64,000 nt of DNA, taken from NCBI GenBank assembly GCA_026387915.1, contig JAPLKS010000005.1:1-64000 (forward strand). Direction: 5' to 3'. Position numbers and translations under genes: made by a program. Under the pieces are notes generated by a model. That model worked only from the letters and a program-made list of their open reading frames with translations, was not told the DNA's origin and did not search any database. The first letter of the stretch is position 1. The number at the start of each line of letters is the position of its first letter. The stretch comes from Gemmatimonadota bacterium. Its GTDB lineage: Bacteria; Gemmatimonadota; Gemmatimonadetes; Gemmatimonadales; Gemmatimonadaceae. Of this stretch, positions 1-64,000 are shown piece by piece.

Positions 1-588
1 GCCATTGGTCCGCACGCCGCTGCACACATCCACGCCGAACGGCCGCACCACGTCCACCGCCTCGGCCACGTTCTCCGCCCGCAGGCCGCCGGCGAGGTAC
101 ACGGGGATGCCGACGGCCTGCACGATGGCGCGGCTCACCGCCCAATCGTGCGTGCGGCCGGTGCCGCCGAGCTCTTTGATTTTCGCCGCGGGATTGCCGG
201 AGTCGAGGAGAATGGCGTCCACCTCGGCGGCGATGGATTCCGCCTCGCGAATGCTTCCCTCCCCCGTCACGTGGATCACCTGCACGAGTTGTACGTGCGG
301 AATCAGATCGCGGAGCCGCGCGTGCGAACCCGGCACGAGCGCGTCAACGATCTGCACCGTGTTGGTGCCGGCGCGCATCACCTGTTGCGCGATGTCGTCG
401 GCGTCGAGCCGTGAGGTGAGCAGAAACTTCTGCAGATGCGTCGGCGCAGCCGCGGCGATCTCGGCAATCAGCTCATCGGGGATCGGCCCGGGCCCGCTCG
501 GCATCGCCGACACCAGCCCGATAGCATAGGCGCCGAGAGACGACGCGAGTTCAGCTTCGTCGAGCGACGCGATGCAGCACACTTTCAT
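1..588 (-). CDS. trpF: Phosphoribosylanthranilate isomerase (TrpF), 3' end cut by the window
   Basis: TrpF converts phosphoribosylanthranilate to the carboxyphenylamino-deoxyribulose intermediate of tryptophan synthesis, in the cytoplasm. The minus-strand frame begins MKVCCIAS, where the family has its general-base Cys. It then carries ILLDS followed by GGTGRTHDW, and later [13 protein letters not shown] and GVDVCSGV, the phosphate-binding end of the TIM barrel. About 195 codons are present; the C-terminus lies outside the window. I chose the ATG at 588 because it forms a TGATG overlap with the stop of the upstream lipoprotein gene; an in-frame ATG at 597 is the alternative. No other trp gene is visible, so this copy is either an orphan or the first visible part of a trp cluster to the left. 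The usual VQLHG motif is replaced by VQIVD, a mild divergence. Confidence 0.85.
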
Positions 589-989
589 CACAGGCATTTG
601 AACACGCTGGCGGCGCTCCCTTTGGTGAGCGAATACGTGCCGATCGTGATCGCCGAATCGGTCCGGGTGACGGTCAGCGACATGCTCGTGCCGGTAATGC
701 GGCCGTCGTAGAGCGCGGGGAACGACGGGAGCACCTCGCCATCGCGCACGGGGCCGCCGTGTTCACGCACCCATACGCCCGACGCGCTGAAGAGGCCGTC
801 GGACGACGGGGTGAGCGCGCCCGTGAACGCGCCGTGTGCACAGTCGAACTCGGCGGTACCGCCCTGCGCCGTGACCGTGAGCGCGATGTGCTGGCCGCCC
901 CAGCTACCGACCGGGTCGGCGGGCGCGGTGGTGTCGCTGCAGGCGGCCGCGCCGAGGAATGCGGTGCACAGCACGGTGCGGCGGATCAC
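588..989 (-). CDS. Small putative lipoprotein of unknown function
   Basis: About 133 residues. The N-terminus [18 protein letters not shown] has basic residues, a short hydrophobic core and a Cys preceded by small residues, which looks like a lipoprotein signal peptide. The mature part is short, beta-prone and Gly/Thr rich ([18 protein letters not shown], then a C-terminal [11 protein letters not shown] strand pair). It resembles the small beta-sandwich lipoproteins common in this kind of genome, but I recognise no family. The GTG start at 989 overlaps the upstream methyltransferase stop as GTGA; a longer frame reaching 1118 would run far into that gene and is unlikely. Its own stop overlaps the trpF start. 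Coupled translation of the three genes is likely; a functional link is not evident. Confidence 0.6.
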
Positions 990-1645
990 CCTGTCGCGCG
1001 CTCCAGCGCCGCGGTCATCGGCCGCAGTTCGCTGCCCACGTAGCAGTGCATGCCGACGCTGGTGAGCCCCGCGCGGCGGAACGCGCTGCGATACTCGGCC
1101 GGCGACCGATGGTGCCACGCCTTGCGATCACCCTCGATCTCGTCAGCCGTGGTGTACGCCTCTAGATATGTCACGCCTCCGAGGAGCTCGGCGATGGCGC
1201 GCAGTCCGCGGGTAAGCTCGCGGGGCGGCACGTACTGTAGCACGTCGCAACACACGATAAGATCGAACGGGCCCTCGAGTCCGAGTTCATCGAGCGTGCC
1301 GAAGGTACCTGCGCGGATGTTGCGCGTGCGGCCGAAGCGCTGACGCACATACTCGCTCGAGTCAACGCCGGTGTACTGAAGCCCTCGGTGACCCGCGAGC
1401 AGCGGCGCGCGCCAGGTGCCTTCGCCGCAGCCTACATCGAGAACGGTCTTCACGGGCCGCTGGAGGAGCGCTTCGGCGATTCCGACGACCATGGCCGCCT
1501 TCCGCTTGACCGCTGCGCGCGTGGCCACGCGCGCTTTAGGGTCGCGGTACCAGCGATCGAAGTACGCTTGGTCGTAGGCTTTACCGGCTTTACCGGCTTT
1601 ACCGGCTTTACCGGCTTTACCGGCTTTACCGGCTTTACCGCTCAT
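986..1645 (-). CDS. Class I SAM-dependent methyltransferase with Gly-Lys-Ala repeat tail
   Basis: 219 residues. After an N-terminal tail made of seven GKA repeats (residues 3-23), the protein has a Rossmann-type methyltransferase fold: motif I VLDVGCGEGTW near residue 67, an acidic residue ending strand 2 (YTGVDSSEY), and the post-motif segment DVLQYVPPREL. No substrate-specific domain is visible, so the methylated molecule is unknown. The ATG at 1645 precedes the repeat. The gene lies 45 bases after the DsrE-like gene and overlaps the lipoprotein gene by 4 bases. The repeat tail is basic and probably disordered; it may help bind nucleic acid or membrane, which is inference only. Confidence 0.75.
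   Translation of the reverse strand: MSGKAGKAGKAGKAGKAGKAGKAYDQAYFDRWYRDPKARVATRAAVKRKAAMVVGIAEALLQRPVKTVLDVGCGEGTWRAPLLAGHRGLQYTGVDSSEYVRQRFGRTRNIRAGTFGTLDELGLEGPFDLIVCCDVLQYVPPRELTRGLRAIAELLGGVTYLEAYTTADEIEGDRKAWHHRSPAEYRSAFRRAGLTSVGMHCYVGSELRPMTAALERATG
1577..1639. repeat. Seven perfect 9-bp tandem repeats inside a methyltransferase gene
   Basis: The plus-strand unit GGCTTTACC is repeated seven times without change. On the coding (minus) strand each unit is GGTAAAGCC, encoding Gly-Lys-Ala. Because the unit is a multiple of three, slippage would change tail length without a frameshift. Confidence 0.97.
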
Positions 1646-1690
1646 GCGACACGCACTCCCGTGTCTGCGTGCCGCACGAGGCCCACCGAC

Positions 1691-2392
1691 TCACGTGGCG
1701 CGAATGAAGTGGCAGCCGGCTTCCTGCGCGCGCGCCACGGCAAAGATCCCCGAGGGCTGGCGAATGACGCCTGGCACGAGCGAGGCAGCAATGAGCGTGC
1801 GCGCTTCTTCCACTGGCATATTCGCTTCTTTGGCGAGAATGCCGGCGTTGCGCATCAAGGCGAGGTTGCAGGCGAGCACAATCACGCCGCGCGCCATCAG
1901 CGCATCCAGCGCACCTTCGCGGAGGACGCTCGCGTGCTTGTCGTCGGCCTTGATGTTGATGAACGGGTTCCGCGAGGAGGTCTCCCCCGTGGTGGGGTCC
2001 TTCATTTTGCCCTTTTCGCCGAGCTTCATTTTGTCCCACATGTTGTCGTTGAGCACGACGCTCATGGCGCCGTGTCGCACGACAATCACCACAGCCATGT
2101 CGGCGTCGGTGGTCTTGTAGACGTCCGCATAACCGCGCAGATACGTGAGCGCGTTGTTCTCGGCGAGGCCGTCCGTCACCTCGGGTTGGTCGAACACCAT
2201 TTTGTGCTTGGCTTTTTCCACGCGATCGACCCACGCCAAGTCCCATCCACCCTGCGGGGCCGGGTAGTCGGGAAACGAGCGCGCCTGCGCAAAGAGTTCG
2301 CCGGCCGTGAGTGTGGCGGCCAGCGCCGCAGTACCGCCGGCGACCGTGGCAATGAAGCCGCGACGATTGGTGGGGGAATCGGCGTTCGACAC
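1691..2392 (-). CDS. Tat-exported DsrE/F-like protein, paralogue of the gene at 50397
   Basis: 233 residues with a twin-arginine signal (NRRGFIATVAGGTAALAATL), so it is probably exported folded to the periplasm. The mature part looks like the DsrE/DsrF-like fold: a strand with VVIVVRHGAM, a helix-rich middle, and LMARGVIVLACNLAL, where DsrE-type proteins have a conserved Cys on the loop after a strand. The C-terminus ends PSGIFAVARAQEAGC. The same layout and C-terminal motif recur in the paralogue at 50397-51089. The start is GTG at 2392. DsrE relatives handle sulfur transfer in the cytoplasm; the role of Tat-exported versions is not known to me. It sits between lspA (85 bases upstream) and the methyltransferase. 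Confidence 0.7.
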   Translation of the reverse strand: MSNADSPTNRRGFIATVAGGTAALAATLTAGELFAQARSFPDYPAPQGGWDLAWVDRVEKAKHKMVFDQPEVTDGLAENNALTYLRGYADVYKTTDADMAVVIVVRHGAMSVVLNDNMWDKMKLGEKGKMKDPTTGETSSRNPFINIKADDKHASVLREGALDALMARGVIVLACNLALMRNAGILAKEANMPVEEARTLIAASLVPGVIRQPSGIFAVARAQEAGCHFIRAT

Positions 2393-2477
2393 GACGACCT
2401 CTGGGTGGTGGGGCGCAGCGGGACCGCTCTCTCTACGAAACGAACGGCTGGATTGCTGGACGAGTGGTACGGCTTAC

Positions 2478-2984
2478 TTATTCTGGCGGCCGAGGCTGGC
2501 GCCACATGAGGAGCGCGAGCAGCGCGGCGCCCACGGTGACACCCATGTCCGCCACGTTGAACGTCCAAAAACGCCAGCCGGACGTTCCCACATCAATAAA
2601 GTCCACGACGCCGCGGGCCGAGCGCAGACGGTCGAGCAGATTGCCAAGCGCGCCGGCGGCGATCAGCGCCAGCGCCGCGGCCTGCCAGCCGTCACGATCA
2701 TCGGTTTCGCGGTACATGCGGAAAATCACGAACAGCATGACCGCGGCGATCACCGTAAAGGCGACCCGCGACGACTGGCCCAGCGAGAAATTCATCGCCG
2801 CGCCGGTGTTATACGTGAGGGTAAAGCGGAAAAACTCGCCCAGCACGGAACGTGGCACGTGCAGCGCCAAGGAGTCCTCGGCGATGCGCTTGGTCACGAA
2901 ATCGGCCGCCACCCAACTGACAAACAACGGCCAGAAGGTGCGCACTCGGATGGGAAAGCGGGGAGAGTAGCTGGAGCCAGTCAT
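2478..2984 (-). CDS. lspA: Lipoprotein signal peptidase (signal peptidase II)
   Basis: 168 residues, usual length. LspA cleaves diacylated prolipoproteins ahead of the lipidated Cys in the inner membrane. Conserved blocks are present: NTGAAMNF, GALGNLLDRL with VVDFID, and TFNVADMGVTVG. The two catalytic aspartates lie in VVDF and FNVAD. Four hydrophobic segments are seen, as expected. The ATG start at 2984 is only 46 bases from the divergent hrpB start, so the two promoters must lie in or overlap this short gap. Several predicted lipoproteins in the window (588, 16867, 21709, 63824) would be substrates. Confidence 0.95.
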   Translation of the reverse strand: MTGSSYSPRFPIRVRTFWPLFVSWVAADFVTKRIAEDSLALHVPRSVLGEFFRFTLTYNTGAAMNFSLGQSSRVAFTVIAAVMLFVIFRMYRETDDRDGWQAAALALIAAGALGNLLDRLRSARGVVDFIDVGTSGWRFWTFNVADMGVTVGAALLALLMWRQPRPPE

Positions 2985-3030
2985 GGAAGGAGTTGGCCGT
3001 ACGCCGTAGCGCCGACGTTAAGTTTCGATC

Positions 3031-5532
3031 GTGTTCCCGACGCCATTGCCCATCGACGCGGTGCTTGCCGCCCTCAGCGAGACGCTGGTGGCCGGCACCC
3101 GTGCCGTACTCCAGGCGCCTCCGGGTGCTGGGAAAACTACTCGGGTGCCGCTCGCTCTGCTCAAGTCGCCGTGGCTGGGGGCGCAAAAGATTGTCATGCT
3201 TGAGCCCCGGCGGCTGGCAGCCCGTGCCGCCGCGCGCTTTATGGCAGCCTCGCTCGGCGAGGAGGTGGGGGGCACTGTTGGCTACCGCGTGCGCGGGGAC
3301 AGCCGCGTGAGCCGTCGCACGCGCATTGAGGTGGTGACGGAGGGGGTGCTCACGCGGCTGATTCAGGACGACCCGTCGCTCGAGGGGATTGGGCTCGTGG
3401 TGTTCGATGAGTTTCACGAGCGGAATCTCGTGGCGGATCTTGGGTTGGCGCTTGCGTTGCAATCCGCAGAGTTGCTACGCCCCGACCTGCGGTTGCTCGC
3501 CATGTCGGCCACGCTCGACGGAGAAGCGGTGGCGCGACTTCTCGGCGGTGCGCCGGTGATTACGAGTCAGGGGCGTGCGTACCCCGTGGAAACGGTGTAT
3601 GTGCCGCGTCGCGCGGATGTGTGGATTGAGCCAGCAATTGCGACGGTGGTGGAACGCGCGCTTGCAGCTCACGAGGGAGATGTGCTGGTATTTCTTCCGG
3701 GTGCGGCAGAAATACGTCGTACCGCCTCGGCACTCGCGGGGCGCTTACTCCCGCCGCGCACGAGCATCTACACGCTCCACGGCACCCTGCCGCTCGAGGA
3801 ACAAGACCGCGCGATTGCGCCGAGCCCGCCCGGCTGCCGCAAAGTTGTGCTCGCAACGTCGGTAGCGGAAACGAGTTTGACCATCGAGGGAGTCCGCGTG
3901 GTGGTGGATAGCGGGCTCGCGCGAGTGCCACGTTTTTCGGCGCGGTCGGGCATGCAACGACTCGAGACGGTGCGCGTCTCGCAGGACTCGGCGGAACAGC
4001 GACGCGGCCGAGCCGGACGCCTGGCTGCAGGCTACTGCTATCGTCTGTGGAGCGAAGGGGAACATGCCTCGTTGCCCGAGCGGCGACCGCCTGAAATTCT
4101 CGAAGCGGACCTCGCGCCGCTCGCGCTGGAGCTTGCTGCGGCAGGAATCGACGACCCCGCGACACTCGCCTGGATAGACGCGCCGCCGGCGGGAACGTAT
4201 GCACAGGCCCGCGCGCTTCTCGCGTCGCTCGGTGCGCTCGATGCCGGGTTGCGGATCACGCCGCACGGGCGGCGCATGGCGGGTGTGGGGATTCATCCGC
4301 GGCTGGCGCATCTCGTGATTCGCGGCATGGAGATGCAGTGCGGTGCCCTCGCGTGCGATGTGGCGGCACTCCTCGCCGAACGCGATCTGTTGCGCGGCGA
4401 CGCGGCGCGCGGTGATCCGGACTTACGCACGCGAGTGGAACTGCTCCGCGCGCCCGGCGCGGAGCACGACGCGCGCGTGGACCGTGGCCGACTCTTTCAG
4501 ATTCGTGACGAAGCGCGGCGACTGCGCGGCGAACTCGGCGTGCGCGGCGACGCAGAGGATGTCGATCGCGACGCGCGGTGCGGTGACCTCGTGGCGCTGG
4601 CGTACCCGGACCGCGTGGCGCTCTCGCGCGGCGGGCGCACGCGGTTTGTGATGCGCAATGGCCGCGGCGCCAAGGTGGACGACGCCTCACCGCTCGCGGG
4701 CGCGCCTTGCCTCGCTATTGGCGATACCGACGGCGACGGAGGTGAAGCCAAGGTGTACCGCGCGGTGCCGTTGACGCGCGAGCAACTCGAGACGCTGTTT
4801 GCCTCAGACATTGAGCGCGAAGATGTGGTGGAGATTGACGACGCCACGGGTGCCGTGCGGGCCATCACGCGCGAGCGTCTTGGCGCCCTCGTGCTGCGCG
4901 AACGCCCGCAGCGCGAACCGAATGCCGATGCGATGCGCCGCGCGATGCTGGACGCGGTGCGCCGCGCTGGCGTGGCCGCGTTGCCGTGGAGCGACGGTGC
5001 GCAACGTACGCGCGAGCGCATGGCCTTCGTGCGTACGATCCATGCGGATTGGCCAGACGTCTCCGACGACTCGCTGCTCGCCGACCTCGACCAGTGGCTC
5101 GGCACGCACCTCAACGGCGTGCGCAAGCGCGCCGACCTCGCCAAGCTCGACCTCGGTACCTTTCTGCTCGACCTCCTCGACTGGAAGCAACGGGCCGCGC
5201 TCGATTCGCTGGCGCCCACGCATCTCACGGTGCCGAGCGGGTCGCGGATTCCGGTGGATTACGCCGATCCGGAGAGCCCTGCCCTGTCTGTGCGATTGCA
5301 GGAAATGTTTGGGGCGTCGGACACGCCGCGTGTCGGGGGCGAGCGAGTGGCCGTCACACTCCATCTGCTTTCCCCTGCCCATCGGCCGGTGCAGGTGACA
5401 CGGGATCTCGCTGGGTTTTGGCGCAGTTCGTATTTCGACGTGCGGAAGGATATGCGGGGGCGGTACCCGCGGCACTATTGGCCCGACGACCCGCTGCAGG
5501 CCGAGCCGACGAAGCGCGCCAAGCCGCGGTAA
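3031..5532 (+). CDS. hrpB: ATP-dependent RNA helicase HrpB (DEAH box)
   Basis: 833 residues, normal for HrpB. Order: helicase ATP-binding domain with Walker A APPGAGKTT (residues 29-37) and box II DEFH (126-129); helicase C-terminal domain with LATSVAETSLTIEGV and arginine-finger motif QRRGRAGR (about 323-330); a HA2-like helical region; and an HrpB-specific C-terminus with PVDYADPESPALSVRLQEMFG and the terminal RYPRHYWPDDP typical of the family. HrpB is a superfamily 2 RNA helicase of the cytoplasm with a poorly defined cellular role. The start is GTG at 3031, which leaves a normal N-terminus. Divergent from lspA. Confidence 0.95.
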   Translation: MFPTPLPIDAVLAALSETLVAGTRAVLQAPPGAGKTTRVPLALLKSPWLGAQKIVMLEPRRLAARAAARFMAASLGEEVGGTVGYRVRGDSRVSRRTRIEVVTEGVLTRLIQDDPSLEGIGLVVFDEFHERNLVADLGLALALQSAELLRPDLRLLAMSATLDGEAVARLLGGAPVITSQGRAYPVETVYVPRRADVWIEPAIATVVERALAAHEGDVLVFLPGAAEIRRTASALAGRLLPPRTSIYTLHGTLPLEEQDRAIAPSPPGCRKVVLATSVAETSLTIEGVRVVVDSGLARVPRFSARSGMQRLETVRVSQDSAEQRRGRAGRLAAGYCYRLWSEGEHASLPERRPPEILEADLAPLALELAAAGIDDPATLAWIDAPPAGTYAQARALLASLGALDAGLRITPHGRRMAGVGIHPRLAHLVIRGMEMQCGALACDVAALLAERDLLRGDAARGDPDLRTRVELLRAPGAEHDARVDRGRLFQIRDEARRLRGELGVRGDAEDVDRDARCGDLVALAYPDRVALSRGGRTRFVMRNGRGAKVDDASPLAGAPCLAIGDTDGDGGEAKVYRAVPLTREQLETLFASDIEREDVVEIDDATGAVRAITRERLGALVLRERPQREPNADAMRRAMLDAVRRAGVAALPWSDGAQRTRERMAFVRTIHADWPDVSDDSLLADLDQWLGTHLNGVRKRADLAKLDLGTFLLDLLDWKQRAALDSLAPTHLTVPSGSRIPVDYADPESPALSVRLQEMFGASDTPRVGGERVAVTLHLLSPAHRPVQVTRDLAGFWRSSYFDVRKDMRGRYPRHYWPDDPLQAEPTKRAKPR

Positions 5533-5577
5533 CGGCCGCCGTTTCGCTCGTTGGCGCGCCGCCAAACCGGCGCCCGA

Positions 5578-5603
5578 GCGGCACCGTGCTAGATCGGTGC
5601 CGC
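5578..5603. terminator. Hairpin after hrpB
   Basis: Perfect 9-bp stem (GCGGCACCG with its complement) and an 8-base loop, 45 bases after the hrpB stop. No T-run follows, so an intrinsic terminator is only possible. Confidence 0.4.
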
Positions 5604-5653
5604 AGGGGTGCGGGAGCCGTGTTGGAGCCGTGTCGGCAGGGCGCGTGGTGGGG

Positions 5654-5659
5654 TATTTT
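5654..5659 (+). promoter_or_regulatory. Possible -10 element for a leaderless Omp85 transcript
   Basis: TATTTT lies six bases ahead of the ATG at 5666, and no Shine-Dalgarno sequence is visible between them. If this is the -10 box, transcription would start at or next to the start codon. The -35 region is not convincing. Confidence 0.25.
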
Positions 5660-5665
5660 TACTCT

Positions 5666-7885
5666 ATGGTATTCGCGCGCCCCCGGCTCCGCCTCGTATT
5701 GGCAGCGATGCTGCTCGCCAGCGCATGGCCGCAGACGGTGCGCGCGCAGCGGATTGCGTGCACCGCGCGCCATCCGATGGTGGACGCGGTGGCCATCACC
5801 GGCAATGCGCGCATTTCGACGAGCGACCTTGAGCCGGTCATCCGCACCGAGCGTACGGGGCTTTGGCGGCGCTGGTTTGGATGGAACACGGGCACCCTCA
5901 CCTGCCTCGACACTATTGAGTTGCGCTCCGATGCGGCGAATATCGCCGCGTTCTATGATTCGCGCGGCTACGCCGGCACTCGGGTCCAGAGCGCCGTCAC
6001 CCGACGCGGCGACAAACGCGCGCAGGTGACGTTTGTGGTGCGCGAGGGGAATGCGGTTCGTATTGACTCTGTCGTCGTGGCAGGATTGCCGGTTGAGGCG
6101 GCCGATGCCCGCGCGATTCAGCAACGCTTGCTACGGACGGTGTACGACGATTCGGTATTGAAGTTTGTGCGCGACTCGGTGCAGCAGTTGGTGAAGGAGG
6201 CGGGCTTCGCGCATGCGCGAGAGCCGCTCGACTCAAGCCGGCGCGACACGACGGCGCACCGCGGCACCGTGCACTTCGTGTTCCGCCCAGGACCGGTGAC
6301 GCGCATTGGAACGATTGCCATTCGCTTCTCCGATTCCACGCGTGCCCCTGCGCTCTCGGCAGACGCTGTGCGCGCGTTGCTGCGGGTGCATAGTGGTGAT
6401 CGCCTCGACTCGCGTGAAGTCGCCACGAGTCAGCGCGACCTCTACGCCACGGAGCTGTACCGCACGGTGCGTATTGACAACGTGCCTGTGGACAGCACGC
6501 ACGATTCGCTGGTGGTGCAACTGGCTGAAGGAGACCGACGTCGCCTGCGCACCACGGTGGGATGGGCCACCCTCGATTGTTTTCGCGCCTCAGCACGACT
6601 GGTGGAACAGAATCTCGCCAACACGGGCAACCGTCTTGAAGTCACGGCGAAGCTGTCGAAGATCGGTATGGCGCATCCGTTCGGCGGATTCTCCGGATTG
6701 TGCGCGTCGGAAACGCGCGACGACCCGTTCAGCCGCAACCTGAACTACTACGCGGGTGCGACGCTGAATCTGCGCGGCGTGCTGGGCGCACAGTTGCGCC
6801 CGAGCCTCACGCTGTTCACGGAACGGCGCTCCGAACCCTTTGCGTATCAGCAGCAGACAGACGTCGGTGTGATTGCTGCCGTGACGCGCGAACTCGGCAC
6901 GCGGCTCGTTGGCACAGCGCAGTACCAATACGTGGACGGCAAAACGGTGGCGGACCGGTCGGTGAGCTGCACGACCTTCGGGTTCTGCCGTCTCGAAGAT
7001 CTCACGAGCTTTGTGCTCCCGAGTCCCGTGCATACGATTGGCGGCTCACTCGCGCGAAATCCGTTGTTGCCCACGAGCGACCCCGACCACGGGTATCGCT
7101 GGCAAGTGGAGCTGCGCTACGGGCACACGCAGATTTCGCGCATCCTTCCCCTCGACTTTGCGCACATTCAGGGCGAGGCCGCGTCATACCGAGCCCTCGG
7201 CGACAATCTCGTGCTGGCCACTCGCGTACAGGCTGGGTTTGTCTTTGCGCCGAGTGATCGTTCGGTATTGTTGCCGCCACAGGAGCGGTTTTATGCCGGC
7301 GGGCAGAACACGGTGCGCGGCTTCGGGCAGAATCAACTTGGCCCCGGTTCATACATCGTTGATTCGTATGTGACGCGCACGCTCGCCGATGGCACGGTCG
7401 TGGGTGAGGCTGGTGCAGCAAGTTCGGTGTTGCGCATTGCCCCCAGCGGCGGCAACGCCATGTGGGTGGCGAATATTGAACTGCGCGCACGGCGCGGCTG
7501 GCCCGCCGACTTGTTGCACTGGGCCGCGTTCGTCGATGCTGGGCAAGTATGGAATTCCAACGATGTGTTTAGCGTGCTCAATGCGAAGCCGCGCGTCACA
7601 CCAGGACTCGGCGTGCGACTCGTGACGCCCATCGGGCCATTCCGTGTGGACGTGGGATACAATCCGTATCCGCTGGCCTCAGGTCCCGCGTTTTACGTGG
7701 TGGGTGGTGATCTCGCGAAAGGAGTACTCGGCACGGTCACCTGCGTGAGCCCCGGCACCACTGATCCGCTCCCCGGGAGCACGCATGCGGCCGCGCTGAG
7801 CTGCCCCGTGACATTTACGCCGCTCAAGCGCGGCGGACTGCTCCCGCGCCTCGCGTTCCACTTCAGCATTGGGAATGCGTTTTGA
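5666..7885 (+). CDS. Omp85-family outer-membrane protein (TamA/BamA-like)
   Basis: 739 residues from the ATG at 5666, which opens a clean Sec signal peptide ending VRAQ; an upstream in-frame ATG at 5597 would add 23 residues without signal character. After the signal come POTRA-type repeats (roughly residues 30-310, with typical VDAVAITGNARIS and RIDSVVVAGLP openings) and then a 16-strand surface-antigen barrel with the family motif NTVRGFG in the loop that enters the barrel lumen. The chain ends in aromatic F (SIGNAF), a beta-signal. Such proteins insert barrels or help export to the outer membrane. The stop overlaps the TamB start by 4 bases, which favours a TamA-type role over the housekeeping BamA. 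Confidence 0.88.
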   Translation: MVFARPRLRLVLAAMLLASAWPQTVRAQRIACTARHPMVDAVAITGNARISTSDLEPVIRTERTGLWRRWFGWNTGTLTCLDTIELRSDAANIAAFYDSRGYAGTRVQSAVTRRGDKRAQVTFVVREGNAVRIDSVVVAGLPVEAADARAIQQRLLRTVYDDSVLKFVRDSVQQLVKEAGFAHAREPLDSSRRDTTAHRGTVHFVFRPGPVTRIGTIAIRFSDSTRAPALSADAVRALLRVHSGDRLDSREVATSQRDLYATELYRTVRIDNVPVDSTHDSLVVQLAEGDRRRLRTTVGWATLDCFRASARLVEQNLANTGNRLEVTAKLSKIGMAHPFGGFSGLCASETRDDPFSRNLNYYAGATLNLRGVLGAQLRPSLTLFTERRSEPFAYQQQTDVGVIAAVTRELGTRLVGTAQYQYVDGKTVADRSVSCTTFGFCRLEDLTSFVLPSPVHTIGGSLARNPLLPTSDPDHGYRWQVELRYGHTQISRILPLDFAHIQGEAASYRALGDNLVLATRVQAGFVFAPSDRSVLLPPQERFYAGGQNTVRGFGQNQLGPGSYIVDSYVTRTLADGTVVGEAGAASSVLRIAPSGGNAMWVANIELRARRGWPADLLHWAAFVDAGQVWNSNDVFSVLNAKPRVTPGLGVRLVTPIGPFRVDVGYNPYPLASGPAFYVVGGDLAKGVLGTVTCVSPGTTDPLPGSTHAAALSCPVTFTPLKRGGLLPRLAFHFSIGNAF

Positions 7886-10800
7886 CGCGCCGCGCGCGAT
7901 TCCTGAAGATTGGGTTCGCTACGGCGGCATGCGTGGTCGCGTTGGCTGTTGCGATTCCACTGTTCGTGGTACGCACCACGACCGGGCGTGATTGGCTGCG
8001 TCGCACGTTGGTCGCGCAGGTCAATGCATCGCTTCAGGGGCGTGGCACCCTGCGACTGGCCCATCTCGACGGTGGGTTCGGCAGTCCGGTGGTGGCCGAC
8101 TCGCTGACACTGCTCGATGCGAAGGGCGCGCTGGTGATGAAGGCGGCGCGCATTACGGTGGACGTGGATCTGTGGCGCGCTAACCTCGGAGATGCGCGCA
8201 TTCGCTGGCTGTTGATTGATCATCCCGAAGCGCGGCTGGTACAGGATCGTGAAGGGCGCTGGAATATTGACCGCATTTTCGCATCGGGGCGCCCGGCAAG
8301 CACGAGTCCGTCTGCGATGCGCGTGACGCTCGACAGCGCCGAAGTGCGCGACGGTCGAGTGGAACTGGTGCAGCCCGACAGCAGCACGACGCGTGACACG
8401 CACCGTGTGTTTAGCGGGCTCTCGGTAGCGCTTGGGAGCACGCGCATCATGGATCCTGCCGTCGCGGGAGGGGATGCGCTCCTCAAACGACTGGCCGTGG
8501 TTATTGACGCCCCGCCCGTGACGCTCCCACGCGTCGCTGGGCGCGTGCGCTGGTGGAAGGACTCCCTTGCGCTCGACCTCCCTGAGTTACGCCTTGGTGT
8601 TACGCACGGCCGAATGACCGGCCGGGTGTCGTGGGCGGGCAAAGGGGACGCCCGCATTGACCTGCAGGCCACGCTCGACACGGTCGCCGTGAAGGAACTC
8701 GCGTGGATTTCTGCGTTGCTCCCAAAATCCGGTACCGGGAGCACGGAGCTACGCGTGCGGAATGCTGCGGAACGAGGCGCGCTTTCCTACGAACTCACGA
8801 AGCTCGACCTTCGCGCGTCGCAGTCGCGCCTCACCGGCGCGCTCACCGCCGTGGTGGGACGCACCGTGAGCATTCGCGATCTCGCGCTCACCGCGCAGCC
8901 GATTGACGTGGCGCTGTTGCATGAGTTGTTTGGCGAGTCGATGCCCAAGAAGCCGTGGGACGGCTTTATGGAAGGGACCGTGCGTGCGCGCGGCGGGCCG
9001 CTGAGCGCGATGGTGTTCGACACGATCGCCCTCACCTGGCATGATCGGCACGCCAAGGGCGCGATGGCGCGCATGACCATCGGCGGCGTGGTGGATGCAT
9101 CGGGGCCACAGACGGTGCTCCACGATTTTACGGTGCGCTTTGCTGACATGGACACGCGCGTCGCCGGTGGGGTGACGCCCGCGGCGGACTCGCTACACGG
9201 GACGTTACGCGGCTCGTTGGTGCTCGAGGGACCGACGAACAATCTGCGTTTTCATGATCTCGTGGCGTGGCACACCGATGGCCTGCTGCAACCCTCGCGC
9301 GTGCGTGGTGCGGGACGTATTGCCTCGGACGTCACGACCCAGTGGCTCGAAGCCACGCTGAGCCTCGACACGATTGCGCCGGCAACGCTTCTCCGCGGAC
9401 GCACCGAGGTTCCGCTCCGTGGCGTGCTCATGGGTACGCTCGACGTACGCGCCACGGGCGACACGGTGCAGTTAGAGAGTGCGTTGCGCGCCGGCCAGGG
9501 GCGCGCACGATTCACCGGGCGCACCGTACTCGACAGCACGCAGTTGATCCTTACCGGCAGCGTGCAGCTCTCGAACGTAGATCCGCGCGTATTGTTCGCT
9601 CGGCGCGACATCCCCGCGCTTCGCCTCGACGGCTCCGCCGCTGTGAATGTGGACGGGCCTGCGACGATGCCCGATGCCCACATCCTGCTCCACCTCGACA
9701 CCACGAGCATCATTGGCGCCTCTCGCGTCCGCATGGGTACCGTGCGCGCTGGGTTCGATTCCACCGGTTTTCACGTGGACACCGCCGAGCTGCACGCTGC
9801 CGATTGGCGAGTGAGTGCACGCGGCCACCTCGCGAGACGCGGGGAGAGCGCGGACAGCATGACGCTGCGCCTCGAGTTTGCCGCCGCCGATTCCCTGCGC
9901 TCCCTCTTGCTCGACAGCCTTGGCCACGCGGTTATGGACTCGCTGCACGGCGCGCTCACGGCGGAGGGAGCGCTTGTGGGTTCGATGGAGCGCTTTCGCG
10001 TGCGCGGGACGATTGGCGTGCGTGACGCGCGGCGCGGAGAGATGGGTGTGCGCAACGTCATTGGGCGCGTATCGCTCGACCGACTCCCATCGAATGCCAC
10101 GGGCGGTATCTCTCTTCTCGCTGATGTTGTCACCGTTGGCAACTTTGCGACAAACGACGTCGGACTTACCGCGACCATTGACGACGGTCGCACCGCGGCG
10201 TTTGCGGCACATGCACGCTCCGGCGACACCCTCTCCCTGGCCGTGCGCGGCACCGGCGTCCGCGACGGCGACGACACCCGTTTCACGCTCGACTCGCTCA
10301 CGCTGGGGCTCGGTGACGGCCGCTGGGCGCTCGAGCGCGCGGTGCACGGCACGGTGACGCCATCGCTCTTTGCCTTGGACTCCGTAGCGCTTGCGAGCAC
10401 TGCGGGGGCTCATGTGCGCGGCACGTTGCGCCTTCCTGACGCCGGCGAGGTGGCAGGATCGCTGCAACTCGCGGGAGTGGGGCTCTCGGAACTCGCCTTC
10501 ACGGGTTTGATTGTGCCCGACTTAGCAGGCAGCGTGCGCGGATCGCTCCAACTCAGTGGCACGCGCGATGCGCCAAAAATGGAGTTGGTGGCGTCACTCG
10601 ATTCGATCTCCGTGAACGAGCACACCGCGCCGTCTATTCGCGCGACCGTGCGGTACGCCGATCGGATGGCGCGCGTGTCCGTCAACGCGAGCACCGCCGC
10701 ACACAATGCGCTCACGATTGACGGCACCGTGCCCGTCAATCTCTCCCTGCGCGCCGTGGACGACCGGCGCCCCAACGACCCATTTTCGCTACGCGTGCGT

Positions 10801-12201
10801 GCCGATTCACTGGCCCTCGCCGACTTTGAAGGGCTGGTGCCGCGCGCGAGTGGATTGGGCGGTGTGCTGCGAACCAACGTCGAACTGCGCGGCACCTGGA
10901 AGCAACTCAACGCCGTCGGGCCGCTCCGCATTGAGAACGGAGCCTTCGACCTCCCCCGTGTGGGGTTTGTTGCGCGCCGCCTCTCGCTCGACGCAGAGTT
11001 ACAGCCGGACAGCATCACCCTCCGCCGCCTGCAGTTTGCCGACGACGATGATGGCCGCAACACCATCACCGCCGAAGGGACGCTCGTGCGCCGCAATGAC
11101 CGGTGGATGGTGCGCGCCACGAGTACCGCGAGCAACTTCACCGTCGTGGACGATCCGCGCCTTGCCACTGCGGTCGCCAACTGGACGCTCTCACTCAGTG
11201 GACCGGTGCGCGAACCGACGCTCGGCGGCAACGTCTCACTCCCCCACGCGTTGTTTTTTATAGACAATCAGCGGCGCGCCCGCGTGGTGAACACTGCCGC
11301 CAGCGAAGACGCCGAGCTCGCCGTCGGCATGCCGATCATGTCAGGGTTGCGCGTGCAACTCGGCAATGACGTGCGGCTCAAGTCGCGCGAGGCGAACGTG
11401 CAACTGAGCGGCACGGTTGAGTTGGCTGGGCAGGCCAACAATCCGTACATCCTCGGTGAGATTGACGCGAGCCGCGGCACCTACCGACTCGACCTCTCGA
11501 TCCTCAAGCGTACCTTCCGCGTGGACAGCGGACTCGTGCGCATTGCCGGCACCAAGGACCAGCCGGCCGCGCTCAATATTTGGACGTCGTACCTCGTGCG
11601 CTCCAACGACGAAAACGACGCGCGCGATGTGCATATCACCGCGCATCTCTCGGGTCTCTCGTCGGCGCCGCGACTCGACCTCTCGAGCGACCTCGGCAAC
11701 GCCGTGGCGCAGAGCGAGATCATCAGCTATCTGGTGTTCGGCAGTCCGAGCTTCGCGCTCGACGGTCAGCAGAGCAACGCGGTTAAGACGGCAACGGCGG
11801 CACTCGTTCCCTCGCTCGGCGGTCTGCTCGAGGGCGTACTCGGCACGGTCTTCCCGTTCTTCAGCAGCCTGCAAGTGACAACGGTAGCCGGCAGTGGACC
11901 GCAAAACATTGTCACGAGCCCGCTCGATGGCTTGCTCAATAGTTTCGCGATCACCGGCGGCCGGCAGATTGGGACCGACGCATTCCTGAATCTTTCAGGC
12001 GGCGTCTGCCGCGGGAGTCGGCTCGCGTCTACGCAGAGCCCGTCGGGGTGGTTTGGCGTGGCCGCCGAATATCGGCCGCGCCTCGGACTCGGCGCGGCCG
12101 CCAGCATGGAGCCCGGCTCGAGCCCGTGCAGCGGCGTCGGGCGCTTCTCGCGAACGTATCAGGTGGGCTTTGATCTGTTCCGCGAGTTCCGCTGGAAGTA
12201 G
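7882..12201 (+). CDS. tamB: TamB-type translocation and assembly / lipid-transport protein
   Basis: 1439 residues. One N-terminal membrane anchor (KIGFATAACVVALAVAIP) is followed by a very long, repetitive beta-rich periplasmic region, as in AsmA/TamB bridge proteins. The C-terminal TamB (DUF490) domain shows ASRGTYRLDLSILKRTF, RIAGTKDQPAALN and SEIISYLVFGSP near residues 1190-1290. TamB spans the periplasm and partners with an Omp85 protein; the family is linked to barrel assembly and phospholipid transport. The TTG start at 7882 overlaps the stop of the Omp85 gene as TTGA, so the two are coupled. It ends 18 bases from convergent mscL. Confidence 0.92.
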   Translation: MTRRARFLKIGFATAACVVALAVAIPLFVVRTTTGRDWLRRTLVAQVNASLQGRGTLRLAHLDGGFGSPVVADSLTLLDAKGALVMKAARITVDVDLWRANLGDARIRWLLIDHPEARLVQDREGRWNIDRIFASGRPASTSPSAMRVTLDSAEVRDGRVELVQPDSSTTRDTHRVFSGLSVALGSTRIMDPAVAGGDALLKRLAVVIDAPPVTLPRVAGRVRWWKDSLALDLPELRLGVTHGRMTGRVSWAGKGDARIDLQATLDTVAVKELAWISALLPKSGTGSTELRVRNAAERGALSYELTKLDLRASQSRLTGALTAVVGRTVSIRDLALTAQPIDVALLHELFGESMPKKPWDGFMEGTVRARGGPLSAMVFDTIALTWHDRHAKGAMARMTIGGVVDASGPQTVLHDFTVRFADMDTRVAGGVTPAADSLHGTLRGSLVLEGPTNNLRFHDLVAWHTDGLLQPSRVRGAGRIASDVTTQWLEATLSLDTIAPATLLRGRTEVPLRGVLMGTLDVRATGDTVQLESALRAGQGRARFTGRTVLDSTQLILTGSVQLSNVDPRVLFARRDIPALRLDGSAAVNVDGPATMPDAHILLHLDTTSIIGASRVRMGTVRAGFDSTGFHVDTAELHAADWRVSARGHLARRGESADSMTLRLEFAAADSLRSLLLDSLGHAVMDSLHGALTAEGALVGSMERFRVRGTIGVRDARRGEMGVRNVIGRVSLDRLPSNATGGISLLADVVTVGNFATNDVGLTATIDDGRTAAFAAHARSGDTLSLAVRGTGVRDGDDTRFTLDSLTLGLGDGRWALERAVHGTVTPSLFALDSVALASTAGAHVRGTLRLPDAGEVAGSLQLAGVGLSELAFTGLIVPDLAGSVRGSLQLSGTRDAPKMELVASLDSISVNEHTAPSIRATVRYADRMARVSVNASTAAHNALTIDGTVPVNLSLRAVDDRRPNDPFSLRVRADSLALADFEGLVPRASGLGGVLRTNVELRGTWKQLNAVGPLRIENGAFDLPRVGFVARRLSLDAELQPDSITLRRLQFADDDDGRNTITAEGTLVRRNDRWMVRATSTASNFTVVDDPRLATAVANWTLSLSGPVREPTLGGNVSLPHALFFIDNQRRARVVNTAASEDAELAVGMPIMSGLRVQLGNDVRLKSREANVQLSGTVELAGQANNPYILGEIDASRGTYRLDLSILKRTFRVDSGLVRIAGTKDQPAALNIWTSYLVRSNDENDARDVHITAHLSGLSSAPRLDLSSDLGNAVAQSEIISYLVFGSPSFALDGQQSNAVKTATAALVPSLGGLLEGVLGTVFPFFSSLQVTTVAGSGPQNIVTSPLDGLLNSFAITGGRQIGTDAFLNLSGGVCRGSRLASTQSPSGWFGVAAEYRPRLGLGAAASMEPGSSPCSGVGRFSRTYQVGFDLFREFRWK

Positions 12202-12226
12202 CGGGCGCCTCGACGTCCGCTACTTC
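12195..12226. terminator. Shared bidirectional hairpin containing both stop codons of tamB and mscL
   Basis: A perfect 10-bp stem (GAAGTAGCGG and its complement) with a 12-base loop spans the gap between convergent genes. Each arm contains the TAG stop of one gene, so both genes end in the same ten bases. T-rich bases follow on the plus strand only weakly. Confidence 0.6.
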
Positions 12227-12525
12227 TTGGCGACCTGCTCTTCGCGCAGCAGGAACTTGGCGATCGCCCACACGAGGAAGGCGACGATCAGAAAGTCCAC
12301 GGTCGCGCCGAGCACTTTGCCCATTTCGAACTTGATGCCAACCAGCTCTGGCTTCCACTCGCGCCAGTCACCGCCGGCCGCTGAGCTCGCGCGCCCGACG
12401 ATTGGCATCAGCACGCCGCTCACCACGGCGGTGACGAGATCGTTGAGTTTTCCACCGATGATCACGGCAATCGCGAGACCGACCACGCCGTAGTGCTTGA
12501 GAAAACTCGTGAATTCCTTGAGCAT
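12220..12525 (-). CDS. mscL: Large-conductance mechanosensitive channel MscL
   Basis: 101 residues from the ATG at 12525, giving MLKEFTSFLKHYGVVGLAIA; a longer frame reaching 12594 adds a non-conserved leader. MscL is a pentameric inner-membrane channel that opens under high membrane tension to release solutes during osmotic downshock. TM1 with GLAIAVIIGGKLNDLV, followed by the conserved VLMP, and TM2 (GATVDFLIVAFLVWAIAKFLL) are present, plus a charged C-terminal end. It is somewhat shorter than the E. coli protein, as in many relatives. Confidence 0.88.
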   Translation of the reverse strand: MLKEFTSFLKHYGVVGLAIAVIIGGKLNDLVTAVVSGVLMPIVGRASSAAGGDWREWKPELVGIKFEMGKVLGATVDFLIVAFLVWAIAKFLLREEQVAKK

Positions 12526-12709
12526 CGTGTCCGCCTGTTTTCGAGTGTAGGGGAAGCGCAGACATAGCATCGCGAGCGGACGTTGCTGGAGCAAGGGGGG
12601 TGAACGCGCCTAGAGCGGCCAAGGCGCGCGGCTTCACCGGGTGGACCGTTAGTGGACAGGCATAGGACGCGCTGTTGTGGAGCGGCCCGTGGTAGCGTAG
12701 GTTCGCGGT

Positions 12710-13285
12710 ATGGCGTCGCTCATTGCACTCGCGCAGTCACTCGGTCTCGCCTATGCGGGCGGCATCAGTCTGTACGCGACGATCGCGCTGCTCGGCATCT
12801 TTGAGCGCTGGGGGTGGATTGCCGCAGTGGATGGCCCTCTGGCGGCGGCACGGTCGCCGTGGGTGATTGGCGTGGCGTTCACGCTTACCGTGGTGGAGTT
12901 CGGGGCGACGTTGGTCCCTGGGATCGCGTCGGCGTGGGAGGCGGTGCACAGTCTCATTCGTCCGCCCGCCGCTGCGGCACTCGCGGTGTTGCTCGCCTGG
13001 CACGGGGACGCCACGCTCGTGCTCACCGCAGGGTTGCTTGGCGGTGCCGTTGGTCTGGCAACGCACGCCACCAAGCTTGGCGTGCGCGTGGCGATCGATA
13101 CATCACCCGAGCCGGTCACGAATTTTGGTGCGTCGGTCGCCGAACTCGGGATGGTGGCGGGGATTGTGCTTTTTCTCTGGACGCATCCGTTTCTCACCTT
13201 CGCGGTGGCCGTCGCGCTGATGGTCGCGCTTCTGTTCGCGGTGCGATCGGTGTGGCGAACGATCCGGCGCGCGCTGACGGCCTGA
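12710..13285 (+). CDS. DUF4126 membrane protein
   Basis: 191 residues with about five hydrophobic helices (LIALAQSLGLAYAGGIS, WVIGVAFTLTVVEFGATLVP, LTAGLLGGAVGLATHATK, LGMVAGIVLFLW, FAVAVALMVALLFAV). The pattern, including the ATHATK loop and NFGASVAE segment, matches DUF4126, a family of unknown function in the inner membrane. It stands alone on the plus strand and ends 12 bases from the convergent VOC gene. Confidence 0.75.
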   Translation: MASLIALAQSLGLAYAGGISLYATIALLGIFERWGWIAAVDGPLAAARSPWVIGVAFTLTVVEFGATLVPGIASAWEAVHSLIRPPAAAALAVLLAWHGDATLVLTAGLLGGAVGLATHATKLGVRVAIDTSPEPVTNFGASVAELGMVAGIVLFLWTHPFLTFAVAVALMVALLFAVRSVWRTIRRALTA

Positions 13286-13297
13286 GCCGCGCCGCCG

Positions 13298-13669
13298 TTA
13301 GGAGCCGAGTCCGAAGACTTCGACGAAGGTGATTTCGTTTCCGTCGGGGTCCATCACAGAAAACTCGGTAGTGCCCCACGGCTTCGCGGTCACATCGTGA
13401 TCTGGTGTGATGAGCGACCGTTCGCGGTAGGCGCTGTAGAGATTCCGAATTTCCGTGACTTCGATGCGGCAAATCGCTGGGATGAGCGCGTCGGGCGACT
13501 CGGGGGTAAAGAAATGCACTTCGATCGCATCCCGGCGCACCCCGCCGTAGGAGCCCGCGTTGAAACCGAACTTGAAGTCCAGCGTATCCACGTAGAAATC
13601 GATGGCGGCCCGCACGTTGGCGACGGGAAGCATCGGGATACCGCGGGCGAAGTAGGAGGCAACGGACAT
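13298..13669 (-). CDS. VOC (glyoxalase/bleomycin-resistance fold) protein
   Basis: 123 residues from the ATG at 13669. One vicinal-oxygen-chelate module pair is visible: ARGIPMLPVANVRAAIDFYV at the start, VHFFTPESP in the middle, and FSVMDPDGNEITFVEVFG at the end, where Glu is the usual metal ligand. Substrate cannot be deduced; bleomycin-binding relatives, dioxygenases and isomerases share the fold. It follows the GNAT gene by 11 bases and is probably cotranscribed with it. Confidence 0.8.
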   Translation of the reverse strand: MSVASYFARGIPMLPVANVRAAIDFYVDTLDFKFGFNAGSYGGVRRDAIEVHFFTPESPDALIPAICRIEVTEIRNLYSAYRERSLITPDHDVTAKPWGTTEFSVMDPDGNEITFVEVFGLGS

Positions 13670-13680
13670 AGCGGGACCGA

Positions 13681-14130
13681 TTAGCGGGATGCGCGGAGTG
13701 ACTTGGTAAGAAAGTACTGTCGGGACCCCGGCGGGAAGCCCTCGAGGGTGCCAAAGACGCGGTACCCGAGCTTCTCGTAGAAGGGGCGCGCCTGATCCCC
13801 GAAGGTGTCGAGGGAGGCGTCGGTGGCGCCGTGCTCGATGGCAAAGGCCTCGGCGGCGGCCATGAGGCAGCGTCCTGCCCCGCTCCCCCGGAGCGGCTCG
13901 CTCACCCACAACTTGGCCACGTACAGCCATTTCCACTTTACATGCCCCGACAGCCCAGCCACGACGGCCCCCGAGCCGTCTCGAAGAAAGACGTGCACCG
14001 GCTGCTCGTCCGGCTCCCCAACTTGAGAGACATTGTAGGCTCTTAGTCCGGTGAAAACCGCCTGAATATCCGCTGCGGAGGCCGATGGCTCTACCGAGAG
14101 GGTGGGCTCCTGTGGCTGGCTGGGTGACAT
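13681..14130 (-). CDS. GNAT-family N-acetyltransferase
   Basis: 149 residues from the ATG at 14130. The acetyl-CoA binding motif A is clear: LYVAKLWVSEPLRGSGAGRC, with the R-G-x-G-x-G pattern reading RGSGAG. It continues with LMAAAEAFAIEHGATDASLD and FYEKLGYRVFGTLEGF (motif B). The N-terminal half is shorter and variable, as usual. Target amine unknown. It leads a probable two-gene unit with the VOC gene. Confidence 0.82.
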   Translation of the reverse strand: MSPSQPQEPTLSVEPSASAADIQAVFTGLRAYNVSQVGEPDEQPVHVFLRDGSGAVVAGLSGHVKWKWLYVAKLWVSEPLRGSGAGRCLMAAAEAFAIEHGATDASLDTFGDQARPFYEKLGYRVFGTLEGFPPGSRQYFLTKSLRASR

Positions 14131-14211
14131 ATCTACAAAGTTCGCCTTTCGCTCCGCCGTGGCAAGCGGCAATTTCTTAGGGATCCAACCCCCGACCTCT
14201 ACGGAGCATCG

Positions 14212-14991
14212 ATGTTTTCGAGCCGCTACCGCCTCACGCCCCTCGCCCTGCTGATGTCCTTGGCCCTGTCCGCTGCGGGCGCGCAAGCCGCCGCCAAGCC
14301 CGCCGCCAAGCCCGCCGGCAAGCCCGCTGGCAAGCCCGCTGGCCAGCGTGCGCCAGGAGCCAAGGCGGCGGCCCAAAGTGAATGGAAGTCGCTGTTTAAC
14401 GGGACCAGCACCGACGCCTGGCGCGGCTTCAAGATGGACAAGCTTCCTGAAGGGTGGAGCATTGCCGACGGCACGCTCACCAAGAGCAAACCCGTGGAAG
14501 ACATCATCAGCAAAGAGGAGTTCGGCAACTTCGAACTCGAGTTCGAATGGAAGCTTGGCAAGGGTGGCAACAGCGGCGCCTTCTACCGAGCCACCGAAGA
14601 AGAAACCAAGGTGTATTGGAGCGCCACCGAGTACCAGCTGCTCGATGACGCCGGACATCCAGACGGCAAGAACGCCCTGACGTCGGCAGCGTCGAACTAC
14701 GGGCTGTATGCACCGCCGCGCGGCGTGGTGAAAGCCGCGGACGAATGGAACAGCACGCGCATCGTGGTGCGCGGCACGCACGCCGAACACTGGCTCAATG
14801 GGCAGAAGGTGGTTGAATACGACTACGGGAGCCCCGATTGGACCGCCAAGGTGAAGGCGAGCAAGTTCAACGAGCACCCGATCTATGGCAAAGCCACCAA
14901 GGGCCACGTCGCGTTTCAGGGCGATCACACCGGCGTGCTCGCGCTACGCAACATTCGCATTCGTGAACTCACACTGAAGGAGCCCAAATGA
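14212..14991 (+). CDS. Exported DUF1080 protein (3-keto-disaccharide hydrolase family)
   Basis: 259 residues. The Sec signal peptide ([18 protein letters not shown]) is followed by a low-complexity Lys-Pro-Ala/Gly linker (residues 25-50) and one DUF1080 domain: [58 protein letters not shown]1080 (PF06439) has been shown in gut bacteria to hydrolyse 3-keto-glycosides. The protein is probably periplasmic or surface-exposed. GGAG lies seven bases ahead of the ATG. Its stop overlaps the MFS transporter start (ATGA), so hydrolysis and uptake are likely linked. The enzyme activity is inferred from the family. Confidence 0.85.
14296..14343. repeat. Four 12-bp tandem repeats encoding Lys-Pro-Ala-Ala/Gly
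   Basis: The unit AAGCCCGCCGGC occurs four times with third-base and one Ala/Gly change. It makes the flexible linker between the signal peptide and the DUF1080 domain. Confidence 0.9.
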
Positions 14992-16199
14992 ACACGGTCA
15001 AGGCGAAGCTCTCGGTGATGATGTTCCTCCAGTATTTCGTGTGGGGGAGTTGGTTCGTCACGATGGGAACGTACCTCGGGCAGACGCGTCATTTTGCCGA
15101 CACGCAGATTGGCGACGCCTACGGCGCGATGGCGATCGCCGCCATTGTGTCACCGTTCTTCATGGGGATCATCGCCGACCGGTTCTTTGCGAGCGAGAAG
15201 TTGCTGGCCTTTTTGCACGTGGTGGGTGGGCTGATCATGTGGTTCGTGAGTCGGCAGACGCAGTGGGCGAATTTCTATCCCCTGCTCATCATGTACGCGC
15301 TCTGCTACATGCCGACGCTCTCGCTCACTAACTCGATCTCGTTTCACCAGATCAAAGATCCGGCGAAAGACTTTCCGCTCATTCGCGTACTGGGCACCAT
15401 CGGATGGATTGTTGCCGGCATCACTGTGGGCAAAGTGCTGCACGCCGACGCCCTCGCGTTGCCGATGCAACTCGCGGCGGGCGCTTCCGTGGTGCTTGGG
15501 TTGTTTTCGCTGACACTCCCCAACACGCCCCCCAAGGCGGCGGGTGCTCCGTTCAGTGTGCGTGACGCCCTCGGGCTCGACGCGCTCCAGCTGCTCAAGA
15601 GCCGCGACTTTCTGATCTTTGTGCTCGGCTCGTTTCTGCTCTGCGTGCCACTCCAGTTCTATTACACGTTTGCCAATCCCTTCCTGAATGAAATCAAGGC
15701 GCCGGAGCCGGCGTTCATTCAGACGTTTGGGCAGATGTCGGAGATTGGCTTCATGTTGCTGCTGCCGTTCTTCCTGCGGCGGTTTGGCATCAAGACCATC
15801 ATGCTCGTGGGAATGGCGGCGTGGGGCGCGCGATACTTCGCCTTTGGCAACGGGAATGCCACCACGGGGATGTGGCTCATCTATGCCGGCATTCTGCTGC
15901 ACGGCGTGTGCTACGACTTCTTCTTTGTGGCCGGGCAGATCTACACCGACGAAACGGCGGGCGCCAAAGTGCGCGGTGCGGCACAAGGTTTCATTAACCT
16001 TGTCACCAATGGTCTCGGCTATTTCGTAGGCGCTGCAATTAGCGGGCGCGTCGTGAATGCCTACGCCACAAACAATGGCACGATGACCGTCCACGACTGG
16101 ACCAAGATCTGGCCGGTGCCGGCGTATATGGCGTTGGTGGTCTGTCTGATCTTCCTCGTGCTGTTCCGTCCCAAGGCTACCGCACCGGCGAGCAGCTGA
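14988..16199 (+). CDS. MFS transporter, nucleoside:H+ symporter (NupG/XapB) type
   Basis: 403 residues with about 12 membrane helices. The N-terminus [20 protein letters not shown], with [19 protein letters not shown] and LRVH-like turn replaced by [13 protein letters not shown], matches the nucleoside-permease branch of the MFS. Bacterial members near DUF1080, Gfo/Idh and isomerase genes are often proposed to carry sugars instead of nucleosides. It overlaps the DUF1080 stop by 4 bases and the cutC start by 3 bases (TGATG), so all three are one operon. Substrate is not decided by the sequence. Confidence 0.85.
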
Positions 16200-16840
16200 T
16201 GGCGATTCTCGTCGAAGCCGCCGTTGACACCTTTGCCGATGCGCTCGCGGCGCAGGGCGAGGGGTGCCACCGCATCGAACTGTGCGGACCACTCCATGAC
16301 GGGGGCACGACGCCGAGCGCTGGGTTGATTGCGCGGTGCTCAGACCGCTTGCTGGTGAGTGTGCATGTGCTGGTGCGGCCGCGCACTGGGAATTTTGTGT
16401 ATACCGACGACGAAATCGCGGTGATGGCACGCGACATCGTGGTCGCGAAAGAATTCGGCGTCGACGGCGTCGTGATCGGTGCGCTGACGCCCGAAGGTGA
16501 CGTGGACTCCGAGCGGCTCGCGGAGCTGATAGCCGTGGCCAGCCCGATGCGCGTGGGTTTTCACCGCGCGTTCGACCAGGTGCGCGATCAGGACGAAGCG
16601 CTCGAACTGCTCGTCGCGCTACAGGTGGACCACATTCTGACGAGTGGCAAGGGCGCGACAGCGGCTGAGGGCGCAGCGCGCCTCAAGTCGCTCGTGGAGC
16701 GCGCTGGAGACCGCATCTGTGTGATGGCGGGCGGTTCCATCACACCGGCCAATGCACCGGCTCTGGTGAAGGAGACCGGCGTAAAGATTGTGCACGGGCG
16801 GACGTTTCGCGGACTCCCGCAGTCGCTGGGTAACGCGTAG
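16199..16840 (+). CDS. cutC: CutC family protein
   Basis: 213 residues, a TIM-barrel protein of the CutC family. Conserved segments: ILVEAAVDTFADAL, CHRIELCGPLHDGGTTPS, HVLVRPRTGNFVY, VDGVVIGALTPEGDVD, MRVGFHRAFDQV and HILTSGKGATAAEG. CutC was first tied to copper tolerance in E. coli, but that role is disputed and the reaction is unknown. Here it is the third gene of an operon with DUF1080 and an MFS transporter, which is more consistent with a role in sugar metabolism than with copper; this is inference. Confidence 0.9.
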   Translation: MAILVEAAVDTFADALAAQGEGCHRIELCGPLHDGGTTPSAGLIARCSDRLLVSVHVLVRPRTGNFVYTDDEIAVMARDIVVAKEFGVDGVVIGALTPEGDVDSERLAELIAVASPMRVGFHRAFDQVRDQDEALELLVALQVDHILTSGKGATAAEGAARLKSLVERAGDRICVMAGGSITPANAPALVKETGVKIVHGRTFRGLPQSLGNA

Positions 16841-16866
16841 TCACTCTCTCACGCCCGGGCTCACCG

Positions 16867-17784
16867 ATGATTCGCCACGCACTGCTGCGACTCGGCCAAC
16901 GTCATCCGACGTTCGCGCTGTCCGCGCTGGTGCTCGTGCTGGCCTGTCACAGCAGCGCACCGACCGCAACAAAGAGCACGACGCCCCCCACTACGCCGTC
17001 GGTGTATCCGGGCTTTGACATCTCTGTGTATCCGGGCGACGCGCTGATGAACGCGTGGAAGCAGCCCGCGTCACCGTACTATTGGTCGTCGTACTACCTC
17101 TCCGCGCCGTGCCACAAGCCGCAGACCTCGTGGCTCGGCAAACGCGCCACGCTCGAGGGGATGGGCTGGGGGCTCGCCGTGATCTACGTCGGACAACAGT
17201 ACTGGACGAGCGCCGATGTGCGCGGATCCGCCTTGCTCAAGCGGAGCGCGTCCATCGTTTCCACCACGAGCTGCACCAACGGATTGTTGAGCGCCGCACA
17301 GGGCGCGCTGGACGCCGATGAGGCGATTGCCAGCACGCAGCAGGAAGGATTCCCCGCGGGGTCCACGATATTCCTTGACCTCGAACACATGACGACCATC
17401 CCCGCCATCATGCAGGATTATTACAAGGCGTGGGTGGAGCGGGTGTTGCGCGCGCCGACACAGTACCGACCGGGCATCTACTGCCACACGGCGAACGCCG
17501 CAGCCATTCAGAGTGTAGTGCAGGCGTCGTACACCGCGCTGGGGAGAACGGACACGCCGCGCTTCTGGCTCGTCGGCTCGGGCACGGGCTTTGCGCTCAC
17601 CAAAAGCCCGACGGCATCGGGGTTCACCTTCGCGAACGTCTGGCAGAACCCCAACTTCGAGCGAACGGAATCGTACGGGGGATACACCGCGACGATTGAC
17701 CAAGATGTGTCGTCCGTGCGATCGCCGTCCGCTCCGTCTGGAACGAGCGTGTTCAGCGCGACCGCACGGACTGTGGCGCCCTAG
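16867..17784 (+). CDS. DUF1906 (glycoside-hydrolase-like, Rv2525c-type) putative lipoprotein
   Basis: 305 residues. The N-terminus FALSALVLVLACHSS has a lipobox (VLAC). The mature protein starts with a Thr/Pro linker and then YPGFDISVYPGDALMNAWK, the opening of a TIM-barrel glycoside-hydrolase-like domain; GLAVIYVGQQYW, FLDLEHM and PGIYCHTAN fit the DUF1906/Rv2525c family. Such proteins are extracellular and act on, or bind, cell-wall glycans. It lies 26 bases after cutC and may be cotranscribed. Its TAG stop overlaps the proline dehydrogenase stop in CTAG. Confidence 0.7.
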   Translation: MIRHALLRLGQRHPTFALSALVLVLACHSSAPTATKSTTPPTTPSVYPGFDISVYPGDALMNAWKQPASPYYWSSYYLSAPCHKPQTSWLGKRATLEGMGWGLAVIYVGQQYWTSADVRGSALLKRSASIVSTTSCTNGLLSAAQGALDADEAIASTQQEGFPAGSTIFLDLEHMTTIPAIMQDYYKAWVERVLRAPTQYRPGIYCHTANAAAIQSVVQASYTALGRTDTPRFWLVGSGTGFALTKSPTASGFTFANVWQNPNFERTESYGGYTATIDQDVSSVRSPSAPSGTSVFSATARTVAP

Positions 17785-18707
17785 CCCACCATCGACTTCA
17801 TCACGAACCAGACGTTGGCCGGACGCTCTGCCAATCGGCGCATGTACCACGGAAACCAGCTCGCGCCGTAACTGATGAGCGTGCGCACCGTGCGACCATC
17901 TTTGCGCAGCCGCTGCTGATCGGCGTCGCGAATGCCGTAGAGCATGTGAATCTCATAGGCGCCATCGCTCACCGACATATCGCGCGCACGTTCGACAATG
18001 CGGTTGAGCAACGGGATGTCGTGCGTGCCGAGGATCGGGCGGCACTGATCGCGTCCCGCGGCCTCGAGCATGCGCACCGACAAATCGAAAAATGCTTGAT
18101 CGGTATCGGCCTTGGCCGGAAACGCAATTGCAGCCGGCTCGGCGTACGCGCCCTTCACGAGACGGATCGTGGGCGAAATAGGAATCAGTGCTTCGAGATC
18201 CGCTGGCGTGCGACGCAGATAGGCCTGTAAGCAGATGCCCACTTTCTCGTGCTTGGCACGCAGGCCGCGATAGAGCGCCAAGGTGCGGTCGACGTAGGTG
18301 GAATCTTCCATGTCGAGCCAGAACGTGGTGCCTATGGAGTCCGCCTTGGCCGCAAGCACATCCAGTGCGGCCGCGCACGCCGACTCGGAAAGATCGAGCC
18401 CAAGCTGCGTGGGTTTGACCGAGACATGCGCCGGAACGCGACGCGCCGCGAGTTGATCGAAGAACCAGAGGTAATGCTCGCGCACCGCGTCGGCATCAGC
18501 GAGTGACGTGAGGTTCTCGCCGAGCTTGGTGAAAACAGTGCCGCGTCCTTCGGCGGCGAGACGCAGGGCGGCGTCGAGCGCTTCGTCCGGCGACTCACCT
18601 GGCATGAAGCGCTTGACCGCACGCTTCACAAACGCACGATGCGACGCCTGATGATTCAGGAACGGGCTCTTGGACGCGCGGAGGAGGAGATTTCTGGCGA
18701 TGCCCAT
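17781..18707 (-). CDS. Proline dehydrogenase
   Basis: 308 residues, the length of the monofunctional (PutB/FadM type) enzymes. It oxidises L-proline to pyrroline-5-carboxylate with FAD and passes electrons to the quinone pool. Motifs: VSVKPTQLGLDL, FWLDMEDSTYVDRTL, ICLQAYLRRTPADLE, RLVKGAYAEP, LGTHDIPLLNRI and HMLYGIRDADQQRL, then a C-terminal ISYGASWFPWYMRRLAERP. The ATG at 18707 is one base after the stop of the Gfo/Idh/MocA gene, so the two are translated from one message. No pyrroline-5-carboxylate dehydrogenase is in the window. Confidence 0.93.
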   Translation of the reverse strand: MGIARNLLLRASKSPFLNHQASHRAFVKRAVKRFMPGESPDEALDAALRLAAEGRGTVFTKLGENLTSLADADAVREHYLWFFDQLAARRVPAHVSVKPTQLGLDLSESACAAALDVLAAKADSIGTTFWLDMEDSTYVDRTLALYRGLRAKHEKVGICLQAYLRRTPADLEALIPISPTIRLVKGAYAEPAAIAFPAKADTDQAFFDLSVRMLEAAGRDQCRPILGTHDIPLLNRIVERARDMSVSDGAYEIHMLYGIRDADQQRLRKDGRTVRTLISYGASWFPWYMRRLAERPANVWFVMKSMVG

Positions 18708-18708
18708 G

Positions 18709-19941
18709 TTACGGTTTCCAGGTTCCCTTGGCCACCTGCGGCACGAACGTGTCGTTGCCGCGCGGTGGGAAGTTGAGAGTTTTGCCTTGTTCGGCGCTCT
18801 GATACGCCGCCATCAATACCTTGACCACTTCAACACCGTCATCCCACGTGAGCAGCGGCTTTTCGCGGCCAAGGAACACGTTCACAAAGTGGCGGTCTTC
18901 GTTGGTGTAGCCGTACGCCGCATACTCCTCCGGCACCACCGGCATCACGCCCTGCTCGGCGTTCTGCTTCTCCACGAGATCCTCGCCAGCGCGCCCCGTG
19001 ACTTCTCGACTGAAAAAGAGTTGCAACCCACTGTCGAGCGAGTTCCACTTCATGGAATACTCGGGGCCGAGGAGCTCGGCGGAGAGGCGGAGCCCCGCGC
19101 CCACAAAGCTCCAACTCGTGCTCGCCTCGCCGATGGCAATGCCGCTGGGCGTTTCGAACTCGATGGTGACGCTGGCAAAATCTTCAGAGGGCCGTTTGGT
19201 GTAATCCGCCTGCATCGTCTGCTTGAGACGCTTGGCGTACTTGGGTTGTGACCACTTGAGCGAGGCGATGTGCCCCGTGACGCGCACTGGCTTGACCGTG
19301 GAGAGCGCATCACCCGGCTTGGTGAGCAGGTGTCGCACCACAAGCGCGGAGTGGCACATCATGTCGTTGAGCACGCCGCCGCCCTGCAACGCGCCATTCC
19401 AGAACCAGGGCATGTGCGGCCCGCTGTGTTCTTCGGCCGCGCGTGCAAGATACGGACGGCCGGTGGTGGCGGCGCCACGCGCCCAGAGCAATGCGCGACC
19501 CGTTTCGATGTGCGGCGCGAACAGCTGGTTTTCGAGATACCCGGTGGCGAGCCCGACGCCCTTCACGAGTTTACGGATGTATTGGGCCTCGGCGACATTG
19601 CGCGCGAGTGGTTTTTCGCAGGCGATGCCGCGCAGCGTGCCCTTCCCCGACTTTACGGCATGCACAATCTCTTCGACATTCTCGACCCGCGCCTGATTGG
19701 GCCCCGTGAGCCAGAGCGCGTCGATGGTCGGGTCCGCGACCATCGCCGTGATGGACTTGTAGGCTTTGGCTTCGCCAACACCGAGCGAGCGGCTGAGCGC
19801 CGCGGCCGAGGCCGCGTTCTTGGCATTCGGGCTCCAGACGCCGAGGATGTCGGCGTCGCGCACGCCGCGCCATCCCTGCATATGGAAGCGCGCATTGAAA
19901 CCGGAACCAATGAATCCAACGCCGAGTCGCGGGGAGGCCAT
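18709..19941 (-). CDS. Gfo/Idh/MocA family oxidoreductase
   Basis: 410 residues. The NAD(P)-binding Rossmann domain opens with RLGVGFIGSGFNARFHMQGW and carries ALWLTGPNQARVENVEE and IACEKPLARN (the catalytic-region EKP). The C-terminal alpha/beta domain includes GPHMPWFWNGALQGGGVLNDMMCHS, where the family has its metal- or substrate-contacting D/H. No signal peptide is seen, so it is cytoplasmic. Members reduce or oxidise sugar derivatives, including 3-keto sugars. It is directly upstream of proline dehydrogenase; this pairing is unusual and may only be operon packing. Confidence 0.85.
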   Translation of the reverse strand: MASPRLGVGFIGSGFNARFHMQGWRGVRDADILGVWSPNAKNAASAAALSRSLGVGEAKAYKSITAMVADPTIDALWLTGPNQARVENVEEIVHAVKSGKGTLRGIACEKPLARNVAEAQYIRKLVKGVGLATGYLENQLFAPHIETGRALLWARGAATTGRPYLARAAEEHSGPHMPWFWNGALQGGGVLNDMMCHSALVVRHLLTKPGDALSTVKPVRVTGHIASLKWSQPKYAKRLKQTMQADYTKRPSEDFASVTIEFETPSGIAIGEASTSWSFVGAGLRLSAELLGPEYSMKWNSLDSGLQLFFSREVTGRAGEDLVEKQNAEQGVMPVVPEEYAAYGYTNEDRHFVNVFLGREKPLLTWDDGVEVVKVLMAAYQSAEQGKTLNFPPRGNDTFVPQVAKGTWKP

Positions 19942-20091
19942 ACGGTGAAGGTGTTGAGGAAAAGGATTGAGTTGTTCACCACGGTCGAACGACTGTTTTG
20001 CGAATGGAACGGTTCGCCCAACAGGCGAGCAGTCTCACCTCAAACTTAACTCAATGGACGAGACGGAGGACCTTTTTGCATAAACACCGCT

Positions 20092-21663
20092 TCACTGCGC
20101 GGTGATGCTCGCTCGACCGCCGCGCAACACGTACTTCTGAATTTTTCCCGTCGCCGTTTTGGGCAACTCCGCCACGACTGTCATCCCTTTTGGCACCTTG
20201 AAGCCCGCAAGGCGCTCGCGCGCGAAGGTGCGCAGCTCCTCCTCGGTGAGCGTGGCATCAGGTTTGAGCACCACAAAGGCGTGCGGCGCCTCCCCCCATT
20301 TGTCGTGCGGGAGCCCGACCACGGCCACTTCCTGAATGGCGCTATGCCGCAGGAGAACGCCTTCGACTTCCACCGACGAAATATTCTCGCCACCGCTGAT
20401 AATGACGTCCTTGAGCCGGTCGCGGATGTCCATATAGCCGTCTGGGTGTACCACGGCGGCGTCCCCGGAGTGGAAGAAGCCACCCTCGAACGCCCGCGCC
20501 GTCGCGTCGGGATCGCGGTAGTAACCCTCCATCACGACATTCCCACGCACGACGATTTCGCCGACGGTGACGCCGTCGCGGGGCACATCGCGCCCCGCTT
20601 CGTCCACCACGCGTAGCTCCCCGGAGGTAATCAACTCCACCCCCTGCCTCGCTTTGATCTTGGCGCGCTCCGCCACGGGGAGCCCGGCATGCGCGGCTCG
20701 CGGCTCGCACACGCTGATGAGCGGCGCGGTTTCGGTGAGGCCATACACGTGCGTAATGGTCCATCCCAGCTCTTCTTCAATGCGCTCAATGGTGTGCGCC
20801 GCAGGGGGAGCGCCGGCCGTCAGGACGCGAATCCCTCGCGGCGCGCTCGCGCGCAACGCATCGGGAGCGCTCGCAATCATGATCAGTACCGTGGGCGCCG
20901 CGCAGAGCATCGTCGTGCGCTCCGCCTGCATGAGACGGTACACGGTGGGCGCGTCCACTTTGCGCACGCAAACGTGCGCGGCACCCGCCGCCGTCGCAAT
21001 CCACACGAACGTCCACCCATTGGCGTGAAACATCGGCAACGTCCACAAATAGCGGTCGTCGCAAGTCATCGAGTGGTGCACCAGCGTCCCCACCGCGTTC
21101 ATCCACGCATTGCGATGCGTGATCATCACGCCCTTGGGCTTGGAGGTCGTACCGCTGGTGTAGTTGATCGTGAGCAACTCATGCTCGGAGACGTCGTGCC
21201 GTGCGTACTCAACAGTCGCCTCGGCCAGCAGCTGCTCGTACTGGAGCCAACCGGGGGCGTTGCCCTCGAGTGCCACAAAATGTTCGACCGCTGGCATCTC
21301 GTGCCGCACGGCGTTCACGAGGTCGAGAAACTCCGCATGCACACAGAGCACGCGGCTTCCCGAGTGATTGACCATGTACACCCAGTCGGCCGGTAACAGG
21401 CGGAAATTGAGTGGCACCACGACCGCCCCTACCTGCGGCACGCCGTAAAACCCTTCGAGCTGCGCGTGCGTGTTGGGGGCGATGTACGCGACTCGGTCTC
21501 CGGGAGCAACATCCAAGCGCTGCAGCGCGCTCGACCATCGGTCGCACCGGTCAAAGAACTGGGCGTAGGTCCAACGCTGATCGCCATCGACCACGGCCTC
21601 GCGGTCGCCGTAGAGCGAGCGGGCGCGCCGTGCAAACTCCAGCGGGGTGAGAGCGGTCTGCAT
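20092..21663 (-). CDS. Acyl-CoA synthetase / AMP-dependent ligase
   Basis: 523 residues of the ANL superfamily, which activates a carboxylic acid through an acyl-AMP to acyl-CoA. The P-loop INYTSGTTSKPKGV, YGLTETAPL, EGYYRDPDATARAF with FFHSGDAAV, DRLKDVIISGGENIS and the C-terminal catalytic lysine in KTATGKIQKYVLR are all present. The sequence is closest in style to medium/long-chain fatty-acyl-CoA ligases of the FadD3/AlkK type, but chain length is not decidable. It lies 45 bases after the acetamidase gene; 150 bases separate it from the next gene, so an internal promoter for Gfo/Idh is possible there. Confidence 0.88.
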   Translation of the reverse strand: MQTALTPLEFARRARSLYGDREAVVDGDQRWTYAQFFDRCDRWSSALQRLDVAPGDRVAYIAPNTHAQLEGFYGVPQVGAVVVPLNFRLLPADWVYMVNHSGSRVLCVHAEFLDLVNAVRHEMPAVEHFVALEGNAPGWLQYEQLLAEATVEYARHDVSEHELLTINYTSGTTSKPKGVMITHRNAWMNAVGTLVHHSMTCDDRYLWTLPMFHANGWTFVWIATAAGAAHVCVRKVDAPTVYRLMQAERTTMLCAAPTVLIMIASAPDALRASAPRGIRVLTAGAPPAAHTIERIEEELGWTITHVYGLTETAPLISVCEPRAAHAGLPVAERAKIKARQGVELITSGELRVVDEAGRDVPRDGVTVGEIVVRGNVVMEGYYRDPDATARAFEGGFFHSGDAAVVHPDGYMDIRDRLKDVIISGGENISSVEVEGVLLRHSAIQEVAVVGLPHDKWGEAPHAFVVLKPDATLTEEELRTFARERLAGFKVPKGMTVVAELPKTATGKIQKYVLRGGRASITAQ

Positions 21664-21708
21664 ATGAGTCAGTGCTCGAATTTTATCTGGCGAGAATACC
21701 GCGGGGCG

Positions 21709-22851
21709 TCAGGCGCCGCGCTTGGGAACGCGCGCTTTGTCGATCTTCACCATGACTGTGTATTCGGGATCTACGAGCTGCACGATCGGCGCCTTTGCCG
21801 ACTGCGATACAAACTGATAGGCGTCCATTTCCGTCATGCCAGACGTTTCGCGCACCCAGCCCACCATCGCCTTGAAAGCCTGGCGCGCTGCATCCTCCAG
21901 TGGTCGCCCGCTTCCCACGAACATCACCTCATTCGCGTTTTCGATGCGCGGCACCGGCGTCGCCTTCTTCTTGATGAGGTCAATAATGACTTCCACATTC
22001 ATCGCGCCCTCAATAGCGGCGCCCATGATCTCGCCGTCGCCCATGGCGTAGTGGCCGTCACCGAAGGAGACGAGCGCGCCGGTCACATTCACACCGAGGA
22101 ACACCGTGTTCCCTGCGCGTACTTCGGGGCAATCCATGTTTCCACCGAACACGCCAGGCACAATCGTCGAACGTGCCTCCTGCATCGACGGTGCGAGTCC
22201 GAGGCAGCCAAGGAATGGCGCGAGCGGCACCTCCCACGTGAACTTGCCGTCGCGCGACTGCGAGCGCGCCACATTCTTCTTGGCATCCACCTCATAGCGC
22301 CACGTCATTTCTGGCAGGTCAGCGCCGAGCATCGCGGTGCGATCGGTGCCCACGATAGCACCGAATCCCGGGCTGAAGCTCGACACGGCGTACGGACGCG
22401 CTGGTTCGAGCTTCACAATATGAATGGCGAGTGTGTCGCCTGGCTCGGCGCCTTCCACAAAGAAAGGTCCCGTCTGCGGATTGTCGTGCCCCGGCGGCAT
22501 AACCTTCGACGGCAAATCGGCGGCGGTCTTCACGGCCCCGTCAAAGCAGTCTTCGGTCCAGGTGATGATGCGCGTGCCAGGCACAATGCGCTGACGTGGC
22601 GCGGCGCCGCCAAAGGTGTAGACGAGCTCCTCGTGCTTGGGAATCCAGTTGAGCACGGGGCCGTTGGCGGTCGCGCCGGGGAGTGGCGTAGGAGCGCCCG
22701 CTACCGTCGCACTGGCGACAGTCGCGCCAGCACTCGCCTCACCCGCCACGGAACTCGCGGCCACACCGCTCGTGCGATCGCCGCACGCCACGAGCGCGCC
22801 TAGCAGCCCGAGCGGGGCCTGCACCATGAACTCTCTACGGCTGTTCGCCAT
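21709..22851 (-). CDS. Tat-exported acetamidase/formamidase-family lipoprotein (copy 1)
   Basis: 380 residues from the ATG at 22851. The N-terminus MANSRREFMVQAPLGLLGAL contains a twin-arginine motif and continues to a lipobox-like LVAC, suggesting a Tat-exported lipoprotein. An Ala/Thr/Val-rich linker follows. The FmdA-type domain has GTRIITWTEDCFDGAV, GPFFVEGAEPGDTLAIHI, FLGCLGLAP, PGVFGGNMDCPEVRAGNTV and GDGHYAMGDGEI, the conserved metal-site region. Known members hydrolyse formamide, acetamide or short amides in the cytoplasm; an exported form implies an extracellular or different amide. Tandem with copy 2, 60 bases away. Confidence 0.85.
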   Translation of the reverse strand: MANSRREFMVQAPLGLLGALVACGDRTSGVAASSVAGEASAGATVASATVAGAPTPLPGATANGPVLNWIPKHEELVYTFGGAAPRQRIVPGTRIITWTEDCFDGAVKTAADLPSKVMPPGHDNPQTGPFFVEGAEPGDTLAIHIVKLEPARPYAVSSFSPGFGAIVGTDRTAMLGADLPEMTWRYEVDAKKNVARSQSRDGKFTWEVPLAPFLGCLGLAPSMQEARSTIVPGVFGGNMDCPEVRAGNTVFLGVNVTGALVSFGDGHYAMGDGEIMGAAIEGAMNVEVIIDLIKKKATPVPRIENANEVMFVGSGRPLEDAARQAFKAMVGWVRETSGMTEMDAYQFVSQSAKAPIVQLVDPEYTVMVKIDKARVPKRGA

Positions 22852-22911
22852 CACCACTCCGGATTGTGCATCGAGGGTTCGGGCGCGAGCGCGCCCACTT
22901 CGCACGCGGAA

Positions 22912-23991
22912 CTACTTGGTGCTGCCGAGTACCGACTTGGCAATCATCATGTGCACACCCACGTTTCCGTCCACGAGCTGCGTGATGTGCAGATCCGCCG
23001 CCATCGACGCCGCCTGATAGGCCTGCGTCTGCGTAATGCCTTTCGCTTCCATCAGAAACTTCACCATCTGCTTCACGGCAACTTGCGTGGCCACAGTGAG
23101 ATCTTTATCCGTGCCCATCACAATCCAATGCGTGGTGGTCTCAATGCGCGGCCAGTCGAGCTTGAGGTCTTTGCGCACCGTCACCTGAATGCGGCCGGTG
23201 AGATTTGTTTCGATGGCGGTTTGGTCTACCTCGCCATCACCCTGCGCGGCGTGGCCGTCGCCGAGCTCAAGCAGTGCGCCCTTCACAAATACCGGCACGT
23301 ACAGCGTGGTGCCGGCGACGAGTTCCTTGTTGTCCATGTTGCCTGCGTGCGGCCCGGGCGGATTGCTGCTCACGCGCCCGAGCGCGGCCGCCGGCGCCAC
23401 ACCAATCGATCCAAAGAACGGTCGCAGCGGAACCACAATCCCTGGCGCGATCTCAGCGGTCATCTTCTGACGGTCCATCATGATGAGCCGCGTGGCGCGC
23501 GGCTCACACAGTTCTTTTAGAAAGCCGCTGCAGCCGTTGTAGCCGTATGCCACCGGCAACCCAATCGAGAGCATGCGCACTTCCAGCACGTCGCCGGAGT
23601 CCGCACCCTCTACATAGATGGGGCCGGTGAGAATGTGCCCACCAGGGCCTTTGAGCGATCCGGTGTCCTGCGCCACAATATCGCGGAGGTGTTGCGACAC
23701 ATCTTCTGGCTTCACCCCCATCCGCTCCAACCCCACGGGCGAGTTGGTGAGCATCGTCTCAACTTCAACAATGTCGCCCGACTTCACGCGAATGGCAGGT
23801 TTGGCCTCAGCCCAGTAGTAGCCGTACGCGACCGTCGTGGGCGTGGCGGGAAGCTGATGCACCGTTGGCGTCTGCGCCGCAGCAACCTGCCACGACGCCG
23901 ATGTCACGCTCACCGCGAGCAGGAGCGCGGCGGCCGTCGTGCGCGACCACGCTTCGGCGCCGAATGAGCCGCCGCTACGAGAGTTCTTCAC
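22912..23991 (-). CDS. Exported acetamidase/formamidase-family protein (copy 2)
   Basis: 359 residues. The start is probably GTG at 23991, giving MKNSRSGGSFGAEAW and a signal-like helix (TTAAALLLAVSVTSASWQVAAAQ). GTG at 24003 is an alternative that overlaps the M1 gene. The domain shows VKSGDIVEVETML, GHILTGPIYVEGADSGDVLEV, PFFGSIGVAPAAALG, HAGNMDNKELVAGTTLYVPV and GDGHAAQGDGEVDQTAIE, parallel to copy 1 block by block. Unlike copy 1 it has no twin-arginine or lipobox. It follows the M1 peptidase with a gap of only four bases, suggesting coupled expression of a secreted peptidase and amidase. Confidence 0.83.
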   Translation of the reverse strand: MKNSRSGGSFGAEAWSRTTAAALLLAVSVTSASWQVAAAQTPTVHQLPATPTTVAYGYYWAEAKPAIRVKSGDIVEVETMLTNSPVGLERMGVKPEDVSQHLRDIVAQDTGSLKGPGGHILTGPIYVEGADSGDVLEVRMLSIGLPVAYGYNGCSGFLKELCEPRATRLIMMDRQKMTAEIAPGIVVPLRPFFGSIGVAPAAALGRVSSNPPGPHAGNMDNKELVAGTTLYVPVFVKGALLELGDGHAAQGDGEVDQTAIETNLTGRIQVTVRKDLKLDWPRIETTTHWIVMGTDKDLTVATQVAVKQMVKFLMEAKGITQTQAYQAASMAADLHITQLVDGNVGVHMMIAKSVLGSTK

Positions 23992-23995
23992 GCGC

Positions 23996-26053
23996 TTATA
24001 CACCGCACACCGCACTGCCGCGGCCGCCGCGACCACCTGCTGCGGCTTCCGGCGCCGCGCCTTGGGCGCGAGGCCAGACGTTGTCCGACGCGTCCTTGTC
24101 GGGAAAACGGCAGAAGGGGTCGAGCGTAATCTTTTCAATGGCGCGGCCGCCAAAGTCGAGCACCGCGTTGTAACTGCGGTTGCCACCGAACCACACATCC
24201 ACCGGCCAGGTCACCAGCGCCGTGTGATCGTCGAGCATCGTGGCGTTCTTCATGGGCTTGATGGCAGCGCCCGTCGGAGCGAACTGCACCTTGAGCACCA
24301 CCGGCGCGGGCATCTGCCCAGCGTGACGAACGGTGACCGTGGTGGTCGCGCCGCTCGTCTTCACCGTCTCAATGCTCCCTTCCACCGCGTCCGTGGTAAA
24401 CAACCAGCTGTTCCAGAACCAGCCGAGTTCCGCCGCGTGGTTCTTGAGCGCGTTGCTCATAAAGAACACGTAGTCCCACGGCGACGGATGTTTGAACATC
24501 CACGCCTTGCCCCACTCGGCGTGCGCACGCTGTACGGCGCTGTCGCCGACAACGCCACCGAGCATCGAGAGCATCATCGGCGTTTTGCTATACGTGGTGA
24601 AGCTGTAGTACTGCTGGCCACCGTAGTTGGCGTTCCACATCATCGGCGACTCGGCTTCGTCACCGCTCGTCCGGCCATAGCCCTGCCCCACGCCATCCAG
24701 ATTGGCGGGACGCGCGGCGCGGTCGGCGTTGGAGAGGATGTTCATGTACTGATTGAATCCTTCGTCCATCCAACCGTACCACGTTTCGTTGTTGCTCACC
24801 GTCATTGGCCACCACTCGTGGCCCGTTTCGTGATCGGCAGCGCCCTGATTGGAGTTGATCACCATCGGGTACTCCATGCCAGAGCTCGGCCCATCCTGCA
24901 GCGTGAGCTGCGGGAACTGGTACGGGAACCACTGCTTGGAGTAGAACTCCAGCGCGTGACGCGCAATGGGGCCCGCGTTGGTGTAGAGCGCGGAGTCACC
25001 GGGCAGGAAGAGCAGATGCACGGGCACCGCGCGCTTGGTAGGAATGGTGGCGCGCGTGGCTTTCCAGACAAACTTTTTGGCGGTGGCCCACGCAAAGTCG
25101 TTGACCGTGTCGGCCACGAAGTGCCAGGTGAGTCGATCGCCGGCGGCGGTGGCTTTACCCGGGCCTATTTCGTCAGGGCCGACAATCGTGCGCACGTCGT
25201 CGGACTCGAGCACGTGTGAGAGCCGCTCGCGCGCGGTGGCGGTGAGCACTTCGTTGGGATTTTGCAAAATGCCGGTGCCGCTCACAATCCAACCGGCGGG
25301 GACGTCAATCGACACGTCGAAGCGGCCGAAGTTGTTGTAGAACTCCGACGGCCCGAGATAAAGCTCTGGGTCCCAACCACGGAGATCGTCGTACACAGCA
25401 ACACGCGGATACCATTGCGTGGGCTGATAGAGCGTGTCGGCCCAGCGCTGCGTCATGCGGTGCGACTGTCCCGGACCGCCCGGCACTTTGTGACTCCACT
25501 CAATATCGAGCGTCGCTTTGCCGTGGGCGGGAATCGCCTTGAGCAGATTGATCGTGGCGCGCGTGCTGTTGAGTCCGCTCGCGCTGTTCTGCGTGGCTGC
25601 AGGCGCTGCGGCCCCACGTCCACCGCGGCCTGCCGGTGCGTTGAGGTTCACCGGTTCGCCATCCACGCTCATGCGCGAAATCGCGAAACCGTCGGTGAGT
25701 TCCGCTGGCACCCAGGGTGCGGCGCGCGGCACGTTGAACAAGAACATGTTCATGTCGAGCCGGAGGACAATGCTACGCAGCGAGTCCGGGCTGTTGTTCT
25801 GCAGCGTGATGGACTCGCGGCCGCTGATGCGTGACGTGGCGGGGTCGAGACGCGCGCGGATGGTGTAGTCGGTGCGGAGCTGCCAGTAGTTGCGCCCCGG
25901 GCGTCCGGTGGAATCGCGCGTACCAGCCGCCAAGGCGCGGCGAATGGTGTTGGTGATCGGCACATCGCGGCGTACGGCTCGCGGTGGCGCCTGCGCCACG
26001 CTGACGGCGGGGAGCAGCGCCACGGCCAGCAAGAATCGCGTCGAGAGGTTCAT
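23996..26053 (-). CDS. Secreted M1-family zinc metallopeptidase
   Basis: 685 residues with a Sec signal peptide (STRFLLAVALLPAVSVAQA). The N-terminal beta-domain (RLDPATSRISGRESITLQN) is followed by the catalytic domain with the zinc motif HETGHEWW near residue 407 and the third ligand in WMDEGFNQYM, 18 residues further on, as in M1 aminopeptidases. GMEYP is the exopeptidase GxMEN-like motif, altered to SGMEYPM, which may change amino-terminal recognition. A Gly-Arg-rich insert (APAGRGGRGAAAPA, about residue 140) and a GGRGGRG C-terminus flank the domains. Start chosen at 26053 because the longer frame has no signal character. Confidence 0.9.
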   Translation of the reverse strand: MNLSTRFLLAVALLPAVSVAQAPPRAVRRDVPITNTIRRALAAGTRDSTGRPGRNYWQLRTDYTIRARLDPATSRISGRESITLQNNSPDSLRSIVLRLDMNMFLFNVPRAAPWVPAELTDGFAISRMSVDGEPVNLNAPAGRGGRGAAAPAATQNSASGLNSTRATINLLKAIPAHGKATLDIEWSHKVPGGPGQSHRMTQRWADTLYQPTQWYPRVAVYDDLRGWDPELYLGPSEFYNNFGRFDVSIDVPAGWIVSGTGILQNPNEVLTATARERLSHVLESDDVRTIVGPDEIGPGKATAAGDRLTWHFVADTVNDFAWATAKKFVWKATRATIPTKRAVPVHLLFLPGDSALYTNAGPIARHALEFYSKQWFPYQFPQLTLQDGPSSGMEYPMVINSNQGAADHETGHEWWPMTVSNNETWYGWMDEGFNQYMNILSNADRAARPANLDGVGQGYGRTSGDEAESPMMWNANYGGQQYYSFTTYSKTPMMLSMLGGVVGDSAVQRAHAEWGKAWMFKHPSPWDYVFFMSNALKNHAAELGWFWNSWLFTTDAVEGSIETVKTSGATTTVTVRHAGQMPAPVVLKVQFAPTGAAIKPMKNATMLDDHTALVTWPVDVWFGGNRSYNAVLDFGGRAIEKITLDPFCRFPDKDASDNVWPRAQGAAPEAAAGGRGGRGSAVCGV

Positions 26054-26154
26054 TTGCTCTTTGGAGTGTGGTGAACGCGCCAAGGGGGTGGGCGCGCTTC
26101 GACAACGGAGCACTCTATAGATGTACGCGCAGTGCCCGCCGAACGATGATTCGC

Positions 26155-27447
26155 TCAGCGCGCCCCTCCGACGAGTGCTTGATAGACCAGATTCGAGAAC
26201 TTGGTGGCGATTCCCGAAGTGTTCGGCAGCTGGTTCACCATCAGCACGATCACCAGCCCCTCAGCGGGGTCCACCTTGTAGTTGGAGCCGTAGGCGCCGC
26301 CCCAGCCAAAGGTGCCGACCGACGCGGAGCCCGAGGCGCCGTAGCGCTCTGTGATCTGAAAACCGAGCCCCCACCCCATGCCGTCGCCGGCGAGGGTGCC
26401 CACCTGATTGGTGGTCATCAGCCCCACGGTGTGCGGCGCGAGAATGCGTTTACCGTCGAGCGTGCCGCGACGGCGGATCATTTCTAAGAAGCGCGCGTAG
26501 TCGTGCGCAGTTGAAAGGAGTCCGGCACCACCGGCAAAGCTCCGGCGCGGGCCGTCCACGTAGTCGCCCTGCCCACGCGGCCCTTCGGGCGCACGCACGG
26601 CATGCCCCGTATTGTCGCTGCCGTACACCACGGCGAGTCGGTCACGCTTGGCCGGCGGCAAATAGAAATGCGTGTCGGTCATGCCGAGCGGCCCTGTGAT
26701 GCGCTCGCGAATGAATTCGTCGAGCGGCTTGCCACTCGCACGCTCTACCACGCAGCCGAGGATGTCGGTGTTGTAGCCATAGACCCACGCGGCGCCAGGC
26801 TGCGACACGAAGGGCAAGGTGCCGAGCCGCTCCATCGATTCGCAGATCGGCTCGTTTTTGTCGGCTGTGTACCAACCAAAGCCTGCGGCGGGGCCGAGGC
26901 CTTTGGCTTCGTAGAGCGGCGCGACGAGAGCGTCCGTACCATACGACACGCCCGATGTGTGCGTGAGCAGATCCTTGATGGTGATGGCCCGCTTGGCCGG
27001 CACAATCGCGCGGCCGGTGTCGGTGCGCACGGCGACCGTGGTTTTCGCGAAGGTTGGAATCCAGTTGCTCACCGGGTCTTCGAGCGTGAGCTTCCCTTCT
27101 TCCATCAAGATGAGTGCGGCGACACTTGTAATGGCTTTGGTTTGCGACGCGATGCGGAAGATGCCGTCGGCCGTCATTTTGCGAGTGGCTTCACGATCGC
27201 TCCACCCCACCGCGTGCTCGTATTCCACCTTGCCGTCGTGAAGCACGAGGGCCACCACACCGCCGACGCGGCGCTCGGTGACATAGTTGTCGAGCACGGC
27301 GTCGATGCGTGCGAGTCGGTCCTTGGCGAAGACAGGTGCGGCAGCGGAAGGTGCTTTTGCGGCAGGCTGCTGTGCGCCGAGCGCGAGCGGGGCCAAGAGC
27401 GCGGACAACAGCACGCGTTGCACCGACGCACGGATGTTCCAGATCAT
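26155..27447 (-). CDS. Exported serine hydrolase (beta-lactamase / class C PBP fold)
   Basis: 430 residues. The signal peptide (RVLLSALLAPLALGAQQ) leads into a beta-lactamase-fold domain with the nucleophile motif S101-Q-T-K104 (FRIASQTKAITS), a YGYNTDILG segment at the YxN site and GWGGAYGSNYKVDP near the C-terminus at the K/HxG position. Members of this family are esterases, D-aminopeptidases or carboxypeptidases, and few are true beta-lactamases. It sits between the dehydrogenase small-subunit gene (42 bases) and the M1 peptidase (101 bases). Confidence 0.85.
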   Translation of the reverse strand: MIWNIRASVQRVLLSALLAPLALGAQQPAAKAPSAAAPVFAKDRLARIDAVLDNYVTERRVGGVVALVLHDGKVEYEHAVGWSDREATRKMTADGIFRIASQTKAITSVAALILMEEGKLTLEDPVSNWIPTFAKTTVAVRTDTGRAIVPAKRAITIKDLLTHTSGVSYGTDALVAPLYEAKGLGPAAGFGWYTADKNEPICESMERLGTLPFVSQPGAAWVYGYNTDILGCVVERASGKPLDEFIRERITGPLGMTDTHFYLPPAKRDRLAVVYGSDNTGHAVRAPEGPRGQGDYVDGPRRSFAGGAGLLSTAHDYARFLEMIRRRGTLDGKRILAPHTVGLMTTNQVGTLAGDGMGWGLGFQITERYGASGSASVGTFGWGGAYGSNYKVDPAEGLVIVLMVNQLPNTSGIATKFSNLVYQALVGGAR

Positions 27448-27489
27448 CGCATTCTCCGTAAAGCAGACGGCGTGTGCCGCCCGCGGTAG

Positions 27490-28119
27490 CTACTCGCCCT
27501 GCACGGGCACGCGCGACTTCATCACATCGTAGGTGACACCCAGTTTGTCGAGCGCTGGCTTGGGACACCCCGGCCATTCGGGAATCGCCTGATTACCGAT
27601 GTACTGCAAATCGTCCACACCCATTTTACTGGAGTAGAATCCACTCGCCGTGAAGTCGCGCAGGCGATTGAAGTGCGCCACCCCTTCGGCGAGTTCCTTG
27701 GTGGCCTTGCGCGGCCATGCAATCTGATCGAGAAGAGCGCGCCGTTCAGCTGGCGTGCATTTAACAAAGTTCTTGTGATACGTGTTGAAGGCAAAGCCGT
27801 CGATCCACCGCAGTCCTTCGCGCATCCAGTTGTACGACGGCGCGTAGTCCTTGCAGATGAAGTCCATGAACTCTGGGACGCCGGCATCGGTGGCGCTCCC
27901 CGAGCGGGCGTCCTTGGGGATGATCAAGTCGACGAGCACGCGCACTTGCTTCCATTCGTCGGCGTGGAACCATTGCGGCGTGTACGCGGAACCGGCGGCT
28001 TGGTCGTCGAGCGCGCGCATGGCGTGTTCGGCGGCGCGCATGGCGTCGGCGGGCGCAATGGGAGTGAACACCAGCGGCGCGACTGCGGCCGCCTTGAGGA
28101 GATCGCGGCGCGTGGTCAC
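27490..28119 (-). CDS. Tat-exported small subunit of a GMC dehydrogenase (gluconate 2-dehydrogenase subunit 3 family)
   Basis: 209 residues with a twin-arginine signal (TTRRDLLKAAAVAPLVFTP). The mature part matches the subunit-3 family: EWKQVRVLVDLIIPKDARSGSATDAGVPEFMDFI, then helices with Trp and Tyr (YNWMREGLRWID) and a Cys near the C-terminus. Family members carry a signal-less GMC partner through Tat as a hitchhiker. The GTG start at 28119 overlaps the stop of the GMC gene by 4 bases, which supports a complex made in equal amounts. Its likely role is assembly and export of the neighbouring dehydrogenase. Confidence 0.87.
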   Translation of the reverse strand: MTTRRDLLKAAAVAPLVFTPIAPADAMRAAEHAMRALDDQAAGSAYTPQWFHADEWKQVRVLVDLIIPKDARSGSATDAGVPEFMDFICKDYAPSYNWMREGLRWIDGFAFNTYHKNFVKCTPAERRALLDQIAWPRKATKELAEGVAHFNRLRDFTASGFYSSKMGVDDLQYIGNQAIPEWPGCPKPALDKLGVTYDVMKSRVPVQGE

Positions 28120-29810
28120 AGGCTACGCTCCTTCACCGCTTTGGCAATGAAGTCCGACGTTTTCCAGGACAGCGCAAGAATGGTCCACGTGGGGTTCTTA
28201 TCAGCCTGCGTAACAAAGGGCGCGCCGTCCGTCACAAACAAATTCTTGCATTCCCACGCCTGACAATTCGCATTGAGCGCCGACGTTTTGGGATCGTTGC
28301 CCATGCGCACACCACCCACCTCGTGAATGATCGAGCCGCCATTGCCAATGCCGTAGCCGCGATCCTTGCCAGGCATCGGCGAAAACACTTCGCCGCCCAT
28401 TTCGGCAATGAGCGCACGGAAAGTTTCCTGCATGTGCTTGGCTTGGTTCAGCTCGTAATCCGTCCACTCCCAGTGGAATTTGAGCACCGGAATGCCATAG
28501 CGATCCTTTTTGCTCGGATCGATTTCGCAGAACGATTTCTCGTTGGGGATCATCTCGCCACGGCCATCAAAGCCGACGGTCGCACCATAGTAGTGGCGAT
28601 AGTCGGCCTTGAGGTCGGCGCCGTAGCCACCGCCGTTGGGATAACGATGAATGCCACCCATGAACCCAGCGCCCGGCACGCTGCGCCCGCCCCACACTTC
28701 AATGTGATAGCCGCGTGGGAAGTCGAGTTTTTTATTGTCGAGCCACCAAGGCATATACACGTGCATACCGCCCACGCCGTCGCAGTTGTGCGAGGGGGAA
28801 TCCATCATCTTCGGAATGAAGCCTCCCACGCCAGCGCCCACGGTGTCGGTGATGTATTTGCCCACCACACCGCTGCTATTGGCGAGTCCGTTGGGATGCT
28901 TGGCCGACTTGGAGTTGAGCAACAACCGCGCCGACTCGCAGGCACTTGCTGCGAGCACCACGATTTTGGCGTTGACGTGCCGGTCTTCACCTGTGTGCTT
29001 GTCGACGTAGCTGACACCGGTGGCCTGCCCTTGGTCATCCGTCGTGATTTCGCGCGCCATCGCGTTGGTGAGCAACGTCAGGCGCCCCGTTTTGAGCGCA
29101 GGCGCAATCAACACGTTGGTCGACGTGAAGTTCGCATTCACCGCGCAGCCACGATTGCACTGGCCGCAGTAGTGGCAGGCCATGCGTCCATTCACTGGCT
29201 TGGTGAGAATGGACAGGCGCGAGGGAATGCAGGTGACGTTGAGTTTATCCGACGCCTTCTTTACCAGCAGTTCGCGACACCGCGCCTTGGGCGCCGGCAG
29301 AAAATGTCCGTCGGGATGATTGCGCAGCCCTTCGTTGGAACCGAACACGCCAACGTACTTGTCGACTTTGTCGTACCAGGGCGCAATCTCGTCGTACGAG
29401 ATGGGCCAGTCGTCGCCTAATCCATCCACGCTCTTGTGGCGGAAGTCGTCGGGGCCAAAGCGGAGCGAAATACGCCCCCAGTGATTGGTGCGGCCACCCA
29501 CCATTCGCGCGCGCCACCAATCGAACTTGGTGCCCTCAGCTTTGGTGTACGGTTCTCCGTCGAGTTCCCAGCCGCCAATGCAGGCGTCGAACTCACCGAA
29601 GGGGCGCTCCTTGGTGGAGCCGCCACGCCGCGGCGTTTGCCAGGGCCAGGTGAGCATTTTGGAATCTTTGGTGTTGTCCCACGGTCCGCCGGCTTCGAGG
29701 AGCACCACATTGGCGCCGGCTTTGGTGAGGACGTGCGCGGCCATGCCGCCACCGGCTCCCGAGCCGATGATGGCCACATCATACATGAGGCGTTTAGGGG
29801 CAGTTTGCAT
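28116..29810 (-). CDS. GMC-family FAD dehydrogenase, large subunit (glucoside/gluconate dehydrogenase type)
   Basis: 564 residues from the ATG at 29810. The dinucleotide motif GSGAGGG (residues 16-22) binds FAD; a Cys-rich stretch CHYCGQCNRGC lies near residues 211-221 and may hold an iron-sulfur centre; the C-terminal GMC domain has IIHEVGGVRMG and NPTWTILAL with the catalytic His and Asn. There is no signal peptide; export would rely on the Tat small subunit encoded next. The family oxidises sugars or sugar acids in the periplasm with electrons going to a cytochrome or quinone, and glucoside 3-dehydrogenases are close relatives in form. The precise substrate is inferred from neighbours, not proven. 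Confidence 0.88.
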   Translation of the reverse strand: MQTAPKRLMYDVAIIGSGAGGGMAAHVLTKAGANVVLLEAGGPWDNTKDSKMLTWPWQTPRRGGSTKERPFGEFDACIGGWELDGEPYTKAEGTKFDWWRARMVGGRTNHWGRISLRFGPDDFRHKSVDGLGDDWPISYDEIAPWYDKVDKYVGVFGSNEGLRNHPDGHFLPAPKARCRELLVKKASDKLNVTCIPSRLSILTKPVNGRMACHYCGQCNRGCAVNANFTSTNVLIAPALKTGRLTLLTNAMAREITTDDQGQATGVSYVDKHTGEDRHVNAKIVVLAASACESARLLLNSKSAKHPNGLANSSGVVGKYITDTVGAGVGGFIPKMMDSPSHNCDGVGGMHVYMPWWLDNKKLDFPRGYHIEVWGGRSVPGAGFMGGIHRYPNGGGYGADLKADYRHYYGATVGFDGRGEMIPNEKSFCEIDPSKKDRYGIPVLKFHWEWTDYELNQAKHMQETFRALIAEMGGEVFSPMPGKDRGYGIGNGGSIIHEVGGVRMGNDPKTSALNANCQAWECKNLFVTDGAPFVTQADKNPTWTILALSWKTSDFIAKAVKERSL

Positions 29811-29835
29811 GGCCAAGAAATTGGGCGCGGGGCGG

Positions 29836-30693
29836 CTAGAAAGACAGCTGTTTGAGATACTTCGCGCTCGCCTGAATGCTGGCCAGCGCGTCCTTGGGCT
29901 GATCGTGCTCCACAAAGTAGTGCTCGATGCCGGCCTGTTTGTGTTTGGCAAGGATCCGGGGCCAGTCGATAATGCCCGACCCGACGTCGCGCATAGCAAA
30001 CTCAGGACGTGGGCTGCCGTCCTTTACGTGCACGCAGCGGAAGCGCCCGGGGTACTTGGCGAAGTAGTCGAGCGGCTCCACCCCCGCCGAGATGGCCCAG
30101 TACAGATCCATCTCAAAATCGACCAATGACGGGTCGGTTTCGCCTAGGAGGATGTCGAGCGGGCGGGCGCCATCAGCGAGGGGCTTGAGCTCCACATTGT
30201 GATTGTGGTAGCCAAACCGGAGCCCGTCGCCCACGGCGCGCTTCCCTACGGCCGCAAAACGGCCAGCGAGCGCTTTCCACTCGGCGGTTGAGGGAAGTTT
30301 GCTGGTATCGACCGAGGCCACAATCAGCCAGCGGTGCCCCAGCGCCTTGGCCGCGGCGGCCTGCCCTGGCCAGTCGCGCTCGAGGGCATCGAGGCTCACG
30401 TGGGCGCTCGGCGCCGTGAGTTTGAGGGCGTCGAGCTGGGCGCGCAATGCGGCCGGTTCTCGGGAGAAATAGCCCGCGAACTCCACTTCGCGGTACCCCG
30501 CCTCGGCCACCGCCGCGAGGGTATTTTCGACACTCTTCTGCATCTCGGTGCGCACCGTATAAAGCTGCACGCCAAAACGGTCGAGGCGTTCGCGTATGAG
30601 CGGTGCACCCGGCAGGGCGTGCAGGGCGCGAGGGAGCGCGGCCAGAGCCGCGGCGGCGGACACCGATTCGAGAAAACGGCGGCGGGTTGTCAT
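29836..30693 (-). CDS. Tat-exported sugar phosphate isomerase/epimerase-type TIM barrel
   Basis: 285 residues from the ATG at 30693, which begins TTRRRFLESVSAAAALAALP, a twin-arginine signal. The barrel has FGVQLYTVRTEM, YREVEFAGYF, RFGYHNHNVELKP (metal-site H), LVDFEMDLYWAISAG (acidic ligand), RFRCVHVKDGS (His) and HYFVEHDQP (Glu), all at the metal-ligand positions of the xylose-isomerase-like family. Exported members co-occur with GMC dehydrogenases and act on keto sugars. It is 25 bases upstream of the GMC gene and probably in the same operon. The longer start at 30711 would also keep the signal. Confidence 0.87.
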   Translation of the reverse strand: MTTRRRFLESVSAAAALAALPRALHALPGAPLIRERLDRFGVQLYTVRTEMQKSVENTLAAVAEAGYREVEFAGYFSREPAALRAQLDALKLTAPSAHVSLDALERDWPGQAAAAKALGHRWLIVASVDTSKLPSTAEWKALAGRFAAVGKRAVGDGLRFGYHNHNVELKPLADGARPLDILLGETDPSLVDFEMDLYWAISAGVEPLDYFAKYPGRFRCVHVKDGSPRPEFAMRDVGSGIIDWPRILAKHKQAGIEHYFVEHDQPKDALASIQASAKYLKQLSF

Positions 30694-30740
30694 CCTTTTA
30701 CGTTGCGACACGGCGGCAGGATGCGCAATTGCGCCGACGG

Positions 30741-31568
30741 TTATGCCTTTGGCTCCACCCGATAGCGTCGGAACCGGCGCATCTGCTTGAGGCCGATTTT
30801 CGCGAGGCGACCCGGCGCGAAGCGGCTCAAGAAGTACGCAATGCGCCCGGCACGCGGGAGCACCACCAGCTCCTCGTTCCGTTCCACGCCGAGGAGCATT
30901 TCGGCCACCCCAGCGTCGAGGGGATGAATGGCCATCGGCACGGGGTTCCGCACGGTATCGGTCGTCTGGCCAGCCCGGATGGCGGACGCATAGATATTGG
31001 TGTCGAGAAAGCCTGGGCAGAGCGCCGTCACCTTGACCCCCAACTCGGCGCCCTCCACTCGCAGCGCGCGCGAGAGCCCCACCACGGCGTGCTTACTCGC
31101 CGAATAGGGTGCGAGTGCTGGCGACACGATAAGCCCCGAGAGCGAGGCCGTATTCACGATATGCCCGCTCCGCTGCTGCACCATATATGGATACACGGCA
31201 TGAATGCCGTAGATGACGCCCATCAGGTTGACGTCGAGCACCTGCTTCCACTGCGCGAGCGTGGCGTCGCGCACTTCGCCGCGAAAACCAATGCCGGCAT
31301 TGTTGAAGAAGTAGTCAATGCGTCCGTGCTCGGCGATCACGCCATCCACCATGGCCTGCATGGCGGCGGCATCCGTCACATCGAGAGCCGACGCCGAGGC
31401 CTTGCCGCCCCGTTCACGAATTGCTGCGGCAACCAGCTCGGCGCCTGCACCGTCACGGTCCGTGGCGATGACGGTGGCGCCCTGCTTTGCCACCGATTCG
31501 GCGATGCCGCGTCCGATGCCAGAAGCGGCGCCGGTGATGCACACAATTTTGCCTAAAAAAACAGACAC
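30741..31568 (-). CDS. Short-chain dehydrogenase/reductase
   Basis: 275 residues. The classical SDR motifs are present: TGAASGIGRGIA (cofactor), DVTD, NNAG (as FFNNAGIG), and the catalytic Tyr-Lys in YSASKHAVV with Ser in TASLSG. An Asp after the second strand (ATDRDG) suggests NAD preference. The C-terminal 60 residues are basic (RMRR-type) and possibly membrane-facing. GTG at 31568 was chosen because GGAG lies five bases ahead; the longer frame to 31622 has no such site. The substrate is unknown. It may head the operon of the Tat isomerase and GMC genes (47-base gap). Confidence 0.85.
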   Translation of the reverse strand: MSVFLGKIVCITGAASGIGRGIAESVAKQGATVIATDRDGAGAELVAAAIRERGGKASASALDVTDAAAMQAMVDGVIAEHGRIDYFFNNAGIGFRGEVRDATLAQWKQVLDVNLMGVIYGIHAVYPYMVQQRSGHIVNTASLSGLIVSPALAPYSASKHAVVGLSRALRVEGAELGVKVTALCPGFLDTNIYASAIRAGQTTDTVRNPVPMAIHPLDAGVAEMLLGVERNEELVVLPRAGRIAYFLSRFAPGRLAKIGLKQMRRFRRYRVEPKA

Positions 31569-31660
31569 CGTGACTCCAGATGTGGGTGCAAGGACAATGC
31601 GAAGGTGCGGCCAGCGGCACAAGGCTTGTCGCCGAGGTGGGCGTGTGTTTCGTTTGACGG

Positions 31661-32089
31661 ATGTCGTATCTCTGGTTCAAAGCCGCGCACCTGCTCGCCG
31701 TCATCACCTGGATGTCGGGGAGCTCGTACATCTTCCGGCTCTTCGGCTTTCACGTGGAGCGACGTGCCTCCGCCGATGCGTCGGCGCTGCTCGTGGTGAT
31801 GGAGCGCCGGTTGCTGCGGATTGTGATGCTGCCCGGCGCGCTCGCCACAGTAGGGCTTGGGCTCACGATGCTGACGGTGCATCCCGAGCTGATGCACGAG
31901 CGTTGGATGCAGCTCAAGCTCGGTTCCGTGGCGGTGATGCTGTTGTACGACGGTTACGCGCATTGGGTGGCTACGCGCTTCGCGCGTGGCGACTACGTGC
32001 TCACGGCGCCGCAATGTCGCTGGCTGCATTCCGTGCCAACGACATTGCTGCTCGTGATCGTCGCCATGGTGATCGTGCGTCCCTTCTGA
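31661..32089 (+). CDS. hemJ: Protoporphyrinogen oxidase HemJ
   Basis: 142 residues and four membrane helices. HemJ oxidises protoporphyrinogen IX to protoporphyrin IX, the penultimate heme step, in the inner membrane. The N-terminus WFKAAHLLAVITWMSG holds the conserved His, and WMQLKLGSVAVMLLYDGY holds the conserved Lys that follows; a C-terminal hydrophobic helix ends VPTTLLLVIVAMVIV. No other heme-synthesis gene is adjacent; ctaA lies 7 kb away. Divergent from the SDR gene with a 92-base gap. Confidence 0.87.
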   Translation: MSYLWFKAAHLLAVITWMSGSSYIFRLFGFHVERRASADASALLVVMERRLLRIVMLPGALATVGLGLTMLTVHPELMHERWMQLKLGSVAVMLLYDGYAHWVATRFARGDYVLTAPQCRWLHSVPTTLLLVIVAMVIVRPF

Positions 32090-32104
32090 GGTGCGCCGCC
32101 TGAG

Positions 32105-33661
32105 TTACGGCTTGGCGGCGGGGCGCAGCACCAGATCTTGAAAGTCAAAGCTGAAGTCGACCCCTGGCGTGGGGGTCATTTTCATTTCCGTGACTTTGCC
32201 ATCCTGCACCACAAACTGCACAAAGGCATCGGCGCGAAGCGAACGATCGTTCCAGCGTGCAATAAAGGCGTCGCCCTTTTGGTGCTCCAGCGTGCCGGAC
32301 AACTCAGGGGAATGGCTGAAGCGGATGGCAAGGCGCGCGCCTTCCTGCGTGACCGACACGTCGCCGTACCAGACGTCGGTGTAGGTGGTGGCGTAGCGCG
32401 CGAGCGGAAGCGTTGGGCGCACGGTCGTGTCGCGCGTGGTCTGCGTTGTGGTGGCTTTTGCGAGCTCGGCCATCTCGCTCGCTTCCAGCTTTTTGTAACC
32501 GCCCAACCAATCCACGGTCGGCGCACCAAGGTAGTAATCGAGTACGCGGTGTGTAATCGACTGGAACGCAGCGCTCGATTCCTGATTGGTGAATACCGCC
32601 ACCCCGAGGCGTTTGTCGGGGATCATCAAGATTTGACTGACGTACCCCGGCAGTCCTCCGGTGTGACTGAGCATTTTGTAGCCGCGGTAATCGCGCGTGC
32701 CAAAGCCAAGCGCGTAGAGGCCGAAGTTGGCGCGGAGCGGCTCCATGCCCGGCGGTGCGCTGCCGATGGGCGTGGGGGTCACGCCGGTCCAGAGTTCGCG
32801 CGCGGAAGCCGGTGACCAGAGTCGTTTGCCATCGGGCGTGCGGCCGGAGTCGAGCTGCGTGATCATCCAGCGGGCGATGTCGGTGGCGCCGCTGTTGATG
32901 CCGCCGGCGGGGTTTGTGTTGTCGCTCACCATGGGCGGTACGGCGACCACTTTGCCGTTCACATCGGCGTGCGTCGTGGCGACATTACCACCAGCGGCGG
33001 CATCGGCGTGGCGCACGGTGCTGTGCGTCATGCCGAGCGGCGTGAGGAGTTCCTTGGCCACAAACGCTTCCCACGTCATGCCGCTCACCTTCTCGATAAG
33101 TTCACCCGCCACGAGATAGAGCACATTGTCGTACGCATACGCACTGCGGAATGAGGTGGCGGGTTTGATGTAGCGCAGGCGCTGCGAGATTTCCTTGCGC
33201 GAGTACGTTGATGCGGGCCACCAGAGCAGATCGCCAGCGCCGAGGCCGAGGCCGCTGCGATGCACGAGCAGATCGCGCACGGTGATTTCGCGGGTGACAA
33301 AGGGATCGTACATCGCGAAGTCGGGGAGATAGCGCGTGACGGGCGCATCCCATTCCACTTTGCCGCGTTCCACGAGAATAGCGAGCGCCGTGGCGGTGAA
33401 GGCCTTGGTGTTGGATGCGATGCCAAATCGCGTTTCAGCGTTGACCTTGGCTGGCTCACCGAGTTTACGGACGCCAAAGCCCTGCGCGACAATGACCTTG
33501 CCGTCCTTCACAATGGCAACAGCAACCCCAGGCACGCGGAATGCCTTGAGGACGGAGGCGACGTACGCGTCGAAGTTGGGCGGCGCTGTGGGGGCTTGGG
33601 CGTGGAGTGCCGGAGTCGCGGAGAGAGCGACAATCGCGAGGAGAGTGCAGAGTGGGCGCAT
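32105..33661 (-). CDS. Secreted serine hydrolase with C-terminal DUF3471-like domain
   Basis: 518 residues. The signal peptide (TLLAIVALSATPALHAQ) precedes a beta-lactamase-fold domain with S83-N-T-K86 (FGIASNTKAF), YAYDNVLYLVAGELIEKVSG at the YxN site and HTGGLPGYVS at the HxG site; a C-terminal beta domain (about residues 410-518, ending GVDFSFDFQDLVLRP) looks like DUF3471. Such enzymes are peptidases or esterases, not confirmed beta-lactamases. It ends 15 bases from convergent hemJ. The ATG start at 33661 lies after a repeat-rich leader (33710-33756) and has no good Shine-Dalgarno sequence. Confidence 0.87.
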   Translation of the reverse strand: MRPLCTLLAIVALSATPALHAQAPTAPPNFDAYVASVLKAFRVPGVAVAIVKDGKVIVAQGFGVRKLGEPAKVNAETRFGIASNTKAFTATALAILVERGKVEWDAPVTRYLPDFAMYDPFVTREITVRDLLVHRSGLGLGAGDLLWWPASTYSRKEISQRLRYIKPATSFRSAYAYDNVLYLVAGELIEKVSGMTWEAFVAKELLTPLGMTHSTVRHADAAAGGNVATTHADVNGKVVAVPPMVSDNTNPAGGINSGATDIARWMITQLDSGRTPDGKRLWSPASARELWTGVTPTPIGSAPPGMEPLRANFGLYALGFGTRDYRGYKMLSHTGGLPGYVSQILMIPDKRLGVAVFTNQESSAAFQSITHRVLDYYLGAPTVDWLGGYKKLEASEMAELAKATTTQTTRDTTVRPTLPLARYATTYTDVWYGDVSVTQEGARLAIRFSHSPELSGTLEHQKGDAFIARWNDRSLRADAFVQFVVQDGKVTEMKMTPTPGVDFSFDFQDLVLRPAAKP

Positions 33662-33709
33662 GGGCTCGGTAAATTCAGGAGGACGATCAATGGAATACTG
33701 AAACTGAAA

Positions 33710-33756
33710 ACGGTAAACGGCCTACGGTAAACGGTTGTTCGTCTGCGGTTGTTCGT
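33710..33756. repeat. Short direct repeats in the leader of the serine hydrolase gene
   Basis: Two copies of ACGGTAAACGG (33710-33720 and 33724-33734) and two copies of CGGTTGTTCGT (33732-33742 and 33746-33756) sit in the gap downstream of the VOC gene and upstream of the serine hydrolase start. The base composition is lower in GC than the surroundings. Confidence 0.85.
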
Positions 33757-33783
33757 TGTCGGTTCACGCTGATCCGCGCCACG

Positions 33784-34158
33784 CTACCCCAACGGCTTTT
33801 CCTGCATAAACGCCATCAGGTTGCCTTCGGTATCGCGCCAGAAACTCATCCAGAGCTCGTGGTCGGGCATCCGCGCCACGAGATGCGGCTCGCGTTCCAC
33901 CGTCGCTCCCTGTGCGACGAGCGCCGAGGTGGAGGCGTCGAGATCGGATGTCTTGAAGTACAGTACAGAACCGGGCGGCGCGAGCTCCGCCTGCTCGGTG
34001 GTTGAGAGCATGAGGCGGGTCTCGCCGCAGCGGAAAAAGGCGAGGCCGGTGGTCTCGAACAAGAAAGGCAGCCCGACGGCGTCGCGATAAAACGCCGTGG
34101 CGCGCGGCACATCGTGGCACACCACGGCAATCTGACCAATACTCGACACCCCGGACAT
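33784..34158 (-). CDS. VOC-family protein
   Basis: 124 residues from the ATG at 34158. The pattern IGQIAVVCHDVPRATAFYRD, LMLSTTEQAEL and WMSFWRDTEGNLMAFM is a two-module glyoxalase fold with Glu/Asp at the metal site. It is similar in size to the VOC protein at 13298 but only loosely alike in sequence. The substrate is unknown. It follows the carboxypeptidase-regulatory gene by 53 bases on the same strand. Confidence 0.8.
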   Translation of the reverse strand: MSGVSSIGQIAVVCHDVPRATAFYRDAVGLPFLFETTGLAFFRCGETRLMLSTTEQAELAPPGSVLYFKTSDLDASTSALVAQGATVEREPHLVARMPDHELWMSFWRDTEGNLMAFMQEKPLG

Positions 34159-34211
34159 AGGTACCCCGTGAAAGAGTCGCTGCGAACATAGCGCCTCAGC
34201 GTGGACTCTCG

Positions 34212-35912
34212 CTACGGCGCGCGATGCACGGTGAGCGGCACGCGGACGAGAAGCTGAGGCGGCAACAGTTGTGCGCGCGCGTTCGGCGAGTGCGTGCCGC
34301 CGGCGGCCGGCGCAGCATACAGTTGCACCACCCTCTCTCGCGGCACACCACACACGCGCCAGCGGCCTGCGGCGTCGGCGGTCACTTCGGCCCCGAGCGA
34401 TTTGACGGCCACTTTTCCGTCCGCGCGCGCGTCGATACTCGCCAACCAAGACAGGGTCACGACCGCGCCGCGTATTGGGGCACCGGTCTCGTCCGTGACC
34501 GTGCCATACAGCAACCCCGTTCGCGAGGCGCCGCGGCCCTTTGGCGCACCGCAGGCGCGCGCGAGCAGTTCCTCCCCCGTCGGCAAACTCACCGTGTCCA
34601 CCGGCATGCCGTCGCGAATCTCCACGAGCCGTTCGAAGGGAGGAATGTCCGCTTCACGCATCACGGCTGTTGACCACTGCAGCTTATAGCGCCCAGCAAG
34701 CACGTGCGTGAGTCGCACCCGAGCGGCGCTGTCTGCCGTGAGCGTGTAGTCGCTGCCTTCTAATGCGATATTCGTCCCCGCGACGGCCAGCAACGAGTCC
34801 CGTTGCACAAGCCTCAGCTCATACGACGCGCCACCGCCGGCGTACAGCACCGTGCCCCCGAAGGCCACCTCGGAGACTTCGCCGCCAGAGAGTTGCATGG
34901 CCACGGGAACCAGGAACGACGCGGCGCGAAGTCCGCGCACGGTGACGGACGATCGCACGGTCATGTGCGGCATCCGAATGGACCACCGATTCACGAACCA
35001 ATGCCCAGTAGAGATGCGCCGGAACTCCACGCGTCCGCCCGTCCCCGCGTCAGCGTACTCGGGCGCCAGCCCCGTATAGGAAAACTCGAGCGACCTCAGT
35101 TCGGCGGTGGCGCGGTCGAGCCAGAATGTCCCCTCAATGTCTTTCACATTATTGCGCGCCGCCGATGGGCTAAACCCAACGCCAATGCGGTCAAGCGACC
35201 CACTCGTAGGAAGTACAATCGAGAAACAGTGCGAGCTTGCGAACTGATCGGACAGCAGCGCCCGTTCATCGGGCGCACGGAACACCATATCGCTCCCCAC
35301 ATTGATCACGTAACCCAGTTGATCGAGCGATTCCGGAGAATCGCTGACGAACGGCCGCGAGGTGTTGCCGCTTCGCACCCCAACCGTCTGTTTGCGCACC
35401 ACCCGCCCCGCACTGTCGAGCGTGCGCACATACGTGAGCCAACGCGTGGTGAGCCGGTGCTCGTTGACCGCGAGTTGCGATGCCGTGAGTGCCTTCCGAG
35501 CTTCCTCCCAAAGCTGCGCCACCATCTGTCCCGAATCGTCGCGAATGCGGCAGACGCTTTTACTCTGCACCGTCACCGTGGCGAGGTTCACTGCCTCGGC
35601 GCCGAGCACAATGCGCTGCTCCACCAGCTCGCCGGCCGCAACCGTTATTGGAGGGAGCACGGTGGGGCGGTACCCCACACGTAGAGCCCGCAACACGAAC
35701 ACGCCCCCCGCGGGCAGCGCGAGCGTGTAGTCGCCACGTTCGCCCGAAAGCGTACGCCCCGCCACGCGCTGAAGCGAGTCGGTGGCCACCACGATAATGC
35801 CGGTGGCTGGGGTCGAGCTGTCGGGGAGCGTCACTGTGCCACGCACGCGTTGCGCCAACGCCCCATGCGTGGCACACGAGAGGAGCAATCCGACAGTGAC
35901 CACCACGCGCAT
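34212..35912 (-). CDS. Exported carboxypeptidase-regulatory-like protein
   Basis: 566 residues from the ATG at 35912, giving MRVVVTVGLLLSCATHGALAQ, a signal peptide. GAGGAGGGG-type Shine-Dalgarno bases lie upstream. Residues 22-100 form a carboxypeptidase-regulatory (Ig-like beta) domain (RGTVTLPDSSTPATGIIVVA); a long middle region (VCRIRDDSGQMVAQLWEEARKAL, EGTFWLDRATAELRSLEFSY) follows the pattern of OM-associated proteins of TonB systems; and a second regulatory domain (LLYGTVTDETGAPIRGAVV) lies near residue 470. No catalytic site is visible. Probably cell-surface or periplasmic; function unknown. Confidence 0.75.
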   Translation of the reverse strand: MRVVVTVGLLLSCATHGALAQRVRGTVTLPDSSTPATGIIVVATDSLQRVAGRTLSGERGDYTLALPAGGVFVLRALRVGYRPTVLPPITVAAGELVEQRIVLGAEAVNLATVTVQSKSVCRIRDDSGQMVAQLWEEARKALTASQLAVNEHRLTTRWLTYVRTLDSAGRVVRKQTVGVRSGNTSRPFVSDSPESLDQLGYVINVGSDMVFRAPDERALLSDQFASSHCFSIVLPTSGSLDRIGVGFSPSAARNNVKDIEGTFWLDRATAELRSLEFSYTGLAPEYADAGTGGRVEFRRISTGHWFVNRWSIRMPHMTVRSSVTVRGLRAASFLVPVAMQLSGGEVSEVAFGGTVLYAGGGASYELRLVQRDSLLAVAGTNIALEGSDYTLTADSAARVRLTHVLAGRYKLQWSTAVMREADIPPFERLVEIRDGMPVDTVSLPTGEELLARACGAPKGRGASRTGLLYGTVTDETGAPIRGAVVTLSWLASIDARADGKVAVKSLGAEVTADAAGRWRVCGVPRERVVQLYAAPAAGGTHSPNARAQLLPPQLLVRVPLTVHRAP

Positions 35913-35925
35913 CGCACCCCTCCTC

Positions 35926-35962
35926 GGCGCGTTCGCGCCAGTGATGCCACTTAGTATACAAT
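35926..35962. promoter_or_regulatory. Divergent promoter region with palindrome and -10-like boxes
   Basis: The 115-base gap between divergent genes holds a GGCGCG/CGCGCC dyad (35926-35939) and an AT-rich TATACAAT (35955-35962), which reads as TATACT on the minus strand and TACAAT on the plus strand. No strong -35 box is seen for either direction. Confidence 0.35.
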
Positions 35963-36027
35963 ACGTGTGCCGCAGGAATCCGGCGAAGGGCCGGCGCGGC
36001 CGCACTCACCTACGAGGATTACAAGCT

Positions 36028-37593
36028 ATGCGTGCCTTTGCACTCTTATTGTTGGCCGCGACTTCCGCGCTTGCGCAGGGCGGACGCGGTGCCGGACGCG
36101 GTGCCGGAGCGGCCGCTGCCGCCACTCCCCGCCCCGACTCAACCGTGCGCTCGGCTGCGCCCACCGCAGCGCCCGCGCGTCGAACGGAAGAGGACGCGCC
36201 CTCCATCACGCACCACACGCTCCGCGGCAACACCGATTTCCGTTACACCGCGACCACCGCGATGATGCCGATGCGCAACGAGCAGAGCGGCGAGCTGGAA
36301 GGGAGCATCTTCTACGTGGCGTATACGAAGGACGGCGCTGACCCTGCCACGCGGCCGATTGCCTTCATCTTTAATGGCGGCCCTGGCTCTGCGACGGTGT
36401 GGCTGCACATGGGCGCCTTTGGGCCCAAGATTGTGAAGCTCAATGCCGACGGCACCAATCCGCCGCCGCCGTACGCGTATGGCGACAACCCCAACACGCT
36501 CCTCGACCAAGCCGATCTCGTCTTTCTTGATCCGGTTGGCACCGGCTATAGCCGCGCTTCCACACCGGCCAACGGCCCCAAGTTCTGGGGACTCGAAGAA
36601 GACATGCGCTCTGTTGCCGAGTTCATTCGCCTGTACCTCACGCGCAATGAACGGTGGCCGAGCCCGAAGTTCATTGCGGGCGAGAGCTATGGCACCACAC
36701 GCGCCGCGCACCTCTCGGGGTACCTCACCGACAACGGCATTGCCCTCAATGGCGTAGTGCTCCTCAGCGCGGTGCTCAATTTTGAGAACTCGCGCCCGAG
36801 CCGCGGCAACGACATCGCGTACGTGGGATTCTTCCCGAGCTTCGCGATGACGGCGTACTACCACAAGCGGCTCGCCGCTGATTTACAGAAACTCTCGGTT
36901 GAAGATTTTGCGAAGAGTGTGGAACAGTTCGCGTCAGGCGAATATGCGGCCGCGCTTATGAAAGGCGACGCGATGTCCGCTGCCGAACGCAAAACCATTG
37001 TCGCGAAGATTGCGCGGTTCATTGGCGTGGGCGAACAGTTCGTGACCGACTCCGACCTCCGCATTGACCTCGGCCGCTTTTCCACTGAACTGCTGCGCGA
37101 CAAACGCCTGCAGAGCGGCCGCCTCGACAGCCGACTCACGTCGTATATGCAGGATCCGCTCGCGGGCCGCACCAGCTTTGACCCAAGCGATGCGAGCATC
37201 CGCAACTCGTTCACCCCGGTGCTCAACGACTACGTGCGCCGCGAGTTGGGCTACAAGAACGACAACCTCTACTACATCCTCGGCGGCGGCATTGGCCGCT
37301 GGCGCTACGAGGAAGCCACATTCCCCAATGTGGTGCCGAGTCTCGAGCGCGCCTTTGCCAAGAACCCGGACATGCACCTGTTCGTGGCGATGGGCTACTA
37401 CGACATGGCCACGCCGTACTGGGCGGTGCAGTACACCCTCGACCATATGACCGTGGAGCCGAAGGTGCGGGCGTCACGCATTCACACCGATCACTTTACG
37501 GCGGGGCACATGATGTACATCGACGCGGTGTCGATGAAGAAGCTCAGGGAAGATTTGCGGAAGTTTATTGACGAGGCGCTACCGAAGCGGTAG
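36028..37593 (+). CDS. Secreted S10 serine carboxypeptidase-like protein
   Basis: 521 residues. The signal peptide (FALLLLAATSALAQ) is followed by a Gly-Arg/Ala/Pro linker (residues 18-55). The alpha/beta-hydrolase fold of family S10 has the oxyanion FNGGPGSATVW, the nucleophile in IAGESYGTTRAAH, Asp in GYYDMATPYW and His in HTDHFTAGHMMY. S10 enzymes remove C-terminal residues, usually at acidic pH, and are uncommon in bacteria except in Acidobacteria/Gemmatimonadota-type genomes. The ATG at 36028 follows a GAGG. Divergent from the carboxypeptidase-regulatory gene. Confidence 0.9.
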   Translation: MRAFALLLLAATSALAQGGRGAGRGAGAAAAATPRPDSTVRSAAPTAAPARRTEEDAPSITHHTLRGNTDFRYTATTAMMPMRNEQSGELEGSIFYVAYTKDGADPATRPIAFIFNGGPGSATVWLHMGAFGPKIVKLNADGTNPPPPYAYGDNPNTLLDQADLVFLDPVGTGYSRASTPANGPKFWGLEEDMRSVAEFIRLYLTRNERWPSPKFIAGESYGTTRAAHLSGYLTDNGIALNGVVLLSAVLNFENSRPSRGNDIAYVGFFPSFAMTAYYHKRLAADLQKLSVEDFAKSVEQFASGEYAAALMKGDAMSAAERKTIVAKIARFIGVGEQFVTDSDLRIDLGRFSTELLRDKRLQSGRLDSRLTSYMQDPLAGRTSFDPSDASIRNSFTPVLNDYVRRELGYKNDNLYYILGGGIGRWRYEEATFPNVVPSLERAFAKNPDMHLFVAMGYYDMATPYWAVQYTLDHMTVEPKVRASRIHTDHFTAGHMMYIDAVSMKKLREDLRKFIDEALPKR

Positions 37594-37615
37594 TCGCCTC
37601 TACTGAAGACCGGCA

Positions 37616-37662
37616 ACGGAAAACAGACAACGGTTAACGCATAACCGTTGTCTGTTTTCCGT
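37616..37662. terminator. Perfect 21-bp hairpin between convergent genes
   Basis: A perfect inverted repeat of 21 bp flanks a 5-base loop (ACGCA). It starts 22 bases after the S10 stop and runs into the last codons of the minus-strand dehydrogenase. T-runs in each arm make it a plausible terminator for both strands. Confidence 0.75.
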
Positions 37663-38752
37663 TTGGTTCTACGACTGCCTTCACCACTGCCCGACTCTCC
37701 ACCGCCGCCAACCCCTCCGCCGCGCGCTCCAGCGAGTAGGTCGCCGTCACCGCATTCGCCCACGGCAGCTTGGCACCCTGATGCGCGAGCACCTGCAGTG
37801 CACGATGCACGTGTGAATAGTCGCAGCCCCAGCAGCCGCGAATCTCCACATGCTTGCGATTGATCTGCCGGTGCGGGTTGTAGGTGGTGTCGCCACCGTC
37901 GGTGTACTGACCCGCCACCACCACGCGACCGCCGTCGCGCACGAGGTCGAGCGCTTCGCCCACCGCGCGGGGATCGCCCGCAGCCTCAATCACCACGTCC
38001 ACGCCACGCCCAGCCGTGAGCGCGCGCACCTGCTCCACACGCTCGGCGTGCGGCATGTCGAGGGGTAGCACGTGCGTGGCGCCCATCGTCAGCGCAAAGT
38101 CGAGCCGCGCGGCCGGTGCGCCAATCATGACCACGGGATGGGCACCACTGAGCGCCGCGAGCGCGGCAGCGGCCTGCCCCACCGGACCTGCGCCGAGGAC
38201 CGCCACCGACATGCCAAGCCGTAACTCGGCGCGTTCGGCCGCGTGCACGGAGGTCACGAGTCCACAACCGCCGGCAATGAAACTCAGCGGATCGACACCC
38301 TCAGGAATCCGGAGCAACTTCACCCCCGGCTTCATCCAAATGTGATCCGCCCATCCGCCGAGTGGCCCGTCGTTGAGGCCGTAGGTGATGCCGTACACTT
38401 TGCGATGCGGGCAGCGCGTGCTCTGCTTGGTGACCAAGCACTCACGACAGGCGCCACAAGTTTCGTGCACATCGAGAAAGGTGACGAGATCGCCTTCGCG
38501 AAATGGTACGCCGTCAATGTCGCGAACCGTGCCGCGAATCTCGGCGAGGTGCCCGATGCTCACATGCCCTGGGATGATCGGATACGGCACGCCCGAGAGT
38601 TTGCCGTGGTGGAGGTGCACGTCGGTGCCGCACACTTCGGAGTAGAGCGTGCGCAACATCGCCGCGCCCGGCGCGAGGACGGGCCACGGCACGTCTCGTA
38701 GCTCAATCGGCAAATTGGGCGCCGGCATCACGGCGGCACGAATGGTCTTCAT
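37634..38752 (-). CDS. Zinc-dependent alcohol dehydrogenase (MDR family)
   Basis: 372 residues. GroES-like domain with catalytic-zinc residues (SEVCGTDVHLHHG, PIIPGHVSIGHL) and the structural-zinc cysteines in CGACRECLVTKQSTRC. Rossmann domain with VAVLGAGPVGQAAAALA and a following VIEAAGDPRAVGEAL. It resembles the sorbitol/threonine/alcohol dehydrogenases in layout. The last codons (NGKQTTVMR) lie inside the inverted repeat shared with the S10 gene, so the C-terminus may have been extended by the hairpin. The ATG at 38752 was chosen as the first with conserved upstream residues. Confidence 0.87.
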   Translation of the reverse strand: MKTIRAAVMPAPNLPIELRDVPWPVLAPGAAMLRTLYSEVCGTDVHLHHGKLSGVPYPIIPGHVSIGHLAEIRGTVRDIDGVPFREGDLVTFLDVHETCGACRECLVTKQSTRCPHRKVYGITYGLNDGPLGGWADHIWMKPGVKLLRIPEGVDPLSFIAGGCGLVTSVHAAERAELRLGMSVAVLGAGPVGQAAAALAALSGAHPVVMIGAPAARLDFALTMGATHVLPLDMPHAERVEQVRALTAGRGVDVVIEAAGDPRAVGEALDLVRDGGRVVVAGQYTDGGDTTYNPHRQINRKHVEIRGCWGCDYSHVHRALQVLAHQGAKLPWANAVTATYSLERAAEGLAAVESRAVVKAVVEPNGKQTTVMR

Positions 38753-38891
38753 TGAGCCACGTCTCCCAGTGCGGGCTTCTGCCCAGTCCCGGGCCCCGCG
38801 TTCAATACCAGAGGAATGTTCGGTGTCTTACGTCGGAAAATACGCCGACACGGCGCTACACGATAGCCGAGCGCGTCTGCATATTTCACCC

Positions 38892-39953
38892 ATGCAGACG
38901 GTGACGACGCCGGCCCACGCCCGGCACAACGCGCAACGCATCGGCCGGTGGCTCCTCCTCTGGGCCGCCTCGCTCTTCCTGCTCGTGCTCATCGGTGGCG
39001 GAACGCGACTCACCGAGAGCGGCCTTTCCATTACCGAGTGGAAGCCGGTGACCGGTGTCCTCCCGCCGCTCACGGCGGCCGACTGGAACGACGCGTTCGT
39101 CAAATACCAACAGATTCCGCAGTACACGCAGATGAACGCGGGAATGACGCTCTCGCAGTTCAAAGGAATTTTCCTCTGGGAGTTCATGCACCGCTTCTGG
39201 GCGCGGTTTGTGGGCGTGATCTTTGCGCTCCCGCTCCTCTGGTTCTGGATGCGTGGCGCCGTGCCCGCGCAGGTGCGCACGCGCTTGCTCACCCTGCTCG
39301 TGCTGATGGGGCTCCAGGGCGCGATGGGCTGGTACATGGTGAAGAGCGGACTCACCGCACGCGTCAATGTGAGTCAGTATCGGCTGGCGGCGCATCTCTC
39401 GCTCGCACTGGTGATCTACTTGCTCACCTGGTGGACCGCGCTCGACTTACTGTCGCCATCGAATGACCGCGGCGCCGATACGCGCCAGATCACCGCTCGA
39501 CTCCGCAACACGCTTGGAGCGCTGACCACCTTCGCCTTTGGCGTAGTGGTGAGCGGCGCCTTTGTGGCGGGCCTGCGCGCAGGGCGCATCTACAACACCT
39601 TTCCGATGATGGGCGACCGCTGGATTCCTGCCGAGTACGGGCAGCTCTCGCCCGCGTGGCTCAATGTGTTTGAGAATCCGTCGGCGGTGCAGTTCGATCA
39701 CCGACTGCTCGCCATCACGCTTCTCGTGGCGGGACTCGCGACGTGGTGGGTTGGTGCGCGCGCCGCGGCCGGTACGCTTACGGCGAGACGGCTGATGTGG
39801 GTCGCCGTTGCCGTGTCTGTGCAGGCGGCGCTCGGCATATCCACCGTGCTGCTCTCGGTGCCTGTGTGGCTCGGCGTCGCGCATCAAGCAGGCGCGGTGC
39901 TCGTCCTGACGGCATTGCTCGCGGCGTGGCACGCGGCGGCAAACAGACGATAG
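38892..39953 (+). CDS. ctaA: Heme A synthase (COX15/CtaA)
   Basis: 353 residues with eight membrane helices. CtaA oxidises the C8 methyl of heme O to form heme A for cytochrome c oxidase. The four conserved heme-ligand histidines are in FMHRFWARFVG, LAAHLSLALV, FDHRLLAIT and VAHQAGAVLV. The N-terminal GGGTRLTESGLSITEWKPV and RAGRIYNTFPMMGDRWIP are family signatures. ATG at 38892 begins a short hydrophilic leader before TM1. No ctaB is in the window. Implies an aa3-type terminal oxidase and aerobic respiration. Confidence 0.93.
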   Translation: MQTVTTPAHARHNAQRIGRWLLLWAASLFLLVLIGGGTRLTESGLSITEWKPVTGVLPPLTAADWNDAFVKYQQIPQYTQMNAGMTLSQFKGIFLWEFMHRFWARFVGVIFALPLLWFWMRGAVPAQVRTRLLTLLVLMGLQGAMGWYMVKSGLTARVNVSQYRLAAHLSLALVIYLLTWWTALDLLSPSNDRGADTRQITARLRNTLGALTTFAFGVVVSGAFVAGLRAGRIYNTFPMMGDRWIPAEYGQLSPAWLNVFENPSAVQFDHRLLAITLLVAGLATWWVGARAAAGTLTARRLMWVAVAVSVQAALGISTVLLSVPVWLGVAHQAGAVLVLTALLAAWHAAANRR

Positions 39954-40013
39954 CGCGAGCAACCAAAACGCAGCAGCCTCACTGCAGCGTGCCCTAGGCG
40001 CCGGCGCTACAAA

Positions 40014-40628
40014 TCAGCGCGAGAGTTTGTCGAAAAACTTCTTGCGCGCCTTTGCGACTTTCGGCGCTACCACGACCGCGCAATAACCGTTGCCAGGATT
40101 CCGCTCAAAATAATTGTCGTGGTACGCCTCAGCGGGCCAGAACTGCTCGAGCGGCACCACCTCGGTGACAATCGCGTCCGCCCAGAGCGCTTCGTTAGAG
40201 AGACGCGCGATGGTTTCGCGCGCGGCGCGTGCTTGCTCCGCGGAGTGAAAATAGATCGCCGAGCGATACTGCGTGCCGACGTCGTTCCCTTGGCGATTGA
40301 GCGTGGTCGGGTCGTGGATGGTGAAGAACACGTCGAGGAGCTCGCCGTAGCTGATGACAGCGGGATCGAACGTGAGCTGCACCACTTCTGCGTGACCCGT
40401 CACCCCAGCGCACACCTGCTCGTACGTCGGGTTCGGCCGTCGGCCACCGGCATAGCCACTCTTCGCGTGCTGCACACCACGGAGTTGCAGGTAGACAGCC
40501 TCAAGGCACCAGAAACAGCCGCCAGCGAGGGTCGCCAACTCGGTCCGCGCGCCCTGAGGCGTGCCCTGAGGCGCATCAGCGGCAGACGCCCCCTGCTCAC
40601 CGATGGATGGGGCTTTTCCGTCCGTCAC
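40014..40628 (-). CDS. msrA: Peptide-methionine (S)-S-oxide reductase
   Basis: 204 residues. It reduces S-epimers of methionine sulfoxide in proteins. The active-site [50 protein letters not shown] and the C-terminal NGYCAVVV with a resolving Cys are present. No signal peptide is visible. The GTG start at 40628 overlaps the msrB stop by 4 bases (GTGA), so both are translated together. A Gln/Ala-rich N-terminal extension (about 30 residues) precedes the domain. Confidence 0.95.
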
Positions 40629-41095
40629 GACGCCGAACCATCGGGCGCATTGTCGCGCCTCACCTGCGCGATGTACCGCGCATACCCTTCGCCGTCCATG
40701 CGATTAAGCGGAATGAAGCGCAGCGACGCCGAGTTGATGCAGTAGCGGAGCCCATCCGGCCCAGGGCCATCTGGAAAGACATGCCCGAGGTGCGAGTCGG
40801 CGTTCGCGGAGCGCACTTCTACGCGGCGCATACCATAGGCGTGGTCTTCCACTTCCACCACGTGCGCCGGCTCAAGCGGACGCACAAAGCTCGGCCAACC
40901 GGTGCCGGAGTCGAACTTGTCGCTGCTGGAGAAGAGGGCTTCGCCGCTCACAATGTCGACGTAAATACCCGCTTCGTGGTGATCCCAGAACGCGTTGCGA
41001 AACGGCGGCTCGGTGGCGCTGCATTGCGTCACCTGATATTCGATCGGCGAGAGCGCTTTTTGCAGGTCGGGGTTTTCGGGCTTGATCTTGGTCAT
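40625..41095 (-). CDS. msrB: Peptide-methionine (R)-S-oxide reductase
   Basis: 156 residues, complementing MsrA for the R-epimer. Motifs: [32 protein letters not shown] and [13 protein letters not shown] with the catalytic Cys. The two zinc CxxC pairs found in many MsrB proteins are not seen ([12 protein letters not shown] has one Cys), so this is probably the zinc-free type. Upstream of msrA in one operon; the repeat region 41144-41211 lies ahead of its start. Confidence 0.94.
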
Positions 41096-41143
41096 CGGAG
41101 GGAGTCGGTGTCACGCACGGATGAGCGGGCGGTTACCGGATGA

Positions 41144-41211
41144 ACGGCCGCGAGGTGGGAGATGTTTCCGCTACGGCCGCAACGCGGGAGATCTGTGTCA
41201 GCTACGGCCGC
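41144..41211. repeat. Imperfect direct repeats of about 30 bp
   Basis: ACGGCCGC occurs at 41144, 41173 and 41204, with GGGAGAT also repeated between the first and second and the second and third. The third copy contains the stop codon of the downstream minus-strand gene. Confidence 0.7.
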
Positions 41212-42557
41212 GAGAGCCGCTGCCGGGTCCACATCACGATCGTCGCGCAATTCTTGCCTGGAATCAGAAACTCACCGGGCGTTTCAGCGGCCGAGCCGTA
41301 GCTCTCGACGGCGCCGACCGTCGCGGACGAGAAGGCCGCGTCAATGTCGCCCGGTTGGTAGGCGTCGAACCGGGCATTGTCGACAATAAAGTTCACGCAA
41401 CCGCCGGCCCGCGTGGATTCGATCGTCCGCCCCGGCCCCTGATTGGAGATGTGAATTCCCGGCATCTGCCGCAGGAGGTCAGTAAACAGTTGCGGCTTGC
41501 GCCGGTCGATTTCTTCCGGCGTCACGAACCGGCCGGCGCTATGCGTCTGCCGATTGGTAAATCCCACGCGCCCCAAACCGTCGTCGAGTTTGCCCGTGAC
41601 TTTCACCGCCAACAACGTCTGCGCTTCGCTCACCACAATATCGAGGCGCCGCGGCTCGCGCACCGTGAGCATCGCGGTCTCGGTCGTGGCGGCGTAGCCA
41701 ATGCGTCGCGCCACGACTTCGAGCGTGCCCGACGGGAGAGACTCTAACCGATAGCGCCCCGCGCTGTCGGTCAACGCCATGACCGGCGTGCCCGCGACCA
41801 CCACCTGCACGCCCGCCACTCCCGCACCGCTTCGCTGGACGACGCGGCCCATCAACACGGCCGTGTGTGCGGCCACCGTGCCGATCGTCACACCCACGGT
41901 CGTAAATGGAAAACTCTTGGAGTCCACACGCACTTCTGCGGTGGTAAATCCGCTCCGCCCGATCTGCACCGTGCCCTTGTACGCCATGGGCAACCCGCAA
42001 ATGATGAACCGTCCATCTGGCCCGACGCGCGCCGTGCGGACGCGTTCCACGTTCTCAATGGCGTCCGGATCCTTATACACGAGCGACGCGGTACCACCGG
42101 TGAGCGCGCTGTCGGCGTCGGCGTCGCGCAGGATGCCAAGCAACACACCAGGGCCTCGCGACGCGCCGCCACGCGGGCACTGTTGCAGCCGAAACTCGTC
42201 GAGCGACATCGTTCGCACGCTCATGACCGCGTGCTGACCGATCACCAACTGAAAGGGGTGCGACGCCAGCGAGATGCCGAGCGTGTCGAGAAGAGGATGT
42301 TGCACATCGAGGGACATCTCGCCGGCCGGCAGTCCCTCAATTGTATACATCCCGCGCTCGTCCGTTCGTGCGCGATGTTGGGTGCCCACCACCTGCACCG
42401 TCGCGCCCGCCATGCCGACGCCACGCAAGCTATCGAACACCACACCAGTGATCGCGCCCGTTCCCTGGGCCGAGGCACGCGCGGGGGTGCTCGTCAGCGC
42501 GACGGCCACCAGCGCACCCCACAGGATCCTTCCGGCCCTACTCGCCACGAGAGTCAT
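41202..42557 (-). CDS. Exported protein with two carboxypeptidase-regulatory domains and a TonB-plug-like domain, no barrel
   Basis: 451 residues. The signal peptide (LWGALVAVALTSTPARASAQ) leads to a first regulatory domain (GAITGVVFDSLRGVGMAGA, about residues 33-100) and a second (LMGRVVQRSGAGVAGVQVVV, about 232-300). The last 110 residues (FVTPEEIDRRKPQLFTDLLRQM, PGIHISNQGPG, GCVNFIVDNARF) look like the plug domain of a TonB-dependent receptor. The protein then stops; the roughly 600-residue barrel of a real receptor is absent. Such barrel-less proteins recur in related genomes; function unknown. Cotranscription with msrB is not likely since msrB lies downstream on the other side of the repeat. 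Confidence 0.75.
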   Translation of the reverse strand: MTLVASRAGRILWGALVAVALTSTPARASAQGTGAITGVVFDSLRGVGMAGATVQVVGTQHRARTDERGMYTIEGLPAGEMSLDVQHPLLDTLGISLASHPFQLVIGQHAVMSVRTMSLDEFRLQQCPRGGASRGPGVLLGILRDADADSALTGGTASLVYKDPDAIENVERVRTARVGPDGRFIICGLPMAYKGTVQIGRSGFTTAEVRVDSKSFPFTTVGVTIGTVAAHTAVLMGRVVQRSGAGVAGVQVVVAGTPVMALTDSAGRYRLESLPSGTLEVVARRIGYAATTETAMLTVREPRRLDIVVSEAQTLLAVKVTGKLDDGLGRVGFTNRQTHSAGRFVTPEEIDRRKPQLFTDLLRQMPGIHISNQGPGRTIESTRAGGCVNFIVDNARFDAYQPGDIDAAFSSATVGAVESYGSAAETPGEFLIPGKNCATIVMWTRQRLSRP

Positions 42558-42642
42558 AAGCGAATTATCTGCTCGGGGACGCCCTACGTCGAGTGTCTCG
42601 AGGCAGAATCATTGGAAACCGCGTGGAATGCCCCCAAAACGC

Positions 42643-42674
42643 ACGAACGCCGACGCGTGAGCGCCGGCGTTCGT
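42643..42674 (-). terminator. Terminator after the chemoreceptor gene
   Basis: A 14-bp stem with one mismatch (arm ACGAACGCCG paired at positions 42643-42652 and 42665-42674). On the minus strand GCGTTTTG follows, so it can serve as the intrinsic terminator of the upstream chemoreceptor gene. Confidence 0.6.
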
Positions 42675-42717
42675 CTGGCGGTCGGCGGGGTGCACGCCGC
42701 CCGTCAGCCCTGCGGGG

Positions 42718-44865
42718 CTAGAACTCCTCAAACGGGATCGCGGCGTGCGGATCTGCGGACGCCTGGCTCGCGAGCGCCGTGGACACACGATTGTGGCCAT
42801 TGCTCTTGCTGAGTCCCTTCACCCGATTGGGCACAGCGCTCCGTGCCGCCGACGGCTGCGCACGTGCCGCGCTCGGCCGCGCCGACGACGCGCTGCTCTT
42901 GGAGGAGCCCGACACAATAAACTGCGCCGTCACCCCCTGCATCATCTGCGCCTGTCCCGACAGCTCCTCAGCGGCGGCGGCCGATTCTTCCGCGTTGGCC
43001 GCAGCGCCCTGCGTGCCGGCGCTCATCTGCGACACCGCCACGTTCACCTGCGCGATCCCGGCCTTCTGCTGATCGCTTGCCGCCACGATCTCATTCATGA
43101 CCGTGGTGACCTTACTGGTGCGTGCCGAAATGTCGGCCAGCGCAGCGGACACGCGGTTGGACGCCCCGACGCCAGCCACGGCGTTCGACGCACCCTCCTC
43201 AATCAGCGTGGCAGTCGACTTTGCCGCTTCTGCCGCGCGCAACGCCAGCGACCGCACTTCTTCTGCCACGACGGCAAAGCCACGCCCTGCGTCGCCCGCC
43301 CGCGCGGCTTCCACCGCCGCATTGAGCGCCAGCAAGTTTGTTTGGAACGCGATTTCGTCGATGGTCTTCACGATCTTGGTGGTCGCGTCCGACGACTGTT
43401 TGATACGTCCCATCGCATCCGACAGCTCGCGCACGCCGGCGTCGCCCGTCTCGACGGCTTCCTGTGCGCCTTCCGAGAGCGCCTTGGCGCTCACCGCCGA
43501 TTGCGTGGACTGCAGCACCATGGCTTCGATTTCTTGCAGCGAGCTCGAGATCTCTTCGATACTCGCGGCCTGCTCACTCGTGCCCTGTGCGAGCGACTGA
43601 CTGCCATCGGCAATGGCACTTGCCGCACCGGCCACTTGGTCGGTGGAAGCCGAAATGCCTGAGAGCGCATCTTCGAGATTGGCCACGGCGGTATTGATCG
43701 AGTCCTTAATCTTGGCGTGATCGCCCGCGTAGTCTCCCTTCACACGGGCCGTCAGGTCGCGCTGCGCCACCAGTTCGAGCACGTCGGCCGCTTCGTTGAT
43801 GGGCATAATCACGGCGTCGAGAAGCTCGTTGACCCCCTTCACAATCTCCCGATAGCCGCCCTGGAACTGCTCGGCGTTCCCACGCGTGTTCAGGCGGCCT
43901 TCCACGGCGGCCGTCGAGAGCATCTTCGCTTCTTCAACGAGGCCGCGCACCGCGTGAATGGTCTTCGCGAGCGCCGGCGAGATTTCGTCTTGGCTGTCCT
44001 TTGGCGTGACATTCGCGCTCAGGTCGCCAGCCGCGATCTGCTGCATCGTGCCGACAACGGTGTGCTGCAAATCGTCGGCGAACGCGTCGAGCGTTTGCGC
44101 CATCACGCCGATCTCGTCTGAACGCTGCAAACGTAGCCGCGTGCCCAAGTGCCCTTTCCCTAACTCCTTGAGCGCGTCGACACCGGCCAACAACGGCACC
44201 ACGATGCTTCTGGACAATGACAGGCCAAGCCCGAGCGCCAGCACGATTCCAATGAACATCGCCGCAAAGAGCGTGAGGCGGGCGCTCGACGCCGCTTGCT
44301 CGCCAGCCACCTGCGCCTCGTTCCCCAGTTTCACATTGAGATCGGAGATTTTCGTGAGCAGCGCTTCGGATTCTGAGAACGAGACGCCCATCGTCACCAA
44401 CGCGTATTTACTCATCGCGTTGTAGTTGGCGGGCGACCGGTTCTTTTCCCAGGTGCGCACCAGCGCCACGTATTCGTCGTGGTCCTTCAGCCACGTGTTC
44501 CATTTGGGCACGAACTGCTTCCACAGCACTTCTTCTTCCTTCGTCTGCGGGAGCGGCTCGTAGAGTTTCCAGTTCGCGTCAATCGCCTTCTTCTTGGCGT
44601 CAAAACGCTGATAGGCACTCTGCCGTTCGGCGTCGTTGGCAGTGGTGGAGAGCAGCGCATTCTCCGAGCCGTCGATTGCCGACTGCGCCTCGCTCAAGTT
44701 GAGCAACGCCTCAACACTCGGCAGCCGATTCTTGGACACCTCAGACAGCATGCCATTGAGGTTGTTCAGCTGGGTGACGCCGACGATGCCAATCACGGCG
44801 GCGATGGCGGCGACTGCAACGAAGCCGCCAATCAGCTTTGTTCCCACTTTCACGTTATTTAGCAC
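42718..44865 (-). CDS. Methyl-accepting chemotaxis protein with tandem HAMP domains
   Basis: 715 residues. GTG at 44865 with AGGAG six bases ahead was chosen; the 36-codon longer frame has no such site. Order: TM1 ([19 protein letters not shown]), a four-helix-bundle ligand domain (about 31-185), TM2 ([18 protein letters not shown]), a first HAMP, then two or three further HAMP-like units ([40 protein letters not shown]) and the cytoplasmic signalling domain with [19 protein letters not shown]. The last residues IPFEEF resemble a C-terminal receptor tail for adaptation enzymes. No che genes are in the window; this is an orphan receptor whose signal is unknown. Confidence 0.88.
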
Positions 44866-44981
44866 GGCGCACTCCTGCGTGACTTCACGGTGAGGTCCTG
44901 CGAGTCCCATCCGCTCGCAGTTCGGGGGGTATTCGAGAGGTATCGGCCCCACAGTCCCGATTGGGGGCATGACTCAAGAAC

Positions 44982-44998
44982 TGTCCGATAATCGGACA
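44982..44998. promoter_or_regulatory. Perfect 17-bp palindrome in the divergent promoter region
   Basis: TGTCCGATAATCGGACA has 8-bp arms around one central base. It lies in the 222-base gap between the chemoreceptor (minus) and the outer-membrane protein (plus), 117 bases from one start and 90 from the other. The form suggests a homodimeric regulator site. No sigma-54 GG/GC element was seen nearby. Confidence 0.65.
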
Positions 44999-45087
44999 CT
45001 TTCCGTGGATTCGCTGCGGTGAGCGCAGGGGGGACGATACCGCCTGTATCCGGATGTTCGTTCGCTCATCCTTATATCCCGCGTTCC

Positions 45088-45924
45088 ATGCGCCCTCCAC
45101 ACACCGCTCGTTACGCCGCCCGCTGCCTCGCCGCACTCGTCGTGTTTGGTGCCGCCGAGTTGCCGGCACAGATCACCGTCACCGCTGACTTGGCGTCGAA
45201 CTCCGCCTACATGTGGCGCGGAACGACAATGACAAACCGGTTTGTGCTACAGCCGGACGTCATCGCCACATTCGGTACCCATGGCTGGATCTTTCTGGCC
45301 GCGGCCAACGCGAACATTGAACCCGCGCGCTACGGCAATGCGCTCGACATCAGCGAGCGGGGCGGCACCGCCGCGGGAGTTGCAGAAGTGGACGTGTGGG
45401 CCGAGGCCACGCACGCGCTCGGGCCTGCCCTGCTCACACTCGGCGCACTCTCGTACACCTTTCCGGGGCCCGCCGGAATGACCAGCGCGCAGAACACGTT
45501 CGAGTGGTACGCGCGCGCCGCCTTCGATGCGCCCCTCGCACCGACGCTACAGGTCTGGCTCGACACCTGGCGCGTCAACGGCACCTACGCCGAACTCTCC
45601 ATCGCGCAGGATGTTCATCTCCTTGCGCTCCCCATCCACTTCTCTGCCCTTCAGGGATACAGCGTGAGCCAGACCTACAGTGCCGCCGAAGCCCAAGGCT
45701 ACTTTGCGCGCGGCGGCTTTACACACACCGACATCGGCGCCGCCTCGACGTTCCCCATGGGACCAGTCACCGCCACGCCATCGGTGCACTTGATCATCGC
45801 GGCCGACCCGAAGACGCGGGCGGTGTCGCCGGTGAGAGAAGTAGGCACCAAGGTATGGTTTGGCGTGTCGTTCGGATGGAGCCATCAGTTTGGCGCCACC
45901 AACAAAATCGCGGCCGCTCCTTGA
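45088..45924 (+). CDS. Putative outer-membrane beta-barrel protein of unknown function
   Basis: 278 residues from the ATG at 45088. The signal peptide (CLAALVVFGAAELPAQ) is followed by alternating amphipathic strands throughout: ITVTADLASNSAYMWRGTTMTNRFVLQPD, WIFLAAANANIEP, and a C-terminal VWFGVSFGWSHQFG. The YMWRG start resembles the TorF/porin-like family that opens with a surface strand. No substrate clue. Divergent from the chemoreceptor gene, with a palindrome between the two, so the receptor and this barrel may share control. Confidence 0.65.
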   Translation: MRPPHTARYAARCLAALVVFGAAELPAQITVTADLASNSAYMWRGTTMTNRFVLQPDVIATFGTHGWIFLAAANANIEPARYGNALDISERGGTAAGVAEVDVWAEATHALGPALLTLGALSYTFPGPAGMTSAQNTFEWYARAAFDAPLAPTLQVWLDTWRVNGTYAELSIAQDVHLLALPIHFSALQGYSVSQTYSAAEAQGYFARGGFTHTDIGAASTFPMGPVTATPSVHLIIAADPKTRAVSPVREVGTKVWFGVSFGWSHQFGATNKIAAAP

Positions 45925-45938
45925 TCCTTTAATAGCAG

Positions 45939-45976
45939 TGCGGCCGTTCCCTGAACGATTTCAGGGAACGGCCGCA
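45939..45976. terminator. Perfect 16-bp bidirectional terminator
   Basis: A 16-bp perfect stem beginning TGCGGCCGTTCCCTGA with a 6-base loop (ACGATT) lies between the convergent outer-membrane and acyl-CoA dehydrogenase genes, 14 bases after the first and 42 before the end of the second. T-runs are weak. Confidence 0.8.
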
Positions 45977-46017
45977 TCGTCTACACCGTCACCGCAGTTG
46001 GGTGACGGTTTCGTTTA

Positions 46018-47814
46018 TTAGAACTGATCGAGCGGCATCTCCAACGGCGTGGACTCGAGCGAGCGGAGCAGCGTGTGCTGCGCCGTCGTCTGCGGAAGCT
46101 CCCAAGCGAAGAAATAGCGCATGGCCTGCAGCTTTCCGTTGTAGAACGCTTGATCCGCTTCGGAGGCACCGGCCGCCAGCGCGCGCGTGGCCACCACCGC
46201 CTGCCGCAACCACAGCCAGCTGATCACCACGCGGCTCGCGCAATCGAGATACACGTTGGCGTTCGCGAGTGCGCGCGCCGGATCTTTGGCCATCGCCTTT
46301 CCAAGCGTGACGGTGGTAATGCCGAGCTCGACGAGCGCGGCCTTGAGGGCGTCGGCCTGCGCGGGGAGTAGCGATGCGGCGTCGGCGATTCCTGCGCCAA
46401 TGCGCGCGGTGAGCGCACGGAACGCCGCACCATTTTCCATCATCACTTTGCGGCCCAGCAGGTCAACGGCCTGAATGCCGTTGGTCCCTTCGTGGATTTG
46501 ATTAAGCCGGTTGTCGCGATAGAGTTGCTCCACGGCGTATTCACGGGCATAGCCGTAGCCGCCGAGAATTTGCATGGCGTTACTGATGCCGTCCTGACCG
46601 GCATACGAGGGCCACGATTTTGCAATCGGCGTGAGCGCTTCGAGCAGGAGCCCAGCTTCCTTGCGCGCCGCTTCCTCTGCCGCGGTTTCCTGCTCGTCCA
46701 TCAGCGTCGCGCACTCAAAGATCAGCGCCAACGAGCCCTCAACAGTCGCCTTCTGCGAGAGCAGCATGCGGCGAATGTCGGCGTGCTCGATGATCGCCAC
46801 CGGCGGCTTGTTGGGGTCCTTCTCGCCGGGGAGGCGCCCCTGATGGCGCGCGCGCGCATAATCGAGCGAATACAAATACGCGGAATACGCCATCGCCGTG
46901 CCGGAACGCCCCACGGAGATGCGCGCCGCATTCATCATATGGAACATGTAGGGCAAGCCACGGTGTGGCTCACCCACTAAATAACCAACGCACGTCCCCT
47001 GCTCGCCAAAGTTGAGCAACGCGGAGGTAGTACCGCGCCATCCCATTTTGTGAATGATACCGCCGAGCGCCACGTTGTTAGATGCGCCCACGGAGCCGTC
47101 GGCGTTCACCATTTTCTTTGGCACCACGAACAGCGAAATCCCCTTCACGCCTTCCGGCGCGCCTGCGATGCGGGCGAGCAGCAAGTGGACAATGTTCTCG
47201 CTCAGTTCATGATCGCCGCCAGAGATCCAGATTTTGGTGCCGGTGATGTTATACGTGCCGTCGCCCAGCGGTTCGGCGCGCGTGCGCACGTCGGCGAGCG
47301 ACGAGCCGGCATCGGGCTCGGTGAGCGCCATCGTGCCGGTAAAGCGCCCCTCGAACATTGGGGGCAGATAGAGCGACTGCAGTTCGGGGTTGCCGAACTT
47401 CGCAATGAGATCGGCGGCACCGGCCGTGAGCATTGCATACGATGTGGTTGCCACATTGGCGGCGTCGAACCACGCCAGCGAGGCCGCCGAGATCACGTGC
47501 GGCAGTTGCATGCCACCGAACTTCGCGTCGTGCGTGCCGGCAATGAATCCGGCTTCGGCAATCGCGCGCACCGCGGCCTGCACTTCGGGAATGATCACCA
47601 CGCGGCCGTCCACCACGCGCGGTTCGTCTGTGTCGTTCTTTTTGCGATGGTTGGCGAGATGCTCCACGGCAATGCCGTGCGCCGTGTCGAGGACGGCGTC
47701 GAAAATCTCCCGACTGTGCTCGGCAAAGCGCGGCCGCTTCGCGAGCGACGCCGTGTCGAGCACTTCGTACAACTGGAACGTCACATCGCGGGGATTCAGC
47801 AGAAACTCGGTCAC
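46018..47814 (-). CDS. Acyl-CoA dehydrogenase
   Basis: 598 residues from the GTG at 47814; the longer frame to 47958 runs through a C-tract and has no conserved residues. Beta-oxidation flavoenzyme that oxidises acyl-CoA to enoyl-CoA. Motifs: TGTMALTEPDAGSSLADVR (flavin binding), NITGTKIWISGGDHEL, ARISVGRSGTAMAYSAYLYS, QILGGYGYAREYAVEQLYRDNRLNQIHEGTN with the catalytic-region Glu, and a C-terminal extra domain (about residues 480-598). This long form with extra domain fits long-chain or short-branched substrates. It may work with the acyl-CoA ligase at 20092; not linked in sequence. Confidence 0.92.
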   Translation of the reverse strand: MTEFLLNPRDVTFQLYEVLDTASLAKRPRFAEHSREIFDAVLDTAHGIAVEHLANHRKKNDTDEPRVVDGRVVIIPEVQAAVRAIAEAGFIAGTHDAKFGGMQLPHVISAASLAWFDAANVATTSYAMLTAGAADLIAKFGNPELQSLYLPPMFEGRFTGTMALTEPDAGSSLADVRTRAEPLGDGTYNITGTKIWISGGDHELSENIVHLLLARIAGAPEGVKGISLFVVPKKMVNADGSVGASNNVALGGIIHKMGWRGTTSALLNFGEQGTCVGYLVGEPHRGLPYMFHMMNAARISVGRSGTAMAYSAYLYSLDYARARHQGRLPGEKDPNKPPVAIIEHADIRRMLLSQKATVEGSLALIFECATLMDEQETAAEEAARKEAGLLLEALTPIAKSWPSYAGQDGISNAMQILGGYGYAREYAVEQLYRDNRLNQIHEGTNGIQAVDLLGRKVMMENGAAFRALTARIGAGIADAASLLPAQADALKAALVELGITTVTLGKAMAKDPARALANANVYLDCASRVVISWLWLRQAVVATRALAAGASEADQAFYNGKLQAMRYFFAWELPQTTAQHTLLRSLESTPLEMPLDQF

Positions 47815-47932
47815 GGCGCGGGTCCTGGCAGAGGCAGAGGAGGGTGAGCCGCCGGCGTCATCGACCGGGGTTTTCCTAATTATATGCTGGCGAAATGGCG
47901 GCGGCGTATCGGAGGTGGTACGCCCCCCCCCC

Positions 47933-47943
47933 CGTGGCGACCG
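47933..47943. repeat. Run of 11 cytosines in a divergent promoter region
   Basis: An uninterrupted C11 tract lies between the acyl-CoA dehydrogenase start and the diguanylate-cyclase gene. Such homopolymer runs are prone to slippage in vivo and to base-count errors in sequencing. Confidence 0.9.
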
Positions 47944-48036
47944 AAATAAAGGTGACATATCGACGGCGGCCTGACGCTGCTGTAAGTTTTTTCCGGTTCA
48001 AAGCACACCGTCTCCCCCCGTAGCCCCCCGATTGCC

Positions 48037-48426
48037 ATGACGCGTTTGTTGCTTGCCGTGTGGCTGCAGCTGGCCGCCTTCGGCTCTGCCGTTGGTACCG
48101 CCATTGGAGCCGTGTTTGGCACTGCCCCGCAGGTCGCCCAAGTGGCCGCGCCCGCGGCCCGCGCTCCCTCGAGCGCTGTGACCCCCATCGCCTCCGCTAT
48201 TGCCCGCCGGGCCAAGGGCGATTCCGTGACCCTCGCTGGCCGCGCCACCTCCGGCACCGGCCAGCTCCAGTCCTCGGCGTTCGACATTTCCATGCAAGAC
48301 GCCACCGCCGGCATCCGCGTCTTTTCCAAGAAGTTCGCTGTGGAGGTGCATGAGGGAGACAGCGTGGTCGCCACCGGCGTCGTGCAGACCTACGCGGCGC
48401 CCTTGAACTTGTTGCCTCTCGGTTGA
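48037..48426 (+). CDS. N-terminal part of a frameshifted diguanylate cyclase (signal/OB-fold region)
   Basis: 129 residues. Signal-like N-terminus (LLLAVWLQLAAFGSAVGTAIG) and an OB-fold-like segment (GDSVTLAGRATSGTGQLQ, FDISMQDATAGIRVFSKKF, VHEGDSVVATGVVQTY). After residue 119 (TAC at 48391-48393) the reading frame goes off: the rest reads AAPLNLLPLG and stops. In the next frame the same bases read RGALELVASRLTVVP, which joins smoothly to the next ORF. I therefore take this and 48423-49730 as one gene of about 564 residues split by a missing base. If the break is real, this short ORF is a remnant. Confidence 0.75.
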   Translation: MTRLLLAVWLQLAAFGSAVGTAIGAVFGTAPQVAQVAAPAARAPSSAVTPIASAIARRAKGDSVTLAGRATSGTGQLQSSAFDISMQDATAGIRVFSKKFAVEVHEGDSVVATGVVQTYAAPLNLLPLG

Positions 48427-49730
48427 CAGTCGTCCCCGCCGAGGCGCGCCACGTGCTCTCGGCTGATGTGCCGATCGACCAGTCGATGCTCCCGAAATAC
48501 GACGGGATGGTCGTGCGCGCCCGAGGACGGGTCGCTCGATTTGGCACCAGTGAGGGGGGCCAGTTTCTCACGATGCGCGACATGCGCCCCGACGCCAAGG
48601 GGACGCTCACCATTTGGGTTCCCAGCAATCACGGCGCGCCAATCGATCTCGCGCGGGCGCGTTTTGAAGACAGCGTTACTGTCACCGGCATTATGTCGCG
48701 CTATCAAGACAACCCCAGCGACCCCATCGTGTGGCAGGTGATTCCGCGCACCAACGATGACGTGATTGTCCCCGCGCCGGTCAAAGAAGTGCCCGGATGG
48801 GTCAACGGCGCGGCACTCGCCGTGGCGGTGCTGCTCGCGCTCGCGCTGTTTGCCGGCCGCTGGTCGGCGAGCCGTCAGTTCCGCTCCCTGCGCGAAACCG
48901 AGACGCGCTACCGTCAGTTGCTCGCCCTTTCGCCAGACGCCGTGCTCGTGCACGCGGATGGCGTGGTGCGCTTTGCCAATGCGGCCGCTGCCAAACTGCT
49001 CGGGCTCGACAGTGAAGCGGAACTCAGTGGGCGGACGCTCTCAGATTTTGTGCCCTCGGAGTTTCGTGCGCCCATCGAATCCCCCTCGCTCCCAGAGCCG
49101 GGACACCTCGCGTTGCGGCATCGCGGTCAGCTCCGCAGTCACACCGGACGTCTCGTGGATGTTGAGGCGACGGCCGCACCGTGTGTCTATCTCGACCGCG
49201 CGGCCGTGGTGGTGCTCGCGCGCGACATCACGCAGCAGCTTCGCTACGAGCGCGATCTCCAGGGACTCGCGCTGATTGACGAACTGACGGGCATCGCGAA
49301 TCGCCGCGGCTTTTCACTCTTTGCGGAACAGGAACTCGCACGCGCGCGTCGGGAGCGCCGTGTGCCGGTCGTCGTGTTTGCTGACATTGACCTACTCAAA
49401 CAGATCAACGACGCGCACGGCCATGCGGCCGGCGATCAAGCCATTCGCATTGTGTCCGCTGCGTTTCGCAGCGTGCTCCGCGAGTCGGATGTGATGGCGC
49501 GCTGGGGTGGCGACGAGTTTGTGGCGCTTATTGGCGAAGGCGGGGAACGCACCGCGCAACAACTGTCCGCACGTTTGGCTGGTGCCATTGCGGCGCTCCG
49601 GCCGCCGGGGCTCGCCTTCACCGTGCGGGCGAGCGTTGGTATGTGTCCGCTCGATACGACGCTCACACTCAACGAAGCGCTCGAGCGGGCCGACGCGGCG
49701 CTCTACGAACAGAAGCGCACAACGACCTAA
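48423..49730 (+). CDS. Diguanylate cyclase with PAS domain (C-terminal part of the frameshifted gene)
   Basis: 435 residues in the ORF; the TTG at 48423 is formal only. A membrane helix (NGAALAVAVLLALALFAG, about residues 127-145) follows an OB-fold remainder; then a PAS domain (LLALSPDAVLVHADGVVRFAN) and a GGDEF domain with MARWGGDEFVALI and, five residues before it, RESD, the inhibitory site for cyclic di-GMP. The active GGDEF and intact I-site argue for a working, feedback-controlled cyclase if the N-terminus is intact. The catalytic half could still be made alone from the TTG, but it would then lack the sensor part. Confidence 0.88.
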   Translation: MTVVPAEARHVLSADVPIDQSMLPKYDGMVVRARGRVARFGTSEGGQFLTMRDMRPDAKGTLTIWVPSNHGAPIDLARARFEDSVTVTGIMSRYQDNPSDPIVWQVIPRTNDDVIVPAPVKEVPGWVNGAALAVAVLLALALFAGRWSASRQFRSLRETETRYRQLLALSPDAVLVHADGVVRFANAAAAKLLGLDSEAELSGRTLSDFVPSEFRAPIESPSLPEPGHLALRHRGQLRSHTGRLVDVEATAAPCVYLDRAAVVVLARDITQQLRYERDLQGLALIDELTGIANRRGFSLFAEQELARARRERRVPVVVFADIDLLKQINDAHGHAAGDQAIRIVSAAFRSVLRESDVMARWGGDEFVALIGEGGERTAQQLSARLAGAIAALRPPGLAFTVRASVGMCPLDTTLTLNEALERADAALYEQKRTTT

Positions 49731-49740
49731 CGGGACGCGT

Positions 49741-50400
49741 CTATACGTCGAGCGCGCGTCGCAAAGCTGCGGCGCCGGCACTCCCGCCGGCGCCAATCAC
49801 GCGGTCCACGCCCGCCACAATCAACGTGAACCCGCGTTCGCGCCACGGCCGCACCGCATCAGCGCTCGCACCAAAGATGCCTTTGGGCACGCCCGCGCGA
49901 TCGCAACCAGCGGCAATGTCCAGCACAGCGCGCTGAAATTCGTCGCGGGCGAACTCTCCAGGCATTCCGAGACTGGCCGAGAGATCATTCGGCCCCACGA
50001 GCACCGCCGCTACGCCTGGCGTTGCGGCAATGGCGTCGATATTCCGCACGGCCTCCGCCGTCTCGGCCTGCACCACCACGGCACCGCGCCCCGCCACCGC
50101 CGCCACGGCGCTCGCCGCCATTTTCGCATCGCTCACGAGCGGTACAATAACGCCAACCGCGCCACCGTCGAACGCTGCGACGAGCCAGGCCTCCGTGAGC
50201 GTCGCGATGCGCACGAGGCACATGGTGTGATGCGCCGCACGCCGCACGTACGCCCCCACGTTCTCTGGCGTGAACGCGCCATGCTCACCGTCCACAAAGA
50301 GCCAATCAAAATGCAGCGGCGCATACGCATCGCCCGCTTCGGGGGTTGGGTCGGTCACCAATGTGCCGAGGAGCGTTTCGCCCGCGCCGAGTCGTTTCAA
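49741..50400 (-). CDS. HpcH/HpaI-type aldolase
   Basis: 219 residues from a TTG at 50400, which overlaps the upstream DsrE-like stop as TTGA; TTG at 50421 is the alternative. Family members cleave or make C-C bonds with pyruvate and an aldehyde, with a divalent metal. Motifs: FDWLFVDGEHG, GAVGVIVPLVSD, VVVQAETAEAVRNID, VAAVLVGPNDLSASLG (metal and substrate loops) and GVPKGIFGASADAV. Substrate unknown. It ends 10 bases from the convergent diguanylate-cyclase gene. Confidence 0.85.
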   Translation of the reverse strand: MKRLGAGETLLGTLVTDPTPEAGDAYAPLHFDWLFVDGEHGAFTPENVGAYVRRAAHHTMCLVRIATLTEAWLVAAFDGGAVGVIVPLVSDAKMAASAVAAVAGRGAVVVQAETAEAVRNIDAIAATPGVAAVLVGPNDLSASLGMPGEFARDEFQRAVLDIAAGCDRAGVPKGIFGASADAVRPWRERGFTLIVAGVDRVIGAGGSAGAAALRRALDV

Positions 50401-51089
50401 CTGCCGCGCACCTGCAGGCAACCCGCCTGTTGCGCACGGATCACGGCAAAGATTCCCGACGGCTGCAACACCACGCCAGGGACGAGTAAGCTCATCGCTT
50501 TTTTGCGGGCGTCGTCTGCGCTCAATTTATCTTTTTCTGCAATCATCGACACGCAGCCGCCAAAAGCCAATCCGCACCCGAGCGCAATGCCACCTCGCGC
50601 AATGAACTGATCGAGCGCCATCGCATCAAAATCGGCGGGGGTGCCATCCTGCTTGGAGTTCAGCAGCGCGGGGTTGCGGTCCGTCGGCTGCTCCGTGACC
50701 GGATGCTTTACGTTGTTCTTCTTTCCAATGCCGTAGGCCTCCCAATACGCCTGCTGCATGGCGAGGGCAATCGCGTTGTGCCGGAGCACCAACACCGTTT
50801 GCATCTCCTCGGGCTTGGCGCCCATCACGGCGGCGTACTGTTTGGCCCACATCGATGCGCGGAACACGCCAGATCCTTCCTCAATCTCGGCGCAGTCCAC
50901 CACCACGCGGTGCTTGGCCTTGATCGTGTCGGCCCAACGCAGATCCCACGGTTCATCGCCGGCCGGATCGGCCGAGACCGACGTCGCACGGATCGCGTCC
51001 GAAGGCATCGCGCCGAGGACGGCGGGGAGCCCGAGGAATGCAGCGCCGCCTCCAATCTGTTCAATGAATTCGCGTCGGGTCGTGGCCAT
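50397..51089 (-). CDS. Tat-exported DsrE/F-like protein, second copy
   Basis: 230 residues with twin-arginine signal (TTRREFIEQIGGGAAFLGLP). It shares with the 1691 protein the WDLRWADTIKAKHRVVVD opening, LVLRHNAIALAM, an ARGGIALGCGLAFGG Cys strand and a C-terminal PSGIFAVIRAQQAGC. The matching residues at both ends support paralogy. It is translated with the HpcH aldolase (4-base overlap). Function unknown; a periplasmic thiol or sulfur-transfer role is possible through the conserved Cys residues. Confidence 0.7.
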   Translation of the reverse strand: MATTRREFIEQIGGGAAFLGLPAVLGAMPSDAIRATSVSADPAGDEPWDLRWADTIKAKHRVVVDCAEIEEGSGVFRASMWAKQYAAVMGAKPEEMQTVLVLRHNAIALAMQQAYWEAYGIGKKNNVKHPVTEQPTDRNPALLNSKQDGTPADFDAMALDQFIARGGIALGCGLAFGGCVSMIAEKDKLSADDARKKAMSLLVPGVVLQPSGIFAVIRAQQAGCLQVRGS

Positions 51090-51169
51090 GCGTTCTCCGG
51101 GGGAAGAGTGAAGGCATCAGATTACTTCGCCGCATGGCGTCCGTCCAGCAGACACGCAGCTCCAACGCA

Positions 51170-51201
51170 CGACGGGGGCGGCCCGCTGGCCGCCCCCGTC
51201 G
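51170..51201. terminator. Strong GC hairpin after the beta-propeller gene
   Basis: A perfect 14-bp stem (C/G pair plus GACGGGGGCGGCC) with loop CGCT lies 30 bases after the stop of the minus-strand gene. No T-run follows on the minus strand, so Rho-independent termination is uncertain. Confidence 0.6.
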
Positions 51202-51231
51202 CGTTCTATAATCGTGCCGAACGTTCGTACA

Positions 51232-54200
51232 CTACTTCGAACGCGGCTCCTTGTGCTCGGCGTCATCCATGCCAAACGGGTTGGCGGCATCATCGCCGCC
51301 GCTCACCCGCTCCACATGGAGCTTCTGCTTGAGCGTTGTGGTGCCAACGGTCAGCGTCACGAGGTAATCGCCCGTGCCGGCCGTAAAGCCACCAGCGCCG
51401 CCGCCAAAGCCAGCAAAACCACCGCGTCCACCGGCCGGAGCGGGCGGCTTGATCCCAATCAACTGGAAGATCTTGTTCACGTTGGCGGGTTCGGCCGCGC
51501 CACCGCGGCCACCACGTCCACCGCCGGCATCAGCGGGGGCACCAGCCACACGTGGCGCTTCTTCGCCCGGACGCGCGCAGAAGGTTTCCCACTGCGTAAG
51601 CGGCTGGTAGCACGGAGCGCCACCGGCGCCGCGACCACCACCGCCGCCGCCACCCGCGCGGCCACCGCGACCGCCGGCCGCGCCTGCTGCCGCCGGAAGG
51701 ATCAACTGCTTGGCACGCGCGAGCGCGGCCGAGTCGTACTTGGCGGCAGTGAGCGAGTCGAGCACCTTGGGGCCGCGCACGGCCTTGAGAATGCTGTCGC
51801 GACGTTCCGACGCTGAGAGCGGCGCAGCCGGAGCGGCCGCACGCGTTCCCTGATAGTTCCATACCAGCGTGTGCATTCCCGGTCCGCCGGGGCCGGTGAG
51901 CGTGGCAATCACGTCACCCGAGGCATCGCTGACCGTGACACGCGCCGAACCCGCCGCTGCGCCCGCGCCCAAACGATACTGGATTTGCGCGCCATACGCG
52001 GGGCTCGCCATTGTGAAAAAGCCCTGCGCATTGCCATTGCCACCGCTGGCGAGCGTCGGGCCCTCGCCCCACTGATACGACGTGCGCGGCTCAAACAAAT
52101 GCACGGGGTTCGCAACAACTTTGGCCGTGAGCTGCTCGAGCGGCGCGATGTCCGTAATCCAGAAGCTACGACCGTGCGTCGCGGCAATGAGCTCGTGATC
52201 GCGCGGATGAATCTTGAGGTCAAACACCGGCACCGACGGCAGGTTCGCCGCAAACTTGCTCCACGTCTTGCCGCGGTCGAGCGAGGCGTACACCGAGAGG
52301 GAGCTGCCGACAAAAAGCAGATCCTTGTTGGTAGGATCTTCACGAATCACATGCAGGTAATCGGCCGGCGAATCCTTGGGCAGATTGTTCACCACGCTCG
52401 TGAACGTCTTGCCGCCGTCAGTCGTCGCGTAGAGATACGGCGCGAAATCGTTGTTGCGGTGGTTGTCGAACGCCACCCAGAAGCTCAGCGTGTCGAAGTG
52501 CGATGGCTCAATGCGCGCCACAAACAATTCGTTGGGCAGCCCCGGGAACCGCCCCGAGAGATTCTCCCACGTGCCGCCGTCGTTCATGGACTTCCACACA
52601 TTGCCGTCGTCCGTGCCAGCGAAGATCACGCCGGGCTTCACATACGACTCGGCGAACGCCACAATCGTGCCGTACGTCTCGGCGCCGGTAGCGTCGAGCG
52701 TGATGCCGCCGGTGTACATGATGGACGTGTCAATCTTCGCCTGCAGCTTCTTGCTCAGGTCAGGCGAAATCAGGAACAGCTCCTCGCCTTTCTTGGTGCT
52801 CTTGAGCAGACGGTTGCCGCCAAAGTAGATGGTGCTCGGATTGTGCGAGCTCAGCACGAGCGGCGAGTTCCAGTTGAAGCGGAGGTTCAGATCCACCGAG
52901 TCCTTGGCCTGCTGCGCACGGAGCGCGGCGAGGGCCTTGGTCTGATCCTTGGTCTCCGGCGTCAGCGGATTGCCACGCACCACGGCAATGGAATCTTCCC
53001 ACTGCTTGTAGCGCTCCTGCCAGCTCGGCTTGCGGAAGCTCATCCGCTCGCCGGTCTTGGTGTTCACGCGCGAGGCGTTGCCGCCCTGGCTTTCGCCGTA
53101 GATGATCGACGGATCGGTCGGGTCCTGCGCCGAGTAGAAGCCGTCGCCGCCGGCAAAGGTGAACCAGTAGGAGTTGTTAATCGCGCTCTTCCGCTTGCTC
53201 GGGCCGCACCACGAGCCATTGTCCTGCGCGCCGCCGCAGATGTTGTAGGGCGTCGCGTAGTCGTAGGTCACTTCGTAGAACTGCCCGATGGGCAGATTCA
53301 TCAGCTGCGTGAAGTTACCGCCACGGTCAAAGGTCACCGAGAGACCGCCATCGTTGGCGAGGAACCAACGCTCGCCATCGGTGGGATCAATCCAGATGCC
53401 GTGGTCGTCCACGTGCACGTTCATCGCGGCGCCACGGATGGTCTTGCCGCCGTCATCCGAGACCTGCAACTGCGTGCTTGAGAAGTACACGCGATCGGCG
53501 TTCTTGGGATCGACGCGCACCTGCGAGTAGTAGAACGGGCGCACGTTGAAGTTGTTCATCTGCGCCCAGGTCGCGCCGCCATCGGTGGAGCGATACAAGC
53601 CGCTCGCCTTGGGCGAGTTGTCGCTCTTGTAGCTGCCGTCCTTGGGGTTGGAAGAATCGGCGGCTTCGGTGAGCGCGTACATCACCTTCGGGTTCGAGAG
53701 CGCGATGGCGAGACCAATGCGTCCCTTGGGGCCAGCGGGGAAACCACCGCCCTTCACTTCCGTCCACGTCTTGCCAGCGTCCGCGCTCTTCCAGAGGCCA
53801 GAGCCCGCGCCGCCCGAATGGAGCGAGTAGGGCGTACGGAAACGCTGATAACTCGAGGCCCAGAGCACATCGGGGTTGCTCGGATCGAGCGCGATGTCAA
53901 CAAAGCCTGCTTTATCGCTGACGAACTTGATGAGGTTCCACGTCTTGCCGCCGTCGGTGGTCTTGTAGATGCCGCGTTCCGGGTTCGACTTCCACGCGGC
54001 GCCGAGGGCGGCCACGTAGACGGTGTTCGGATCTTTGGGATGCACCACAATGCGGCCGATGTGCTGCGTCTTCTCGAGCCCCATCAGGGTCCAGGTGATG
54101 CCGCCGTCATTGCTCTTGTAGATACCGGCGCCCGGCTCGATGGTGTTACGCGAGTTCGGTTCGCCCGTGCCGGCCCACACCTGCTGCGTATCGCTCGGGG

Positions 54201-54507
54201 CAATCGCCAACACGCCCATCGAGATGATGCGCTTGTCGTCGAACACGGGGCGCCAGGTGGTGCCGTTGTTGCCGCTCTTCCAAATGCCACCGGCGGCGGC
54301 AGCCACAAAGATGGTCTTGGACGGGCCGGGAATACCGACCACATCGGAGAGGCGACCGCCAAAGTTGGAGGGGCCGACGTTGCGCCACTTGAGCCCGGCG
54401 ACCACCGTCGAGTCGACGGTCTGGGCGCTGAGCTGCGGCGTGGCACCGGCAATCGCGACCACGGCACCAACAGCGGCAATCCAACGAGTTGCAGAAACAC
54501 GAATCAT
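51232..54507 (-). CDS. Secreted Asp-box (BNR/VPS10-like) beta-propeller protein
   Basis: 1091 residues from the ATG at 54507, giving a signal peptide ending PQLSAQ. At least nine Asp-box repeats of the S-x-D-x-G-x-T-W type are visible (for example KSGNNGTTW, KSNDGGITW, KTTDGGKTW, KSADAGKTW, RSTDGGATW, ATTDGGKTF, ASLDRGKTW), which build a double beta-propeller like sortilin/VPS10 or some glycosidases. Residues 930-1050 are a Gly-Arg-rich low-complexity stretch, followed by a short beta tail. Whether it is an enzyme or a binding protein cannot be told; no sialidase-type catalytic site is obvious. Confidence 0.82.
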   Translation of the reverse strand: MIRVSATRWIAAVGAVVAIAGATPQLSAQTVDSTVVAGLKWRNVGPSNFGGRLSDVVGIPGPSKTIFVAAAAGGIWKSGNNGTTWRPVFDDKRIISMGVLAIAPSDTQQVWAGTGEPNSRNTIEPGAGIYKSNDGGITWTLMGLEKTQHIGRIVVHPKDPNTVYVAALGAAWKSNPERGIYKTTDGGKTWNLIKFVSDKAGFVDIALDPSNPDVLWASSYQRFRTPYSLHSGGAGSGLWKSADAGKTWTEVKGGGFPAGPKGRIGLAIALSNPKVMYALTEAADSSNPKDGSYKSDNSPKASGLYRSTDGGATWAQMNNFNVRPFYYSQVRVDPKNADRVYFSSTQLQVSDDGGKTIRGAAMNVHVDDHGIWIDPTDGERWFLANDGGLSVTFDRGGNFTQLMNLPIGQFYEVTYDYATPYNICGGAQDNGSWCGPSKRKSAINNSYWFTFAGGDGFYSAQDPTDPSIIYGESQGGNASRVNTKTGERMSFRKPSWQERYKQWEDSIAVVRGNPLTPETKDQTKALAALRAQQAKDSVDLNLRFNWNSPLVLSSHNPSTIYFGGNRLLKSTKKGEELFLISPDLSKKLQAKIDTSIMYTGGITLDATGAETYGTIVAFAESYVKPGVIFAGTDDGNVWKSMNDGGTWENLSGRFPGLPNELFVARIEPSHFDTLSFWVAFDNHRNNDFAPYLYATTDGGKTFTSVVNNLPKDSPADYLHVIREDPTNKDLLFVGSSLSVYASLDRGKTWSKFAANLPSVPVFDLKIHPRDHELIAATHGRSFWITDIAPLEQLTAKVVANPVHLFEPRTSYQWGEGPTLASGGNGNAQGFFTMASPAYGAQIQYRLGAGAAAGSARVTVSDASGDVIATLTGPGGPGMHTLVWNYQGTRAAAPAAPLSASERRDSILKAVRGPKVLDSLTAAKYDSAALARAKQLILPAAAGAAGGRGGRAGGGGGGGRGAGGAPCYQPLTQWETFCARPGEEAPRVAGAPADAGGGRGGRGGAAEPANVNKIFQLIGIKPPAPAGGRGGFAGFGGGAGGFTAGTGDYLVTLTVGTTTLKQKLHVERVSGGDDAANPFGMDDAEHKEPRSK

Positions 54508-54662
54508 AGAAAGTCCCGAAAAGTGGGGCGCCGCTGGGGCGCGGGGACAGCACACTGACGCCCGCGGGGAGAGCTCCCCGGCGGACGCCACACTACCATA
54601 TAGAAAACGCGCCCATCGCGGTAGACGTTGATTATCAGGGCCTCCTTCGCCACCGTGTAACG

Positions 54663-55466
54663 ATGGCATTCTTCCAAGAATCCAATAACCCGGCCCAGCG
54701 GGGCCTTATTGACCGCCTGATCCGGCGGTTCGGCACCCCGGCGTGGACCGCGGCAATGGCGCTGATGTACGTCGTGGGGCTGAGCGCCTACGGGGTGGCA
54801 CTGGTGCCGGCCTTCGCGATCCTCGAGCGGTGGGGGCTCCCGGTCTGGCATGCGGCCGCATGGTGGCGCCTGCCGGCCTTTGCCGGCGTCGTGGTGCTTA
54901 GCGCCTTTGCGTGGGGATTCACGCTGCTCGTCGTGGTCCCCATCTACAACTGGGTGCTCCCCACGCGCCTGCACGCCTTCAAGGGCGGCTACTTCACCAT
55001 CGCCTCCCTCCCCTGGTTCATTCACAACTCCCTGTTCTACTTGGTGCGCTACACCATTCTGCCGTTCGTGACGCTCACCCCAGTGGGCCCGCTCTTTCTG
55101 CAGGCCATGGGAATGAAAATCGGCAAGCGCGTGCGCATTGGCACGGAGTATTTCTCAGACGTCAACCTCATCACGCTCGGCGACGACGTGGCCATTGGCG
55201 GCAGCGCCACCATCTTCTGCCACGTGGCAGGGGGCGGCCATTTAATTATTGCGCCAGTGATCATTGGCGCGCGCGCGCAGATCGGACTCCGCGCCACCAT
55301 CATGGGCGACGTGCACGTGGGTGAAGACGCCGTGATCCTCGCGCACTCCGTGCTCCTCCCCGGCACCCGCGTGGGGCCGGGGGAGCGATGGGGCGGTGTG
55401 CCCGCCCGTCAGATTTCCAAAGACGAGTGGAGCGAGTACGCCAGGACCGTGCTCAGGCGGGTGTGA
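54663..55466 (+). CDS. Membrane-anchored left-handed beta-helix (hexapeptide) transferase-like protein
   Basis: 267 residues. The N-terminal 130 residues have about three or four membrane helices (WTAAMALMYVVGLSAYGVALVPAF, FAGVVVLSAFAWGFTLLVVVP). The C-terminal half is a hexapeptide-repeat beta-helix (MKIGKRVRIGTEYFSDVN, GDDVAIGGSATIFCHV, PVIIGARAQIGLRATI, GDVHVGEDAVIL). The arrangement is that of the C-terminal Pls-type domain in amino-acid homopolymer synthetases, but here it stands alone without an adenylation domain. Acyl- or aminoacyltransferase action is a guess. Its end overlaps the convergent DUF-type gene by 14 bases. Confidence 0.7.
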   Translation: MAFFQESNNPAQRGLIDRLIRRFGTPAWTAAMALMYVVGLSAYGVALVPAFAILERWGLPVWHAAAWWRLPAFAGVVVLSAFAWGFTLLVVVPIYNWVLPTRLHAFKGGYFTIASLPWFIHNSLFYLVRYTILPFVTLTPVGPLFLQAMGMKIGKRVRIGTEYFSDVNLITLGDDVAIGGSATIFCHVAGGGHLIIAPVIIGARAQIGLRATIMGDVHVGEDAVILAHSVLLPGTRVGPGERWGGVPARQISKDEWSEYARTVLRRV

Positions 55467-55836
55467 GCGGACCGCCGCGTGGTGGGTTGTGTGACACCAG
55501 CCAGTGGTGTGCAAAACAGAGCAGCGCAATCACCACGGGCACGCCGGAGAGCAGCGCCAGCTGCGACCACTCCATACTTCCCCAATGCAGCGCAGGGTAG
55601 ATGAGCGCCACCAGCAGGTAGAGCAAGCCGCCCCAATTCTCGAGTGTCCACGCGAGTGCCACCGCGACGCCGAGCAACACGGCCGGTGAGAGGCGAATCA
55701 GAAAGCTCCCAAGCTTGTCGCTCATCTCGCCTGGCTCGTTGAACACTTCGAGCGCGAACGACGCGACGAGTAGGGCGTACACAATTCCGAGCACACGCGG
55801 CGTCCAGAGCAACGCACGTTCCTGTGAGCGATCCAT
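55453..55836 (-). CDS. Small integral membrane protein of unknown function
   Basis: 127 residues from the ATG at 55836 (AGGAAATTC upstream is a good Shine-Dalgarno sequence). The longer frame to 55884 would begin inside the hairpin at 55861-55895 and is rejected. Four hydrophobic helices: LGIVYALLVASFALEVF, FLIRLSPAVLLGVAVALAW, GGLLYLLVALIYPALHW and LLSGVPVVIALLCFAHHWL. It looks like a DUF-type inner-membrane protein. No clear homologue is recognised. Confidence 0.6.
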   Translation of the reverse strand: MDRSQERALLWTPRVLGIVYALLVASFALEVFNEPGEMSDKLGSFLIRLSPAVLLGVAVALAWTLENWGGLLYLLVALIYPALHWGSMEWSQLALLSGVPVVIALLCFAHHWLVSHNPPRGGPLTPA

Positions 55837-55860
55837 GAATTTCCTCGGCCGAGAAAAGAA

Positions 55861-55895
55861 GAGGCTCCAGCGTGACTGCTTCACGCTGGAGCCTC
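55861..55895 (-). terminator. Intrinsic terminator after the Tat Gfo/Idh/MocA gene
   Basis: A perfect 15-bp stem (GAGGCTCCAGCGTGA) with a 5-base loop is followed on the minus strand by TTCTTTTC. It lies 46 bases after the stop of the oxidoreductase gene and just ahead of the next gene's start. Confidence 0.85.
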
Positions 55896-55941
55896 GGCAC
55901 GCACAAATCCAGAGCGCGTTACATAAAAACCGGATACGGAG

Positions 55942-57501
55942 TTACACCTCCCACCCCTTCCGATACTCGCGCGTCAGGTAGGCATTCGCCTCTGGCACAT
56001 TGGTGATGCGCATGTTCGCCGCATCGTAAATAATCTTCTTTCCCTGCCCCGCACGGAGGGCCACAATGCCGAGCAACATTGTCTCAGTGAGCGCCGCCGC
56101 ATACGAGAAGGGCGAGCTCGCCGTACCAATGCCCTTGCACGCATTCGTCCAGTTCACCTCGTGCCGCTCTGGGATGCGCGCAATGGTCTTGGGCACCTTG
56201 GCCGCACGTTCCGTAAGACCCACGGGATACAACTTGGGATTGGCGCCGTACGTGTCGTGCAACAAAATCCCCTTCTCGCCGTGGAATATCACGCCGCCTT
56301 CGCGCTGCATCACCGCGTCGTCCGGCAAGGCATCGGGGCGCGGCGGCTGCAGTCCGCCATCGTACCAGCTCAACTTCACGGGCGGCTGTTTGCCGCGCGC
56401 GGCAAACTCATAGTGCACCACCATCGCTTGCGGGTAGGTCACCTGGCGTGAGCGCGGCCCCGTTTGCGGCGGCGGCACAATCGGCGTGGTGCCCCACGGC
56501 GAACTTGTGGCCTCGACGCTCGTGGGCTGCCCAAGATTCAGCGCCCAGAACGGATGATCCACCAAATGCGCGCCCATGTCGCCGAGCGCGCCCACGCCAA
56601 ACTCCACCCATCCGCGCCAGTTGAACGGATGATAGATAGGGTGATACGGCAAATTCTCCGGCGTGCCGCCGAGGTAGAGCTCCCAGTTCAGCTGCTTGGG
56701 CACCGGATAGCTCAGCGACCCCATCGCCGCCGCCGTGGCCGCGTTGATGTTCCCCATTCCCCAACTCGGCACCGCACCGGCCACCATCGGCTGCGGAACG
56801 AGCGGACGCGGAATGCCCTGCGGCCAGATGGGACGATTGGTCCAGATGTCCACGGAGCGCACTTTGCCAATGAGGCCGGCCTGAATCCACTCGTTGATCA
56901 GGCGCGCGCCTTCGGTGGAGTGCCCTTGATTGCCCATCTGCGTGACGAGCTTGGGATTCTCCGCGGCGAGGCGCGCGAGCGTGCGCGCTTCATACACCGT
57001 GGTCGTGAGCGGCTTCTGCACATACACGTGCTTGCCGAGCTGCATTGCCGCTTTGGTGATAATCGCGTGATTGTGATCGGGGGTGGCGACGACGACCCCG
57101 TCAATGTCGGGGCTCTTCTCGAGCATCTCGCGGAAGTCGGCGTATTTTTTTGCTTTGTCAAACTGCTCGCGGAGCTTTACGCCCTCGGGGCGCGGCGTGC
57201 CGTCACGGTTTTTCTCTTTGCCCGTGACTTCGGAGTTGGAGAACACCATATCCACGTCGCACACGGCCACGAGGTTGGCGCCAGAGTTTACGAGCACTTC
57301 CGCGTTGCCCGAACCCATGCCACCAAAACCGGCCACGGCAAAATTCATCATGTCGCTCGGCGCCGTGTACCCTGGCCCGCCGAGCACGTGACGCGGCACG
57401 ATCATCGGAAACTTGGGTGCCACAAAGGCGGCAGCGAGCGCGGCTTTGGCGCTGTTCTCCACAAACTCACGGCGACTCTGCGACTGGTCGTTCTCAGACA
57501 T
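55942..57501 (-). CDS. Tat-exported Gfo/Idh/MocA family oxidoreductase
   Basis: 519 residues from the ATG at 57501 (the longer frame adds seven unconserved residues). The twin-arginine signal [20 protein letters not shown] is followed by a Rossmann domain ([43 protein letters not shown]) and a long C-terminal domain with [20 protein letters not shown], the substrate-binding D/H segment. Tat-exported members keep NAD(P) tightly bound and act as periplasmic glycosidases or oxidoreductases on sugars. Separate from the sugar cluster by 26 kb. The QKP sequence replaces the usual EKP. Confidence 0.87.
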
Positions 57502-57570
57502 AGTGCTCGGCTCCCGGCGCATTGAGGTGACGCTAGGAAAGTCGCACCGAGGCGGCCGGGAGGCCAGAGG

Positions 57571-57607
57571 GTGTGCGGCGCGCCCGTCCGAGTTGGGCGC
57601 GCCACAC
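57571..57607. terminator. Hairpin after the CPBP protease gene
   Basis: Arms GTGTGCGGCGCGCCC and GGGCGCGCCACAC pair with a two-base bulge; the pairing region starts 15 bases after the stop of the minus-strand protease gene. No T-run follows. Confidence 0.45.
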
Positions 57608-57621
57608 TCTCTGCGGACGGG

Positions 57622-60600
57622 CTAGGGCGCGCCGCCCTGACTCTCCTGCTCCACCAATCGCCGAGCCGCCAGCAGGAGGAGCGCGCTGACCACCAGTCCG
57701 AGCGCGCCGCTCAGACGCAGCTCTGTAACTCCCGGCGCCATCACCTGCCGCGTTCCCTCATACGCAATGCCGAGAATAGCCGACACCATCCATGCCATTG
57801 CCGAGGTGAGCGCAAAGGCACGCAACGCCATGAAGAAGCCAATGATGGCCAGCACCGCCACTCCCGCTGCTAAGGCGGGATGCGTGAGATTGCCGCCGCC
57901 GTCTGTCGTGAGCGAGAAAGCGCCACCCAATGCGCCAAAGGCCAGCAGCAATCCCACCCGTTTGGCATTGGACTGTGTGATCAGCAAAAAGACAAACGCT
58001 ATGATGGCCGAAACCGCCACGCTCATCAGAATCGTCGCCGGCACACTCAGCGGGAGCGCCAAGGCGGGGATGGCATTGCCGAGCAGCACGCCTTCAACCG
58101 GCGCATCCGGAATCCGCGCCGTGCTAATCCACGGCATGACGCCAGCGAACGTCGCGCGTGCGCCGGCGAGACCGAGGCCCGCAATGAGCGTGGTGGACCA
58201 CGCATTGCTACCGCGGGCGAAGAACGGAATGCCCACGCGGCGGCGAAGCCCGTCGAAGGCGGTCCACACACCGGCGAGGAACGCGACGAGCGCCAGCGAC
58301 ATCACCGTGCTGAGCCCCGTGGTGGACACAAAGCTCCGCCACCGCTCGGCGGTGTCGTAGCCGGCGAGAGTGGCAGGCAAGCCGTTGATGGACGTTGCGA
58401 GCTGCAGCACGGCGAGCACGCTGAGTGCGATCCAGATGCGTGGCCGCGTGGCGGGGCGGTCTTCAATGAGATTTTTGCGACGGCCGCGCACATACACGGC
58501 ACCGCCAACAATGAAACCGAACATTAGCACGCCAACGCCCGCGCCCACGGCCATGATGGTGGAGCGCCGTTTGCGATCGGCGCGCACAAACGACTCGGGC
58601 AGTTCAATGCCGCGGCGCACCAGCGTCACTTCGTTCCCCGCCACCGCCACCCACGCGCGCGCTAATGCGCCGCCGGGGAGATGCAGCGTGGTGTCGGTGT
58701 ACGTGATGGTCACATCCTTGCGTTGCGCCTTGGTGGAATCGGCGGCTCTTTGATCGGCCACTAACTTGGCTTCGGCAAACTTCGTGGTGTCGAAGTGCGC
58801 GGCCGCCATCGCTACGCGCGCGAGTCGTCGTGCTTCGTCGGCCGTCACCGAGTCGCGCCAAGCGGCGTCGGGCAGGATGTGGCGAATGTCCATCACACGC
58901 CCATCGGGCCAGACGCGCACGCGCCACTCTTCGGCGCGCGTCTCATTCTCGCCGTGAATGTGCACGTAGCGCACCACCCACCAGGCGGCGGGATGGTATG
59001 TGATGGCGAGTTGCGTCGCGAGCGACTCGGCGCGTTGTGCTTTTAAGAAACGCGGCCACGTGTCCATGGTGTCTTCGGCCACGCGTGAGAGATGCGTCCA
59101 CCCTGCTACGGGCACGCCGCGCAGCGCGAGCGCGGAATCCGCGACGTGCTCTGCTACGGCACGCGTGGTGGTGAGCGCGGGCCCGCGCACTGGCCGCTTG
59201 GGCGCGGCCACGCTCAATGCGAGCCCCAGCACGCCCAGAGAGAGCGCCCAAGTGCGCGCACGCGGGGTGATGGCGCGCAATGCGATAATGGACGTCGGCT
59301 GTTCCATCTCGGCTTCGGGTTCGGCGCGCCACGCACCAAAGCTGTCCGCTTCTGTTACATCGGTGAGGCCGCGCTGCTGCCACACTTTCCACGCCACAAC
59401 AAGTGCTGGCGCGAGCAAGCCGAGCACCGCAACTGCCGCGGTCACGCGATACGACGGCGCCGACCCCGCTGCGGCAAACAAACTGAAGAGCAAAAAGTCA
59501 AAGAGAAAATGCCCAATCATTGTGGTGAGCGGACCAAACACAATCACGATCACTGCCCAGAGCGACGACTCGAGCAGCAACTCCACGCCACGCGAGTAGG
59601 CAGGCCACGAGGTGTAGGTAGCGTGCGCAAAGCCAAAGACCAGCGCCGTTCCGACGACGCCCGCTGCCATCCACCGCATGCGGTGCTCACGGTCGCGCGC
59701 CCAAATGGCGAGCAGCGAAAGCGGCAATACGCGGAACATCGCTTCTTCCCAGATGCCCGCCTGCAACGAGTTCGCGAGCCCAGCGAGCCAGGGCAACTGC
59801 GTGGCAATCTGATTGGGATCGTCGAGCATCTCGGTGGGCGTCCACCAGCCGAAATATTTGCGCGTGACAATGTAGAACACCGACACGTACAGCACGCCGA
59901 AGGTGGCAAAGGCGTAGCCGCCGAGCACGCGCCCAGCCACCTGCCGCGTGCCGCGCGCCTGCCACCAGCGCCACCAGTCGAGTTGTGCGGGGTCGGCGCG
60001 CCGCGTGGCGGCCTCGGCAGCGGCGAGGGTGAGTCCAATCAGCAGGGTCACAAAAACGCCGCTCGCCACGGCGCCGACGAGCGCCATTGCCATAAAGGTC
60101 ATAGGCGAAGTGGCGGTGTCGTAGTCGAACCAACTCGACGGGAGTTCGTTGAGCGCCGCGCCCGTCATCAACACGCCGACGACGGCGCCCACCATCAACG
60201 CGGGACGCCACCGCACGCCGCCGTCGCGCGCAAAACGGCGCAAGGCAAACACGGCGGCGAGTGCGAGGAGTAGCTGTCCAATACTAGAGTATGTGGCAAA
60301 GAGATTATTCGATGCGCGCATTTCTGCATAGCGACGCTCGAACTTCTCAGGGATTTCGACGAAGCGGGAGGCAACCACTGGCGTGTTGCCACCAATCACA
60401 ATCTTCAGGCGCAGGGGCGCGCCGAGCACGCGACGGTCCGTGCGCTCAAAGGTGAAGGTGCGGTCTACACGGCCGCTGACGGGCTTGGCTTCGTAGCTTG
60501 AGGAGGCCAATCGCCAGCGGTCGGCGCGTTCGCCGAGCCAGCGGTCGCGCACGGTTTCGGCAAGGCGCTGCGCGGAGTCTGGCTCGAGGGCGGGGAGTGT

Positions 60601-61014
60601 GTCGGCGTCGGCGAGTTTGCGGTAGAAGCCAATCACGCGTCCGTCGGGCGCCATCGTGATGCGTGTTTCGTGCGCGTCGCCAGCCGTGAAGCGGCGCACC
60701 GTCCAGGTGTAGAGCGCGTGATCGGTGCCACGCGAGAGGGCGCGCACGGTGTCGGCGCCGCCGGTGAAGTCGAGAAAGACCTGCAGTGCGTTGTCGCCGC
60801 CGAATCGCGTGGCTACGCGTTCACCCGTGCGCGGGAGCCCGTGCGCTACGGCAAACGAATCGGCGCGCTGTTCGGCGAGAGGGCCGGTCAGGCGCTGATC
60901 GAGCGCGAGAATCGGGAAAGAGCGCGGAAAGAGTGCGGCGCCGCCGGCGCCGCACGCAACGAACACCGCGGCGAGCAGCCAGGCGGTGCGTCGGGTGGTG
61001 AAGAAGGTCGGCAT
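57622..61014 (-). CDS. Very large CPBP-family intramembrane metalloprotease with duplicated extracellular domain
   Basis: 1130 residues; typical CPBP proteins have 200-350. TM1 (AWLLAAVFVACGAGGAAL), an extracytoplasmic domain (about residues 40-235), several helices, then the CPBP core with EEAMFR (about 422-427), FGFAHATYT and MIGHFLFDF, the three zinc/catalytic motifs. A second soluble domain (about 618-818) and five further helices follow. The two soluble domains share order and phrases (APDGRV with WPDGRV; SAQRLAE with EARRLAR; a final IPEKFERRYAEMR with LPESFVRADRKRR), implying internal duplication. CAAX-type prenyl processing is not expected in bacteria; a role in regulated membrane proteolysis is inferred. 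Confidence 0.85.
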   Translation of the reverse strand: MPTFFTTRRTAWLLAAVFVACGAGGAALFPRSFPILALDQRLTGPLAEQRADSFAVAHGLPRTGERVATRFGGDNALQVFLDFTGGADTVRALSRGTDHALYTWTVRRFTAGDAHETRITMAPDGRVIGFYRKLADADTLPALEPDSAQRLAETVRDRWLGERADRWRLASSSYEAKPVSGRVDRTFTFERTDRRVLGAPLRLKIVIGGNTPVVASRFVEIPEKFERRYAEMRASNNLFATYSSIGQLLLALAAVFALRRFARDGGVRWRPALMVGAVVGVLMTGAALNELPSSWFDYDTATSPMTFMAMALVGAVASGVFVTLLIGLTLAAAEAATRRADPAQLDWWRWWQARGTRQVAGRVLGGYAFATFGVLYVSVFYIVTRKYFGWWTPTEMLDDPNQIATQLPWLAGLANSLQAGIWEEAMFRVLPLSLLAIWARDREHRMRWMAAGVVGTALVFGFAHATYTSWPAYSRGVELLLESSLWAVIVIVFGPLTTMIGHFLFDFLLFSLFAAAGSAPSYRVTAAVAVLGLLAPALVVAWKVWQQRGLTDVTEADSFGAWRAEPEAEMEQPTSIIALRAITPRARTWALSLGVLGLALSVAAPKRPVRGPALTTTRAVAEHVADSALALRGVPVAGWTHLSRVAEDTMDTWPRFLKAQRAESLATQLAITYHPAAWWVVRYVHIHGENETRAEEWRVRVWPDGRVMDIRHILPDAAWRDSVTADEARRLARVAMAAAHFDTTKFAEAKLVADQRAADSTKAQRKDVTITYTDTTLHLPGGALARAWVAVAGNEVTLVRRGIELPESFVRADRKRRSTIMAVGAGVGVLMFGFIVGGAVYVRGRRKNLIEDRPATRPRIWIALSVLAVLQLATSINGLPATLAGYDTAERWRSFVSTTGLSTVMSLALVAFLAGVWTAFDGLRRRVGIPFFARGSNAWSTTLIAGLGLAGARATFAGVMPWISTARIPDAPVEGVLLGNAIPALALPLSVPATILMSVAVSAIIAFVFLLITQSNAKRVGLLLAFGALGGAFSLTTDGGGNLTHPALAAGVAVLAIIGFFMALRAFALTSAMAWMVSAILGIAYEGTRQVMAPGVTELRLSGALGLVVSALLLLAARRLVEQESQGGAP

Positions 61015-61176
61015 CGGAAGAACTTGTCAATTCACGCGGCGTGGGGCAACCGGCGGGTCGCCACCGCACGGTCCGCGCCGTACTTTTTCCGCAGTGAGAC
61101 ACCGCCGCTGGCAACGCCATGCGCTCCGGCAGCGTAAGTACACGACCTCACCCTGCCGATCACCCGCCCCGCCCCT

Positions 61177-63717
61177 ATGTCTAACGCACGCGCCAAGCAC
61201 GTCGCGCCCGCCTCGGCCGCCGACGCCCCCCACGAACGCCTCCTCCCGCTCCTCCTCCTGCTCTTTGTGGGCAGTGGGTGTGCGGCGCTCATTTATGAAG
61301 TGCTCTGGTACCAGAACCTCTCGCTCATTGTCGGCTCCAACGCCGTCTCCATGGGCGTGGTGCTCGGCACCTTCATGGGCGGGATGTGCATCGGCAGTCT
61401 CCTGCTCCCGCGCTACGTCTCGGCCTCCGCGCATCCCCTGCGCGTGTATGCCGCACTCGAAGCGATCATCGGCGCGAGCGCGGTGTTCATTCTGTACGTG
61501 CTTCCCTATGCCGGCGGGTTGTACACGTCCGTTGGCGGTCCCGGCTTTGCTGGCGTGCTGCTCCGCGGACTCTTTTGCGCGCTCTTTCTCTTGGTCCCCA
61601 CCATTGCGATGGGCGCCACGCTTCCGGCTGTTGCGCGCTGGGTGAAAGCGACGCCGAGTGGGGTGAGTTGGCTCGGATTCTTTTATGCGGGGAATATTGG
61701 CGGCGCCGTGTTTGGCTGCCTGCTCGCTGGGTTCTATTTGCTGCGCGTGCACGACAGTGAGATTGCCACGTGGGTCGCGTTCGCGATGAATGTCGGCGTG
61801 GCGCTGTTGGCGCTGGTGCTCGCCAACAACAGCGCGGCCGCGAGTGCAACCACGCACGCCGACGCCAAGAACGCCGGCGGCGCCACCGGCGCCACCGGCG
61901 CCTCCGCGACGCGCGAACCGTTGATTGTCATGGCCCCCGGCAGCTGGCCCATCTACGCGGCCATCGCGCTCTCCGGCGCCACCGCGCTGGGCGCCGAAGT
62001 CATCTGGACGCGCCTGCTCGCGTTACTCCTCGGCGCCACCACCTACACCTTCTCGCTCATTCTTGCTGCGGTGCTCGTGGGGCTCGGCATTGGCTCCACG
62101 CTCGGTGCGTCGCTCGCGCGCAACGCGCGCAGTCCGCAACGTGTGCTTGGCGTGCTCCAGTTTGGGGTGGTGGCCGCCATTGGCTGGGCCGCCTACTGCG
62201 AAACGCGCACGCTCCCCTACTGGCCCGTAAATCCCGCGCTCGCACCGACGCCCTGGTTCCAGTTCCAGATTGATTTTGTGCGCTGCCTCTGGACAGTGCT
62301 CCCCGCCGCTGTGCTCTGGGGCGCGAGCTTTCCGCTTGCACTCGCCGCTGTGGCGCCTGGTGAAAAAGATTCCGGTCGTTTGGTCGGCACCGTGTACGCC
62401 GCGAATACGGTTGGTGCCATTCTCGGCGCACTCGTGGCCAGCTTGTGGATGATTGCGCATATCGGCACGCAACAATCACAGCGCGTGCTGATGGCGCTCG
62501 CCGCTATTGGCGCGGTGCTGGTGTTTGTCTTTGCCCGTGCCAAGGAACCGGATGGCCACGAGTCCAACGAGGCCACCACCAAGCGCGACGCTATGCGTGG
62601 ACTCGGCTGGGCCGCCGCGACCATTGCGCTCACGATCACGATGGCGACGACGGTCATTCCCGTGCCCGCCATTCTCGTGGGCTACGGCCGCTACTCCGCC
62701 ACGTGGCTCAATAGCCACGGCGATTTCATTTTTGTGGGCGAGGGGATGAACTCCTCGATGGCCGTCTCGCGCCTTGAGAGCGGCTACCTCAACTATCACA
62801 ACGCCGGCAAGGTGCAGGCGTCGAGCGAACCGCAGGACATGCGCCTACAGCGCATGCTCGGCCATCTCACCACGCTCGTGCCGCGGCAATCGAAGAACGT
62901 GATGGTGATTGCCTTTGGCGCCGGCGTCACAGCCGGTGCGGTGAGCATCAATCCCGATGTCGAGCACGAGACGATTGTAGAGATCGAACCGCTCGTGCCG
63001 TCCACGGTGAGCACGTACTTCGGCGAGCAGAATTACAACGTGGCCAAGAATCCCAAGGTCACGGTGAAGATTGACGACGCGCGCCACTACCTGCTGACCA
63101 CCAAAGAAAAGTTCGACGCCATCACCAGCGATCCTTTTGATCCGTGGGTGAAGGGCGCGGCTACGCTGTACACCAAGGAATTTTTTGACGAAGCCAAACG
63201 CCATCTGAATCCGGGTGGCGTGGTGACGGTGTTCATTCAGTTGTATGAGAGCGGCACCGCCGCGGTGAAGAGCGAAGTCTCGACCTTCCTTGAGGCGTTC
63301 CCGAATGCCGTGGTGTTCGGCAACACTAACGGTGGACAGGGCTACGACATTGTGATGCTCGGCAGCCCGGACCCGCTGCGCATTGACGTGGACGCGCTCG
63401 AAGCCAAGCTGTTGCGTCCCGAGTTTGCGCCGGTGCGGCAGTCGCTCGCCGACATTGGCTACTTCTCCGGCACCGAACTGCTCCAGACGTATGCCGCGCA
63501 GGGGCATCAGCTCGACGCCTGGCTTGCCGACGCGCAGGTGAACCGCGATCGCAACTTGCGCCTGCAGTATCTCGCGGGGCTCGGCGTCAACAAATACGAG
63601 CAGGCGAGCATCTACGCCGGCATCCTCAGCGGCGGCAAATGGCCGGATTCGCTCTTTGTGGCGAGCCCGGAGCGGTTGATGACGCTACGCGCTGGGGCGA
63701 TGCGGCCGCGCTATTAG
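61177..63717 (+). CDS. MFS-type membrane protein fused to a spermidine-synthase-like domain
   Basis: 846 residues. Residues 20-510 have about 13-14 membrane helices (LLPLLLLLFVGSGCAALIY, WPIYAAIALSGATALGAEV, LTITMATTVIPVP). The C-terminal part (530-790) is a class I Rossmann fold of the spermidine-synthase type (VMVIAFGAGVTAGAVSI in place of the usual GGGDG, TIVEIEPLV, AITSDPFDPWVKGAATLYT). Fused proteins of this kind are common in soil bacteria; whether they make polyamines is unclear, and no speD is nearby. The altered glycine loop makes substrate prediction unsafe. Start at 61177 after a 162-base divergent gap. Confidence 0.85.
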   Translation: MSNARAKHVAPASAADAPHERLLPLLLLLFVGSGCAALIYEVLWYQNLSLIVGSNAVSMGVVLGTFMGGMCIGSLLLPRYVSASAHPLRVYAALEAIIGASAVFILYVLPYAGGLYTSVGGPGFAGVLLRGLFCALFLLVPTIAMGATLPAVARWVKATPSGVSWLGFFYAGNIGGAVFGCLLAGFYLLRVHDSEIATWVAFAMNVGVALLALVLANNSAAASATTHADAKNAGGATGATGASATREPLIVMAPGSWPIYAAIALSGATALGAEVIWTRLLALLLGATTYTFSLILAAVLVGLGIGSTLGASLARNARSPQRVLGVLQFGVVAAIGWAAYCETRTLPYWPVNPALAPTPWFQFQIDFVRCLWTVLPAAVLWGASFPLALAAVAPGEKDSGRLVGTVYAANTVGAILGALVASLWMIAHIGTQQSQRVLMALAAIGAVLVFVFARAKEPDGHESNEATTKRDAMRGLGWAAATIALTITMATTVIPVPAILVGYGRYSATWLNSHGDFIFVGEGMNSSMAVSRLESGYLNYHNAGKVQASSEPQDMRLQRMLGHLTTLVPRQSKNVMVIAFGAGVTAGAVSINPDVEHETIVEIEPLVPSTVSTYFGEQNYNVAKNPKVTVKIDDARHYLLTTKEKFDAITSDPFDPWVKGAATLYTKEFFDEAKRHLNPGGVVTVFIQLYESGTAAVKSEVSTFLEAFPNAVVFGNTNGGQGYDIVMLGSPDPLRIDVDALEAKLLRPEFAPVRQSLADIGYFSGTELLQTYAAQGHQLDAWLADAQVNRDRNLRLQYLAGLGVNKYEQASIYAGILSGGKWPDSLFVASPERLMTLRAGAMRPRY

Positions 63718-63724
63718 GCGCTCG

Positions 63725-63756
63725 GTGGCGCACCCTCGGTGAGAGGGGTGCGCCAC
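63725..63756 (+). terminator. Hairpin after the MFS/spermidine-synthase gene
   Basis: An 11-bp perfect stem (GTGGCGCACCC) with a 10-base loop begins 8 bases after the stop and is followed by TTCCCTTC. Confidence 0.55.
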
Positions 63757-63823
63757 TTCCCTTCGGGGGCGCGGGATAGTAACTGTTCATTCGGTGACTA
63801 TCCCCCGTGCCCCAGAGAACTCG

Positions 63824-64000
63824 ATGACGGCGACTCGCCTCCGAATCGTCCTCGCGCTACTCAGCTCCACCGCGCTCGCGCTCCTCAGCGCCTGCGGAGG
63901 CGGCAGCGGCAGTGGCGGTGCGAGCAGCGACGCCAAGTCGCCCACGGGTGTCATCAACACCAGCTTTGCGCGCCTGCAGTCGCAGGTCCTCGAAAAATCG
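63824..64000 (+). CDS. Start of a putative lipoprotein gene, cut by the window end
   Basis: 59 codons from the ATG at 63824. The N-terminus RLRIVLALLSSTALALLSAC has a lipobox (LLSAC) and is followed by a Gly/Ser linker. The mature protein begins VINTSFARLQSQVLEKS. No family is recognised from so short a piece; the frame is open to the end. Confidence 0.65.
   Translation, partial: MTATRLRIVLALLSSTALALLSACGGGSGSGGASSDAKSPTGVINTSFARLQSQVLEKS

Follow-up and report, generated by a model that had tools for sequence, protein, structure and literature searches.

Two overlapping open reading frames lie side by side in the window (the whole stretch of 64,000 nucleotides of Gemmatimonadota DNA analyzed here), and the question is whether they encode two proteins or are the remains of one gene and, in the latter case, whether the break is a mutation or an error in the sequence. 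It is close to certain that ORF1 and ORF2 are the halves of one ancestral gene, from which one base is missing and which is intact in the relatives. The translation of ORF1 ends with GVVQTYAAPLNLLPLG and a stop codon; over the same last bases the frame of ORF2 reads RGALELVASRLTVVP, and this frame is open upstream of its called start at 48423 back to a stop at 48351. The stop of ORF1 (TGA) and the start of ORF2 (TTG) share two bases, in the sequence TTGA (48423 to 48426). Joined at the break, the two frames give 119 + 445 = 564 residues, which is the length foreseen in the first-pass annotation and also the length of the intact nearest homolog, L038 (564 amino acids). The lesion is a change from CC to C without a homopolymer run at the site, and frame and residues are perfect on either side of it. 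The break lies between residues Tyr119 and Arg120, within the β4-β5 hairpin of the first of two OB folds, and therefore ORF1 cannot complete this barrel. For annotation, this means that the locus is best entered as a single, interrupted diguanylate cyclase gene and not as two proteins; beyond that, the frameshift is of little consequence, and the event itself is an ordinary one.

Table 1. Features of the interrupted gene, with positions in the window
Feature	Position	Strand	Basis or remark
ORF1, signal peptide and cut-short first OB fold	48037..48426	+	129 aa, out-of-frame end at TGA 48424-48426
Signal-peptide-like hydrophobic N terminus (approximate)	48037..48126	+	from translation; low-confidence helix 2-24 in L038 model
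First OB fold, interrupted between β4 and β5	48226..48431	+	L038 residues 64-132; Pfam PF01336 in L038
Break	48391..48396	+	TAC GCG here vs TA(C/T) CG(C/T) GG in homologs; one base fewer
ORF2, called from TTG 48423	48423..49730	+	435 aa: second OB fold, TM, PAS, GGDEF
Second OB fold	48510..48746	+	L038 residues 159-237; model strands, tandem-OB PDB matches
Transmembrane helix WVNGAALAVAVLLALALFAGRW	48798..48863	+	sequence; within model helix 254-298
PAS domain	48906..49226	+	PF00989, E 2e-8
GGDEF domain	49269..49721	+	PF00990, E 2.6e-35
RESD inhibitory (I) site, RxxD	49479..49490	+	five residues before GGDEF; intact in sequence
GGDEF active-site motif	49506..49520	+	intact in sequence

The homologs leave little room for another ancestry. 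A tblastn search with ORF2 against 60 related genomes and a genome collection retrieved close orthologs, all from Gemmatimonadota, with amino acid identities of 96% (L038/L009), 81% (L039/L010), and 79% (L040/L011), as well as more distant ones with 63 to 67% (L041 to L046) and about 43 to 53% (L013 to L016). All homologs examined read in one frame through the position of the break, and none of them stops there, as expected if a one-base deletion has split a single gene. In a blastn comparison of window positions 46000 to 51100 with L038, the sole indel inside the gene is the gap at 48393/48394, whereas the intergenic region before the gene has many. A DNA alignment of the window with eight homologs confined this gap to the window; the other eight have TA(C/T)CG(C/T)GG. 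The flanking residues Tyr119, Arg120, and Gly121 were invariant in two comparisons, with 11 and with 13 homologs. Furthermore, when 249 genomes of the phylum were scanned with a tandem-OB profile, the sensor was split into two overlapping matches in different frames (48172 to 48411 and 48390 to 48782) only in the window's genome; in the other strong matches it was unbroken. A frame that is intact in the homologs and broken here is what one expects of a frameshift pseudogene.

The unbroken protein would be a membrane diguanylate cyclase in which a periplasmic sensor of two OB folds controls the activity of a GGDEF dimer via the transmembrane helix and the PAS domain, as judged from its domains and their likeness to known cyclases. 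Both the GGDEF signature and the RxxD I site that mark a diguanylate cyclase are present, and the GGDEF domain scores 122 bits against a Pfam cutoff of 23.8. The first OB fold (PF01336; cutoff, 27 bits) is recognized in intact L038 with 34.2 bits, together with PAS and GGDEF, and reaches only 14.8 bits in ORF1 alone; the second OB fold stays below the cutoff with 15.0 bits. AlphaFold models have two five-stranded barrels (residues 64 to 133 and 159 to 237), a long helix that holds the transmembrane segment, PAS, and GGDEF. In the L038 model, the strands of the first barrel are residues 64-70, 82-87, 92-97, 109-119, and 122-133, and those of the second are 159-172, 175-181, 190-196, 213-223, and 232-237. 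The pTM of the whole-chain model is only 0.41, too low to give the arrangement of the domains; a model of the sensor alone, with a pLDDT of 92 and a pTM of 0.89, again has two barrels. The domain order signal-OB-PAS-GGDEF proposed from the first reading thus holds for the domains named, with the amendment that there are two OB folds, followed by a transmembrane helix before PAS. Likewise, the catalytic half is preserved as a sequence, the GGDEF motif and I site being intact as described; if preserved activity was meant, the claim goes too far: the signal peptide and half of the sensor are missing from ORF2, and the enzyme may be inactive even though its GGDEF sequence is preserved.

How old is the break? 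Between the window and L038, dS is 0.41 and dN 0.027 (dN/dS, 0.066). Polarizing the changes with L039 and L040, over both halves of the window's gene and where L039 and L040 agree, assigned 36 synonymous and 9 nonsynonymous changes to the window branch compared to 30 and 6 to the L038 branch (Fisher's exact test, P = 0.78). Under a simple binomial model, the counts speak against neutral evolution over more than about 30% of the window branch. An old pseudogene, unlike a fresh one, should show relaxed selection or extra lesions; we saw no second lesion in the gene, and no relaxed selection was visible when the window and L038 branches were compared. The substitution pattern thus demonstrates strong purifying selection on the gene until recently; hence, the lesion must either have arisen very recently or be an isolated error in the sequence. 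These are the two options that had been named at first sight, and the reading-through homologs and the codon substitutions agree with that choice.

We favor a real, very recent inactivation of the gene in the window's genome, to which we assign a probability of roughly 0.55; the mutation would then be present in the organism and would probably abolish function. The competing explanation, in which the organism has an intact gene and a sequencing or assembly error removed a base from this one assembly, is a serious possibility that we place somewhat below an even chance. In a single assembly, a completely fresh lesion cannot be told from a sequence error, and several observations suit an error well: the strong selection with no second lesion, the perfect frame and residues on both sides of the break, and the frequency of spurious frameshifts in public assemblies, which low-coverage assemblies are known to produce (PMC11017572). 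The quality of the assembly as a whole was judged by a frameshift census that compared 1.26 Mb of the window's genome with 1.20 Mb of that of a relative, G007 (464 kb aligned, 91% identity). Of the 319 G007 ORFs whose substitutions follow a coding-like pattern (402 kb), four were frameshifted in the window's genome, three of them within 3 to 8% of an ORF end; the only one broken in mid-gene was the cyclase. That just one frameshift lies in mid-gene over the 402 kb of coding sequence compared speaks against a generally indel-ridden assembly, although the census is compatible with isolated indel errors at a few places in each genome. Against an error also stand the balance of short gaps between the two genomes and the position of the break outside any homopolymer. 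The sequence CCGCGG spans the break position in the nearest relative, and a systematic loss at this motif was considered as well; the window's genome matches G007 exactly at 225 of the 446 CCGCGG sites of the latter and is one base shorter at only two of them, and we rejected a motif-linked loss.

The fate of the gene elsewhere in the genus also bears on this choice. A close ortholog is absent from 14 of 17 other genomes of the same genus. In G016, a congener that does have one (L040), the copy is independently broken by two in-frame TGA codons in its GGDEF half, which again argues against an artifact in the window; the other orthologous genes on the same contig have no stops, and stops in some shadow ORFs there are as expected. 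In two further genomes, G015 and G013, the flanking acyl-CoA dehydrogenase and a 1,145-amino-acid gene are kept, an alpha/beta-hydrolase-like ORF replaces the cyclase, and no trace of the cyclase was found between these flanking genes. Together, these losses indicate that the gene is dispensable in the genus, which raises the odds that the lesion in the window is real. Furthermore, the window's genome has several other GGDEF-domain matches, and therefore, loss of this gene could be tolerated. On balance, the context leans toward a real mutation over an error. If so, the gene would have been disrupted independently at least twice within a single genus, which would illustrate on a small scale how c-di-GMP signaling turns over.

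As to the stops in G016, a groundwater relative, the two TGA codons lie 156 bases apart (L040:3868-3874 and 4024-4030), both in the heptamer TGACTCG, and each stands where L039 has a conserved Gly or Arg codon, from which it differs by two or more substitutions. A systematic error behind them was rejected, as the heptamer is not overrepresented in that genome.

Very improbable, in our view, is a functional split in which both ORFs are translated, by −1 frameshifting or by termination and reinitiation at TTGA, to give a regulated or soluble cyclase. In its favor, an overlapping stop/start layout such as TTGA can couple translation, and the GGDEF half with its I site is intact. However, the homologs are encoded in one frame and hence need no recoding, and ORF2 is without a signal peptide, so that the second OB fold would not normally be exported. 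Programmed −1 frameshifting can be dismissed, because the 73-nucleotide overlap zone (48354 to 48426), within which the frames could be joined by a −1 shift, contains no X XXY YYZ slippery heptamer, as had been noted from the start, and the split is not conserved, the sensor being split only in the window's genome. The TTG at 48423 was also rejected as a genuine gene start: it has neither a Shine-Dalgarno-like sequence upstream nor a conserved counterpart in the relatives, the former being a weak test, since such a sequence is also missing before the original ATG.

Under the preferred reading, a recent inactivation, the course of events may be pictured as follows. The ancestral gene would have encoded an inner-membrane diguanylate cyclase with a signal peptide, two periplasmic OB folds, a transmembrane helix, and cytoplasmic PAS and GGDEF domains. 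With the very recent loss of one base, translation from 48037 would stop within the first OB fold, 129 codons from the start, and the cyclase half would then not be made, or be made at a low level only, by reinitiation at the TTGA overlap, and the sensor would not be exported. Such reinitiation could give some ORF2 product, without the signal peptide and with half the sensor.

The sensor itself is of wider interest than its interruption. The best PDB matches of the sensor model are tandem-OB proteins, namely, RPA70 AB (1jmc), Teb1 AB (3u58), Pot1, and HIN-200 domains, which share with it two consecutive OB folds at 8 to 16% identity and TM-scores of about 0.3 to 0.45 over the pair. These are intracellular nucleic acid binders, whereas the sensor is predicted to be periplasmic. 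With GGDEF cyclases that have an extracytoplasmic sensor (PF00990 plus PF00989), the protein has in common the GGDEF motif, the RxxD I site, the PAS linker, the transmembrane helix, and the signal peptide; it differs from them in its sensor, which consists of paired OB folds, and in the missing base that splits the gene in this genome. The best NCBIfam match, SiaD (NF038266), is under its cutoff. Over the PAS-GGDEF part, the best PDB fold match is the PAS-GGDEF-EAL protein PA0861 of Pseudomonas aeruginosa (5xgb), which has an additional EAL domain; the OB sensor lies outside this match.

The sensor profile was also found in proteins with GGDEF-EAL (L324, a weak match) and histidine kinase outputs (L318 and L322), and because it occurs with different outputs, the sensor behaves as an exchangeable input domain. 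We regard the tandem-OB extracytoplasmic module as a candidate for an unnamed sensor domain; it recurs with different outputs, is only partly detected by Pfam, and merits a family model. A literature search for OB-fold sensors on diguanylate cyclases returned nothing relevant. Tandem OB folds often bind nucleic acid, and it is imaginable, as a long shot, that this unnamed modular input domain of Gemmatimonadota GGDEF, GGDEF-EAL, and histidine kinase proteins responds to oligonucleotides outside the cell, or to a similar polymer, and relays this to c-di-GMP signaling. Sugars, peptides, and small molecules are further ligands of OB folds, and therefore, the nucleic acid ligand is a guess. In L318, L319, L322, L324, and profile A2, the tandem-OB module of Gemmatimonadota is often under the Pfam cutoffs.

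Some observations concern the surroundings of the gene. At L301 and L302, the corresponding loci of G015 and G013, the alpha/beta-hydrolase-like ORF takes the place not only of the cyclase but also of the HpcH/HpaI aldolase and the Tat-signal protein. In the window, positions 50397 to 51089 (minus strand) encode a 230-amino-acid protein with a twin-arginine-like N terminus (TTRREFIEQIGGG) and no Pfam match; its NCBIfam match to the thiosulfate dehydrogenase TetH is weak and far subthreshold. On the other side of the cyclase, an outer-membrane-like protein (45019 to 45924, plus strand) has subthreshold matches to the Gcw_chp/TorF putative porin family.
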